Of a stretch of 34,196 bases of DNA, positions 1 to 34,196 are shown piece after piece; position 1 is the first letter of the stretch; every line of letters begins with the position of its first letter. This DNA is from a virus. The translations under genes and the position numbers were made by a program. Below the pieces are notes generated by a model. The model was not told the origin of the DNA, made no database searches, and saw nothing but the letters and a program-made list of their open reading frames with translations. The stretch spans positions 1 through 34,196 of IMG/VR virus record IMGVR_UViG_3300046694_000407. One strand, given 5' to 3'.

Positions 1-288
1 GGCGAAGCGCAACAGCAGACCGGCGCCCTGACGGCTGGCGACGATCACTTGCGGCTGAAAATCGCTGATCCCGTTCTGCGCGTTATAGAACGCCTGCGCC
101 GCATGGCTCTGGGCCAGAAGCAGGACGTCGTCGCCGAGGTTCTGCCCCAGCAGCGAGGGGATCAACGAGCCATACAGGGGCCTTTTTTGCCGGGTGCCCA
201 GCGGCGTAGTCAGGGCCCGGGTCGCACGCTGCACAAACTGCAGCCAGTCGTCGACCGTGGTCCCGCTGTCTCTATCGATTCCGATCAT
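1..288 (-). CDS. Baseplate assembly protein W (gpW/gp25 family), partial at the left edge
   Basis: The 3' end lies beyond the window; the visible N-terminal 95 or so residues begin MIGIDRDSG. The block RALTTPLGTRQKRPLYGS is the conserved core of the gpW/gp25 baseplate wedge family, and the same pattern (LGTPLGSRRHRPEYGS) occurs in the second gpW of this window at 31226-31552. In P2-like tails and R-pyocins this protein joins gpJ in the wedge that links the hub to the fibres. It starts 15 bases after the gpV stop, in the same order as R-pyocin genes PA0616-PA0617. The two gpW copies are clearly divergent, so the window holds two separate tail systems and not a recent duplication. Confidence 0.9.
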   Translation of the reverse strand, partial: MIGIDRDSGTTVDDWLQFVQRATRALTTPLGTRQKRPLYGSLIPSLLGQNLGDDVLLLAQSHAAQAFYNAQNGISDFQPQVIVASRQGAGLLLRFA

Positions 289-302
289 GGGAGGCTCTTG
301 AA

Positions 303-911
303 TCAGGGGCTGATGACACGGCCCTGGTGATCGACCAATGGGCCGCTGAAGTGCACGCCGGAAGCGTCGATGGTCAGGCCGACTGCACCCAGTTGCAGGG
401 TGATCAGTTGTGGCGTCATTGCCAGGCGTGCCGGGCCGATACTCAGTTCCAGTGACTCGCGAGAGCCGTTGAAAGTCGCCGGGCCGTTAAGCCAGTGCAG
501 GGTGTGTGAAGCATCGTCGTAGCTGCTTTCGCTGCCGTCCTGATGTACTCGACGGGTCAGCGTCGGCACTGTGGAGGCTGGCGGAAAACGGTCACTGTTC
601 AAGCCGAACAATGCCACGCTCTGCGCGCCGCTTTCGCCGCTACCGTAATTGAACAGCAGACACTGCTCGCCCACCGTCGGAATCCGCGACTCGCTTTGTG
701 CGCCAGCGCTGGGGTTGAAAAACTTGATCGCCGGCGTGAGCAACCCACCGTGACTGACCTGACAGGTATTGCTCGTGGCGTCGACGGTCTGGCAGATACC
801 GATCCGGCAGAAGCTTTCGGCGCGCCGGTGCAGGTCGTCGATTTCCGCTTCCATCTCGGCCAGGCGTTCGATGATCGGTCCGAGTTGCATGCGCAATAGT
901 CCATCGAACAT
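303..911 (-). CDS. Baseplate assembly/spike protein V (gpV-like)
   Basis: A protein of 202 residues. I start it at MFDGLLRMQL because that ATG overlaps the upstream stop by a few bases; a longer open frame upstream runs into the preceding gene. Residues about 8-35 are a charged helix (IIERLAEMEAEIDDLHRRAE). An OB-fold region follows, with GEQCLLFNYGSGESGAQSVALFGL matching the usual gpV pattern, and then a beta-rich C-terminal part resembling the spike helix (SIGPARLAMTPQLITLQLGAVGLTIDASGVHFSG, given here only as its position near residues 160-195). In contractile tails gpV trimers form the membrane-piercing spike under the baseplate. The gene lies between the PA0615-like gene and gpW, as in R-pyocin loci. 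Confidence 0.85.
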   Translation of the reverse strand: MFDGLLRMQLGPIIERLAEMEAEIDDLHRRAESFCRIGICQTVDATSNTCQVSHGGLLTPAIKFFNPSAGAQSESRIPTVGEQCLLFNYGSGESGAQSVALFGLNSDRFPPASTVPTLTRRVHQDGSESSYDDASHTLHWLNGPATFNGSRESLELSIGPARLAMTPQLITLQLGAVGLTIDASGVHFSGPLVDHQGRVISP

Positions 912-912
912 C

Positions 913-1434
913 TCAGGCCTCCAACGCGGTGTATTGGTCGGGGTCGTCGATGTTGCTGACTTCCCAGGTGCGAGCGAATTTCGGCGTGCCCAGCGGATCA
1001 TCGAGCAAGGTCGGGCCGAGGTAGAGGGTCTGGTTGAACGTCAGGGTCCAGGTCCTGTATTGCTGCTCGGTGCGGGTAAGCAGCGATGGCAGGCCATCAA
1101 TGTTGATCGGCAGATCGCATTGATCGGCGGGCAGGCCCCAGCGGTTGTCGGTGATCAGGTTTTTCAGCACAGCAATCAGATCGCATGCTGCAAATGCGCT
1201 GGCGGAAAGGGCGGGGATGACCTGCAGCGACACCGTCATGACATGAGCAATTCGCCCGTCAGCGGCACGCACTCCAGGTCCATTCCGCTCGAAGTTGATC
1301 AACACCCAGGCCTGATCGCCCGGTGCAGTGAAATCGGCGTAACTGCCGACAGTGAGGCTGAGACCGGCAGTGTTGGGCAGCGTCGTCGCGATGGCGGTGA
1401 ACAGTTGCGACGGCTGCCGGATCGGTGTGGGCAT
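913..1434 (-). CDS. Small tail protein of the R-pyocin type (PA0615-like position), function unknown
   Basis: A 173-residue protein starting MPTPIRQPSQ. The ATG is preceded by AAAAGGAGCTC, a good ribosome binding site, and the stop overlaps the gpV start region. It has no membrane segment. It contains the motifs WVLINFERN, TDNRWGLPADQCDLP and TFNQTLYLG, and resembles in layout the 170-residue protein at 32444-32956, which also directly precedes gpV and has [14 protein letters not shown] near its end. In R-pyocins the gene between holin and gpV is an uncharacterised tail gene (PA0615). A role as tail terminator or completion protein is inferred from position and the resemblance to that second copy only. 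Confidence 0.75.
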   Translation of the reverse strand: MPTPIRQPSQLFTAIATTLPNTAGLSLTVGSYADFTAPGDQAWVLINFERNGPGVRAADGRIAHVMTVSLQVIPALSASAFAACDLIAVLKNLITDNRWGLPADQCDLPINIDGLPSLLTRTEQQYRTWTLTFNQTLYLGPTLLDDPLGTPKFARTWEVSNIDDPDQYTALEA

Positions 1435-1504
1435 ACATGAGCTCCTTTTCAATCGTCCACGCGCAGCCCTGCCGCCCTGGGGCGGCACGGAAACATATTC
1501 AGGG

Positions 1505-1843
1505 TTAAGGCTGGTCGCGCGGCGGGACTTCGCAGACGCCGATGCGCTTGGCGGCCCAGCGTTCGTAAAGACCGATGGCGACATCGGCGCCGGCCATTGC
1601 TGTCAGGCAACCGAACGCGCCGGCAGCCCAGATCGACAATCCGGCGGCATACAGCAGCATGATCGCCGACACGCCGCAGATCATGCAGGCGCCGGAGCGC
1701 AGGGCCAGCCGTCGGAGCAATGACCAGCCACGGGCGCCCTCCTTGTCAGCGCGCCACATTTCGCCAGATACCCCACCGACAACGGCAAGGAGGATGACCA
1801 GCCAGATCGGCATGTCCGCCAACGCTTGTTGCTCGTTTGTCAT
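1505..1843 (-). CDS. Phage holin family protein
   Basis: A 112-residue protein with start ATG after GAGGCGTGAC. Hydrophobic segments lie at about residues 10-27 (MPIWLVILLAVVGGVSGEM) and 48-85 (SGACMICGVSAIMLLYAAGL, then IWAAGAFGCLTAMAGADVAIGL), separated by a basic stretch RRLALR. This three-helix small membrane protein layout, and its place directly upstream of the PA0615-like gene and gpV, match the R-pyocin holin PA0614. Its role is to open the inner membrane so that the tailocins are released with a lysozyme encoded elsewhere. A GC hairpin (TGCCGCC/GGCGGCA, 1470-1487) sits between it and the next gene. Confidence 0.8.
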   Translation of the reverse strand: MTNEQQALADMPIWLVILLAVVGGVSGEMWRADKEGARGWSLLRRLALRSGACMICGVSAIMLLYAAGLSIWAAGAFGCLTAMAGADVAIGLYERWAAKRIGVCEVPPRDQP

Positions 1844-1906
1844 GTCACGCCTCCGTAGGTGATTGATGAATGATGAGTGTTGGGTTCAAACGGTTTCTCT
1901 TGAGTT

Positions 1907-1957
1907 AGGCATTCCGAAAAGCCCGACGCCGGGGCCGGGCTTTTCAGTAATGCGCTC
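1907..1957. repeat. Direct repeat, copy 1 (terminator-containing)
   Basis: The block runs from AGGCATTCC through the terminator hairpin to CAGTAATGCGCTC. A near copy in the same orientation is at 3236-3288. The two differ mainly in the hairpin loop. They bracket both tail-fibre chaperone genes. Confidence 0.8.
1917..1944 (-). terminator. Intrinsic terminator between chaperone 2 and holin
   Basis: AAAAGCCCG and CGGGCTTTT arms with a short GC loop form a hairpin that works in either direction. On the minus strand it lies after the second tail-fibre chaperone (stop at 1982) and before the holin start at 1843, so it would block the holin operon unless transcription is anti-terminated or restarts. 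Confidence 0.75.
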
Positions 1958-1981
1958 TCGTCCGTTGATCCGACTTTGCAA

Positions 1982-2410
1982 TCAGAACGGAACGACTGGC
2001 CAGTTGACCGTGTACGGGTAGTCAGCTTGATTTTTTACGTCGGCAACCGCGACGTAGTACTGCTGGTAAGCAATCCATGCAGCTGCCTCTTCTGGCGTGG
2101 CGCTGCCGAGGTTCACTTTGTATTGCACTGGATTCAGATCGAGCCAGCCGGTGGCTGCACCGAGCTTTTGACGCATACGCAACGAGACCAAATCGACATG
2201 ATCCTGATAAGCAAGCTCCGAATAGCTCCAACCAATTGCCTCGTAGGTAGCCTTCCAGCCAACTTGAACGGTGGTGTCATTTTCAACCTTGTACCAACTG
2301 CCCGAGATTCCCGGTGGAGAGGTTTGCGGCATGTCCTCAGACTCGACAATCTCCGCAACACGGGAAAATGGATACTGGTTGCTCATCTCTATAAAAACAT
2401 AGCGATTCAT
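1982..2410 (-). CDS. Tail fibre assembly protein (chaperone), copy 2
   Basis: A 142-residue protein. The start MNRYVFIEM is chosen because the ATG has AGGAG five bases upstream; the longer frame lacks a site. The C-terminal third (WLDLNPVQYKVNLG, then YYVAVADVKNQADYP and a final NWPVVPF) is the typical signature of caudovirus tail fibre assembly chaperones, which fold and trimerise the receptor-binding fibre. It is a diverged paralogue of the next gene upstream (2526-2972): both share WLxxNPxQYKxxLG.ATP and VAV..VKNQ..YP. No fibre gene is next to it in this window; normally the chaperone follows its fibre. Confidence 0.8.
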   Translation of the reverse strand: MNRYVFIEMSNQYPFSRVAEIVESEDMPQTSPPGISGSWYKVENDTTVQVGWKATYEAIGWSYSELAYQDHVDLVSLRMRQKLGAATGWLDLNPVQYKVNLGSATPEEAAAWIAYQQYYVAVADVKNQADYPYTVNWPVVPF

Positions 2411-2525
2411 CGTCACTCCTTGTTTGCAGGTATCAGGCGGGTGAATTCCGGCGCATCGCACCTTTCACTGCGCCCGGCCCTTAGATATCGATCGGTTAAA
2501 AACACTGATGCTTCGCTTTTTCAAA

Positions 2526-2972
2526 TCAGAAAGGAGCGACCGGCCAAGTGATAGAGGATGGATAACCTTGTTGATTTTTCACTTCACTGACGGCAACGAC
2601 GTATTGCTTATAAGCGAGCAAAGCCGCTTCGTCCGCTGGCGTCGCTACGCCAAGATCCTGCTTGTATTGCAACGGATTGAATTGCAGCCAACGCGCCGCG
2701 TCATCAAACCGCTCTTTCATACGGGCAGTGGTAATCGCCTCAGATTCAGCCTCAGTCGGCTCTGTATAAATTCTCAGGTAATTGCCGTTCTCATCGATAA
2801 AAGGGTCAACCTTCCAGCCCACTTGAACGACTGTGTCTGCCGATACTTCGATCCAGTATCCCGAACTGCCGGCCGGGCTGGTAGTTGGCATGCCTTCATC
2901 TGAATCCTGTATCTCAAAAACAATCGAGAAGGCCGTTTGGTAGACGGTGCCGATGCATACATATCGTTTCAT
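2526..2972 (-). CDS. Tail fibre assembly protein (chaperone), copy 1
   Basis: A 148-residue protein with ATG after GAGGAATGAAAA. It shares with copy 2 the N-terminal pattern M(N/K)RYV.I, a MPxTSPxGxSGxW turn near residue 30, WLQFNPLQYKQDLGVATP near residue 95 and a C-terminus VKNQQGYPSSITWPVAPF. These mark it as a tail fibre assembly chaperone. The gap to copy 2 is about 115 bases. Two chaperones in tandem suggest that the fibre exists in more than one form, or that fibre-chaperone pairs have been exchanged by recombination; the partner fibres must lie left of the window. The identity as a chaperone is well supported, the reason for two copies is inference. Confidence 0.8.
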   Translation of the reverse strand: MKRYVCIGTVYQTAFSIVFEIQDSDEGMPTTSPAGSSGYWIEVSADTVVQVGWKVDPFIDENGNYLRIYTEPTEAESEAITTARMKERFDDAARWLQFNPLQYKQDLGVATPADEAALLAYKQYVVAVSEVKNQQGYPSSITWPVAPF

Positions 2973-3235
2973 TTTTCATTCCTCGAGATTCACCGGACGA
3001 CGTTTGAAAATTCCGCCGTCCTGTCATTGCGGTGCGTTTAACTTCAACGCGTTCATCACGCCTGGGAGGCGTTTCAGGAGCCGAGAAAACGATCTCTTTC
3101 TACGGCCGGTTGGCGCCCATATGCAGCAGTTACCACTGCTGTTATTCGGCTTAGTAACGTCAGGTCTGCTCGGTGGGAGGGGGGAAACGTTCAGACTTCC
3201 TTGAACGTCGCCGTTTAACAGTGATGAAACCTGGC

Positions 3236-3288
3236 AGGCATTCCAAAAAGCCCGGCGCTTGCACACCGGGCTTTTCAGTAATGCGCTC
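3236..3288. repeat. Direct repeat, copy 2 (terminator-containing)
   Basis: AGGCATTCC, the hairpin and CAGTAATGCGCTC recur here as at 1907-1957, in the same orientation. Confidence 0.8.
3246..3275 (-). terminator. Intrinsic terminator in the tailocin leader
   Basis: AAAAGCCCGG and CCGGGCTTTT form a 10-bp perfect stem around a 10-base loop. It has T/A tracts on both sides and can act on the minus strand, where it would stop transcripts that start at the putative operator region 3543-3612 before they reach the chaperones. Confidence 0.75.
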
Positions 3289-3542
3289 CTTCGCCTTCCT
3301 TCCAATCCTGTGTTCAAGAAGGAAGCTGACTGTTCGGCGCTACTGGCGCGGTACGAGTCCATTCAAATTGTTTTTCCGACCGCGGTCCCTGCCCGCCGGA
3401 TAACTGCTTCTGGTGCTTTACGCTGCACACCCGGGTCAGTTGCCAACCCTCTGAACCGTTGAGGCCGGTTCATCGCTGCCTGTTCTTGTGGAACTAAAGA
3501 GCTTTCTTGCCAGCCGCTTTGTCGAGCGGCTTGGTGGCAAGA

Positions 3543-3612
3543 ATATGCATGTATGCATATACAGTCAATGCGTAAATGCATTTATTTATGCATAGCAAAT
3601 GCGCAGATGCAT
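3543..3612. promoter_or_regulatory. TGCAT-rich putative operator and lytic promoter region
   Basis: Five TGCAT-type half sites fall within 70 bases (ATGCATGTATGCATAT, AATGCGTAAATGCAT, TTATTTATGCATAG, AGATGCAT). The 11-mer TTATTTATGCA at 3582-3592 recurs upstream of the repressor gene, on the minus strand at 4479-4489, together with an adjacent ATGCG in both places. Shared blocks on both sides of a repressor gene are expected for its own operators. The region lies between the repressor terminator and the tailocin genes, so it probably holds their repressed promoter. Confidence 0.6.
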
Positions 3613-3654
3613 GGAAGCCCCGCAGCTCAAGGGTTTGGCGGTTTCATCAAGGCG

Positions 3655-3679
3655 AAAAAAAACCCGCCGATTGGCGGGC
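3655..3679 (-). terminator. Terminator of the repressor gene
   Basis: On the minus strand GCCCGCC and GGCGGGT pair around AATC and are followed by a run of T. It lies 20 bases after the repressor stop, so the repressor is its own transcription unit. Confidence 0.85.
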
Positions 3680-3698
3680 TTATCTGAAGTCGGTGTGA

Positions 3699-4442
3699 TT
3701 AGCGGGCGTACATGCCCCACCAGAAGACGTGACCGAGGATGACGATCTGCTCCTCCTGGATTTCCTGGAAGCTGTAGTCCTCGTCCGGGTGCTCATCGCG
3801 ATTGAAGCTGCGCAGACGAATGCCGGTAGGCAAGCGGTAGAGTTGCTTCACACGCAACTGGCCATTGTGATTGATTGCGTACAGGTCGCCATCAATGATG
3901 TCGCCGATGCCGCACTTGCCGGCGTTGACGCCGACGGTGGCGCCATCACGCAGCACCGGCAACATACTGTTGCCACGCACCGTCACACATTTGGCCTGGT
4001 CGAACTGCACACCGTTATGGCGCAGGCTGCGTTTGCCGAAGCGCAGGCTAGAGCGCTCGCTCTCTTCGATGACGAATCTTCCTGATCCTGCTGCCAATTC
4101 AACCTCGCGAAGGAACGGCACCGACACCTCGTCATCATCGACCGGCGTATCGTCGTCCCACAGCATTATGTCCTTGAGTTCCGCGTGTACGTCATCACGC
4201 GCGGCTCCGGCCGATGGCGCAACATCAGCGCGCCCGCGCAATTGATCGGTGCTCACGGCGAAGTACTCGGCGATCTTCGAGATATGTTTATCCGAGGGAT
4301 CGACGATCTTCCCGCTGAGAATCCGCGAGAGAGTGGATTGAGGCACGCCGGTGCGACGGTGGAGCTCCGTAGGGGAGATCCCGTGCTGGTCGAGCAGTGC
4401 TCTTAAGACGGAGGATACGTTGCGTTTTTGCATAACGCGCAT
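3699..4442 (-). CDS. S24/LexA-type phage repressor of the tailocin cluster (CI/PrtR-like)
   Basis: A 247-residue protein. I start at MRVMQKRNVSS because AAAAGAG lies 10 bases upstream; a second ATG three codons later is possible. Residues about 10-65 are an HTH_3 domain (SPTELHRRTGVPQSTLSRILSG). The C-terminal half is an S24 peptidase domain with a likely Ala118-Gly119 self-cleavage site (ELAAGSG), catalytic Ser159 in RGNSMLPVL and Lys199 in LRVKQLY. Proteins of this type block the lytic or bacteriocin genes until RecA, activated by DNA damage, triggers self-cleavage. Its place next to R-pyocin-like genes parallels PrtR (PA0611). No PrtN-like activator is visible, so the repressor may act directly on the tailocin promoter, as a CI would. 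Confidence 0.9.
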   Translation of the reverse strand: MRVMQKRNVSSVLRALLDQHGISPTELHRRTGVPQSTLSRILSGKIVDPSDKHISKIAEYFAVSTDQLRGRADVAPSAGAARDDVHAELKDIMLWDDDTPVDDDEVSVPFLREVELAAGSGRFVIEESERSSLRFGKRSLRHNGVQFDQAKCVTVRGNSMLPVLRDGATVGVNAGKCGIGDIIDGDLYAINHNGQLRVKQLYRLPTGIRLRSFNRDEHPDEDYSFQEIQEEQIVILGHVFWWGMYAR

Positions 4443-4496
4443 AGTGCTTGAACTCTTTTGCGAACACAAATGCTGATTTGCATAAATAACGCATAA
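4429..4496. promoter_or_regulatory. Putative repressor operators over its own promoter
   Basis: TTGCATAACGCGCATAG (4429-4445) overlaps the repressor start codon, and TTTGCATAAATAACGCATA (4477-4495) lies just upstream. Both have the TTGCATAA...CGCATA arrangement, and the second shares 11 bases with the downstream operator region at 3582-3592. This fits autoregulation. The rest of the gap up to 4722 holds a small palindrome TAGGAAACTTCCTA near 4565 and probably the promoter of the rightward acyltransferase. Confidence 0.55.
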
Positions 4497-4722
4497 AGAC
4501 TCATCGGCACCCAATCGTTTCACGGCTGCGACGTCCCAATAAGCCGTGGTAACCTAGCGCCAACTAGGAAACTTCCTACAAGTCCATCAGAACAATCTTA
4601 TTTAAATCCAGCCTCCTTCAGATTCGACGCTGAAACGATTTCAGCCCGGAACAAGCAACTGTCGCCTGTGGCCCAGCCAGCAGGACTGGACAGTCGAGCG
4701 ATCGATCAATACTGAGCCAACC

Positions 4723-5883
4723 ATGACCACACCCCATGTAAAACAGCGCAAGAACAGCGACATTGAAGCGTTGCGTGCGCTGGCGATTGTCCTTGTCATC
4801 TTCGCCCACATTGCCTTGATCCTGTCCCCGCAATCGCTCTACTGGAACGTGCTGGCGGACTACCGATTCGGCTACGGCGTGGATATTTTCTTCTGCGTTT
4901 CCGGGTTCATCATTACCAAATCGATTGCCAGTGAGATTCCGGCCAGCCGCAGCTTTCGTGACTTGCTGGAGTTGTGCGTGCCGTTCTGGGTCAGGCGGTT
5001 CTGGCGACTGATGCCATCGGCCCTGTTCTGGATTGCGGTATCGCTGTTGCTGTCTTATCTGTATGGCGGCAAAGGGGTGTTTTTGCAGTTGGAGATTTTC
5101 GTCCACTCCGCCCTCGCCGCTGCCTTGCAGTACATGAATGTGGTGTACGCCGTCAGCCGAGACACCGGTACGCTGGGTGATGCCGGGATTTACTGGAGCC
5201 TTTCCCTGGAAAACCAGTTTTATCTGGTGCTGCCGATCATTGCGGTGCTGGCCGGTCGGCGCTGGATGCCTGCAGTATTCATTGCGGTATTCCTGGCGCA
5301 GTTCTTTCTGACCCGGCAACTGATTCGCCCTACGCCCGAGTTGTGGGCGTTCCGTACCGACGCCATTTCCCTGGGCGTGCTGTTGGCCCTGTGGCACGGC
5401 AGCGAAAGTTATCAGCGCCTGGAACCAACCTTCCTGAAAAACAAGGCAGTGGTTGTGCTGTTACTGGCGGCGATGATCTGGCTCCTTGCCGCGTTGACTG
5501 CTCCTAACCCGCCCCTGCCCTTCGCCATGGGACTGACCGCTGTCGGCTCAGGTTTGCTGGTCTGGGTCGCGAGCTACAACAAGGATTATCTGACGCCCAA
5601 CCGCGCCTTGGCTGCCTTGTGCAACTACATCGGCTCGCGCTCCTACGCCATCTACCTGACGCACGTCATTGCGCTGTCGCTGGTCAGGCACTGGTTCTTT
5701 GCCGCACCTGGCGACACTCAGCCAACGCCTTTCGACGGTGGATACACGGCGTTGTATATCGGTGTTTTTGTCGCAGTCACTTTGTTGTTTTCCGAATTCA
5801 ACTACCGCTACATCGAAAACCCGATGAGAAGGCACGGCGAGAAATTGTCGCGCAACCTCAAATCCCGATTTGCCGTGGCTTGA
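4723..5883 (+). CDS. Acyltransferase family 3 membrane protein (OafA/YrhL type)
   Basis: A 386-residue integral membrane protein with about ten hydrophobic segments. Near the N-terminus IEALRALAIVLVIFAHI matches the acyltransferase-3 signature R-x(10)-H: Arg18 of ALRALA and His29 of FAHI. GVDIFFCVSGFIIT and VPFWVRRFWRLMPS are further family hallmarks, and SLSLENQFYLVLPI holds the SxExxFY motif. The C-terminus ends NYRYIENPMRR, typical of the family. Such enzymes move acetyl groups to O-antigen, peptidoglycan or exopolysaccharide. It is shorter than OafA, lacking the SGNH domain. Beside a tailocin locus whose receptors are LPS sugars, O-antigen modification for self-protection is a reasonable guess, not shown. 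Confidence 0.88.
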   Translation: MTTPHVKQRKNSDIEALRALAIVLVIFAHIALILSPQSLYWNVLADYRFGYGVDIFFCVSGFIITKSIASEIPASRSFRDLLELCVPFWVRRFWRLMPSALFWIAVSLLLSYLYGGKGVFLQLEIFVHSALAAALQYMNVVYAVSRDTGTLGDAGIYWSLSLENQFYLVLPIIAVLAGRRWMPAVFIAVFLAQFFLTRQLIRPTPELWAFRTDAISLGVLLALWHGSESYQRLEPTFLKNKAVVVLLLAAMIWLLAALTAPNPPLPFAMGLTAVGSGLLVWVASYNKDYLTPNRALAALCNYIGSRSYAIYLTHVIALSLVRHWFFAAPGDTQPTPFDGGYTALYIGVFVAVTLLFSEFNYRYIENPMRRHGEKLSRNLKSRFAVA

Positions 5884-5894
5884 AAGTCGCGAAA

Positions 5895-5930
5895 GGGTAA
5901 AAAGCGTCGTGGTACGACGCACTTTTACCC
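5895..5930. terminator. Bidirectional terminator
   Basis: GGGTAAAAAGCGTCG and CGACGCACTTTTACCC form a long imperfect stem between the converging acyltransferase and lipoprotein genes. It has an A-tract and T-tract on the two arms, so it can serve both. Confidence 0.8.
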
Positions 5931-5988
5931 TCGCCGGCGAGTGAACCGCGCTTGTGCGGATCAACTGTCCACTACGCGCCTCACCAGT

Positions 5989-6171
5989 TCAGCCTTTGAC
6001 TCGACGTGCCGCCGCGTTGGCGCGCTTGAGCCGATCGTTCCTGGCTTTTTTCTGATAATCGTCCTTGGCGCCCATGATGCCGCCTGCGGCGTGCACCCAG
6101 TCGGTGGCGGTGCAGCCGGAAAGCAGCACGGCAGTTGTAAAGACTGAAGCAAAGACAAGTACGCTTTTCAT
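5989..6171 (-). CDS. Small secreted lipoprotein, function unknown
   Basis: A 60-residue protein MKSVLVFASVFTTAVLLSGC... The lipobox LLSGC puts the lipidated cysteine at residue 20, so the mature protein is about 41 residues and very basic at its end (KKARNDRLKRANAAARR). Such short lipoproteins are common in Pseudomonas; no domain is recognised. It converges on the acyltransferase gene across a shared terminator, and follows the DUF1090-type gene by about 42 bases, so the two may be co-transcribed. Confidence 0.7.
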   Translation of the reverse strand: MKSVLVFASVFTTAVLLSGCTATDWVHAAGGIMGAKDDYQKKARNDRLKRANAAARRVKG

Positions 6172-6213
6172 ATTAAGTTTCCAACGTTAAACGATAAATA
6201 ACCGACCAATCCC

Positions 6214-6594
6214 TTACTCATTCACCAGCCTTTTCAGCTTGGCTTCGGCCCGTTCGAGTTTGGCCTCATGCTTCTTGATGACTTTCACATCGCCGTACTG
6301 ACGCGCAGCTTTCAGATGGTTTTGTCTGCGCCGAACTTCGGCCTCGGCCTTCTGAATAGCCCTTTCGTGGTCATCCTCTGCAGAGGGCTCGAGACAGTAA
6401 CGCTCAACATTGGCCAGCGCCTGTTCCAAGCCGGTCTTGCGATAAACATTATCCGTTGCCTCTGCGAGATCTATTTGCCGAAGAAGTTCAGCGCGGCGCT
6501 GGGCGCAACTTTCCCGGGAATCGGCAAATGAGCGATCAATCATTAAGACGCAGCCCACAGCCAGAGACAGACCCCAGAACAGATTCAATCTCAT
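6214..6594 (-). CDS. DUF1090-type periplasmic protein (YqjC-like)
   Basis: A 126-residue protein starting MRLNLFWGLSLAVGC, chosen because its ATG overlaps the upstream stop as ATGA. A signal peptide covers residues about 1-25 (ends ...SFADS). The mature part is charged and helical with the pattern SCAQRRAELLRQIDLAEA, VERYC and a heptad-rich C-terminus (EAEVRRRQNHLKAARQYGDVKVIKKHEAKL as positions about 85-115). This Cys-pair plus long helix layout matches DUF1090, a periplasmic family of unknown function found in many gamma-proteobacteria. Confidence 0.75.
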   Translation of the reverse strand: MRLNLFWGLSLAVGCVLMIDRSFADSRESCAQRRAELLRQIDLAEATDNVYRKTGLEQALANVERYCLEPSAEDDHERAIQKAEAEVRRRQNHLKAARQYGDVKVIKKHEAKLERAEAKLKRLVNE

Positions 6595-6950
6595 GAAACC
6601 AACCCCAAGTAACACTTCTCGCCAGAGCGCCCGCAAAAATAACTGATGCGATTCCAGGCATCTCGACTATTCAAGGTTTTCTGGACACCGGACAGCGCCG
6701 CTGAAACCATATCGCGACAGCGTGCCTTGCACAGTGGAAAGTGCTCAATCATCCACGCCATCGGCACATAAACATGATCAAAACATAACAGCACAGGTGT
6801 TTTGTCCGTTAACGTGGAAATACTGACTTGTTTCTCCTTGCCACCAATCGCTGCTGCGACAAAGACAGTACCGTCTCTATTGATTGCAATGGAACGTTTC
6901 CAGGCCGGAGCCTGAACGCCATGAGCACTGCGCACGCAAAACCAGAGCAT
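6591..6950 (-). CDS. Hypothetical protein upstream of the DUF1090 gene
   Basis: A 119-residue frame starting MLWFCVRSAHG. AGAGG nine bases before the ATG and the ATGA overlap with the next gene argue that it is real. It holds several cysteines (residues 5, 56, 74, 78, 106, 113 approximately) and no clear signal peptide or membrane helix. I do not recognise its family. The region before it (6951-7153) has no gene I can support. Confidence 0.45.
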   Translation of the reverse strand: MLWFCVRSAHGVQAPAWKRSIAINRDGTVFVAAAIGGKEKQVSISTLTDKTPVLLCFDHVYVPMAWMIEHFPLCKARCRDMVSAALSGVQKTLNSRDAWNRISYFCGRSGEKCYLGLVS

Positions 6951-7153
6951 TTGTAATAACCTCTTAATACCCTAAATGTCGTCGTATTCTTCAAGACAAG
7001 GAAAACAGCCGTGCTGCGCTGACTCTTAGGGACAGTCGCAAAGGCTGTTGTATTGACTCGAATCACAGTAACAACGCAGGCCGGAAAGGGCCTTACTGGC
7101 ATCTTACTCAGTCTTACTTAGTCATTCCGGGGCCTTGCGCCCGAAGGTGATCG

Positions 7154-7645
7154 CTAGCGCGGGACGTGGCAGACGCCATTGATGAGATTGTTGATGTTGT
7201 AGTAATACTCGGCATCGGAGAAGTAATTGAAGGTCACCATACCGCCTTGGAATCCTCGTTCCATAAATGGCAGTTCATCTCCGGCGCTGTCTGAATCGAA
7301 CTTCACAATCGATCGTGTCTTGAACAGGAATCTGGAAGTGTCCAGATGCGTTAGGGCTATGTCGAACTTGCGATCATAGGTAAAAACTTTGCCTTCGGGG
7401 GTTTTCACCACGTAATACACATAGAGGGCGCCTTCTTTCGGATCGATCGTCATGTCACCGACGCCATGCCAGCGAACTTTGTGGTCATGGGTGTGGACAA
7501 AATCGATGGAGGCAAAACACGGTGCACGGGGAATATCGCGATTACTCAGATAGAAATAACGGATCAGCAACACAGCGAAAATCAATACCGAAGCGAAGGC
7601 CGAAAGCGCGATTATTTTTTGCCAACGAGCTGGTAATTCACGCAT
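7154..7645 (-). CDS. FidL-like single-pass membrane protein, partner of a ToxR-like regulator
   Basis: A 163-residue protein starting MRELPARWQKII; GGGGAGG lies just upstream of this ATG. One membrane helix at about residues 10-30 (IIALSAFASVLIFAVLLI) is followed by a periplasmic domain with two cysteines, in APCFASIDF and at the very end NGVCHVPR, which could pair. The domain has the pattern of the FidL/YqeJ family, found beside ToxR-like regulators such as MarT in Salmonella and YqeI in E. coli. Its start lies inside the regulator gene, a 34-base overlap, so the two are translationally linked as in toxR-toxS. It probably stabilises or tunes the regulator; ligand unknown. Confidence 0.7.
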   Translation of the reverse strand: MRELPARWQKIIALSAFASVLIFAVLLIRYFYLSNRDIPRAPCFASIDFVHTHDHKVRWHGVGDMTIDPKEGALYVYYVVKTPEGKVFTYDRKFDIALTHLDTSRFLFKTRSIVKFDSDSAGDELPFMERGFQGGMVTFNYFSDAEYYYNINNLINGVCHVPR

Positions 7646-8361
7646 ATGGCCTCCCCTTTGCTTTCCGGCTTGATGCACTTGATCAGTAACTGGGAGAGTG
7701 GCTTTCGTACATAGTAATTGGTATCGGACAACACAATCGGCGGCTCGAATTCGCCGAGTGCTTTCACAATTTCGTCCTTGGACATCTTTTCACTTTCTTC
7801 CACATATAACTTCGCCTCGCCCTCTTGCCAGATAAGTTTCCACTCTTCCAGATCGGCGGGTTTCTTAAAATTCAACCAGGCGTAAAATAGCGGGAGTGCA
7901 ATCGCTGGCACAACGAGCGCTGGCAACAGAAAGCGCAAGTAGCGGCGCGACGGCTGCGTCACTATGTTAAACACCGGCTCGTCAGGCGCTGGTGCCGCAC
8001 TCTCGGATTCAGGCTCCGCCAGCTCGGCGCTGACCAATCGAATCTCAGACAACAACACCACGCCACGGCGCGGCAGGGTTTTGAGGCTATCCCTTGGCAA
8101 ACCGACTTCAGCGAAGTGCGTGCGAAGCATGTGCAGTGTCTTGTAATAACTGCTGTCGGAAATCACCAGCCCACGCTCGCCCCAGACCCGCGATATCAGT
8201 TGTTCCTTATCGGTAACGCCAGTAATCAGCGCAAGCAACAAGTCACTTTCATTGCTGCCCAGACAGGCTGATTGCCCTGCCCGAGTGAGGGTCATTTTTT
8301 CCGCATCGTAATGGCAATCGCTCGATGTCCATCCAGAGCCGATGCCTTCAGACTGTTCCAC
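7612..8361 (-). CDS. ToxR/CadC-type membrane-bound winged-helix transcription regulator
   Basis: A 249-residue protein with a GTG start after GAGGAAG. Residues about 15-107 form an OmpR-type winged helix: KEQLISRVWGERGLVISDSS, YYKTLHMLRTHF and the wing KTLPRRGVVLL. A Pro/Glu linker (about 110-135) leads to one membrane helix at about 143-163 (RFLLPALVVPAIALPLFYAWL), then a periplasmic tail of 85 residues with Cys229 and Cys240, as in ToxR. Such regulators sense periplasmic conditions while bound to DNA. The overlapping FidL-like gene follows. Targets are unknown; nothing upstream points to an operator. Confidence 0.85.
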   Translation of the reverse strand: MEQSEGIGSGWTSSDCHYDAEKMTLTRAGQSACLGSNESDLLLALITGVTDKEQLISRVWGERGLVISDSSYYKTLHMLRTHFAEVGLPRDSLKTLPRRGVVLLSEIRLVSAELAEPESESAAPAPDEPVFNIVTQPSRRYLRFLLPALVVPAIALPLFYAWLNFKKPADLEEWKLIWQEGEAKLYVEESEKMSKDEIVKALGEFEPPIVLSDTNYYVRKPLSQLLIKCIKPESKGEAICVNYQLVGKK

Positions 8362-9005
8362 GCTGCTTCCTCGACTGACCTACAACCCACGCATTCTGAT
8401 GATTCGATAGCTTTTCGGCACTATAGGACACAATGCCGGGCCAAGCGGCGGCGCGTTGCTGCATCCACCTCAAAAAAACTTCATACTCAGCCCCACTGAA
8501 TCGACCCACGGGCCGCATCGCTGGCAAACACTCGCCATTTTGAAGATGCGAACCAACCCGTTTTTGCCTCGTCACTTTTACCGGTAAAGCTAAACCCCTG
8601 ATGAATAAAGCTATTTCAGACCTGTCCTCCCACACCCCGATTGTGTTGGAGTATTTCGCTCGTAAGGCCTCAAACCCACGTCTTTATTGAGGTTCAACGC
8701 ATATTCCCACCCCATGCAGAAGCGCATGTTTGGCATTGAATGGCATGAATTGGCGTATGATTTGCCCCATTTTCGCCCCATGGCAACAAGAAGCCAACTT
8801 TCGTCCCGAAGGCACCGAGTGCGCAAAGGGCCATCATTCAAAACCTCACGTTAGTGCGGTTACCATCCGCCCCTGCAATGACATGGAACAGGTAAGTCAG
8901 CGCTGCTCATAGGAATTGTCCTAGAGCCTGCGCTAGTGCTTCCCGTTAGCGTTATTCCGCCCCTGTCTCAAGCCGGGGATCTCCAAGGACGAACAAGGAT
9001 GCTGC
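8362..9005. other. Intergenic stretch with prophage-junction character
   Basis: No gene is supported here; frames on both strands lack starts with ribosome sites or known motifs. The part 8730-8785 has phased 10-base repeats and TTTGCCCCATTTTCGCCCC, features I associate with sequences downstream of tyrosine integrase genes. The last 100 bases are the leader of the toxin gene. Confidence 0.5.
8731..8760 (+). repeat. Three phased 10-base repeats (TGGCRT type)
   Basis: TGGCATTGAA, TGGCATGAAT and TGGCGTATGA follow each other without gaps. One unit per helical turn resembles arm-type integrase sites. No integrase is present nearby, so this could be a leftover attachment region. Confidence 0.5.
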
Positions 9006-10202
9006 ATGAGCGGTTACGTTCCCAACCCGCCGAAAGGCTTTCGCTATAGCGGCGGCGAGCCAGTCGATATCCACGCCCAGCGCTGGGCCGAATACAAAAA
9101 TCTGGCACCGGAACCAGAAGCCAAGCCCGACACCATGGGCTGTGTATTCGCCAAGAGCTGCAACCTCCCAGACGGTGTAATCGATCACAAGAACCAGTCC
9201 GGGTTTGTGCCTATAGAGAAATTGGCCGACTACGGGCTGTGGGCTGTGCTAGGGACTGGGGCAGCAATTTCCACCCAAGGCACCCCACTGCAACTGGTGG
9301 GCGGTTCTACTACTGGCAGTGCAATTGCTCAACGTCTTGGCGGATCGCTATCACTGGGTCTGCTGAAGGGATCAAGCCTTGTTGGTGCGGGCCTCGTAAC
9401 GGGCTTCGTAGGGATGCTGATACCGAACACCAGTATTTCCCCAGACAGCGCCTTCTACAAGAACGATCAATACGCAATGCTTGAAACTGGCCGAACCCGT
9501 GTGCGTGTCAACGTGAAGACGCTACCGGATGGCTCCGTTAACGCTTATGGCTTCTACACGGGCGGTAAGCCGGATTGGGAAGACGTTCCGGTCATCAAGG
9601 GCGATAAATTCGGTGAGACATATGTTGCTGACATCGGCAACGGGATTGGGCTCACTTGGACGCCAGCGGCAAGTGGTGACGGTGTACTGGGTATTCCTGC
9701 ACTGGAAGGCGCACCACAGTTGCCACCCGTCTGGGTATATCCGCCGACTGAACAATCTGACACGGTCCTGGCGAATCCTGCTCATCCTCCCGAGTTCCAA
9801 GATGCAATCATCTGGTTCCCTGACTCTGGGATCGAGCCAATCTACATTGTGCTCAGCGTTCAGTTGGACAACAACAAGAAGCAGGGCAAGGCTTTTGAAG
9901 AAAAATCTTATGGCGAGTACAGCAAAACCAAGCCGGAAGCCGCCCGTGAGGTAACGGTTAAAACCGACAGCGGAGTTAAGACTCGCATTGATATGATGGG
10001 TCGCGATACTGACGGCGAAATCTCATGTGTTGAGTGCAAATCATCTGATACCGCACCACTGACCAAAAATCAGAAAGCAGCCTTCCCAGAAATAGAGAAG
10101 AGTGGTGCAACCATTGTAGGGAAAGGCAAACCGGGATTCCCCGGCGGCAGCCGGATTCCCCCCACCAGAGTCGAAATCCTTCGGCCTGACCCACCCCTCT
10201 GA
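9006..10202 (+). CDS. S-type pyocin domain protein with C-terminal PD-(D/E)XK-like nuclease toxin domain
   Basis: A 398-residue protein; AAGGA lies eight bases before the ATG. Residues about 1-130 are an unfamiliar N-terminal part with a Gly/Ala-rich hydrophobic stretch (about 80-140). Residues about 155-290 are the S-type pyocin domain (RVRVNVKTLPDGSVNAYGFY, GKPDWEDVPVI, GVLGIPALEGAPQLPPVWVYPP, FQDAIIWFP). The end is a toxin domain with Asp329, Glu343-x-Lys345 and Gln356 (RIDMMGR, CVECKSS, LTKNQ), the layout of a PD-(D/E)XK nuclease. At under 400 residues it lacks a normal receptor-binding domain of S-pyocins, so it may be delivered another way or be a reduced bacteriocin. The immunity gene follows after 10 bases. 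Confidence 0.82.
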   Translation: MSGYVPNPPKGFRYSGGEPVDIHAQRWAEYKNLAPEPEAKPDTMGCVFAKSCNLPDGVIDHKNQSGFVPIEKLADYGLWAVLGTGAAISTQGTPLQLVGGSTTGSAIAQRLGGSLSLGLLKGSSLVGAGLVTGFVGMLIPNTSISPDSAFYKNDQYAMLETGRTRVRVNVKTLPDGSVNAYGFYTGGKPDWEDVPVIKGDKFGETYVADIGNGIGLTWTPAASGDGVLGIPALEGAPQLPPVWVYPPTEQSDTVLANPAHPPEFQDAIIWFPDSGIEPIYIVLSVQLDNNKKQGKAFEEKSYGEYSKTKPEAAREVTVKTDSGVKTRIDMMGRDTDGEISCVECKSSDTAPLTKNQKAAFPEIEKSGATIVGKGKPGFPGGSRIPPTRVEILRPDPPL

Positions 10203-10212
10203 GGGAGCAGAC

Positions 10213-10569
10213 ATGTCCATCGTAGAAACGAAAGTCGTCGATATTATTGCGGTACCAGAGTGGGAGCCGAATAACGTAATTCTGGTTATTACGGACCATC
10301 TCAAATGGGGCGACAAAGCCGAACAAGGCGAACACCTGCTGTTGCTTCAAGAGAAAATCAATACCTACATCGCCTTTATCGAAAGCGGCGAAATCTTGGA
10401 AAGCTACCCGCCATCTAAAGGTAAGCTGCCGATCATCCGCATCAACGGACTGTACGAACTACCAGAGCAAGCCGAGTTTTTCGTTGACCGCGTTGCGGAG
10501 ACACTGAAGAAGGTGGGAATAGGATTTGAGTTCGTACTCAAAGCGGACGAAGCCATTCGCAACATGTGA
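10213..10569 (+). CDS. Immunity protein, DUF6572 type
   Basis: A 118-residue acidic protein; GGGAGCAGAC precedes the ATG. The pattern SIVETKVVDIIAV, LVITDHLKWGD, EHLLLLQEKINTYIAFIESGE is that of DUF6572 proteins. Its start 10 bases after a nuclease toxin and its small acidic nature fit a cognate immunity protein that binds and blocks the toxin domain in the cytoplasm. The link to the toxin is inferred from position. Confidence 0.8.
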   Translation: MSIVETKVVDIIAVPEWEPNNVILVITDHLKWGDKAEQGEHLLLLQEKINTYIAFIESGEILESYPPSKGKLPIIRINGLYELPEQAEFFVDRVAETLKKVGIGFEFVLKADEAIRNM

Positions 10570-10585
10570 CAAGCACCCACCAGGT

Positions 10586-10605
10586 CTGCTTTCGGCCAAA
10601 AGCGG
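10586..10605 (+). repeat. Inverted repeat, left copy, bordering the AT-rich block
   Basis: CTGCTTTCGGCCAAAAGCGG. The perfect reverse complement is at 14527-14546. A partial further unit, ACGGCCAAAAGCGGCCG, lies at about 10624-10640. The type is common between genes in fluorescent pseudomonads, as far as I recall. Confidence 0.75.
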
Positions 10606-10691
10606 ACGTTCCCATGCGACTGCATACGGCCAAAAGCGGCCGTCGGGTATCTACGAAACTTGGGGCTATTCAGCATACCGGGCCACCACTG

Positions 10692-11372
10692 TCAGATTCG
10701 GTCAACGTCTGTGATGTCAGTCGGTGAGAGGTTTTGCTCGGGGTGAAGATGTGGCCACCAAGATAGGTTGAAACTTATCCCAAGCTCTTCGCTGGTACTG
10801 GCAAAATTTTCAGCATCGGTATTTTGCTGTGGTTTATCATGAATCGCTAGCTCAAGATTTTTTCGTATGGTTACAAGCGAGTAAAGCATGGCTTTTTCAC
10901 ATGCAAGAATTCGTTTGTAATACCTATCGTGAGCCGCCTTTATTTCTTTTATGTCGGTGTACCTTGTTTCGTTCAAAACGTCTTTTAGGCTTTCATCAAA
11001 CTTCTCGGCTTTACTTTCAAGCTTGGCTACATGCACTAGTCCGTAAATAACCACTTCAATAATTTTTCTCTGCTCTTTGCTTAGTGATAGATAGCACTTC
11101 TCAAAATCGTCATGGAGGCTAGGGGTTTTTATGAACGAAAGGAGAAATCCCGAATGATTATGGTCGTTCTGACTAATGTATGTTTCCCGTAGGCTGCATG
11201 TTCTATTGAGCGTGCTAATGGCGTTGGAGAGCATATCTTTAGTTATATTTAGTTTGTTTATTATTTTCTTTTTGTTGTCGCGTGCGGCGATGCTCAATTT
11301 GATTTTTTCTGTAACCGGATTAAGCGCGAAGCCTACCACTGCAGCAATCAGGATTTTGTAGACGTCATCCAT
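10692..11372 (-). CDS. Membrane-anchored helical protein, unknown; AT-rich island gene
   Basis: A 226-residue protein MDDVYKILIAAVVGFALNP... with one N-terminal hydrophobic segment (about residues 5-20). The rest is helical and Lys/Glu-rich (LAARDNKKKIINKLNITKD, KLESKAEKFDESLKDVLNE). The codon use is AT-rich, unlike the flanking toxin genes, which suggests recent transfer. I do not recognise the family. It is the last of three leftward AT-rich genes, but a 384-base gap separates it from the AbiTii gene, so it may have its own promoter. Confidence 0.65.
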   Translation of the reverse strand: MDDVYKILIAAVVGFALNPVTEKIKLSIAARDNKKKIINKLNITKDMLSNAISTLNRTCSLRETYISQNDHNHSGFLLSFIKTPSLHDDFEKCYLSLSKEQRKIIEVVIYGLVHVAKLESKAEKFDESLKDVLNETRYTDIKEIKAAHDRYYKRILACEKAMLYSLVTIRKNLELAIHDKPQQNTDAENFASTSEELGISFNLSWWPHLHPEQNLSPTDITDVDRI

Positions 11373-11755
11373 GTATTATTCACCAAGGTCAAGGGGCCAG
11401 CGCGCTCAATGTAGACGATGGCAGGTCGATGCCACAGCCTTTTTGCCCGGACGGGCGATTTCTTGTGCTGCGTGATGTGTCGTCTGCCACGTACCGACAG
11501 ACGGCATCGAGCTCTATTGTCGGAGGATGCCATCCACCTGCAGCCAGAGAGGCAAAAGAGCGGTCAGTACTCCGCCAGAGCTGCTGCGTTTTTTTACTAC
11601 AGGAACATAAATATTGTAATATTTTTCATAACTCCGATCCATGATCGATGCCAGTGAGTGGCTCCTTTCGGCCAATTGCAGTCACTGACTAACGTGAAGA
11701 TAGGGTTCAGTCCGCTCCAAATGGTCTTTGAAAGGAAAGCGGTATGAGTCAGTAG
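11373..11755. other. Intergenic stretch inside the AT-rich block
   Basis: No gene supported; a 61-residue leftward frame at 11348-11533 has no ribosome site. At about 11666 a partial unit of the Pseudomonas intergenic repeat (CTTTCGGCCAATTGCAG) occurs. The half nearest 11755 probably carries no promoter for the AbiTii gene, which is transcribed away from it; it may drive 10692-11372. Confidence 0.5.
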
Positions 11756-12793
11756 TCAAACTGAGTCAATTACTGCCCCCTTCTCAACTTCATTTTTTAG
11801 TTGAAGAATATCGCCTATTACCAGGTAAGTATAAATAACGTAACGATCAGCTTCATCCTGTGAAGAGATCACGTGGTGAGATCCTTTCTGGGCGGCCTGA
11901 AAAATGGAGTCTAGTCTTTCACCCAAATATCGCATATGAGATCCGACGATTTCGTTGAAGCGATCCGAATCGGAATTTTCTTCAACATAAGCAATTAATC
12001 TATTTATGTAATTATCTGGACCAAGCTTAATTATTTTTTGCTTTCCGCCTGCAGCTACTTCCTTGTCTGCCCTAGGCGGATAAACCCCATCTGCAGTTTC
12101 TTGAAGTATCCGGCGGCAGCTATGCACGGCATTCGCCCAATCTTCATCATTTTCTGAAATTAAGTTCTCGTAAACTGCAGAGAATTTTCTGATTGCTCCA
12201 GGGACCAATTCACCAATTTTTTTGTCGACTTTCGATCTTGTTCTTTCGAATATATCGCTCGGTATCGAAGAGAACTTAAGCTCAAAGTATACGGAGCTTA
12301 CGTAAGCGTGAATGTAAGCTCTACGAGCCGATAGCCACCTGGATCTGTCACTGATGGTTTCGCGTAAAGCCGCTCTTTCGCGCCCGTTGCCTGTTGGGTT
12401 GGAGACAAACTGTTTGGGGTTGGCAGATGAGATCGACATACTAACGTCAGCCGCCGCAAGAATGTTCTCCTTGGCAGTGAGCATTTCGAGCTCCAACTGC
12501 TCCAAGGAATCGCATTTGCAGTACTCTTTTTCCTTTTCCTCTCTGATCTCTTTATAAATTCTGCCTGCTAATGCTGCAAGGCGCCAAACGCTCGCCTCAA
12601 TACCCTTTGGGGTCTTGGGGTATCCACTTGCTTCATACATCATGATCTGTTGCTGGTCGAAGTCACCCAAAAGCCTAGCGAGCCTACTGGCTTTCAGCGC
12701 AATTGACGTTAACGGAGACTGACTCAGCTCAATTTCCGATAAAATCGCTTCGCTCAATGGAAGCGCTTCCTTCATGGTGCCGGGTTGACTCAT
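11756..12793 (-). CDS. AbiTii-domain protein, candidate abortive-infection/defence factor
   Basis: A 345-residue soluble protein. Its first 65 residues (LSEAILSEIELSQSPLTSIA, LKASRLARLLGDFDQQQI, MYEASGYP) match the AbiTii N-terminal domain, named after the lactococcal phage-resistance protein AbiT. Residues 66-345 are helical and charged, with no catalytic motif I can name (...ENDEDWANAVHSCRRILQETADG in the middle). The gene is AT-rich, sits 95 bases after the coiled-coil membrane protein gene and is probably in one operon with it. A role in phage defence is inferred from the domain and the island context. The AbiTii call is fairly secure, the effector activity unknown. Confidence 0.75.
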   Translation of the reverse strand: MSQPGTMKEALPLSEAILSEIELSQSPLTSIALKASRLARLLGDFDQQQIMMYEASGYPKTPKGIEASVWRLAALAGRIYKEIREEKEKEYCKCDSLEQLELEMLTAKENILAAADVSMSISSANPKQFVSNPTGNGRERAALRETISDRSRWLSARRAYIHAYVSSVYFELKFSSIPSDIFERTRSKVDKKIGELVPGAIRKFSAVYENLISENDEDWANAVHSCRRILQETADGVYPPRADKEVAAGGKQKIIKLGPDNYINRLIAYVEENSDSDRFNEIVGSHMRYLGERLDSIFQAAQKGSHHVISSQDEADRYVIYTYLVIGDILQLKNEVEKGAVIDSV

Positions 12794-12887
12794 GTGAGCT
12801 CCAAGCTAGATTCCGAAGTTAAGGTTAATGGCTTATTTAAAAATCGCGCAGGGCAACAACAGGCTCGCTTTACTCAATTCGACTTTG

Positions 12888-14360
12888 TTATTCTTTTTTC
12901 GCTAGCTCAACCAATTTCTTAAGTTCTTCTAGGCTGAACTTCTCAAGTAGTCGATGAATGGGCATTTTCTCAGTGTGTTTACCATCCAGTGTGTTTGAAG
13001 CATTAAACGAGATCGCTTCAATTGCTCTGGCAATTAATTCTTTCTGTAAAACATCTGCGTCAATTTGGAGCGCTTGGAGCTGATTCTTATAGCTCTCGTA
13101 AGAAGACGCAAACGCCTCTTTATGAGCATACTCTTGCTGAAGACGCTCATATTGACTACGGCGAGTTGCTGAAAATATAGCGACCCAGATCACAGGCAAA
13201 ATAATTGGGCCTCTGGTCAAGAGCGTTCGTATCATTTCCTCCCAAGTGCTCGTTTTTACGAATTCAAAATGAAAAGGTGACAGATTTATGTTTTCTGAAA
13301 CGATCGTCAACCCACCTAAAAATAACGTCAGCATCGCGGCATAAAATGCTATTGTATATCCAATGATAGGTATATTGAATTTGTCCTTGATCTTTTTGTA
13401 AGCAGATGCCAGTCCTGCGCTAGTTGCGCCGGGTAGCAACGATTCTATACTGACGAATAGTGCTTCCTGGCGTTTAGTTTGTAGCTCTTCGTGATCAGTT
13501 AACTGCTGTAGCCGTAAATCGAGTTCGCGATTTAGTCCGACTTCTTGGACTTCCTCGCCATCAGCAGCTTGACGCCCAAAAATGCGCTCATAGAATCTTT
13601 CTATTTCTTCATCTCTCGCTAATGCTGAATTAATCATCTTATTCATTGAGCGGTGTGTTTTTTCTGCTTCTTCTTTAAATACTTTGATTTTTTCATAAGT
13701 TGACTCAGGACCTTCGAAAAGCGTTTTGTACAGAATCTCTACTCTATCCTGTTTTTCTTTAATGTCGAACACCATCTCCTTGACGTATTTCTCTGCTGGG
13801 TTATTTCCATCTACACCCTCGAAGAGATACTCATCAAACTGCTTTGCTCGACTTTCAATATCCGCAATTTGCTGCTGTTGGTTTACAGCAGCACTCAAGG
13901 CGGTTTCAATTCGAACCTGCACCTTTTGGGTCTGTTCTTGGAAAGACTTTACATACTGCGAGATTTGATTAACAAAAGCTCGCTCAGCTTTACCAAATGC
14001 TTCCAAAGCTTGTTGTGGGAGAATCATATACGGCCGAACATATGTCAAAAGATTATCGGCGTGTTCGTTTGCCTGGATGAGATATGCAACATTTCGATTA
14101 CTTTCATATGATCGAGCTTGTTGCAAACATGCTTCAGACTGGCTGAGGCAATTCGCCCACACTGATTTGGGCGTAAGCTCCATATCAGCATTAGCAATGA
14201 TACTGTCGACAAACACGAGCACCTTTTTAAGTCTCGCAAGTTCTTCAACTGTCGTCATTACAGTCTGATCATCCACGTCCATAGACGCGACAGTTTCCAT
14301 TAGCAACGCCCACGTCGCCTTAAAAGGATATTGTTCGAATTCTTGGATCCATCTCGTCAT
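12888..14360 (-). CDS. Coiled-coil protein with two membrane helices, candidate defence partner
   Basis: A 490-residue protein; the start MTRWIQEFEQ has GGAAGGAA seven bases upstream, a better choice than the ATG nine codons earlier. Residues about 1-130 are globular. About 130-320 form long coiled coils (IADIESRAKQFDEYLF, KVFKEEAEKTHRSMNKMI, LDLRLQQLTDHEELQTKRQ). The motif SLLPGATSAGLASAYKK (about 310-327) precedes helix 1 (GYTIAFYAAMLTLFLGGLTI) and helix 2 (GPIILPVIWVAIFSA), and another coiled coil ends the protein. I do not know a named family with certainty. Its layout, sensor-like coil plus membrane hairpin, resembles membrane effectors near defence genes. Strongly AT-rich. Confidence 0.7.
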   Translation of the reverse strand: MTRWIQEFEQYPFKATWALLMETVASMDVDDQTVMTTVEELARLKKVLVFVDSIIANADMELTPKSVWANCLSQSEACLQQARSYESNRNVAYLIQANEHADNLLTYVRPYMILPQQALEAFGKAERAFVNQISQYVKSFQEQTQKVQVRIETALSAAVNQQQQIADIESRAKQFDEYLFEGVDGNNPAEKYVKEMVFDIKEKQDRVEILYKTLFEGPESTYEKIKVFKEEAEKTHRSMNKMINSALARDEEIERFYERIFGRQAADGEEVQEVGLNRELDLRLQQLTDHEELQTKRQEALFVSIESLLPGATSAGLASAYKKIKDKFNIPIIGYTIAFYAAMLTLFLGGLTIVSENINLSPFHFEFVKTSTWEEMIRTLLTRGPIILPVIWVAIFSATRRSQYERLQQEYAHKEAFASSYESYKNQLQALQIDADVLQKELIARAIEAISFNASNTLDGKHTEKMPIHRLLEKFSLEELKKLVELAKKE

Positions 14361-14526
14361 TTGGCGTTCCTTCCTTCGCTGGACCAATATTACGCGGTGA
14401 TCAGGATTCGATACTACATTGAATTCCGATAGTCGATGTCGGATGGGGCAATCGACAACGGTGCTTTAGGCTGGAAAGGATAGGTCATGAACGTCTGCGT
14501 GACCGAACGCTGCCAGCTGCGACTGA

Positions 14527-14546
14527 CCGCTTTTGGCCGAAAGCAG
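14527..14546 (-). repeat. Inverted repeat, right copy, bordering the AT-rich block
   Basis: CCGCTTTTGGCCGAAAGCAG is the exact reverse complement of 10586-10605. A further half unit ACTGCTTTCGGCAAAATGGG follows at about 14560. The gap between the coiled-coil gene start and 14652 holds only these repeats and presumably the leftward operon promoter. Confidence 0.75.
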
Positions 14547-14651
14547 CCAGCCCTATGAGACTGCTTTCGGCAAAATGGGAGTAGATATCCCAGCGATGCA
14601 GGTACGTGACTATCCTTCCCAAACGCAATCATCCAAAAGCAGGACTACTGC

Positions 14652-14945
14652 ATGCCAAGCAATGATCAGAGCTTCTCGATTCACGATCTCATCATCGCAC
14701 TGCTGCGAGAGAAAAAAATCCACGCTGGTTGGTGGGGATTGACTATGCACTTCAGCGGCGATGGTACGAGCGTTGCGCCGAAAGACTCGACCGGATCAAG
14801 GTTGCCTGGCTTAACCATAGCAGTGTCGGGCGTCACGTTGGTTCTTGCGAAAGATGGGGAGGAAGGCAGTGTCGACGCTTCGGTCGTTAATCCCCCGAAA
14901 GCTGCTAGCGCCAGAAAGGCTGCATCTTCGAAGGCTTTGCATTAA
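14652..14945 (+). CDS. Small hypothetical protein
   Basis: A 97-residue protein MPSNDQSFSIHDLIIALLREKKIHAGWWGL... with AGGA seven bases before the ATG. No membrane segment; the C-terminus is Ala/Ser/Lys-rich (KAASARKAASSKALH). The ribosome site and regular amino-acid use suggest it is real; I do not recognise the family. The downstream stretch 14946-15162 holds no gene I can support. Confidence 0.55.
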   Translation: MPSNDQSFSIHDLIIALLREKKIHAGWWGLTMHFSGDGTSVAPKDSTGSRLPGLTIAVSGVTLVLAKDGEEGSVDASVVNPPKAASARKAASSKALH

Positions 14946-15162
14946 TCGGTGAAATCACAATGTCGATTAGGTCAAATTTAGGGCACATCGGAAGCCGCAA
15001 TAGATCGCTAGGAACCGAACGATTGAGCGCAGATGCTCTTGTTTTATGGCTTGAACCGGCTTGTGGTGATCTTGGAAGGGGTTGGAATCTCTATCCAGAC
15101 TTTGGATGTGGGCAGGTCCTAATGTCGTGGGGATGGTGCCGTCGCCTTCAACCACTTACCGC

Positions 15163-15411
15163 TTAAAGCTCAACACTGAATCCGTTCAGGCCGACGCTGT
15201 CGGCAAAGCGCCCCACGGCGGTCAAGCTGGCCCAGGTGCGCAGCGACTCACGTCGTGAGCGCACCGGCACCCAGCGTGCACCGCTGCCGCCCAGGCGGAT
15301 CGACAGGCCCCAGTCCGGACCACCGGCGATCCGGGCCACCAGGCATTCGCGCACGGCGTGTTGCTCAATCAGCGCGCGCAACACCTCTTCGCGAATGCCT
15401 TCGCCGATCAC
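15163..15411 (-). CDS. Hypothetical protein, third gene of a coupled trio
   Basis: An 82-residue protein with a GTG start that overlaps the stop of the gene before it (GTGA). It contains GGPDWGLSIRLGGSGARWVPVRSRRESLRTWASL, which reads as a small beta-rich domain at residues 30-65. The three genes 15975 to 15163 overlap one another and are GC-rich, as one operon. Function unknown; phage or plasmid origin is likely from context. Confidence 0.6.
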   Translation of the reverse strand: MIGEGIREEVLRALIEQHAVRECLVARIAGGPDWGLSIRLGGSGARWVPVRSRRESLRTWASLTAVGRFADSVGLNGFSVEL

Positions 15412-15653
15412 TGTTCGTGCTCCTGACGCCGCGCCGTGGCGGCCGCCTCGAAGGTCTTGTACAAGCCTTCGATACTGGCCGCGTTCAGTACCTTGACCGT
15501 CTCAAAGCCCAGCACAAAACCTTCGGCGCGATCACTGGCGCGAAACAGATCGTCCGCCGTGTGCGCCAGCTCGATTTGGTGCAGCAGTTTCAGGGTTTGC
15601 ACTTCCACCGCGTTCGGCAGGTTCAGCGCCAACAGGGCCTTATCCATACGCAT
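15408..15653 (-). CDS. Hypothetical helical protein, second gene of a coupled trio
   Basis: An 81-residue protein starting MRMDKALLALNL (a second ATG two codons on is possible). It is fully helical: VEVQTLKLLHQIELAHTADDLFRASDRAEG, then VKVLNAASIEGLYKTFEAA. It overlaps the end of the upstream gene by 14 bases and the next start by 4, so translation is coupled. No family recognised. Confidence 0.6.
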   Translation of the reverse strand: MRMDKALLALNLPNAVEVQTLKLLHQIELAHTADDLFRASDRAEGFVLGFETVKVLNAASIEGLYKTFEAAATARRQEHEQ

Positions 15654-15975
15654 CGCCGTCCGCACCGGTGCCGTCCGCCGGCGACGCAAACCCCAGCTCG
15701 CCGTGTTCGACCTCGATCAGCAACCAGCCGCCCAGCGGTTGGTTGCTGCCCTCAGCGATCAGCCCCTGCACCATCAGCCCGTCGGGCAGGATCACCCGCA
15801 GCATGTTGGCGTCCTTGGGGCCTTCCAGAAAGTGCGCCAGCTCGACGCGGGTGCGGTCGGGGCCGACCTTGCTCAAACGCACCGGGCATTCGAGGGTCGT
15901 CAGTTCGGTCGGCGGCTGGCCCTCGTAGCGGGCGATCCCCGCGACGGTGGCTAAGCCTTCAAAGACGTGAGACAT
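15640..15975 (-). CDS. Hypothetical protein, first gene of a coupled trio
   Basis: A 111-residue protein; MSHVFEGLATV is chosen since AGGAGCTCGACTC lies before this ATG. Sequence features are ECPVRLSKVGPDRTRVELAHFLEG and RVILPDGLMVQGLIAEG, suggesting a beta-rich fold. The C-terminus is acidic. Codon use is GC-rich. Not recognised. Only the trio arrangement and the upstream terminator at 16073-16110, which shields it from rightward neighbours, can be stated. Confidence 0.6.
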   Translation of the reverse strand: MSHVFEGLATVAGIARYEGQPPTELTTLECPVRLSKVGPDRTRVELAHFLEGPKDANMLRVILPDGLMVQGLIAEGSNQPLGGWLLIEVEHGELGFASPADGTGADGDAYG

Positions 15976-16072
15976 GAGTCGAGCTCCTAAGCGAGTCAGT
16001 GGGCGTCTGTGAGAAAACCAACAGCTCAGGTAATGGTAGACCAGCCCCCTGGGGCCTGGTTTCCGTAGCGCG

Positions 16073-16110
16073 AAAAAAAGGCCCCCACACCTGGGCCAGG
16101 TGTGGGGGCC
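16073..16110 (-). terminator. Strong intrinsic terminator
   Basis: A 13-bp perfect stem GGCCCCCACACCT/AGGTGTGGGGGCC with a 5-base loop is followed on the minus strand by seven T. It would stop leftward transcripts from the XRE gene region before they reach the trio. A second small palindrome (ACCAGCCCC/GGGGCCTGGT) sits at 16040-16060. Confidence 0.85.
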
Positions 16111-16282
16111 GATTGAACATAGGGCGGAATTCAACGCACCGGTCGTCAACGGCCGCAATGGTCCAGGAGCGGGCAGGTGATGAACAGGCAGCATCTGCCT
16201 TCTCATCGGAATCGCCTTAAAAATGCTTGCTGTTCTAGCCCATAGCCACTATTACTTGAGCGCTATCAGTGAGGACGCCTCG

Positions 16283-16474
16283 ATGCCCCCAAGATTCGTT
16301 GTTATACCTGCGATTCCAAAGGAGATGGGTGCGATACGACAAGGCGCTCGCTTTTACTGCAATACCGCACCGACTGGTTTCGATATTTATGACAACGATG
16401 AAAAACGCAGGCTTAAAAAAGACTATCCAAGTCGCGGCGAAGCGGAAACTGAATGCCTTCAGCTTAATCAGTAA
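16283..16474 (+). CDS. Small hypothetical protein of Pseudomonas prophage islands
   Basis: A 63-residue protein MPPRFVVIPAIPKEMGAIRQ... I start at this ATG because the upstream extension is not protein-like. Pattern YCNTAPTGFDIYDNDEKRRLKKDYPSRGEAETEC resembles a type of small protein often seen in Pseudomonas prophages near regulators. It converges on and overlaps the end of the XRE gene by 11 bases. Confidence 0.5.
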   Translation: MPPRFVVIPAIPKEMGAIRQGARFYCNTAPTGFDIYDNDEKRRLKKDYPSRGEAETECLQLNQ

Positions 16475-16703
16475 CGGCATTACCCGGTAGATGATTGCCG
16501 GTCACGACGTAATAGATGTCAGCGCCGATCGTGGAAATCTTTGCGAGATAGTCCGCTCTTGGTACGCGGAACCCACACTCATATTTGTATTGAGCATCAG
16601 TTTTCACCCCGCCTGCGGAACCAAAATGCTGCTGGCTCATTTTCAGCCGAATCCTTTCTTCTCGAAGGCGCGCACCGATCGTGTTCCCTTTGACTTCACT
16701 CAT
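16464..16703 (-). CDS. XRE-family HTH regulator
   Basis: A 79-residue protein starting MSEVKGNTIGARLREERIRL. The HTH_3 fold covers residues about 7-65 (RLREERIRLKMSQQHFGSAGGV, QYKYECGFRVPRADYLAKI, ADIYYVVTG). Longer frames upstream are less likely. Single-domain regulators of this size are common in Pseudomonas prophages, with IxYVVTG ending. It probably controls a nearby prophage or island promoter. No S24 domain is attached, so it is not an SOS-cleaved repressor. Confidence 0.8.
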   Translation of the reverse strand: MSEVKGNTIGARLREERIRLKMSQQHFGSAGGVKTDAQYKYECGFRVPRADYLAKISTIGADIYYVVTGNHLPGNAVTD

Positions 16704-17056
16704 ATTTGGATGGCCGTGATCCACGCGAAGCTCCTCACTCAGTTCCGTTTGATATGGAATACTACAACGAACCATGTGGGGAGGAGCTGCTCAGCTGCTA
16801 GTGGTTTGTAGTGGGTGTCATATTAGAAATTTGCTTGGAAGAATAGGTCAACTTGCGGCTTCACAGAATTCTTCTAGACTCGAATTCAGCTGAAGGAACA
16901 GCGTCGTTTATTGTGACACCCCCCCCGAGCCCGCCCACGCGGGCTTTTTAATTTCAGCCGAAAGTCGCCTGATGGACTACCTGTTCTGGGTCAGCGCTTC
17001 CTATCGCGACTGACGCCAATCAGTCGATGGCCGACCTTGAGAGCAGGCTAAAAGAC
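16704..17056. other. Intergenic stretch upstream of the XRE gene
   Basis: No gene is supported. It should hold the XRE promoter. A run of eight C at about 16919-16926 precedes a rightward terminator (16929-16949), though no rightward gene ends here; a gene was probably lost. Confidence 0.5.
16929..16949 (+). terminator. Rightward intrinsic terminator without an evident gene
   Basis: GCCCGC, loop CCAC, GCGGGC and five T form a textbook terminator on the plus strand. The nearest plus-strand gene ends 455 bases upstream. Confidence 0.8.
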
Positions 17057-17275
17057 CTAGGACTGCCGCAGTCGCATAATCGCATCTGTAATCGCTGCTG
17101 CGTTTGTATCCAGTGTTTCCAAAGCTGCAATGGCATTCTCGGCAACAACGTCTGCGCCAGCCCCTGAAATCCAATGGCTAATCTCTTCCATCGCCGCTCC
17201 CAGGGCATGCTGGTTATGCAGGAGCAATGTCAGAGCATCTGCCGTAGCAATGTTGGCATCTGAGTTATTTGGCAT
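17057..17275 (-). CDS. Small helical hypothetical protein
   Basis: A 72-residue acidic protein MPNNSDANIATADALTLLLHNQ... with AAGGAAGG before the ATG. It is Ala-rich and helical throughout (GADVVAENAIAALETLDTNA, AAITDAIMRL). Such short proteins occur next to prophage ends in Pseudomonas; function unknown. Confidence 0.6.
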   Translation of the reverse strand: MPNNSDANIATADALTLLLHNQHALGAAMEEISHWISGAGADVVAENAIAALETLDTNAAAITDAIMRLRQS

Positions 17276-17410
17276 AGCAGCCTTCCTTGGAGTTCGGTTC
17301 GCAGAAGCCTAGTTCATCGGATCGCTGGCGATAGTCAGTCGCCCGCCATTTTGCGCACCAAAATGGCGCCCCAGTCCCATCTCAGTCCCATATGGCCTTT
17401 TTTTAGACGC

Positions 17411-17456
17411 CAAAAACCACAAACCCCCGAATTTCTCTAGGAAAATCAGGGGTTTG
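17411..17456 (-). terminator. Terminator downstream of the tRNA fragment
   Basis: CAAACCCC/GGGGTTTG arms around an AT-rich loop, followed on the minus strand by TGGTTTTTGG. It fits the former terminator of a tRNA gene whose 3' end lies at 17470-17495. Confidence 0.7.
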
Positions 17457-17469
17457 CGTTTACTGAATG

Positions 17470-17495
17470 TGGCGGTGAAGGAGAGATTCGAACTC
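17470..17495 (-). other. tRNA 3'-end fragment, probable prophage attachment site
   Basis: On the minus strand the fragment reads GAG, then TTCGAAT (T loop), CTCTC (T stem), CTTCACC (acceptor 3' strand), G, CCA. The matching 5' T-stem strand GAGAG is not fully present (TGGAG instead), and no anticodon arm follows, so this is a fragment. The acceptor CTTCACC-G-CCA fits a tRNA-Ser. A prophage entering a tRNA gene leaves such a 3' piece at its far end; the prophage would lie to the right, with the intact tRNA beyond the window. Confidence 0.7.
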
Positions 17496-17558
17496 CAACA
17501 CTCTTGCGACCGTCAATCCTAATCGCGACAACTTGCTATTAGAGATGCTCGAAATATT

Positions 17559-18353
17559 CTAGAACAGCCCTCCCAATGATTCCGGCTCCCAATTCATGAT
17601 CACCAGTTCGCCGCTGACCTCAGCTTTGCTCTGGCGTTGATTGGTGTTGCTATAGCGAATGTCCAGTGTCTCGAAATAAAAGCCTGCGAATACACGGCGG
17701 ATATCCGGATGATCATTGATGCTGACCATCACCTTGCCTTTGCAGCGGCGCATGAAGTCGGCCATCCGTTCGTAGTTTTCAAACGGAAAGTCCACGCCAT
17801 AGCCGGCGGTCTGCCAGTAAGGCGGATCCATGTAGTGGAAGGTGTGTGGACGGTCGTAGCGTTCAGCGCATTCAAGCCATGGGAGGTTTTCGACGTAGGT
17901 GCCAGACAGACGCTGCCAAGCGGCCGAGAGGTTTTCCTCGATCCGCAGCAGGTTGATGGCTGGGGCAGTCGTCGCCGTGCCGAACGTCTGACCGGAGACC
18001 TTGCCGGCAAAGGCATGGTGCTGCAGGTAGAAGAAACGGGCGGCGCGCTGGATGTCGGTGAGTGTTTCGGGGCGGGTCATTTTCTGCCATTCGAACACCT
18101 GTCGCGAACTGAGCGCCCATTTGAATTGGCGCACAAATTCTTCGAGGTGGTTCTGCACGACGCGGTAAAGCGTGACCAGGTCGCCATTGATGTCGTTGAG
18201 GACTTCGACGGGCGATGGCTGAGGCTTCATGAAGTACAGCGCGGCACCGCCGGCAAAGACTTCAACGTAGCATTCGTGTGGCGGAAAAAGCGAAATGAGG
18301 CGGTCGGCCAGGCGGCGTTTGCCGCCCATCCAAGGGATGATGGGAGTAGACAT
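17559..18353 (-). CDS. DNA adenine N6-methyltransferase, D12 (Dam) class
   Basis: A 264-residue protein starting MSTPIIPWMGGKRRLADRL. The SAM-binding FxGG region is VEVFAGGAALYF (about residues 29-40), with WMGGKRRL before it. Catalytic motif IV is YMDPPYW near residue 173. Between them a recognition domain holds RAARFFYLQHHAFAGKVSG, typical of prophage-borne Dam proteins. It transfers methyl to adenine, perhaps in GATC, to protect phage DNA from restriction or to alter expression. It is the last leftward gene before the attachment scar, as often seen for prophage accessory methylases. The specificity cannot be read from sequence. Confidence 0.9.
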   Translation of the reverse strand: MSTPIIPWMGGKRRLADRLISLFPPHECYVEVFAGGAALYFMKPQPSPVEVLNDINGDLVTLYRVVQNHLEEFVRQFKWALSSRQVFEWQKMTRPETLTDIQRAARFFYLQHHAFAGKVSGQTFGTATTAPAINLLRIEENLSAAWQRLSGTYVENLPWLECAERYDRPHTFHYMDPPYWQTAGYGVDFPFENYERMADFMRRCKGKVMVSINDHPDIRRVFAGFYFETLDIRYSNTNQRQSKAEVSGELVIMNWEPESLGGLF

Positions 18354-18458
18354 GAAAGCAAGACCTTTACTGTATGGATAAACAGGTGCTAGGCTCGCCG
18401 CGCTTTGTGCACGGAGCGGAAGCCTTGGCTGGACTTGCAGGGACCATCTGCGGGGACA

Positions 18459-18497
18459 GCGATCGGGAAGGATGTTGACGCATCTTTACCCGATCGC
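18459..18497. other. Long hairpin with GATC in both arms between dam and a membrane-protein gene
   Basis: GCGATCGGGAAGGATG and CATCTTTACCCGATCGC pair as a 16-bp stem with one bulged A and a 6-base loop TTGACG, followed by TTCTTTATT on the plus strand. It could be a rightward terminator or an operator. Each arm has one GATC, so Dam methylation could affect it. Confidence 0.6.
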
Positions 18498-18532
18498 TTC
18501 TTTATTAAAAGTGTCTCAATTAACTATCATTA

Positions 18533-19078
18533 ATGAAAATGACAAAACACAAAGACGGCTTTGCATCTGCATTCATTATTATTGCAAAAAAGATTCGTTA
18601 TGAATTTTTCATATCAGTCATCCTCGGGGCAATACCAGTTATTATTTACACACGAAACCCAAAGGAGCTTGACGACATAGTTAGTGGGTTACTGGCAATA
18701 GGATCATTAATAGATTATGCGGGATTCTTATTAATCCCTTACTGCATCGCAACCGCAATTCGATTCGGCATGCGTTTCATCTCAGAAAATGCACAGAAAA
18801 AACTCGTCACCATCCATAAAATGATGACAGAGGTTGGAACTAGTTTTTTGACCATTTTACGAACAGGGGGCGGAGCGATGATTGGAGTCCTTTGCCTGGG
18901 TTTATTCACTAGCATCATCACGCTGACAAAAGGTGATTACATAATGCTTACCGCAAGTGTTACATGCGTACTGATTGCGTGCACCTGCATGGCGTTCTTA
19001 CATGAGTTCCTGGCTAAAGCTTCACGAACATCTCAATACGATAACCCTATAAAGCTCGACAGAGGCCTACTCCGCTGA
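18533..19078 (+). CDS. AT-rich integral membrane protein, probable prophage cargo
   Basis: A 181-residue protein with about four membrane helices: YEFFISVILGAIPVIIYT (about 23-40), LLAIGSLIDYAGFLLIPYCIATAI (about 53-76), GAMIGVLCLGLFTSIITL (about 113-130) and IMLTASVTCVLIACTCMAFL (about 136-155). It is encoded opposite to all late genes, has low GC content, and overlaps the end of Rz by 12 bases. No ribosome site is clear; the second ATG (codon 3) could serve. Such cargo genes between lysis genes and the prophage end often protect the lysogen from other phages. That role is inference. Confidence 0.7.
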   Translation: MKMTKHKDGFASAFIIIAKKIRYEFFISVILGAIPVIIYTRNPKELDDIVSGLLAIGSLIDYAGFLLIPYCIATAIRFGMRFISENAQKKLVTIHKMMTEVGTSFLTILRTGGGAMIGVLCLGLFTSIITLTKGDYIMLTASVTCVLIACTCMAFLHEFLAKASRTSQYDNPIKLDRGLLR

Positions 19079-19621
19079 GTAGTCAGCTCCAATAATAGTT
19101 TTCACATACGCCTGACAGGCCGCGAGGGCAATCAGCCCCCGGTCGCCGTCATCGGTGACGCCGATAATTCGTTGAGCATGCGCTGGGTCAAGTTCGGCTC
19201 TTGTGGAGCCATGAACCACGCCGACGGTGGCGGTGGTGGCTGACAACGATCCGTTGCCGGCGCCGGTGGTGGCATCGAGTAGGACTGACAGGCGCAGATC
19301 AGCAGTGGCAAGGCGGTCGCGCAGGCGACCTTGATTACGTTGTACATCGCTCAAGGCTCGGTAATGGGTTTGTTCACTGGTTGCCAAGCGCTGCTCAAGC
19401 GCGAGACGTTTTTCTTGTTCGGCACTCTGCTGCGCGGCCGTGGCCACGTTCAGTTGGTTGACGATTTCGCTGTGCAACAGAGCCTGTTCACTGAGGCGAC
19501 TGCCGTAGCGCCAGTCCTGCATTTGCCAGGCAGCGGCTGCAGATCCGCCGGCCAAGGTGGCCAGCATCAGTCCTATGACCAATAGCCGATACGGCGCTGG
19601 TATCAGTTCTACGAGACGCAT
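19067..19621 (-). CDS. Rz-like i-spanin
   Basis: A 184-residue protein MRLVELIPAPYRLLVIGLML... with an N-terminal membrane anchor (about residues 10-30) and a long coiled-coil periplasmic part (LNVATAAQQSAEQEKRLALE, ATSEQTHYRALSDVQRNQ). Its start overlaps the endolysin stop by 13 bases. Rz proteins span the periplasm and, with the outer-membrane lipoprotein Rz1, fuse inner and outer membrane in the last step of lysis. The nested Rz1 gene confirms the identity. The C-terminus (LIALAACQAYVKTIIG) is a common Rz ending. Confidence 0.88.
   Translation of the reverse strand: MRLVELIPAPYRLLVIGLMLATLAGGSAAAAWQMQDWRYGSRLSEQALLHSEIVNQLNVATAAQQSAEQEKRLALEQRLATSEQTHYRALSDVQRNQGRLRDRLATADLRLSVLLDATTGAGNGSLSATTATVGVVHGSTRAELDPAHAQRIIGVTDDGDRGLIALAACQAYVKTIIGADYSAE
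19132..19347 (-). CDS. Rz1-like o-spanin, nested inside Rz in another frame
   Basis: A 71-residue lipoprotein MYNVIKVACATALPLLICAC; lipobox residues LICAC put the lipidated Cys near residue 20. The mature part is proline-rich (MPPPAPATDRCQPPPPPS), the hallmark of Rz1. It lies wholly within the Rz gene on the same strand in a different frame, as in lambda. Anchored in the outer membrane, it pairs with Rz. It is easily missed by gene callers. Confidence 0.85.
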   Translation of the reverse strand: MYNVIKVACATALPLLICACQSYSMPPPAPATDRCQPPPPPSAWFMAPQEPNLTQRMLNELSASPMTATGG

Positions 19622-20166
19622 ATAACCGCCCTCGCCCGCCCCCATAGCTCCAGACGATCCTGCAGACCATTGAGGCCGCCGTTGATCTTGCGGGTGATGG
19701 CGTTGAATTCGTTTTGATCTGCCAGTTTGTTCAACCCATTCACCGACCAAAACCATGCGGCCGACTCGGCGGCCCACTGCGGCAGCTCCAGCAGTTCAGG
19801 CGTGCGCAGCAATCGCTCGTCACCGAACAGCGCCAAGCTGCAGCGCAGGTAGTTGTCGTGGCCGGTCACCTGTATTAGTCCCCGACCTCGATAGCGCTGG
19901 CCATCACCATCCGCTGCCGGGGTGTTGCCCAGTTTCGCAGCCAGGTTGCCGGTGTCGTATTTGCTCAGGTACTGGTCACCGCCCAGTTCCCGTACATAGT
20001 GCAACTGTCCCGACTCGTGGCCGACTTGCGCCAGAAACGCGGCTTGGCGTTTCGGCGTGTTGATCTGTCGATGCGCCATGGCAGCATTTAGGGCGGATAC
20101 AAAAACGCCCGCTTGGCGGCGGGCGTTCGGCATGATGGTTTGTAGCTGTTGCTCCGTGATCGACAT
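19609..20166 (-). CDS. Glycoside hydrolase family 19 endolysin
   Basis: A 185-residue protein; the start MSITEQQLQTIMPN matches the usual N-terminus of Pseudomonas phage GH19 lysins. Catalytic region: FLAQVGHESGQLHYVREL (Glu near residue 50 in GHESG), later YRGRGLIQVTGHDNY (about 90-104) and WFWSVNGLN. It cleaves peptidoglycan sugar strands after a holin opens the membrane; no holin is visible next to it in this prophage. No signal peptide. A terminator-like hairpin lies inside its codons 14-22. The gene follows gpD after a terminator. Confidence 0.9.
   Translation of the reverse strand: MSITEQQLQTIMPNARRQAGVFVSALNAAMAHRQINTPKRQAAFLAQVGHESGQLHYVRELGGDQYLSKYDTGNLAAKLGNTPAADGDGQRYRGRGLIQVTGHDNYLRCSLALFGDERLLRTPELLELPQWAAESAAWFWSVNGLNKLADQNEFNAITRKINGGLNGLQDRLELWGRARAVICVS
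20101..20127 (-). terminator. Terminator-like hairpin inside the endolysin gene
   Basis: On the minus strand ACGCCCGC and GCGGGCGT pair around a 6-base loop and are followed by TTTTTG. It lies 40-66 bases into the coding region. Confidence 0.6.
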
Positions 20167-20181
20167 AAACACTCCAGACAC

Positions 20182-20203
20182 AAAAAAGCCGCTCGATGGC
20201 GGC
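20182..20203 (-). terminator. Terminator between gpD and endolysin
   Basis: GCCGC/GCGGC stem followed by six T on the minus strand, between the gpD stop and the endolysin start. Confidence 0.7.
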
Positions 20204-20214
20204 GACGGGTTGGG

Positions 20215-21264
20215 TTACTGCTTCTCGACGTTGACCACCTTCAGCGGCGGCTTGGCGCCCTTCTTTTTCTTGCTCTTGCTCTTACCTTCCTTGCCGGCAT
20301 TGCACTCGACCGTCGTCGACCAGCCGGATTGGGTGAAGACCTGTTCCACCGAATCGGCGAGGTACTCGCCATCAAGTCCGACCTTGAAACCCTGGGCGAT
20401 GATTGGCCGCTCGGCGAAGATGTCCGTGCGCCCTGGCATTTCAAAACGTACGTCAGCGGTCGATCGGTTGAACGCCGCCAGACGGGCTTTAGCGGCCGCC
20501 TTGGCCGCGCTCTCGTTCGGATAGATATGCCGATCGGTATGCACCGCCGGCAGGCCGTCCGGCGAGTCGTCGTTATCGACGTTGACGACAGCAAGCTGGC
20601 CGGTCTTCTTGTCCTGATGCTTGGCCGAAACCGACTTGTGGGAGTTGCGATCGCCGAGACTGAATTGCCAGCGGCTGAGGTCGCTTTTTGTCAGAGTGAC
20701 AGCGCCAAAGGCCTTGCCGCTTGCGGTCTGCCCGGCTTGGCGCGGCATTACCAGCAACTTGCCGTCGGCCACCTTGGCCGTGCAGTCGTACTGCTTGGCC
20801 AGCCGGGTGATGAAATTAAAATCGGACTCGTTGAGTTGGTCGACGCGAGGCACTTTGGTCGACACCGGGCACACCGGTTGCCAGCCATTTCGCGCGGCAA
20901 TGTCCGCAACGATCTTCGACAGCGGCACGTCCTCCCAGCTTCCGCTGCGGATGGTCTTGCCGCTGCCGCGCATGTCGCTGGCCTTGCCCTTGATCACGAT
21001 GGAATCCGGCGGCCCTGACACCTCAACCGTGTCCACCATGTAACGGCCCATGCGCGCCAAGCCTGTTTCGGCATAGCCCAGATAGACCTCGATCGAGCTG
21101 CCGCGTCTTGGTAGTTGCACCTGACCGTCGCGGTCATCAATGCGCAGTTCAAACTCGTCGGACTCCATCCCGGGTTTGTCCGAGGTGCGCAGCAACAGAA
21201 GCCGATCGTTGATCTTGGCCGTGACGTCGGCACCATCGGCGACGATTCGAAACATCGGAGTCAT
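20215..21264 (-). CDS. Tail hub protein gpD (late control gene D family)
   Basis: A 349-residue protein starting MTPMFRIVADGADVTAKI. The family pattern is clear: DEFELRIDDRDGQVQLPRRGSSIEVYLGY (about 35-65), MGRYMVDTVEVSGPPD, IVIKGKASDMRGSGKTIRSGSWEDV, LSKIVADIAARNGW and NESDFNFITRLAKQYDC. In P2 and R-pyocins gpD forms the central baseplate hub above the gpV spike. The C-terminus is Lys-rich (KSKSKKKKGAKPPLK). The name late control is historic; it is structural. A terminator separates it from gpX. Confidence 0.92.
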   Translation of the reverse strand: MTPMFRIVADGADVTAKINDRLLLLRTSDKPGMESDEFELRIDDRDGQVQLPRRGSSIEVYLGYAETGLARMGRYMVDTVEVSGPPDSIVIKGKASDMRGSGKTIRSGSWEDVPLSKIVADIAARNGWQPVCPVSTKVPRVDQLNESDFNFITRLAKQYDCTAKVADGKLLVMPRQAGQTASGKAFGAVTLTKSDLSRWQFSLGDRNSHKSVSAKHQDKKTGQLAVVNVDNDDSPDGLPAVHTDRHIYPNESAAKAAAKARLAAFNRSTADVRFEMPGRTDIFAERPIIAQGFKVGLDGEYLADSVEQVFTQSGWSTTVECNAGKEGKSKSKKKKGAKPPLKVVNVEKQ

Positions 21265-21276
21265 GAAAGTTTGCCC

Positions 21277-21300
21277 AAAAAAAGCCCGCACAAGGCGGGC
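21277..21300 (-). terminator. Terminator between gpX and gpD
   Basis: GCCCGC/GCGGGC with loop and seven T on the minus strand. A GTTACGCGTAAC palindrome lies 17 bases upstream of it. Confidence 0.8.
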
Positions 21301-21316
21301 CAGAAAACGATGAGCC

Positions 21317-21328
21317 GTTACGCGTAAC
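21317..21328. repeat. 12-bp palindrome GTTACGCGTAAC, copy 1
   Basis: Perfect palindrome in the gap between gpX and gpD. Further copies at 27725-27736 and 31933-31944. Confidence 0.8.
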
Positions 21329-21361
21329 GCAGCAGCGCGCCGGTGGCGAGGTGGTCGACGG

Positions 21362-21562
21362 TCAATCCCAAAGGCTGACGCTTTCGGCGGTCGGGGTGGG
21401 CAGATCCGGCAACGTGATCAGCACCCCGACCCGGTAGGGTTGTGGCTCATCGGCCAACCCCTGATTGGCATCAAGCACGGCCTCGGTGCTGCCGTTGAGG
21501 TGGCCGTAGTAGTTGTGGCAAATGACATCGAGCATGTCGCCGTCAGATGTCCTGCATGTCAT
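21362..21562 (-). CDS. Tail protein X (gpX, LysM-like)
   Basis: A 66-residue protein. I choose MTCRTSDGDMLDVI as start because gpX proteins begin just before the (R/Q)xxDGDxLD block and this gives the length of P2 gpX (67). It shows DMLDVICHNYYGHLNGSTEAVL, then NQGLADEP and VLITLPDLP, the LysM-like gpX pattern. It overlaps the end of gpU by 20 bases. It probably sits at the baseplate hub with gpD. Confidence 0.88.
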   Translation of the reverse strand: MTCRTSDGDMLDVICHNYYGHLNGSTEAVLDANQGLADEPQPYRVGVLITLPDLPTPTAESVSLWD

Positions 21563-22388
21563 CGCCATAGCGCTCAAATTCCAGAGTGAAGCCCTGTTTA
21601 CGGGGAATGCCGCCGTGCAGCAGCACGCTTTGTTCTTCGTTGATGCTCTTCAGGCACCATGTCCCGATCACCTCGCCATAACCCGTGGTCAGGGTCAGCG
21701 GCTGTAGCCTGGCGCCGATCGAGCGCAAGGTGTCGAGCTGCTTAAGCCCACCCTTGAAGCCCGGGTAGATCGTGCCCTTGAGCGTCATTTTTTCATCGCC
21801 CATACCGATAGCCTGCTTGGCCGGCCGGCGCGTCAAACGCTCCTGCGAGGCCCAGCGGAATTCTGTCGAGCGGCTCAGCTCGTCGAATGCGGCCGTGTCC
21901 AGGTTGAAATAGTACGGCTGTAGTTTCGGGTCGCGCGGCTGGATGATCATCAGGTGCGGGAACGGCTTCACCGCTTCCGGCGCCGGCGTGGCGTCCACGG
22001 CAAAGGCGCTGGTCGGCACGATGTTGGCCAGCGCCGGGCTGACCTTGCCGGCGACGTTGTTGATCGCCGTCGCCGCCTTGCCCGCCTGTTCCTTCAGCGT
22101 GCCTAACCGCTCTTGCACCTCAGTGGCGGCGCGGGTCGCTCGACCGTACACCGCCACCACCTGACCGACCTTGGCTTGCGCGGCATCCACACTGCGCATC
22201 ACCCGCTGAAGCTTGGCGCCGATCGCCGGCCCCACGAACGGAATGTTTTCCAGCTCGGACGCCGCGCCGGTCAGTTCGCTGATTGCGCCGTTGACCGGCG
22301 TCAACATCCCTTCGGCGCTGCGCCGGCCCGTCTCGGCCGCCTCAGTCAAATACTTGAGGCTTGATTGCATCTGTTCCATGTAAGCCAT
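21543..22388 (-). CDS. Tail protein gpU with an N-terminal extension
   Basis: A 281-residue protein, longer than P2 gpU (159). The C-terminal half is the gpU domain: FRWASQERLTRRPAKQAIG, GTIYPGFKGGLKQLDTLR, GEVIGTWCLKSINEEQS and FTLEFERYGDD. The N-terminal 130 residues are helical and Ala/Glu-rich (KAATAINNVAGKVSPALANI, VDAAQAKVGQVVAVYGRA), like a piece of a tape-measure or scaffold. In contractile tails gpU acts between tape measure and baseplate. The extension may contact the unusual tape measure encoded next to it. Confidence 0.85.
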   Translation of the reverse strand: MAYMEQMQSSLKYLTEAAETGRRSAEGMLTPVNGAISELTGAASELENIPFVGPAIGAKLQRVMRSVDAAQAKVGQVVAVYGRATRAATEVQERLGTLKEQAGKAATAINNVAGKVSPALANIVPTSAFAVDATPAPEAVKPFPHLMIIQPRDPKLQPYYFNLDTAAFDELSRSTEFRWASQERLTRRPAKQAIGMGDEKMTLKGTIYPGFKGGLKQLDTLRSIGARLQPLTLTTGYGEVIGTWCLKSINEEQSVLLHGGIPRKQGFTLEFERYGDDMQDI

Positions 22389-22397
22389 GAATGCCCC

Positions 22398-25214
22398 TTA
22401 GATATGCGGTTCGTCGTACAGCTTGGCGGCGTTCTGTTTCGCCGCGTCGGCCATCATTCGCTGCATGTGTGGCATCAGATCCTGAGCCATTTGCTGCGGG
22501 TCTTTGACATCACCCTGCACCGTGACCGGCATGTTCAGCGAGTATTGAAACTGCTGATCGACTTTCGCCGGTACCGGCTTTTCTGGCTCCTTGGCCTGGA
22601 TCGCCAACGCCGCCGACTTCAGCGGCTCAGTGACCGCCATCGAGCGCGCAGCATCACCCAGCACCGGGCCTTGCGGCGGCACCTGCGCCATCATCAGCGG
22701 GGTCGTCGGCACCGGGGCTTTTTCCTCGGGCTTTTCGTCCTCGCCACCGAACAGCGCTTTGCCCAGGGAACCGCCCAGCGCGGCGCCGCCCTGGCTACCG
22801 AGGTAAGCCCCGATCAAGCCGCCGATCGCTGTGCCGATGACCGGCACCACCGAACCGATGGCCGCCCCTGCGGCCATGCCGGCCATGGTGCCCGCCATAT
22901 TGCCGGCCGCCGCGCCGTAACCCTCGGCCTTTTCATCCTTGGTCTTGGCGTTCTCAAAGGTGTCGTAAGCCATGGAACTGGCTTCCATCAGCGAACCGCC
23001 TGGAATGAACTTGCCGACCTTGCCGACCTTGCCGGCCGCCTTCATGACCGTGCCCAGCTTGGACGCCGCCGCCCCGGGTACCGGCGGCACTGGCGGAATC
23101 GGCGGCCGTGGTACAGGCACCGGCGGACGGGGTACGGGCGGACGCGAACCGCCGGCACGACGGCGGGAGCGTCTCGACCCACGCGAACGTCGACGCGATT
23201 CACCCGGGCCGTCTGCACCACCCGCTCCGCCGGCGCCGCCCATGGCACTGGCGTTGACGACAAACACCTTTTTGACCTCGTCGCCGCCACCGCCTGACTC
23301 GCCGCCGTCGCCATCGTCGTCGCCACCTGAGGCCGCTTCCTTGGCAATTGAAACCACCTTGAGGCCGGTGCTGATCAAGTCGAACTTGCCGGCCTTCTTG
23401 TCGTCGCCCTCGCCACCCTCGCCTTCGCTATCGCCCTCGCCGTCGATGGGCACGCCCTTGTACGCGGCCACAGCCTTGAGGCCGGTTTCTACCAGCGACA
23501 GCGCCTTGCCGGCCTTGCCCTTGGGTTCGGCCTCCTTGTCGTCGCCGCCATCGCCATCCCCGTCCTTGGCGTTGGTCACAAAGACCTTCTGCACCTCGCC
23601 GGACTTGCCGCCGCCCAAAGAACCGCGCGCCAGATTGAACAGGCCTTTGCCGATCTTGAACGAACTGAACAAGCCTTTGAGCGCGATCAGGCCACCGCCG
23701 ACCGCGACAACGCCCGTCACCACCCCGGGCGCGCTGTCAGACAGCGAGGTAATGCCCTTGGTGACTTTGGTCAGCGAATCTGCCACCAGATCCGTGACCG
23801 GCCGTAATGCGTCCCCCACGCTGCGCATGGCGTCGTCCATCGACTGGGCCATTTCGGCCCACTTTTGCGAGGACGATTGACGCCGCTCGGCAAGGTTCTT
23901 GTCGAGGATCCCGGTCGCATCGCGCGAATCGTTCTTGAGCTGCGCATACAGCGCCTTGTTCTGCATGTAGGCCGACAGCGCGGCCTTGACCTGCATGTCG
24001 GCGAACAGGTCGCCGGTGCGCAAGGATTCCTCCAGCGAGGCCATCATGGCCTTGGCCTTGTCCGGGTTGGCTTCCTTGCTGATCTTGGACGTCGCTTCAG
24101 CCATGGCCGCCGCGCGCTTCGGATCCGTGGCCTGAATGTACTTCTGTGCCAACGCCATGCTGGTTTCGAGCGTGGACATGCCGTTTTGCAAACCGGTCTG
24201 CATCGAGCCCTTGTAGTCGATACCGGCCTTCTCGTACGCCTTTACGGTGTCGGTTGAGCCGATTTTGCCCATCCAGTTTTTCAGGTTGTTGGCCGCCTCG
24301 TCCGAGCTGCCCGCCTGTTTCATCTGCACCTGCAGCATGGCGCCCAGTTGCGTCACCGCGTCCATGCCGGTGATACCGTTGCTGGCCATGTTGGCCAGCA
24401 ATTCGGGAAACCACTTGGCCATGTCGGCCGCCTCAAAGCTGCCGGCCTGCCCTTGGTAGGCGATCGCTTCAAGGGCCTGCTGCATCTGCTTGGGGTCGGT
24501 GATCTTGGCGTTCTGCCCCAGGGCATTGATCATTTTCGCCGTGTCGACGCCGCTGGAACCTTGCCCGACCACGAACTTGGCCGCGACCGGCGCGTACTCC
24601 AGCGCCTTGCTCAGATCCATACCGGCGCCGACCAACTGGTTGACCACATCGGCCACGTCGTTGCGCGCCATGCCGGTATCGCGCGAGGTGTCGATGATCT
24701 TGCGCGACATCTCCTGCTCTTGCGGCTTGTTGGCAATGCCGGCCTTGATCGCGATGTCCCGCACGATCGCGCCAAAATCGGCGCTGACCTTCGTTGGCAC
24801 CGCCAAGGCGCCGATCCCCACCACTGCTGCGCCGGCTGCGCCTTTCATGCCTTTAACGCCGGCATCAAGCTGCTGCTGTCCACGGGCTTTCTGCTCGGCC
24901 TTGTTCGCCGCCCGGCCCATCGACTGATAGGCCTTCTCCAGCCGACCGACTTCGACGCCCTGCTTTTTCAGGCTGTCGAGATTGGAGTTCAACCGGCCCA
25001 GCAGTTTCGACGCGCCGGCCGCACCGCTGTCATGCGCCTTTTTCCACTCTTCGCGAAGGCGAATGGTGTCGCCGATCGCATTTTGCAAAACGCGCGCTTT
25101 CTTGCCTTCTTCCTCAAGGCGCTTGATACGCCCGGTGACGTCCTTGAACGCGGCGCCAACCGTCGAACTGACAGCCCCGCCGATGACCAGCCCGAGGGCG
25201 ATTTTGTTTGCCAT
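22398..25214 (-). CDS. Tail tape measure protein (gpT) with a low-complexity insert
   Basis: A 938-residue protein. Residues about 1-130 are coiled-coil rich; about 145-470 are the tape-measure core (DFGAIVRDIAIKAGIANKPQ, ARNDVADVVNQLVGAG, MINALGQNAKITDPKQM). Residues about 535-725 are low complexity: acidic Gly runs, two related segments (KVFVTNAKDGDG and KVFVVNASAMGG; LVETGLKAVAAY and LISTGLKVVSIA), an Arg/Ser stretch and a PPVP/RPP tract. About 760-860 is Gly/Ala-rich hydrophobic (MAGTMAGMAAGAAIGSVVPV), likely the membrane-passing part. It sets tail length; at about 1.5 A per residue, roughly 140 nm. Confidence 0.92.
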   Translation of the reverse strand: MANKIALGLVIGGAVSSTVGAAFKDVTGRIKRLEEEGKKARVLQNAIGDTIRLREEWKKAHDSGAAGASKLLGRLNSNLDSLKKQGVEVGRLEKAYQSMGRAANKAEQKARGQQQLDAGVKGMKGAAGAAVVGIGALAVPTKVSADFGAIVRDIAIKAGIANKPQEQEMSRKIIDTSRDTGMARNDVADVVNQLVGAGMDLSKALEYAPVAAKFVVGQGSSGVDTAKMINALGQNAKITDPKQMQQALEAIAYQGQAGSFEAADMAKWFPELLANMASNGITGMDAVTQLGAMLQVQMKQAGSSDEAANNLKNWMGKIGSTDTVKAYEKAGIDYKGSMQTGLQNGMSTLETSMALAQKYIQATDPKRAAAMAEATSKISKEANPDKAKAMMASLEESLRTGDLFADMQVKAALSAYMQNKALYAQLKNDSRDATGILDKNLAERRQSSSQKWAEMAQSMDDAMRSVGDALRPVTDLVADSLTKVTKGITSLSDSAPGVVTGVVAVGGGLIALKGLFSSFKIGKGLFNLARGSLGGGKSGEVQKVFVTNAKDGDGDGGDDKEAEPKGKAGKALSLVETGLKAVAAYKGVPIDGEGDSEGEGGEGDDKKAGKFDLISTGLKVVSIAKEAASGGDDDGDGGESGGGGDEVKKVFVVNASAMGGAGGAGGADGPGESRRRSRGSRRSRRRAGGSRPPVPRPPVPVPRPPIPPVPPVPGAAASKLGTVMKAAGKVGKVGKFIPGGSLMEASSMAYDTFENAKTKDEKAEGYGAAAGNMAGTMAGMAAGAAIGSVVPVIGTAIGGLIGAYLGSQGGAALGGSLGKALFGGEDEKPEEKAPVPTTPLMMAQVPPQGPVLGDAARSMAVTEPLKSAALAIQAKEPEKPVPAKVDQQFQYSLNMPVTVQGDVKDPQQMAQDLMPHMQRMMADAAKQNAAKLYDEPHI

Positions 25215-25253
25215 GTCATGGCCCCCATGTGCCTAGCCTTATCGGAAAGCGGC

Positions 25254-25370
25254 TCAGTCCGTGAGCCACCACACCATTTCCGCAAAGGGCATTTCCTGGA
25301 TTTCGGCGGCAGAGAATCCAGTCTCCGCCGCCAGACGTTTTGCCGCCCCTTTGATCACGCTGGGGTTAAA
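25254..25370 (-). CDS. gpE' extension reached by frameshift from gpE
   Basis: After the gpE stop, the +1 frame reads FNPSVIKGAAKRLAAETGFS, then AAEIQEMPFAEMVWWLTD and stops: 38 residues. The AEMVWW ending is typical of the P2 GpE/E' family. There is no start with a ribosome site for this frame; it is open inside gpE, as expected for a frameshift extension. The product gpE-E' is a tail assembly chaperone that guides tape measure and tube assembly in minor amounts. Confidence 0.75.
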   Translation of the reverse strand, partial: FNPSVIKGAAKRLAAETGFSAAEIQEMPFAEMVWWLTD

Positions 25371-25374
25371 GCCC
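25366..25374 (-). other. Putative +1 frameshift site GGG CTT TAA
   Basis: gpE ends GGG CTT TAA C. A slip of the Leu-tRNA from CTT to TTT followed by AAC enters E'. The CTT-stop arrangement equals that of the prfB +1 site (CTT TGA C). A -2 slip would reach the same frame. Confidence 0.6.
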
Positions 25375-25965
25375 GTCGTCGTTGTCCATGCGAAAATAGC
25401 CGGCCTGCAAGCGGCTGAAGTCCACCAGTTTGAGATTCTCCAGATCCGCCACCGGCGCCCCGGACAATGCGGAGAACAGCACCAGCTCGCGCTGTTCGGC
25501 GTCACCGCCGGCCTCGCGGTTGGCTTCGCGCACGTCACGCACGGTCGGCGAACGCAAGGCGAGCTTGTCGACCAGCACGTCGTTGATCTTGCTCGGGCTG
25601 GAGAACGTCACCAGCGCCTGATCGGTGGTGACCGACAACCACGCCGGTTTCGACGTGGAGTAATCGGTATCAGGTGCCAGAGTCGAATAGGCCGTTTGCA
25701 CACGGCGATAGTCCGTCAGCTTGAGCCCTTCCAGATCCTTGAGTCCGACCTCGGTCAGGCCGGCGAACAGCATCAGCTCGCGCTGCTCGTCGTTACCGTT
25801 CGACGCGTGATCAGCGGCACGCACCGCGCGCACCGAGGGCGCGCGCATGGTCAGCGTTTCAACGTTGACGCCGTTGGCCTCGCTCGGACGCGTGAGCGTC
25901 ACCACAGCGCCGTCAGCGGTGATCGACAGCCAGGCCGGCAGTGGTTTATTAGTTGCTTGAGTCAT
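25366..25965 (-). CDS. Tail assembly chaperone gpE with a tandemly duplicated domain
   Basis: A 199-residue protein made of two similar halves. Half 1 (about 10-95): PAWLSITADGAVVTLTRPS, LTMRAPSVRAVRAADHA, EQRELMLFAGLTEV, DLEGLKLTDYRRVQTAY. Half 2 (about 108-193): PAWLSVTTDQALVTFSSPS, LALRSPTVRDVREANRE, EQRELVLFSALSGA, DLENLKLVDFSRLQAGY. Single-domain gpE is about 90 residues in P2. The stop is followed in the +1 frame by E'. The protein is a non-structural chaperone for the tape measure. Confidence 0.88.
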   Translation of the reverse strand: MTQATNKPLPAWLSITADGAVVTLTRPSEANGVNVETLTMRAPSVRAVRAADHASNGNDEQRELMLFAGLTEVGLKDLEGLKLTDYRRVQTAYSTLAPDTDYSTSKPAWLSVTTDQALVTFSSPSKINDVLVDKLALRSPTVRDVREANREAGGDAEQRELVLFSALSGAPVADLENLKLVDFSRLQAGYFRMDNDDGL

Positions 25966-25979
25966 GTTGTTCCAGTCCC

Positions 25980-26483
25980 TTAGAGGCCGAGCGCGGCGCG
26001 TATTTCCGCCAGTTGATCTTTACCGTCGACGACTTGAATGCCGGCAACCATGTCGATTTCGTACATCAGGCGCCCGTCGATTTCGAGCTTGTAATAAGTG
26101 ACTGCGACGGCGTGCTTGATCTCGGCCGCATCACCGGCCTTCCAGTCGCCCAGGTCGACCTCTTTGAGCAGGCCGCGCAAGGTGGCGACGACTGCCGTCA
26201 CCGCGCCCTTCTGACCACGGAAGGCACCCCGGAACGTGGCATTGAAAGCGGTGCCATCGGCGAGACCGAAGTACTTCAGCGACTCACGGCGCACGCCCTT
26301 GGTGACGAAACTCGCCTCCATCTTTTCAAGACCCTGATTCATCTCGATCGAGCCGGCCATGCCACCGCCGCGATACTCGTCGGTCTTGGTGGTCAGCTTG
26401 GGCAGCGTCAGGCTCGGCACGTCGCCGGAAAAGTTCACGCCGTCGACAAACAGGTTGGTGTTGTACAAAGTCTGAGGAATCAT
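25980..26483 (-). CDS. Major tail tube protein (gpFII)
   Basis: A 167-residue protein MIPQTLYNTNLFVDGVNFSG, with PKLTTKTDEYRGGGMAGSIEM, EKMEASFVTKGV, and the C-terminal half IKHAVAVTYYKLEIDGRLMYEID. This is the standard pattern of the P2 FII contractile tail tube. It polymerises around the tape measure to make the rigid inner tube. It starts 14 bases after the sheath stop, as in P2. Confidence 0.94.
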   Translation of the reverse strand: MIPQTLYNTNLFVDGVNFSGDVPSLTLPKLTTKTDEYRGGGMAGSIEMNQGLEKMEASFVTKGVRRESLKYFGLADGTAFNATFRGAFRGQKGAVTAVVATLRGLLKEVDLGDWKAGDAAEIKHAVAVTYYKLEIDGRLMYEIDMVAGIQVVDGKDQLAEIRAALGL

Positions 26484-26496
26484 CTGCTAGGCCCCC

Positions 26497-27663
26497 TTAG
26501 GCTGCTTCAAGCACTTCGGTCATCCATTGATCGGTGACCTCGAAAAGGAAATTCGGGTTCTCTGCCGGCGGCACGTCGGTGAAGCGGATGCGCCAATACA
26601 CTTTGCCTTGGGCGATCTGGCTGGCCGTGTTCAGCTCGGTGTCCGGGAACACTTCAAAGTTGATGATCGCGCCCTGGGCTTTCAGGTCGCCCATGAACGC
26701 GTTGAGGCCGTTGGTCACGTCGCTGACGTAGGTCTTGGTGATCGAGCGATCGACCGCCCACTTGTGCCCGGCCTGCACCGCATCCATCAGGATGAACAGC
26801 GTGCGCACGCGGGTGACGAACGCCCATTTCGGGTCGCTCGACAGCGTGCGGTTACCCCACAGGCGATAACCGTCATCCCGGATGATCGTGGCGATATTGG
26901 CGTTATTGAGCAGGTTGGCCCGGCAAGTCTCGTCGCCGTCCAGGTACTCGACCGCGCGGCCGGTGCCAGTGATGCCGGCGAACTCTTTGTTCGAAGGCGA
27001 TGCCCAGAAACCGTACTCAGCATCCGTCCACGCAAACAGACCCGCCGCCCAGGCCGAGCCGGGTGCGTCGATCGTCGCGCTGGTGACGGTGTCCCAGAAC
27101 TGCACACCCGGGTCGACCATGTACAGGTTGCGGCTGCCGAAGTTCTCGGCATAGGCCATGGCGGCCTCATCGGTGGTACCCGGGCCGTCAAGGATGGCGA
27201 TCGCGCGCAGCTTCTGCGCCACGCTGTCGATCGCCGTAGCCACCGCTTGAGTCCTGGTATGACCCGGCGCGATCAACAGCCGCGGCTGTGCGTTGTACAT
27301 GCTTTTGCCGTCGATCAGCGCTTGCAGGCCGGTACGCTGGCCCGAGACCAGAACGCCGCCGATGATCGCCGAGGTTTGCAGCGCGGCGTCTTCCAGCTTG
27401 GGCACGCCGATGGCGACGATCACCGCCTTGGCTTTGACGTAGATCGCCTGACAGGCCTTGGTGATAGCCGAGTCAGCACCAAAGGCGGCGATCGCCTCGC
27501 GCTCAGTGGTGATCAACTTCAGCTCGCCGGCCTTGGCCGTACCACCGCCGAGAATGCCCGGGGTGAAGGTGTCGCAAAGACCGATGATCGAAGACGACGG
27601 CAGCGAAATGGTGCGCGCCCCCGTCTTGATTTCGGTGGTCGTAACGCCGTGAAAGAAACTCAT
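26497..27663 (-). CDS. Tail sheath protein (gpFI)
   Basis: A 388-residue protein. I start at MSFFHGVTTTEI since GGAGA lies nine bases before this ATG; a TTG three codons up is less likely. Hallmarks: PSSSIIGLCDTF, LLIAPGHT, AIAILDGP, SRNLYMVDPGVQ, GSAWAAGLFAWTD, NNANIATIIRDDGYRLWGNRT, VRTLFILMDAV and FEVTDQWMTEV. It forms the contracting sheath that drives the tube through the envelope. Two terminators and the 12-bp palindrome lie between it and the upstream gene. Confidence 0.95.
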   Translation of the reverse strand: MSFFHGVTTTEIKTGARTISLPSSSIIGLCDTFTPGILGGGTAKAGELKLITTEREAIAAFGADSAITKACQAIYVKAKAVIVAIGVPKLEDAALQTSAIIGGVLVSGQRTGLQALIDGKSMYNAQPRLLIAPGHTRTQAVATAIDSVAQKLRAIAILDGPGTTDEAAMAYAENFGSRNLYMVDPGVQFWDTVTSATIDAPGSAWAAGLFAWTDAEYGFWASPSNKEFAGITGTGRAVEYLDGDETCRANLLNNANIATIIRDDGYRLWGNRTLSSDPKWAFVTRVRTLFILMDAVQAGHKWAVDRSITKTYVSDVTNGLNAFMGDLKAQGAIINFEVFPDTELNTASQIAQGKVYWRIRFTDVPPAENPNFLFEVTDQWMTEVLEAA

Positions 27664-27684
27664 AAAGTCCAATCTCCAGAAACG

Positions 27685-27707
27685 AAAAAGCCCCGCATCC
27701 GCGAGGC
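27685..27707 (-). terminator. Terminator just upstream of the sheath gene
   Basis: GCCTCGC/GCGGGGC stem (one G-T pair) and five T on the minus strand, 22 bases before the sheath start. Confidence 0.65.
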
Positions 27708-27724
27708 TGTTGTGGGGTGTTCGT

Positions 27725-27736
27725 GTTACGCGTAAC
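27725..27736. repeat. 12-bp palindrome GTTACGCGTAAC, copy 2
   Basis: Lies exactly between two terminators in the gap upstream of the sheath gene. Confidence 0.8.
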
Positions 27737-27769
27737 GGAAAAGAAAACGCCCCGTCAGTGCGGGCCGTT
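27737..27769 (-). terminator. Terminator after the tail-fibre chaperone gene
   Basis: AACGGCCCG/CGGGGCGTT stem with one mismatch, then TTTTCTTTTC on the minus strand. It begins at the stop codon of the chaperone gene. Confidence 0.7.
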
Positions 27770-28191
27770 TATTCGGCTTGGCTGGCTACCCATTCAGGGA
27801 TCACCGGGCGAGACGACTTGTCAGGAAACGCAGTATTGGCGGGCCAGTCGCGCAAGAGCTGGACGTAGTCGAGCAGTTCACCGAACTGATCAACCGACAG
27901 CGTCGTCTCACGCCCCCTGTCCACTTCGTCACGGTGCCGCTCGCGCAGCCACAGCACCCGCTGAATTTCTTCGTCGCGCCAACTGCGCTCAGCTTCGGCC
28001 AGATACTCGACAGGCGGGTCGACCAGAATCGGCAAACCCGACTCATCATGACCACGCACCTTTTCCGGATCAGGATTACCAATAACCGAAAGCATACGAT
28101 TCACATCAATCGGCACCGCATCGGCAGGCATTACAGCATGCAGGCCCTCCAGATACGTGCAGCCCTGAGACTGACTGTAGAAAGTCCTCAT
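27769..28191 (-). CDS. Tail fibre assembly chaperone of the prophage
   Basis: A 140-residue protein MRTFYSQSQGCTYLEGLH. It has DESGLPILVDPPVEYLAEAER, RDEEIQRVLWLRERHRDE, LDYVQLLRDWPANTAFPD and ends RPVIPEWVASQAE. The W-rich RDWP...FPD ending is typical of tail fibre assembly or TAC-type chaperones that follow a fibre gene. It follows the fibre gene by nine bases. It is not obviously related to the chaperone pair at 1982-2972. Confidence 0.8.
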   Translation of the reverse strand: MRTFYSQSQGCTYLEGLHAVMPADAVPIDVNRMLSVIGNPDPEKVRGHDESGLPILVDPPVEYLAEAERSWRDEEIQRVLWLRERHRDEVDRGRETTLSVDQFGELLDYVQLLRDWPANTAFPDKSSRPVIPEWVASQAE

Positions 28192-28200
28192 TGATCCCCC

Positions 28201-29739
28201 TTAACGACCGATAGAGATTGCGCCGAAGCTGAATGGCGAGATTGAAGAAAAGGCGGCGAACTTGTTCAATTGCTTGTCACCCAACGAAATGCTGCCTGGG
28301 TAATTTCCATTAGCGCCGGTCAGCCAGACGCCGTAACACGCATTCGGAAATGCCATTGGCCAAGTCGAATAAGCACCCTGCGCGCCCAAGTTGGTCGTCC
28401 CGACCCACTGAATAATTAACCCTCCCAGCCAGGAAGGAAAAACGACAAACCCGTTATTCGCAAAGAACGACGAGAACCCCCAGCGCAGTTTTTTAGGCGT
28501 GACGATCGTGGCGTCATCAACGCCGGCGTCTGTCAGTGCTTGCGTCGCGATCTTGGCAGTGCCGATCTTGATTTCCGTGGCCTGCGTCGCCAACGCAGCG
28601 AGCGCCGCAATGTCGATGGTTCCCTGATTGATGGGCGCGTTCCAAGCCTTCAGGCACCAGATGACCGCCAAGTTGCGCGGGCGGGTTTCAGCACCTACGT
28701 TGCCTGTAATCGGAACATCCGAATTAGCGCCAGTCCCCGAACCACTGATAACAACAGCCAGCCCCGAGCCAGAACCTGTAGCAGTGCTCGCTATATGCCG
28801 GAGAGCGTGCATGTGAGTCTGAAGCTGATGATCTTGCCAGCTACCCACAGCACGGCCAACATCAACACCGCGTCCATGATCCCAGCCACGCAGAAACTCG
28901 CCGCGCGATTCAGGCAAGCGGAAATTGCCAGCACCTTCATCACCCTTGTTGAACGCCGTGCCGAGAAACGTCGCCAGATCGGGATAGAGCGCAGCGCTCT
29001 TGACACTGCCGTCCAGCTCCAGGAAGCCGGGCGCGACCTTGTCCACTGGAAACGCGACCATTGCGCCCACCGGCAACGCCGAGGCCTGGGCAATCATCGC
29101 CTCGATCTCGGCCTTGGTGTAGCTGTCCTTGATCCCCATTTTCGCCAGCGTGTCGGGGTTGTCGCCCGAGACCACAAGCCCGCGATCGTTGACCTTGACC
29201 CGCGTGAATTCGCCGGGCGTCTTGTTCTTCGGCAGCACTTCCAGAATGGCCGCGTCGACGTAGGCGCGCGAGGCCAGGACAATCGCCGGATCGATCTTGA
29301 GCGTGATGTTGCCGGTGCTGGTGACGATGAAATTCATCCGCACGATTTGCGTGCGGCCCGAGCCTTGCGACAGCAGCGGCTTGAAGCTCGGCGCGCAGTT
29401 GGCCACCGCCACCAGATCGCCGTCCGCATCGTACAAGCCGATTTCGCGGATCCACTTACCGCCCTCGTCGGCCGGGATAACCTGCTCGGCGATGATCACC
29501 GCCGGGTTGACCGGATCGATCTTCAGTTGGTTCAGCGGTTTGCGGCGCCACTCGTTGATCAGCTTGGTCTGAGCCACCGACGGCACCGGATTGGGCGGAT
29601 TTTCCAAGCCGGCCGGGTTGGCATCGCCAACGCCCATTTGGGTGATCAGCCAGGGAATGCCGAGCGCGTCGGCGTTCGCCTGCTTGGCCATCCCCACATT
29701 CGTGAGGATCGCTAAAAACTGCGAATTCGCATCAATCAT
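28201..29739 (-). CDS. Tail fibre (collar-type) protein
   Basis: A 512-residue protein. Residues about 1-165 are the P2 gpH-like base (TNVGMAKQANADALGIPW, MGVGDANPAG, ADEGGKWIREIGLYDADGDL). About 225-310 are a phage collar domain (VGAMVAFPVDKVAPGFLELD, YPDLATFLGTAF, FRLPESRGEFLRGWDHGRGV, HQLQTHMH). The C-terminus, from about 425 (NNGFVVFPSWLGGLIIQWVG, AFPNACYGVWLTGANG), resembles gp53-like receptor-binding tips. It starts within the gpI stop region. It decides host range, probably through LPS sugars. Confidence 0.9.
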   Translation of the reverse strand: MIDANSQFLAILTNVGMAKQANADALGIPWLITQMGVGDANPAGLENPPNPVPSVAQTKLINEWRRKPLNQLKIDPVNPAVIIAEQVIPADEGGKWIREIGLYDADGDLVAVANCAPSFKPLLSQGSGRTQIVRMNFIVTSTGNITLKIDPAIVLASRAYVDAAILEVLPKNKTPGEFTRVKVNDRGLVVSGDNPDTLAKMGIKDSYTKAEIEAMIAQASALPVGAMVAFPVDKVAPGFLELDGSVKSAALYPDLATFLGTAFNKGDEGAGNFRLPESRGEFLRGWDHGRGVDVGRAVGSWQDHQLQTHMHALRHIASTATGSGSGLAVVISGSGTGANSDVPITGNVGAETRPRNLAVIWCLKAWNAPINQGTIDIAALAALATQATEIKIGTAKIATQALTDAGVDDATIVTPKKLRWGFSSFFANNGFVVFPSWLGGLIIQWVGTTNLGAQGAYSTWPMAFPNACYGVWLTGANGNYPGSISLGDKQLNKFAAFSSISPFSFGAISIGR

Positions 29740-30340
29740 AATAAACGTCCAGGGTGTCTATGGTGTGTTCGCGACCGACCACGCCGAAGCTGCCGGTGAC
29801 CTCGATGTCACGCATGACGGGTGGGTAAACGTCGATTTCGTCGCCCTCAAAGAGGGACACGGCGATATTCAAATCACCTTGTGTTTCGAGGCTGATCGCC
29901 AGCCCGGTCAGGTGCCGCGTGACGGGTTTGGCGTCGTCAATCAGGCGTTCAAGCTCCTGATACATTTCCTCGGTGATACCGGTATCCAGCACGCCGACCT
30001 TCAAGGCGAAGGTGCCAGGCATGCCCTCGGGCACGGTCTGGAACCATTCGACAATCTCGATCAGATAGCCCAGCGGTTCGACCACCCGACGCAGTGCGCC
30101 GATCGTGCCCTTGTGCTTGTGGATGTAATACGAGGCCTTAATGGCCGCGCGCTTGGTCGCCTCGGGCCATCGGTAGTCCCAGCGATCGACCGACCACGCC
30201 CACGCCAGATGCGGCAGCAGATGCGCCGGACAGGTATCGGCGTTGTACAGGTCACGCAGCGGGACAATCGTCTTCTCGAAAAAACCGGCCTCCATGGCCC
30301 GTTCCAGTTGCGTGCTGTTGATCGGCAGAAAGCTCTTCAT
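29732..30340 (-). CDS. Tail protein I (gpI)
   Basis: A 202-residue protein: LPINSTQLERAMEAGFFE, DTCPAHLLPHLAWAWSVDRW, ATKRAAIKASYYIHKHKGT and IGALRRVVEPLGYLIEIVEW. These are the standard gpI blocks. It links the fibre to the baseplate wedge. It starts one base after the gpJ stop and overlaps the fibre start by eight bases. Confidence 0.93.
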   Translation of the reverse strand: MKSFLPINSTQLERAMEAGFFEKTIVPLRDLYNADTCPAHLLPHLAWAWSVDRWDYRWPEATKRAAIKASYYIHKHKGTIGALRRVVEPLGYLIEIVEWFQTVPEGMPGTFALKVGVLDTGITEEMYQELERLIDDAKPVTRHLTGLAISLETQGDLNIAVSLFEGDEIDVYPPVMRDIEVTGSFGVVGREHTIDTLDVYYD

Positions 30341-30341
30341 G

Positions 30342-31229
30342 TCAGCCCGCCATCGTCACGGTGTAGCCCACGCAGAACGCCGCCTGCTCTTTCGTCGGGG
30401 CCAGATCGACCCAGTCGGGCAACTCCACCCGGGAAACGCCGGCAACGTGCAATTGCGCGTCGATCGCGGAACGCGCGACCTCCACCCCCAGGCGCTTGCG
30501 GGGATTGATCCATGCCGCTAGCCGGGCCTTGGCTTCCGCCAAACTGGCATCCATTTCGGGGCCGGCGCCGGTCATGTGCAGAATCGCGTCAATGCGGTAA
30601 TCAATGATTTCCGCACTCTTGACCGTGACCCGATCGCCGACCGGGCGCACGTCGTCGTCGTTCAGCGCAGCCCGCACCGTGGCCAGCAACTCAGGACTGG
30701 CTACGCCGCGCCCGTCACCCTCAGTACTCAGCACCGTTACCGTAACGTAACAAGGCGCCGGGCTTTCGGCCGACGCATCCGCCACCAGCCCCGAGGCATT
30801 TCGCGCGTGCAGGATGTAGCTGTTACGCGGGCCGGCCGTGGTCAGGCCTTCATAGGCCAACTGGATGCGCTCGCGAAACGGGTCATCCTCTTCCTTGACC
30901 TCGGGCACCGGCGGCACCGCTTGCAGATCCGCCGCCTGAATAACCAGGCGTTTCAAATTGACGTTAGCCCCAAGGTGATCGAGGTCGCCGGCAATGGCGT
31001 ACGCCAGCAGCAGGGCCTTGCCGGCATCGTTGACCCGGGCGCGGTTACCGACCTTGATATAGGCGCCCGTCTCCAGCACCTTGACCACCGGATCACTCTC
31101 CAACACCGCCGTCCAGTTGTCGCCCATGTACCCGCGAAAGACCCCTAGCGTGTCCTGATAGGTGTCCTCGAAGTCGAGCGGCTCCAGCACGGTCGGCGCC
31201 GGCAACTCCGACAGATCCACGATATTCAT
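30342..31229 (-). CDS. Baseplate assembly protein J (gpJ)
   Basis: A 295-residue protein: MNIVDLSELPAP, LESDPVVKVLETGAYIKVGN, ARVNDAGKALLLAYAIAGDL, FRERIQLAYEGLTTAGPRNS and VTVLSTEGDGRGVAS. These match the gpJ family, the main wedge protein that surrounds the hub. The ATG overlaps the gpW stop as ATGA, so the two are coupled. Confidence 0.94.
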   Translation of the reverse strand: MNIVDLSELPAPTVLEPLDFEDTYQDTLGVFRGYMGDNWTAVLESDPVVKVLETGAYIKVGNRARVNDAGKALLLAYAIAGDLDHLGANVNLKRLVIQAADLQAVPPVPEVKEEDDPFRERIQLAYEGLTTAGPRNSYILHARNASGLVADASAESPAPCYVTVTVLSTEGDGRGVASPELLATVRAALNDDDVRPVGDRVTVKSAEIIDYRIDAILHMTGAGPEMDASLAEAKARLAAWINPRKRLGVEVARSAIDAQLHVAGVSRVELPDWVDLAPTKEQAAFCVGYTVTMAG

Positions 31230-31552
31230 ACGGTCACCTCTAACGTGACGCTGTCGCCCAGGTACTGACCGGCGATTTTCAGATTGATTTGCCCGCCGAT
31301 CACCGAAACGACGCTGACCCGATCCAGCTTCAAACGCGGCTCCCAGCGGCCCAGCGCGCGCGCGACTTCCGCCTGCACGGAGCTGATCCAGCCCTTGTTA
31401 ACGGGCAAGTCGATAAACCGCCGCATCTTGCTGCCGTATTCCGGCCGGTGCCGCCGGCTGCCCAGCGGCGTGCCTAGAATGTCGGGGATCGACTGGCGCA
31501 AGTGAGCGATGCCGGAAATGGGTTGGCCGGTGTGGCGATCCATTCCGATCAT
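31226..31552 (-). CDS. Baseplate assembly protein W (gpW/gp25 family) of the prophage
   Basis: A 108-residue protein: MIGMDRHTGQPI, ILGTPLGSRRHRPEYGSKM and ARALGRWEPRLKLDRVSV, the gp25-like lysozyme-fold wedge family. Same role as the partial copy at the left edge, with which it shares MIGxDR and TPLGxRxxRPxYGS. Coupled to gpJ by ATGA. Confidence 0.93.
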   Translation of the reverse strand: MIGMDRHTGQPISGIAHLRQSIPDILGTPLGSRRHRPEYGSKMRRFIDLPVNKGWISSVQAEVARALGRWEPRLKLDRVSVVSVIGGQINLKIAGQYLGDSVTLEVTV

Positions 31553-31557
31553 CTATG

Positions 31558-31809
31558 TCACTCCAACGGTTCAAGTTCGGGATGCGCCTTCAGGAAGCTG
31601 ACAGCCTGCTCATCGGACGCCGACACCTCGACCTCGTGCTTTGCCACCGCCAGCGTGCGATCCGTTCCAGGGATGCACAGCGTGCGCGAGGTATAGAGCT
31701 TGTCGCGAAACTTCAACGGCAGATCCGGCACGCGCAGGAGAGCGGTAGCAGGCTGGCGAATCGTCGACGGTAATTGCTCCTCGACAGACTGGTCATTGAT
31801 CTTGGCCAT
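31558..31809 (-). CDS. Small phage protein of unknown function
   Basis: An 83-residue protein MAKINDQSVEEQLPSTIRQP. It lies between gpV and gpW, which in P2 are adjacent, and follows a terminator. Basic centre (LPLKFRDKLYTSR) and acidic end (HPELEPLE). The start follows GGAGAAAACCC. The C-terminal stretch DEQAVSFLKAHPELEPLE recalls small tail-linked proteins of Mu-like phages, but I cannot name a family. Confidence 0.7.
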   Translation of the reverse strand: MAKINDQSVEEQLPSTIRQPATALLRVPDLPLKFRDKLYTSRTLCIPGTDRTLAVAKHEVEVSASDEQAVSFLKAHPELEPLE

Positions 31810-31826
31810 GGGTTTTCTCCAGGTAC

Positions 31827-31850
31827 AAAAAAGCCCGCACGCGGCGGGCT
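31827..31850 (-). terminator. Terminator after gpV
   Basis: AGCCCGC/GCGGGCT stem, 5-base loop, then six T on the minus strand, 16 bases after the gpV stop. Confidence 0.85.
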
Positions 31851-31865
31851 GGATGAATGTTTGGG

Positions 31866-32447
31866 TTAATGCTTGTGGTGGTTGTCGCTGTCGCCGACGG
31901 CCATGATGTTGCCTGCGCCGTCGATGTTGCCCGTTACGCGTAACGCGCCATCAATATTGACCGGGCCTTTGATGTTCACGGTGGCTTCAAGATCGATCGT
32001 TCCCGACTTCACTGTCACCGCACTATCCGTCACGACGACGTCCGTGCCGCCGACCTTGATCGTCACCGTGCCACTCGGCAGGGTGATGGTGTAGGACTTG
32101 GCCTGCCAGTCGTACACCAGCGAGCCGCCATCATCGAACCGCCACACCTCGACGTGATCGCGATTGTCCGGCTGGCTGCCGGCATTGCCGTACAGGCCAG
32201 GAATGAACGTCCCTTGCGAGACATCACCGCTGGCACTGATTAAGCTGCCCTGCTCGCCCATGCTCGGCGCGCGCCAATGGCGTGCCTTGCCGGCGGCGAT
32301 GCTGTGCCAACGCACCCAGGCGCTTGTCCATTCACCATCCGATACCCGACACACCGGCGGCGACGCGGCGAGGTCCACCGCCACCACATAACAAGCTTTG
32401 ACCACCCCCGCCAGCATGCGGTCATGTTGAGCCGTCGCGTAACTCAT
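31866..32447 (-). CDS. Baseplate spike protein V (gpV) of the prophage
   Basis: A 193-residue protein: [60 protein letters not shown], then a beta-helix repeat region ([40 protein letters not shown]). It ends with DSDNHHKH; the HxH pattern coordinates iron at the spike tip in P2 gpV. The left-hand gpV (303-911) lacks such a visible end. Confidence 0.92.
31933..31944. repeat. 12-bp palindrome GTTACGCGTAAC, copy 3
   Basis: Lies inside the gpV gene, in the codons for LRVTG, 83 bases upstream of the terminator at 31827-31850. Confidence 0.8.
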
Positions 32448-32956
32448 AAATCCCGCTCCGGATCGACAACGACCTCAACGGCGTAGTCATTCAACCGCAG
32501 TTCACCCGGCTGATCATCTGGCCATGGCCATTGTTCGGTGCCGAGGTAAATCTGTTGGTTCCACTCCACCAGCCAGACCGTGTAGCCATCGAGCTGCGGC
32601 TGGGTCCAGTCCTGCAGAGCCTGGACAAACTCGGCGGGTTCGACAGCCGAGCCCCACGTCTGGGCGCGCAGCAGCACGGCCAATTGAGTCACCAATTGCA
32701 CGGCCTGCTGGTGATGGTTCGGCTTGAGCGGGTCGACGATGACGCGCGCCTCGAACTTGCACACCAGCGAGGTCTCGCCGGTGCCGATATCGGTACCCGG
32801 CTCGATCTCGGCTAGCTCCAGAAACACCGCTGGCAGCAGCACACGATCCGAAACTTTCGGCCAGGCGGTGACCGTCTGCACACCCAAAAGATGAGCGCGC
32901 AAATGTTGTTCAACCGCCCGGTATAATTGATCCAGGCTGAACGGTTCGTCAGACAT
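32444..32956 (-). CDS. Tail completion/terminator-type protein (function by position)
   Basis: A 170-residue protein starting [20 protein letters not shown]. It has [40 protein letters not shown] and [20 protein letters not shown]. Its stop overlaps the gpV start as ATGA and its start lies in the end of the gpZ-like gene. In lambda, U (tail terminator) follows Z, so the position suggests a terminator protein. The longer frame upstream is a shadow of the gpZ-like gene. The order matches the tail gene at 913-1434 before gpV. Confidence 0.75.
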
Positions 32957-33614
32957 TGCCGATCCTCTTGAGGTATTTCTGCAGCTCGTAGTTGAGTTCT
33001 TGTTTGAGAATCGCCAACAAGATCTCATCTGCCTTTTTGACCCAGCTGTCGAAATGCGGCCGGGCTTGCTCCAGCGAGACTTTGGCCTTGGCCAGCGGGA
33101 AACGACTGCCGTGTTCGGCGACCCAGCCAGAACTCGCCCCGCGACCGGGGGAGACCGTGCTGTCGGGGTAGTCGTCCCCGTTGAAATGCTTGCTGGCTGT
33201 GCGGATCCAGATGTCGGGTTTGTTGCCGTAGACCTTCTTGAGGAAAGCCCCTTGGTAACGCCGCCCCGCCACCGACACACCACTACCGGTTTGCCGCGCC
33301 CGGCCGATCCGGCTGGACTCGATGGCGTTCAAACCGAACCACAGTTTGCCGCTCGCTGCACCGCCGGAAACCGGATAGCTGCGCAAGCGCTGACGCACCG
33401 CTGCTACGGCAATGCGCTCTGACCGGCTAACAGCCCGGGCAATGTGCGTGCGCAATCTTCCCAACGTCTTGTTGATCGCACGCCGGTGCGCCGCTGCCGC
33501 TGCCTTGGGGACCAACGCCGCGAAGTCCTGAAACGCCTGAAAGTCTGTGGCCGAAGACTGGATGGAAATCATCCCGCCGGCGGCCGAGGGTTTGAAATAG
33601 CTGTCGACGCTCAT
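32949..33614 (-). CDS. Minor tail protein Z-like
   Basis: A 221-residue protein: ALVPKAAAAAHRRAINKTLG, RLRTHIARAVSRSERIAVAA, VRQRLRSYPVSGGAASGKLW, GAFLKKVYGNKPDIWIRTAS. This is the pattern of lambda gpZ-type minor tail proteins, involved in tail completion. Basic N-terminal half. Its ATG overlaps the upstream stop as ATGA. A later start MISIQSSATDFQ is possible. Confidence 0.82.
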   Translation of the reverse strand: MSVDSYFKPSAAGGMISIQSSATDFQAFQDFAALVPKAAAAAHRRAINKTLGRLRTHIARAVSRSERIAVAAVRQRLRSYPVSGGAASGKLWFGLNAIESSRIGRARQTGSGVSVAGRRYQGAFLKKVYGNKPDIWIRTASKHFNGDDYPDSTVSPGRGASSGWVAEHGSRFPLAKAKVSLEQARPHFDSWVKKADEILLAILKQELNYELQKYLKRIGNV

Positions 33615-33931
33615 GGACGCAACCTCAGAATCAGGGCGACCAGACCGTCACCGCTCGGCTCGAGCTGAATCAGGTCGTAGTCACCGCCGCCATCCAAGGC
33701 CGGCAAGTCGACGCTGACCCGCATGCCCTGCTCCAGACCTTGAGAATCGCTGACGCGGATCTCAAAGCGCGGCTCACGCAGACCGGTGTTGAGCTTGCCG
33801 AACTTGGGTTGCAGCCAGGGCGCGGCAAACATGCCGAACACGGGTTCTTCGCGACCCTCGATCCGTGCGGTGTCACCCAGCGTCTCGAACACCACCGCGT
33901 CCACCTCGGCGATCAGATCGCGAAAGCCCAC
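33611..33931 (-). CDS. Head-tail joining protein gpFII-like (lambda Phage_attach family)
   Basis: A 106-residue protein with GTG start (VGFRDLIAEVDAVVFETLGD) right after the capsid gene stop; an ATG 14 codons up lies within the capsid gene. It shows TARIEGREEPVFGMFAAPWL, RFEIRVSDSQGLEQGMRVSV and DYDLIQLEPSGDGLVALILR, fitting the lambda FII joining protein, which closes the head for tail attachment. Order capsid, FII, Z matches lambda. Confidence 0.72.
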   Translation of the reverse strand: MGFRDLIAEVDAVVFETLGDTARIEGREEPVFGMFAAPWLQPKFGKLNTGLREPRFEIRVSDSQGLEQGMRVSVDLPALDGGGDYDLIQLEPSGDGLVALILRLRP

Positions 33932-33933
33932 GG

Positions 33934-34196
33934 TCAGAGTTCCAGCAGGATCTGGGCGCGCGGTCGAGTACAAATGTGCAGCGGGTTGGACTGCGCTTCG
34001 CCGGCCATGCCTTTGTTGAAGGGCAGCGGTTCAATCATGCTGTAGTACGGAATGCCCTGAGTGTTGACCGTTTCCATGTAGTCGGCAGGTGCAAACACGG
34101 AGATATACAAGTCCGGCACACCTTCGGGAACCAGCAGCGCCTTGTCGTCATGGACAAAGGAAACGCCGGCGACCTTGCCACGGTAGCGCTCCCAGA
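33934..34196 (-). CDS. Major capsid protein E-like, partial at the right edge
   Basis: The last 86 or so residues: VSFVHDDKALLVPEGVPDLY, ISVFAPADYMETVNTQGIPY and FNKGMAGEAQSNPLHICTRP, the C-terminal signature of the lambda gpE capsid family. It shows the element to the right is a complete phage with head genes and not only a tailocin. The start lies outside the window. Confidence 0.85.
   Translation of the reverse strand, partial: WERYRGKVAGVSFVHDDKALLVPEGVPDLYISVFAPADYMETVNTQGIPYYSMIEPLPFNKGMAGEAQSNPLHICTRPRAQILLEL

What the first reader, a model, noticed from the sequence alone, without database searches (positions are those of the whole stretch)
25254..25374. Probable +1 programmed frameshift (CTT TAA C) making gpE-E'
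gpE stops at GGG CTT TAA; the +1 frame continues directly into a 38-residue E' tail with the family ending AEMVWW. P2 uses a -1 shift and Mu a -2 shift, while a CTT-stop +1 slip is the mechanism of prfB. Here the frame relation is +1 or -2, not -1, and a +1 slip on CTT T is the simplest reading.
Basis: partly seen in the sequence, partly recalled or inferred. Interest (0 to 1): 0.68.

Follow-up and report, generated by a model that had tools for sequence, protein, structure and literature searches.

The report
+1 frameshift at UUU-C makes tail chaperone

Summary
In detail: gpE (window 25366-25965, minus) ends GGG CTT TAA, and a conserved gpE'-like tail (...AEMVWWLTD) follows in the +1 frame. 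In 340 distinct related sequences from Pseudomonas prophages, tailocins and genomes the E-to-E' relation is always +1. A sister group of phages reaches the homologous E' by -1.

NTT-stop is kept in 51 of 67 sequence clusters. It is absent from R-pyocin-type genes, and in four genomes the E stop lies upstream of it, so ribosomes could not reach it there. An in-frame TTT|C (usually TAY TTT CGY; window 25398-25390) occurs 7-9 codons before E' in 340 of 340 sequences and all 67 clusters. The +1 frame is open from it to E' every time. In 29 broader clusters TTT occurs 29 times, against 13 expected from codon usage. Codons from it to the E stop show excess synonymous constraint and an invariant +1-frame Trp; the E' codons just after do not show the excess.

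UUU_Ynn is a known +1-prone site in bacteria, and UUU_CGN is the influenza PA-X/amalgavirus motif. I conclude a UUU_C +1 frameshift, a new variant of tail-chaperone frameshifting. No experiment was done.

The parts
25366..25965 (-). gpE-like tail assembly chaperone, 199 aa, two tandem Phage_TAC_7 domains; ends GGG CTT TAA
25390..25398 (-). TAT TTT CGC: most likely +1 slip site (TTT at 25395-25393, followed by C 25392). tRNA-Phe would move from UUU to UUC; reading resumes at GCA (25391)
   Evidence: in-frame TTT|C in 340/340 sequences, 67/67 clusters; synonymous constraint z 12.5 at this codon
25254..25391 (-). +1-frame part of E-E' after a UUU_C slip: AWTTTTGFNPSVIKGAAKRLAAETGFSAAEIQEMPFAEMVWWLTD* (45 codons plus stop); E-E' would be 236 aa
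   Evidence: phrog_10636 match; pN/pS 0.38 in the +1 frame after the E stop
25365..25371 (-).
   Evidence: counter-examples
25369..25392 (-). dual-coded stretch: 0 frame RMDNDDGL, +1 frame AWTTTTGF
   Evidence: excess synonymous constraint at most codons from -9 to -1; pS 0.366 here against 0.580 just upstream; +1-frame Trp invariant
22398..25214 (-). tape measure protein T, downstream of E'
25980..26483 (-). tail tube protein FII, upstream of E
26497..27672 (-). tail sheath protein FI
25304..25333 (-). 12-bp hairpin inside E' (GGCGGCGGAGA/TCTCTGCCGCC); seen in the two-domain subfamily, 35-64 nt after the first base of the E stop; probably not part of the shift signal

Best explanation
The locus encodes a P2-like tail assembly chaperone pair, E and E-E', from one start codon. 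Most ribosomes read E to its TAA. A minority, with UAU in the E site, UUU in the P site and CGC waiting in the A site, slip forward one base: tRNA-Phe (anticodon GAA) leaves UUU and re-pairs with UUC, where its third pair is better. They then read GCA TGG ... and add a 45-residue tail, giving the 236-aa E-E'. By analogy with lambda G/GT and P2 E/E+E', E would coat the tape measure protein and the tail of E-E' would recruit tube subunits; this function is inferred. Shown by comparison: the +1 relation, coding selection on E', invariance of TTT|C and the open +1 frame from it. Inferred: that ribosomes slip there, and how often. The CTT TAA C eight codons later may add some shifting in lineages that have it.
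For: In-frame TTT|C is found 7-9 codons before E' codon 1 in 340/340 distinct +1 sequences, in 67/67, 29/29 and 16/16 clusters at 85%, 75% and 68% nt identity, with no +1-frame stop in between. At 75% clustering, TTT is 29/29 against 13.1 expected from synonymous codon use (maximum 21 in 2000 simulations), and +1-frame TGG is 29/29 against 22.6 (maximum 28). Synonymous constraint is high from codon -9 (TTT, z 12.5) to -1, for every codon but -5, and absent from E' codons 1-14. In L449, L473, L475 and L486 the E stop lies before the NTT position, and in R-pyocin types no stop is there, yet E' in +1 persists. +1 re-pairing at codon -9 is full in 95% of clusters with the stop at the junction; the rest have TTT|C one codon later. 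UUU_Ynn is described as especially +1-prone in bacteria, and UCC_UUU_CGU is the influenza PA-X site (PMC5009743). A UAU codon also precedes the shift codon in prfB of P. fluorescens (PMC13245932).
Against: No protein or reporter evidence. CGC/CGT were not shown to be slow codons here, and no SD-like or structural stimulator is known for this site (searches tested the NTT-stop region only). NTT-stop conservation is also strong and needs the extra assumption that Phe in the +1 frame is selected. pN/pS in the +1 frame over the 8-codon overlap is about 1, as expected for a dual-coded stretch dominated by the 0 frame but not positive proof of +1 coding. Part of the constraint could be an RNA element serving the later site. 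At the YopN-TyeA UUU site, mutating UUU did not abolish the hybrid (PMC3789692).
Confidence: 0.8

Rival explanations
1. prfB-like +1 slip at CTT TAA C as the only site: tRNA-Leu moves from CUU to UUU while the stop codon waits.
For: NTT is the last codon in 51/57 clusters with the stop at the junction, p about 1e-41 against E codon use, clusters treated as independent; first base of the codon is free while TT-T is fixed; next base C in 38/57; all +1 RECODE sites with CUU before a stop are prfB (PMC10885494) and P. fluorescens uses CUU UGA C in prfB (PMC13245932).
Against: Six clusters have NTG TAA, four sequences stop before the site, and R-pyocin types and CTT CAA types have no stop there, all with intact E'. 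It does not explain the fixed TTT at codon -9. The SD-like stimulator of prfB is absent (duplex -3.0 against -10.6 kcal/mol).
Confidence: 0.1
2. Both sites work: UUU_C first, CTT-stop as a second chance, giving two E-E' products of equal length that differ in eight residues. This overlaps with the best explanation, which leaves it open.
For: Both motifs are above chance in most lineages.
Against: Lineages without the second site keep E'; the second pattern can be explained by a +1-frame Phe.
Confidence: 0.25
3. A -2 slip, as in phage Mu.
For: The net frame is the same as +1; phage Mu is known to use -2 (PMC5009743).
Against: Full P-site re-pairing by -2 is possible in 0% of clusters at the last codon and 2% at codon -9; no G-run as in Mu.
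Confidence: 0.03
4. E' is translated from its own start codon.
For: Some lineages have an ATG or GTG in the +1 frame (the window has GTG at NPSV).
Against: 15 of 67 clusters have no ATG/GTG/TTG in the +1 frame between the nearest upstream stop and E' codon 5; no start position is conserved; GTG in the window is GTT or GTC in many relatives.
Confidence: 0.03

Closest known systems
Phage P2 E/E+E' tail chaperone frameshift
   Same: same gene order FI-FII-E-E'-T and the same chaperone role by position; two products from one start; the P2 site also lies about 20 nt before the E stop
   Different: P2 uses -1 at TTTTTTG; here +1 at TTT|C. E has two TAC domains in the window's subfamily
E/E' of phages Persinger, FoX1, PPpW-3, Mano, Mica, ep3, Arya, KA2-1, MQ-4
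   Same: homologous E and E' tail (most end WWLEG)
   Different: all nine need -1, with sites such as AATTTTA, GGTTTTC, CGTTTTA
prfB (RF2) +1 frameshift
   Same: +1 direction; UAU codon before the shift codon; CTT TAA C present in the window at the E stop
   Different: no SD-like element; stop-codon site not required in relatives; not autoregulatory as far as known
UUU_Ynn +1 sites of bacteria (argI; UUU-pyrimidine studies) and UUU_CGN of influenza PA-X and plant amalgaviruses
   Same: UUU in P site, C next, +1 re-pairing to UUC; here CGC or CGT follows in 333 of 340
   Different: codon before is TAT/TAC, not UCC; bacterial host; structural chaperone gene
Haloarchaeal myovirus HSTV-2 chaperone
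   Same: very likely +1 in a tail chaperone (PMC5009743)
   Different: archaeal virus; site not compared here

Membership tests
Phage tail assembly chaperone pair (E/E+E', G/GT type) | short ORF of a TAC family between major tail/tube gene and tape measure gene | tested here: met
   Phage_TAC_7 twice in E; FII upstream, T downstream
Phage tail assembly chaperone pair (E/E+E', G/GT type) | second conserved ORF in another frame overlapping the 3' end, reached by frameshift | tested here: met
   +1 relation in 340 sequences, coding selection in E'; the frameshift itself is inferred
Phage tail assembly chaperone pair (E/E+E', G/GT type) | fusion protein made at a low, fixed ratio and needed for tail assembly | not testable with these tools
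   needs mass spectrometry and mutants
P2-type -1 slippery site | -1 frame relation with T-rich heptamer | tested here: not met
   frame relation is +1; the -1 frame after the E stop is not conserved
prfB-like shifty stop | CTT followed by TGA or TAA and C | tested here: met
   CTT TAA C at 25371-25365 in the window
prfB-like shifty stop | SD-like AGGGGG three bases before CTT | tested here: not met
   anti-SD duplex mean -3.0 against -10.6 kcal/mol for prfB
prfB-like shifty stop | stop codon at the shift site kept across relatives | tested here: not met
   absent or unreachable in R-pyocin types, L203/L239 types, L449, L473, L475, L486
UUU_Ynn / UUU_CGN +1 site | in-frame UUU followed by C (CGN) with +1 frame open to the second ORF | tested here: met
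   340/340 TTT|C; 334/340 TTT CGN
UUU_Ynn / UUU_CGN +1 site | frameshift product with the UUU junction | not testable with these tools
   no protein data

The most novel reading that the evidence does not exclude
A whole clade of Pseudomonas P2-like prophages and R-type pyocins uses a +1 UUU_CGY slip of the influenza PA-X kind where related phages use -1 for homologous E/E' genes. A frameshifted chaperone, not annotated in the one P. aeruginosa R-pyocin record examined, would then be part of R-pyocin assembly.
Probability: 0.6. Interest if true: 0.62.

Novelty: new variant of a known kind. Interest (0 to 1): 0.5.

Why it matters
Frameshift direction is usually kept among orthologues (PMC3711429), with tail chaperones a known exception. 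Here homologous E/E' pairs use -1 in one phage group and +1 in its Pseudomonas relatives, so the switch of mechanism can be studied directly. It also predicts a frameshift product for R-pyocins, where the E' stretch is left unannotated in the P. aeruginosa record examined, and gives a natural bacterial case of the UUU_CGN motif known from eukaryotic viruses. Internal +1 sites are hard to spot; synonymous constraint plus loci with a moved stop codon located this one.

Tried and rejected
CTT TAA C as the only site: fitted the closest relatives but failed in wider ones. -2 slip: no re-pairing. Own start: no conserved start. Transcription slippage: at most four T in a row, three in TAC TTT lineages. 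SD-like stimulator of the CTT-stop: absent. Downstream hairpin: strong in the window family but no common structure over 56 clusters (RNAalifold -0.7 kcal/mol), and far from either site. AlphaFold2 of the CTT-slip version without an alignment was poor (pLDDT 42) and not used. Searches of order and class samples found this E' type only in genomes already found in the Pseudomonadaceae searches. Literature searches found no report of this site, but most subscription papers, probably including Xu et al. 2004, are not in the library.

Full report
What is there. The minus strand of the window carries a P2-like tail gene run: sheath FI (26497-27672), tube FII (25980-26483), gpE (25366-25965) and tape measure T (22398-25214). 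E is 199 aa with two Phage_TAC_7 domains, against one in most relatives. Its last codons are TAT TTT CGC ATG GAC AAC GAC GAC GGG CTT TAA. The +1 frame continues after the stop as NPSVIKGAAKRLAAETGFSAAEIQEMPFAEMVWWLTD*, matching phrog_10636. The window is an IMG/VR record; the nearest relatives are Pseudomonas fluorescens-group prophages.

Is it chance? No. In 98 close loci the pattern GGG NTT TRA YCC and the tail are kept. I then collected E' relatives from IMG/VR, GTDB genomes and phage records, and found 349 distinct E-E' sequences: 340 with a +1 relation and nine with -1. In the +1 set the E' stretch has pN/pS 0.38 in the +1 frame and 1.46 and 1.26 in the other two. E' is therefore very likely a translated protein. 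In a sample of 299 genomes of the genus, 92 have it; in order and class samples the only hits were five genomes already found in the family search.

Direction. Nine phages with homologous E and E' (Persinger, FoX1, PPpW-3, KA2-1, Arya, ep3, Mano, MQ-4, Mica) have E' in the -1 frame, with T-rich sites like AATTTTA and GGTTTTC; P2 also uses -1. The Pseudomonas set uses +1. A -2 slip like that of Mu is disfavoured because the P-site tRNA would not re-pair.

Where? But a test of synonymous codon variation along E showed constraint starting at codon -9, TTT (53 TTT, 0 TTC, z 12.5), running to -1 with the exception of codon -5, and absent from the first 14 E' codons. Codon -9 is followed by CGC or CGT, giving TAY TTT CGY. 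In-frame TTT|C at 7-9 codons before E' codon 1 is in 340/340 sequences. It is in 67/67, 29/29 and 16/16 clusters at 85, 75 and 68% identity, whereas NTT-stop is in 51, 20 and 8. Simulated synonymous sequences give TTT in 13.1 of 29 clusters, at most 21. Between TTT|C and E' the +1 frame is never closed (29/29 against 26.4 expected, so this point alone is weak) and carries an invariant Trp (29/29 against 22.6 expected), mostly Thr at position 6 and mostly Phe at position 8. Synonymous divergence in the overlap is 0.366 against 0.580 just upstream.

Decisive natural cases. In L449, L473, L475 and L486 the E stop comes two codons before the NTT position (for example TTT CGC CTG GTC AAT GAC GAA TAA CTT CAA), so a slip at NTT cannot be reached, yet E' is intact in +1. 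In R-pyocin-type genes, including P. aeruginosa L099, E runs on past the site with no stop there; in that record E' is not annotated. Six clusters have NTG TAA. All of these keep TTT|C.

Mechanism. The tetranucleotide UUU_Ynn is described as especially prone to +1 frameshifting in bacteria without a stop codon, and UCC_UUU_CGU is the influenza A PA-X site, also used to find amalgavirus sites (PMC5009743; UUU_CGN papers). tRNA-Phe with anticodon GAA re-pairs from UUU to UUC (established decoding knowledge). The preceding UAU/UAC is reminiscent of the UAU in prfB (PMC13245932). No SD-like element was found before the CTT-stop, and no common downstream structure. Efficiency is unknown. Caution: at the YopN-TyeA UUU site, mutation did not abolish the hybrid (PMC3789692).

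Function. By homology with P2 E/E+E' and by analogy with lambda G/GT, E and E-E' should chaperone the tape measure and recruit tube subunits. This is inferred.

Novelty. Tail chaperone frameshifting is known, including -1, -2 and +1 (PMC5009743). In the PRFect paper all RECODE +1 CUU-stop sites are prfB (PMC10885494). I found no report of UUU_C in a P2-like or R-pyocin chaperone, within a library that lacks most subscription journals. I rate it a new variant of a known kind.

Noticed in passing
25366-25965: gpE is a tandem duplication of the TAC_7 domain in this prophage subfamily; most relatives have one domain.
   Followed up: partly
L099 4103-4640 (P. aeruginosa R-pyocin-like record OQ658366): R-pyocin E' lies unannotated in the gap between the E-like CDS and the tape measure; +1 frame with TTT CGC upstream.
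   Followed up: yes
L191-L196: Second two-domain TAC_7 genes in the same Pseudomonas genomes, without a match to this E' family in the searches made.
   Followed up: no
25304-25333: Strong 12-bp hairpin inside E', kept in the two-domain subfamily, with little covariation.
   Followed up: partly
9006-10202: ORF with an S-type pyocin domain on the plus strand inside the prophage.
   Followed up: no
11756-12793: AbiTii-like abortive infection protein, next to a 499-aa ORF (12888-14387) with no Pfam match.
   Followed up: no
L245, L201, L453, L458, L463, L435: Lineages where the last E codon is NTG before TAA although E' stays in +1.
   Followed up: yes
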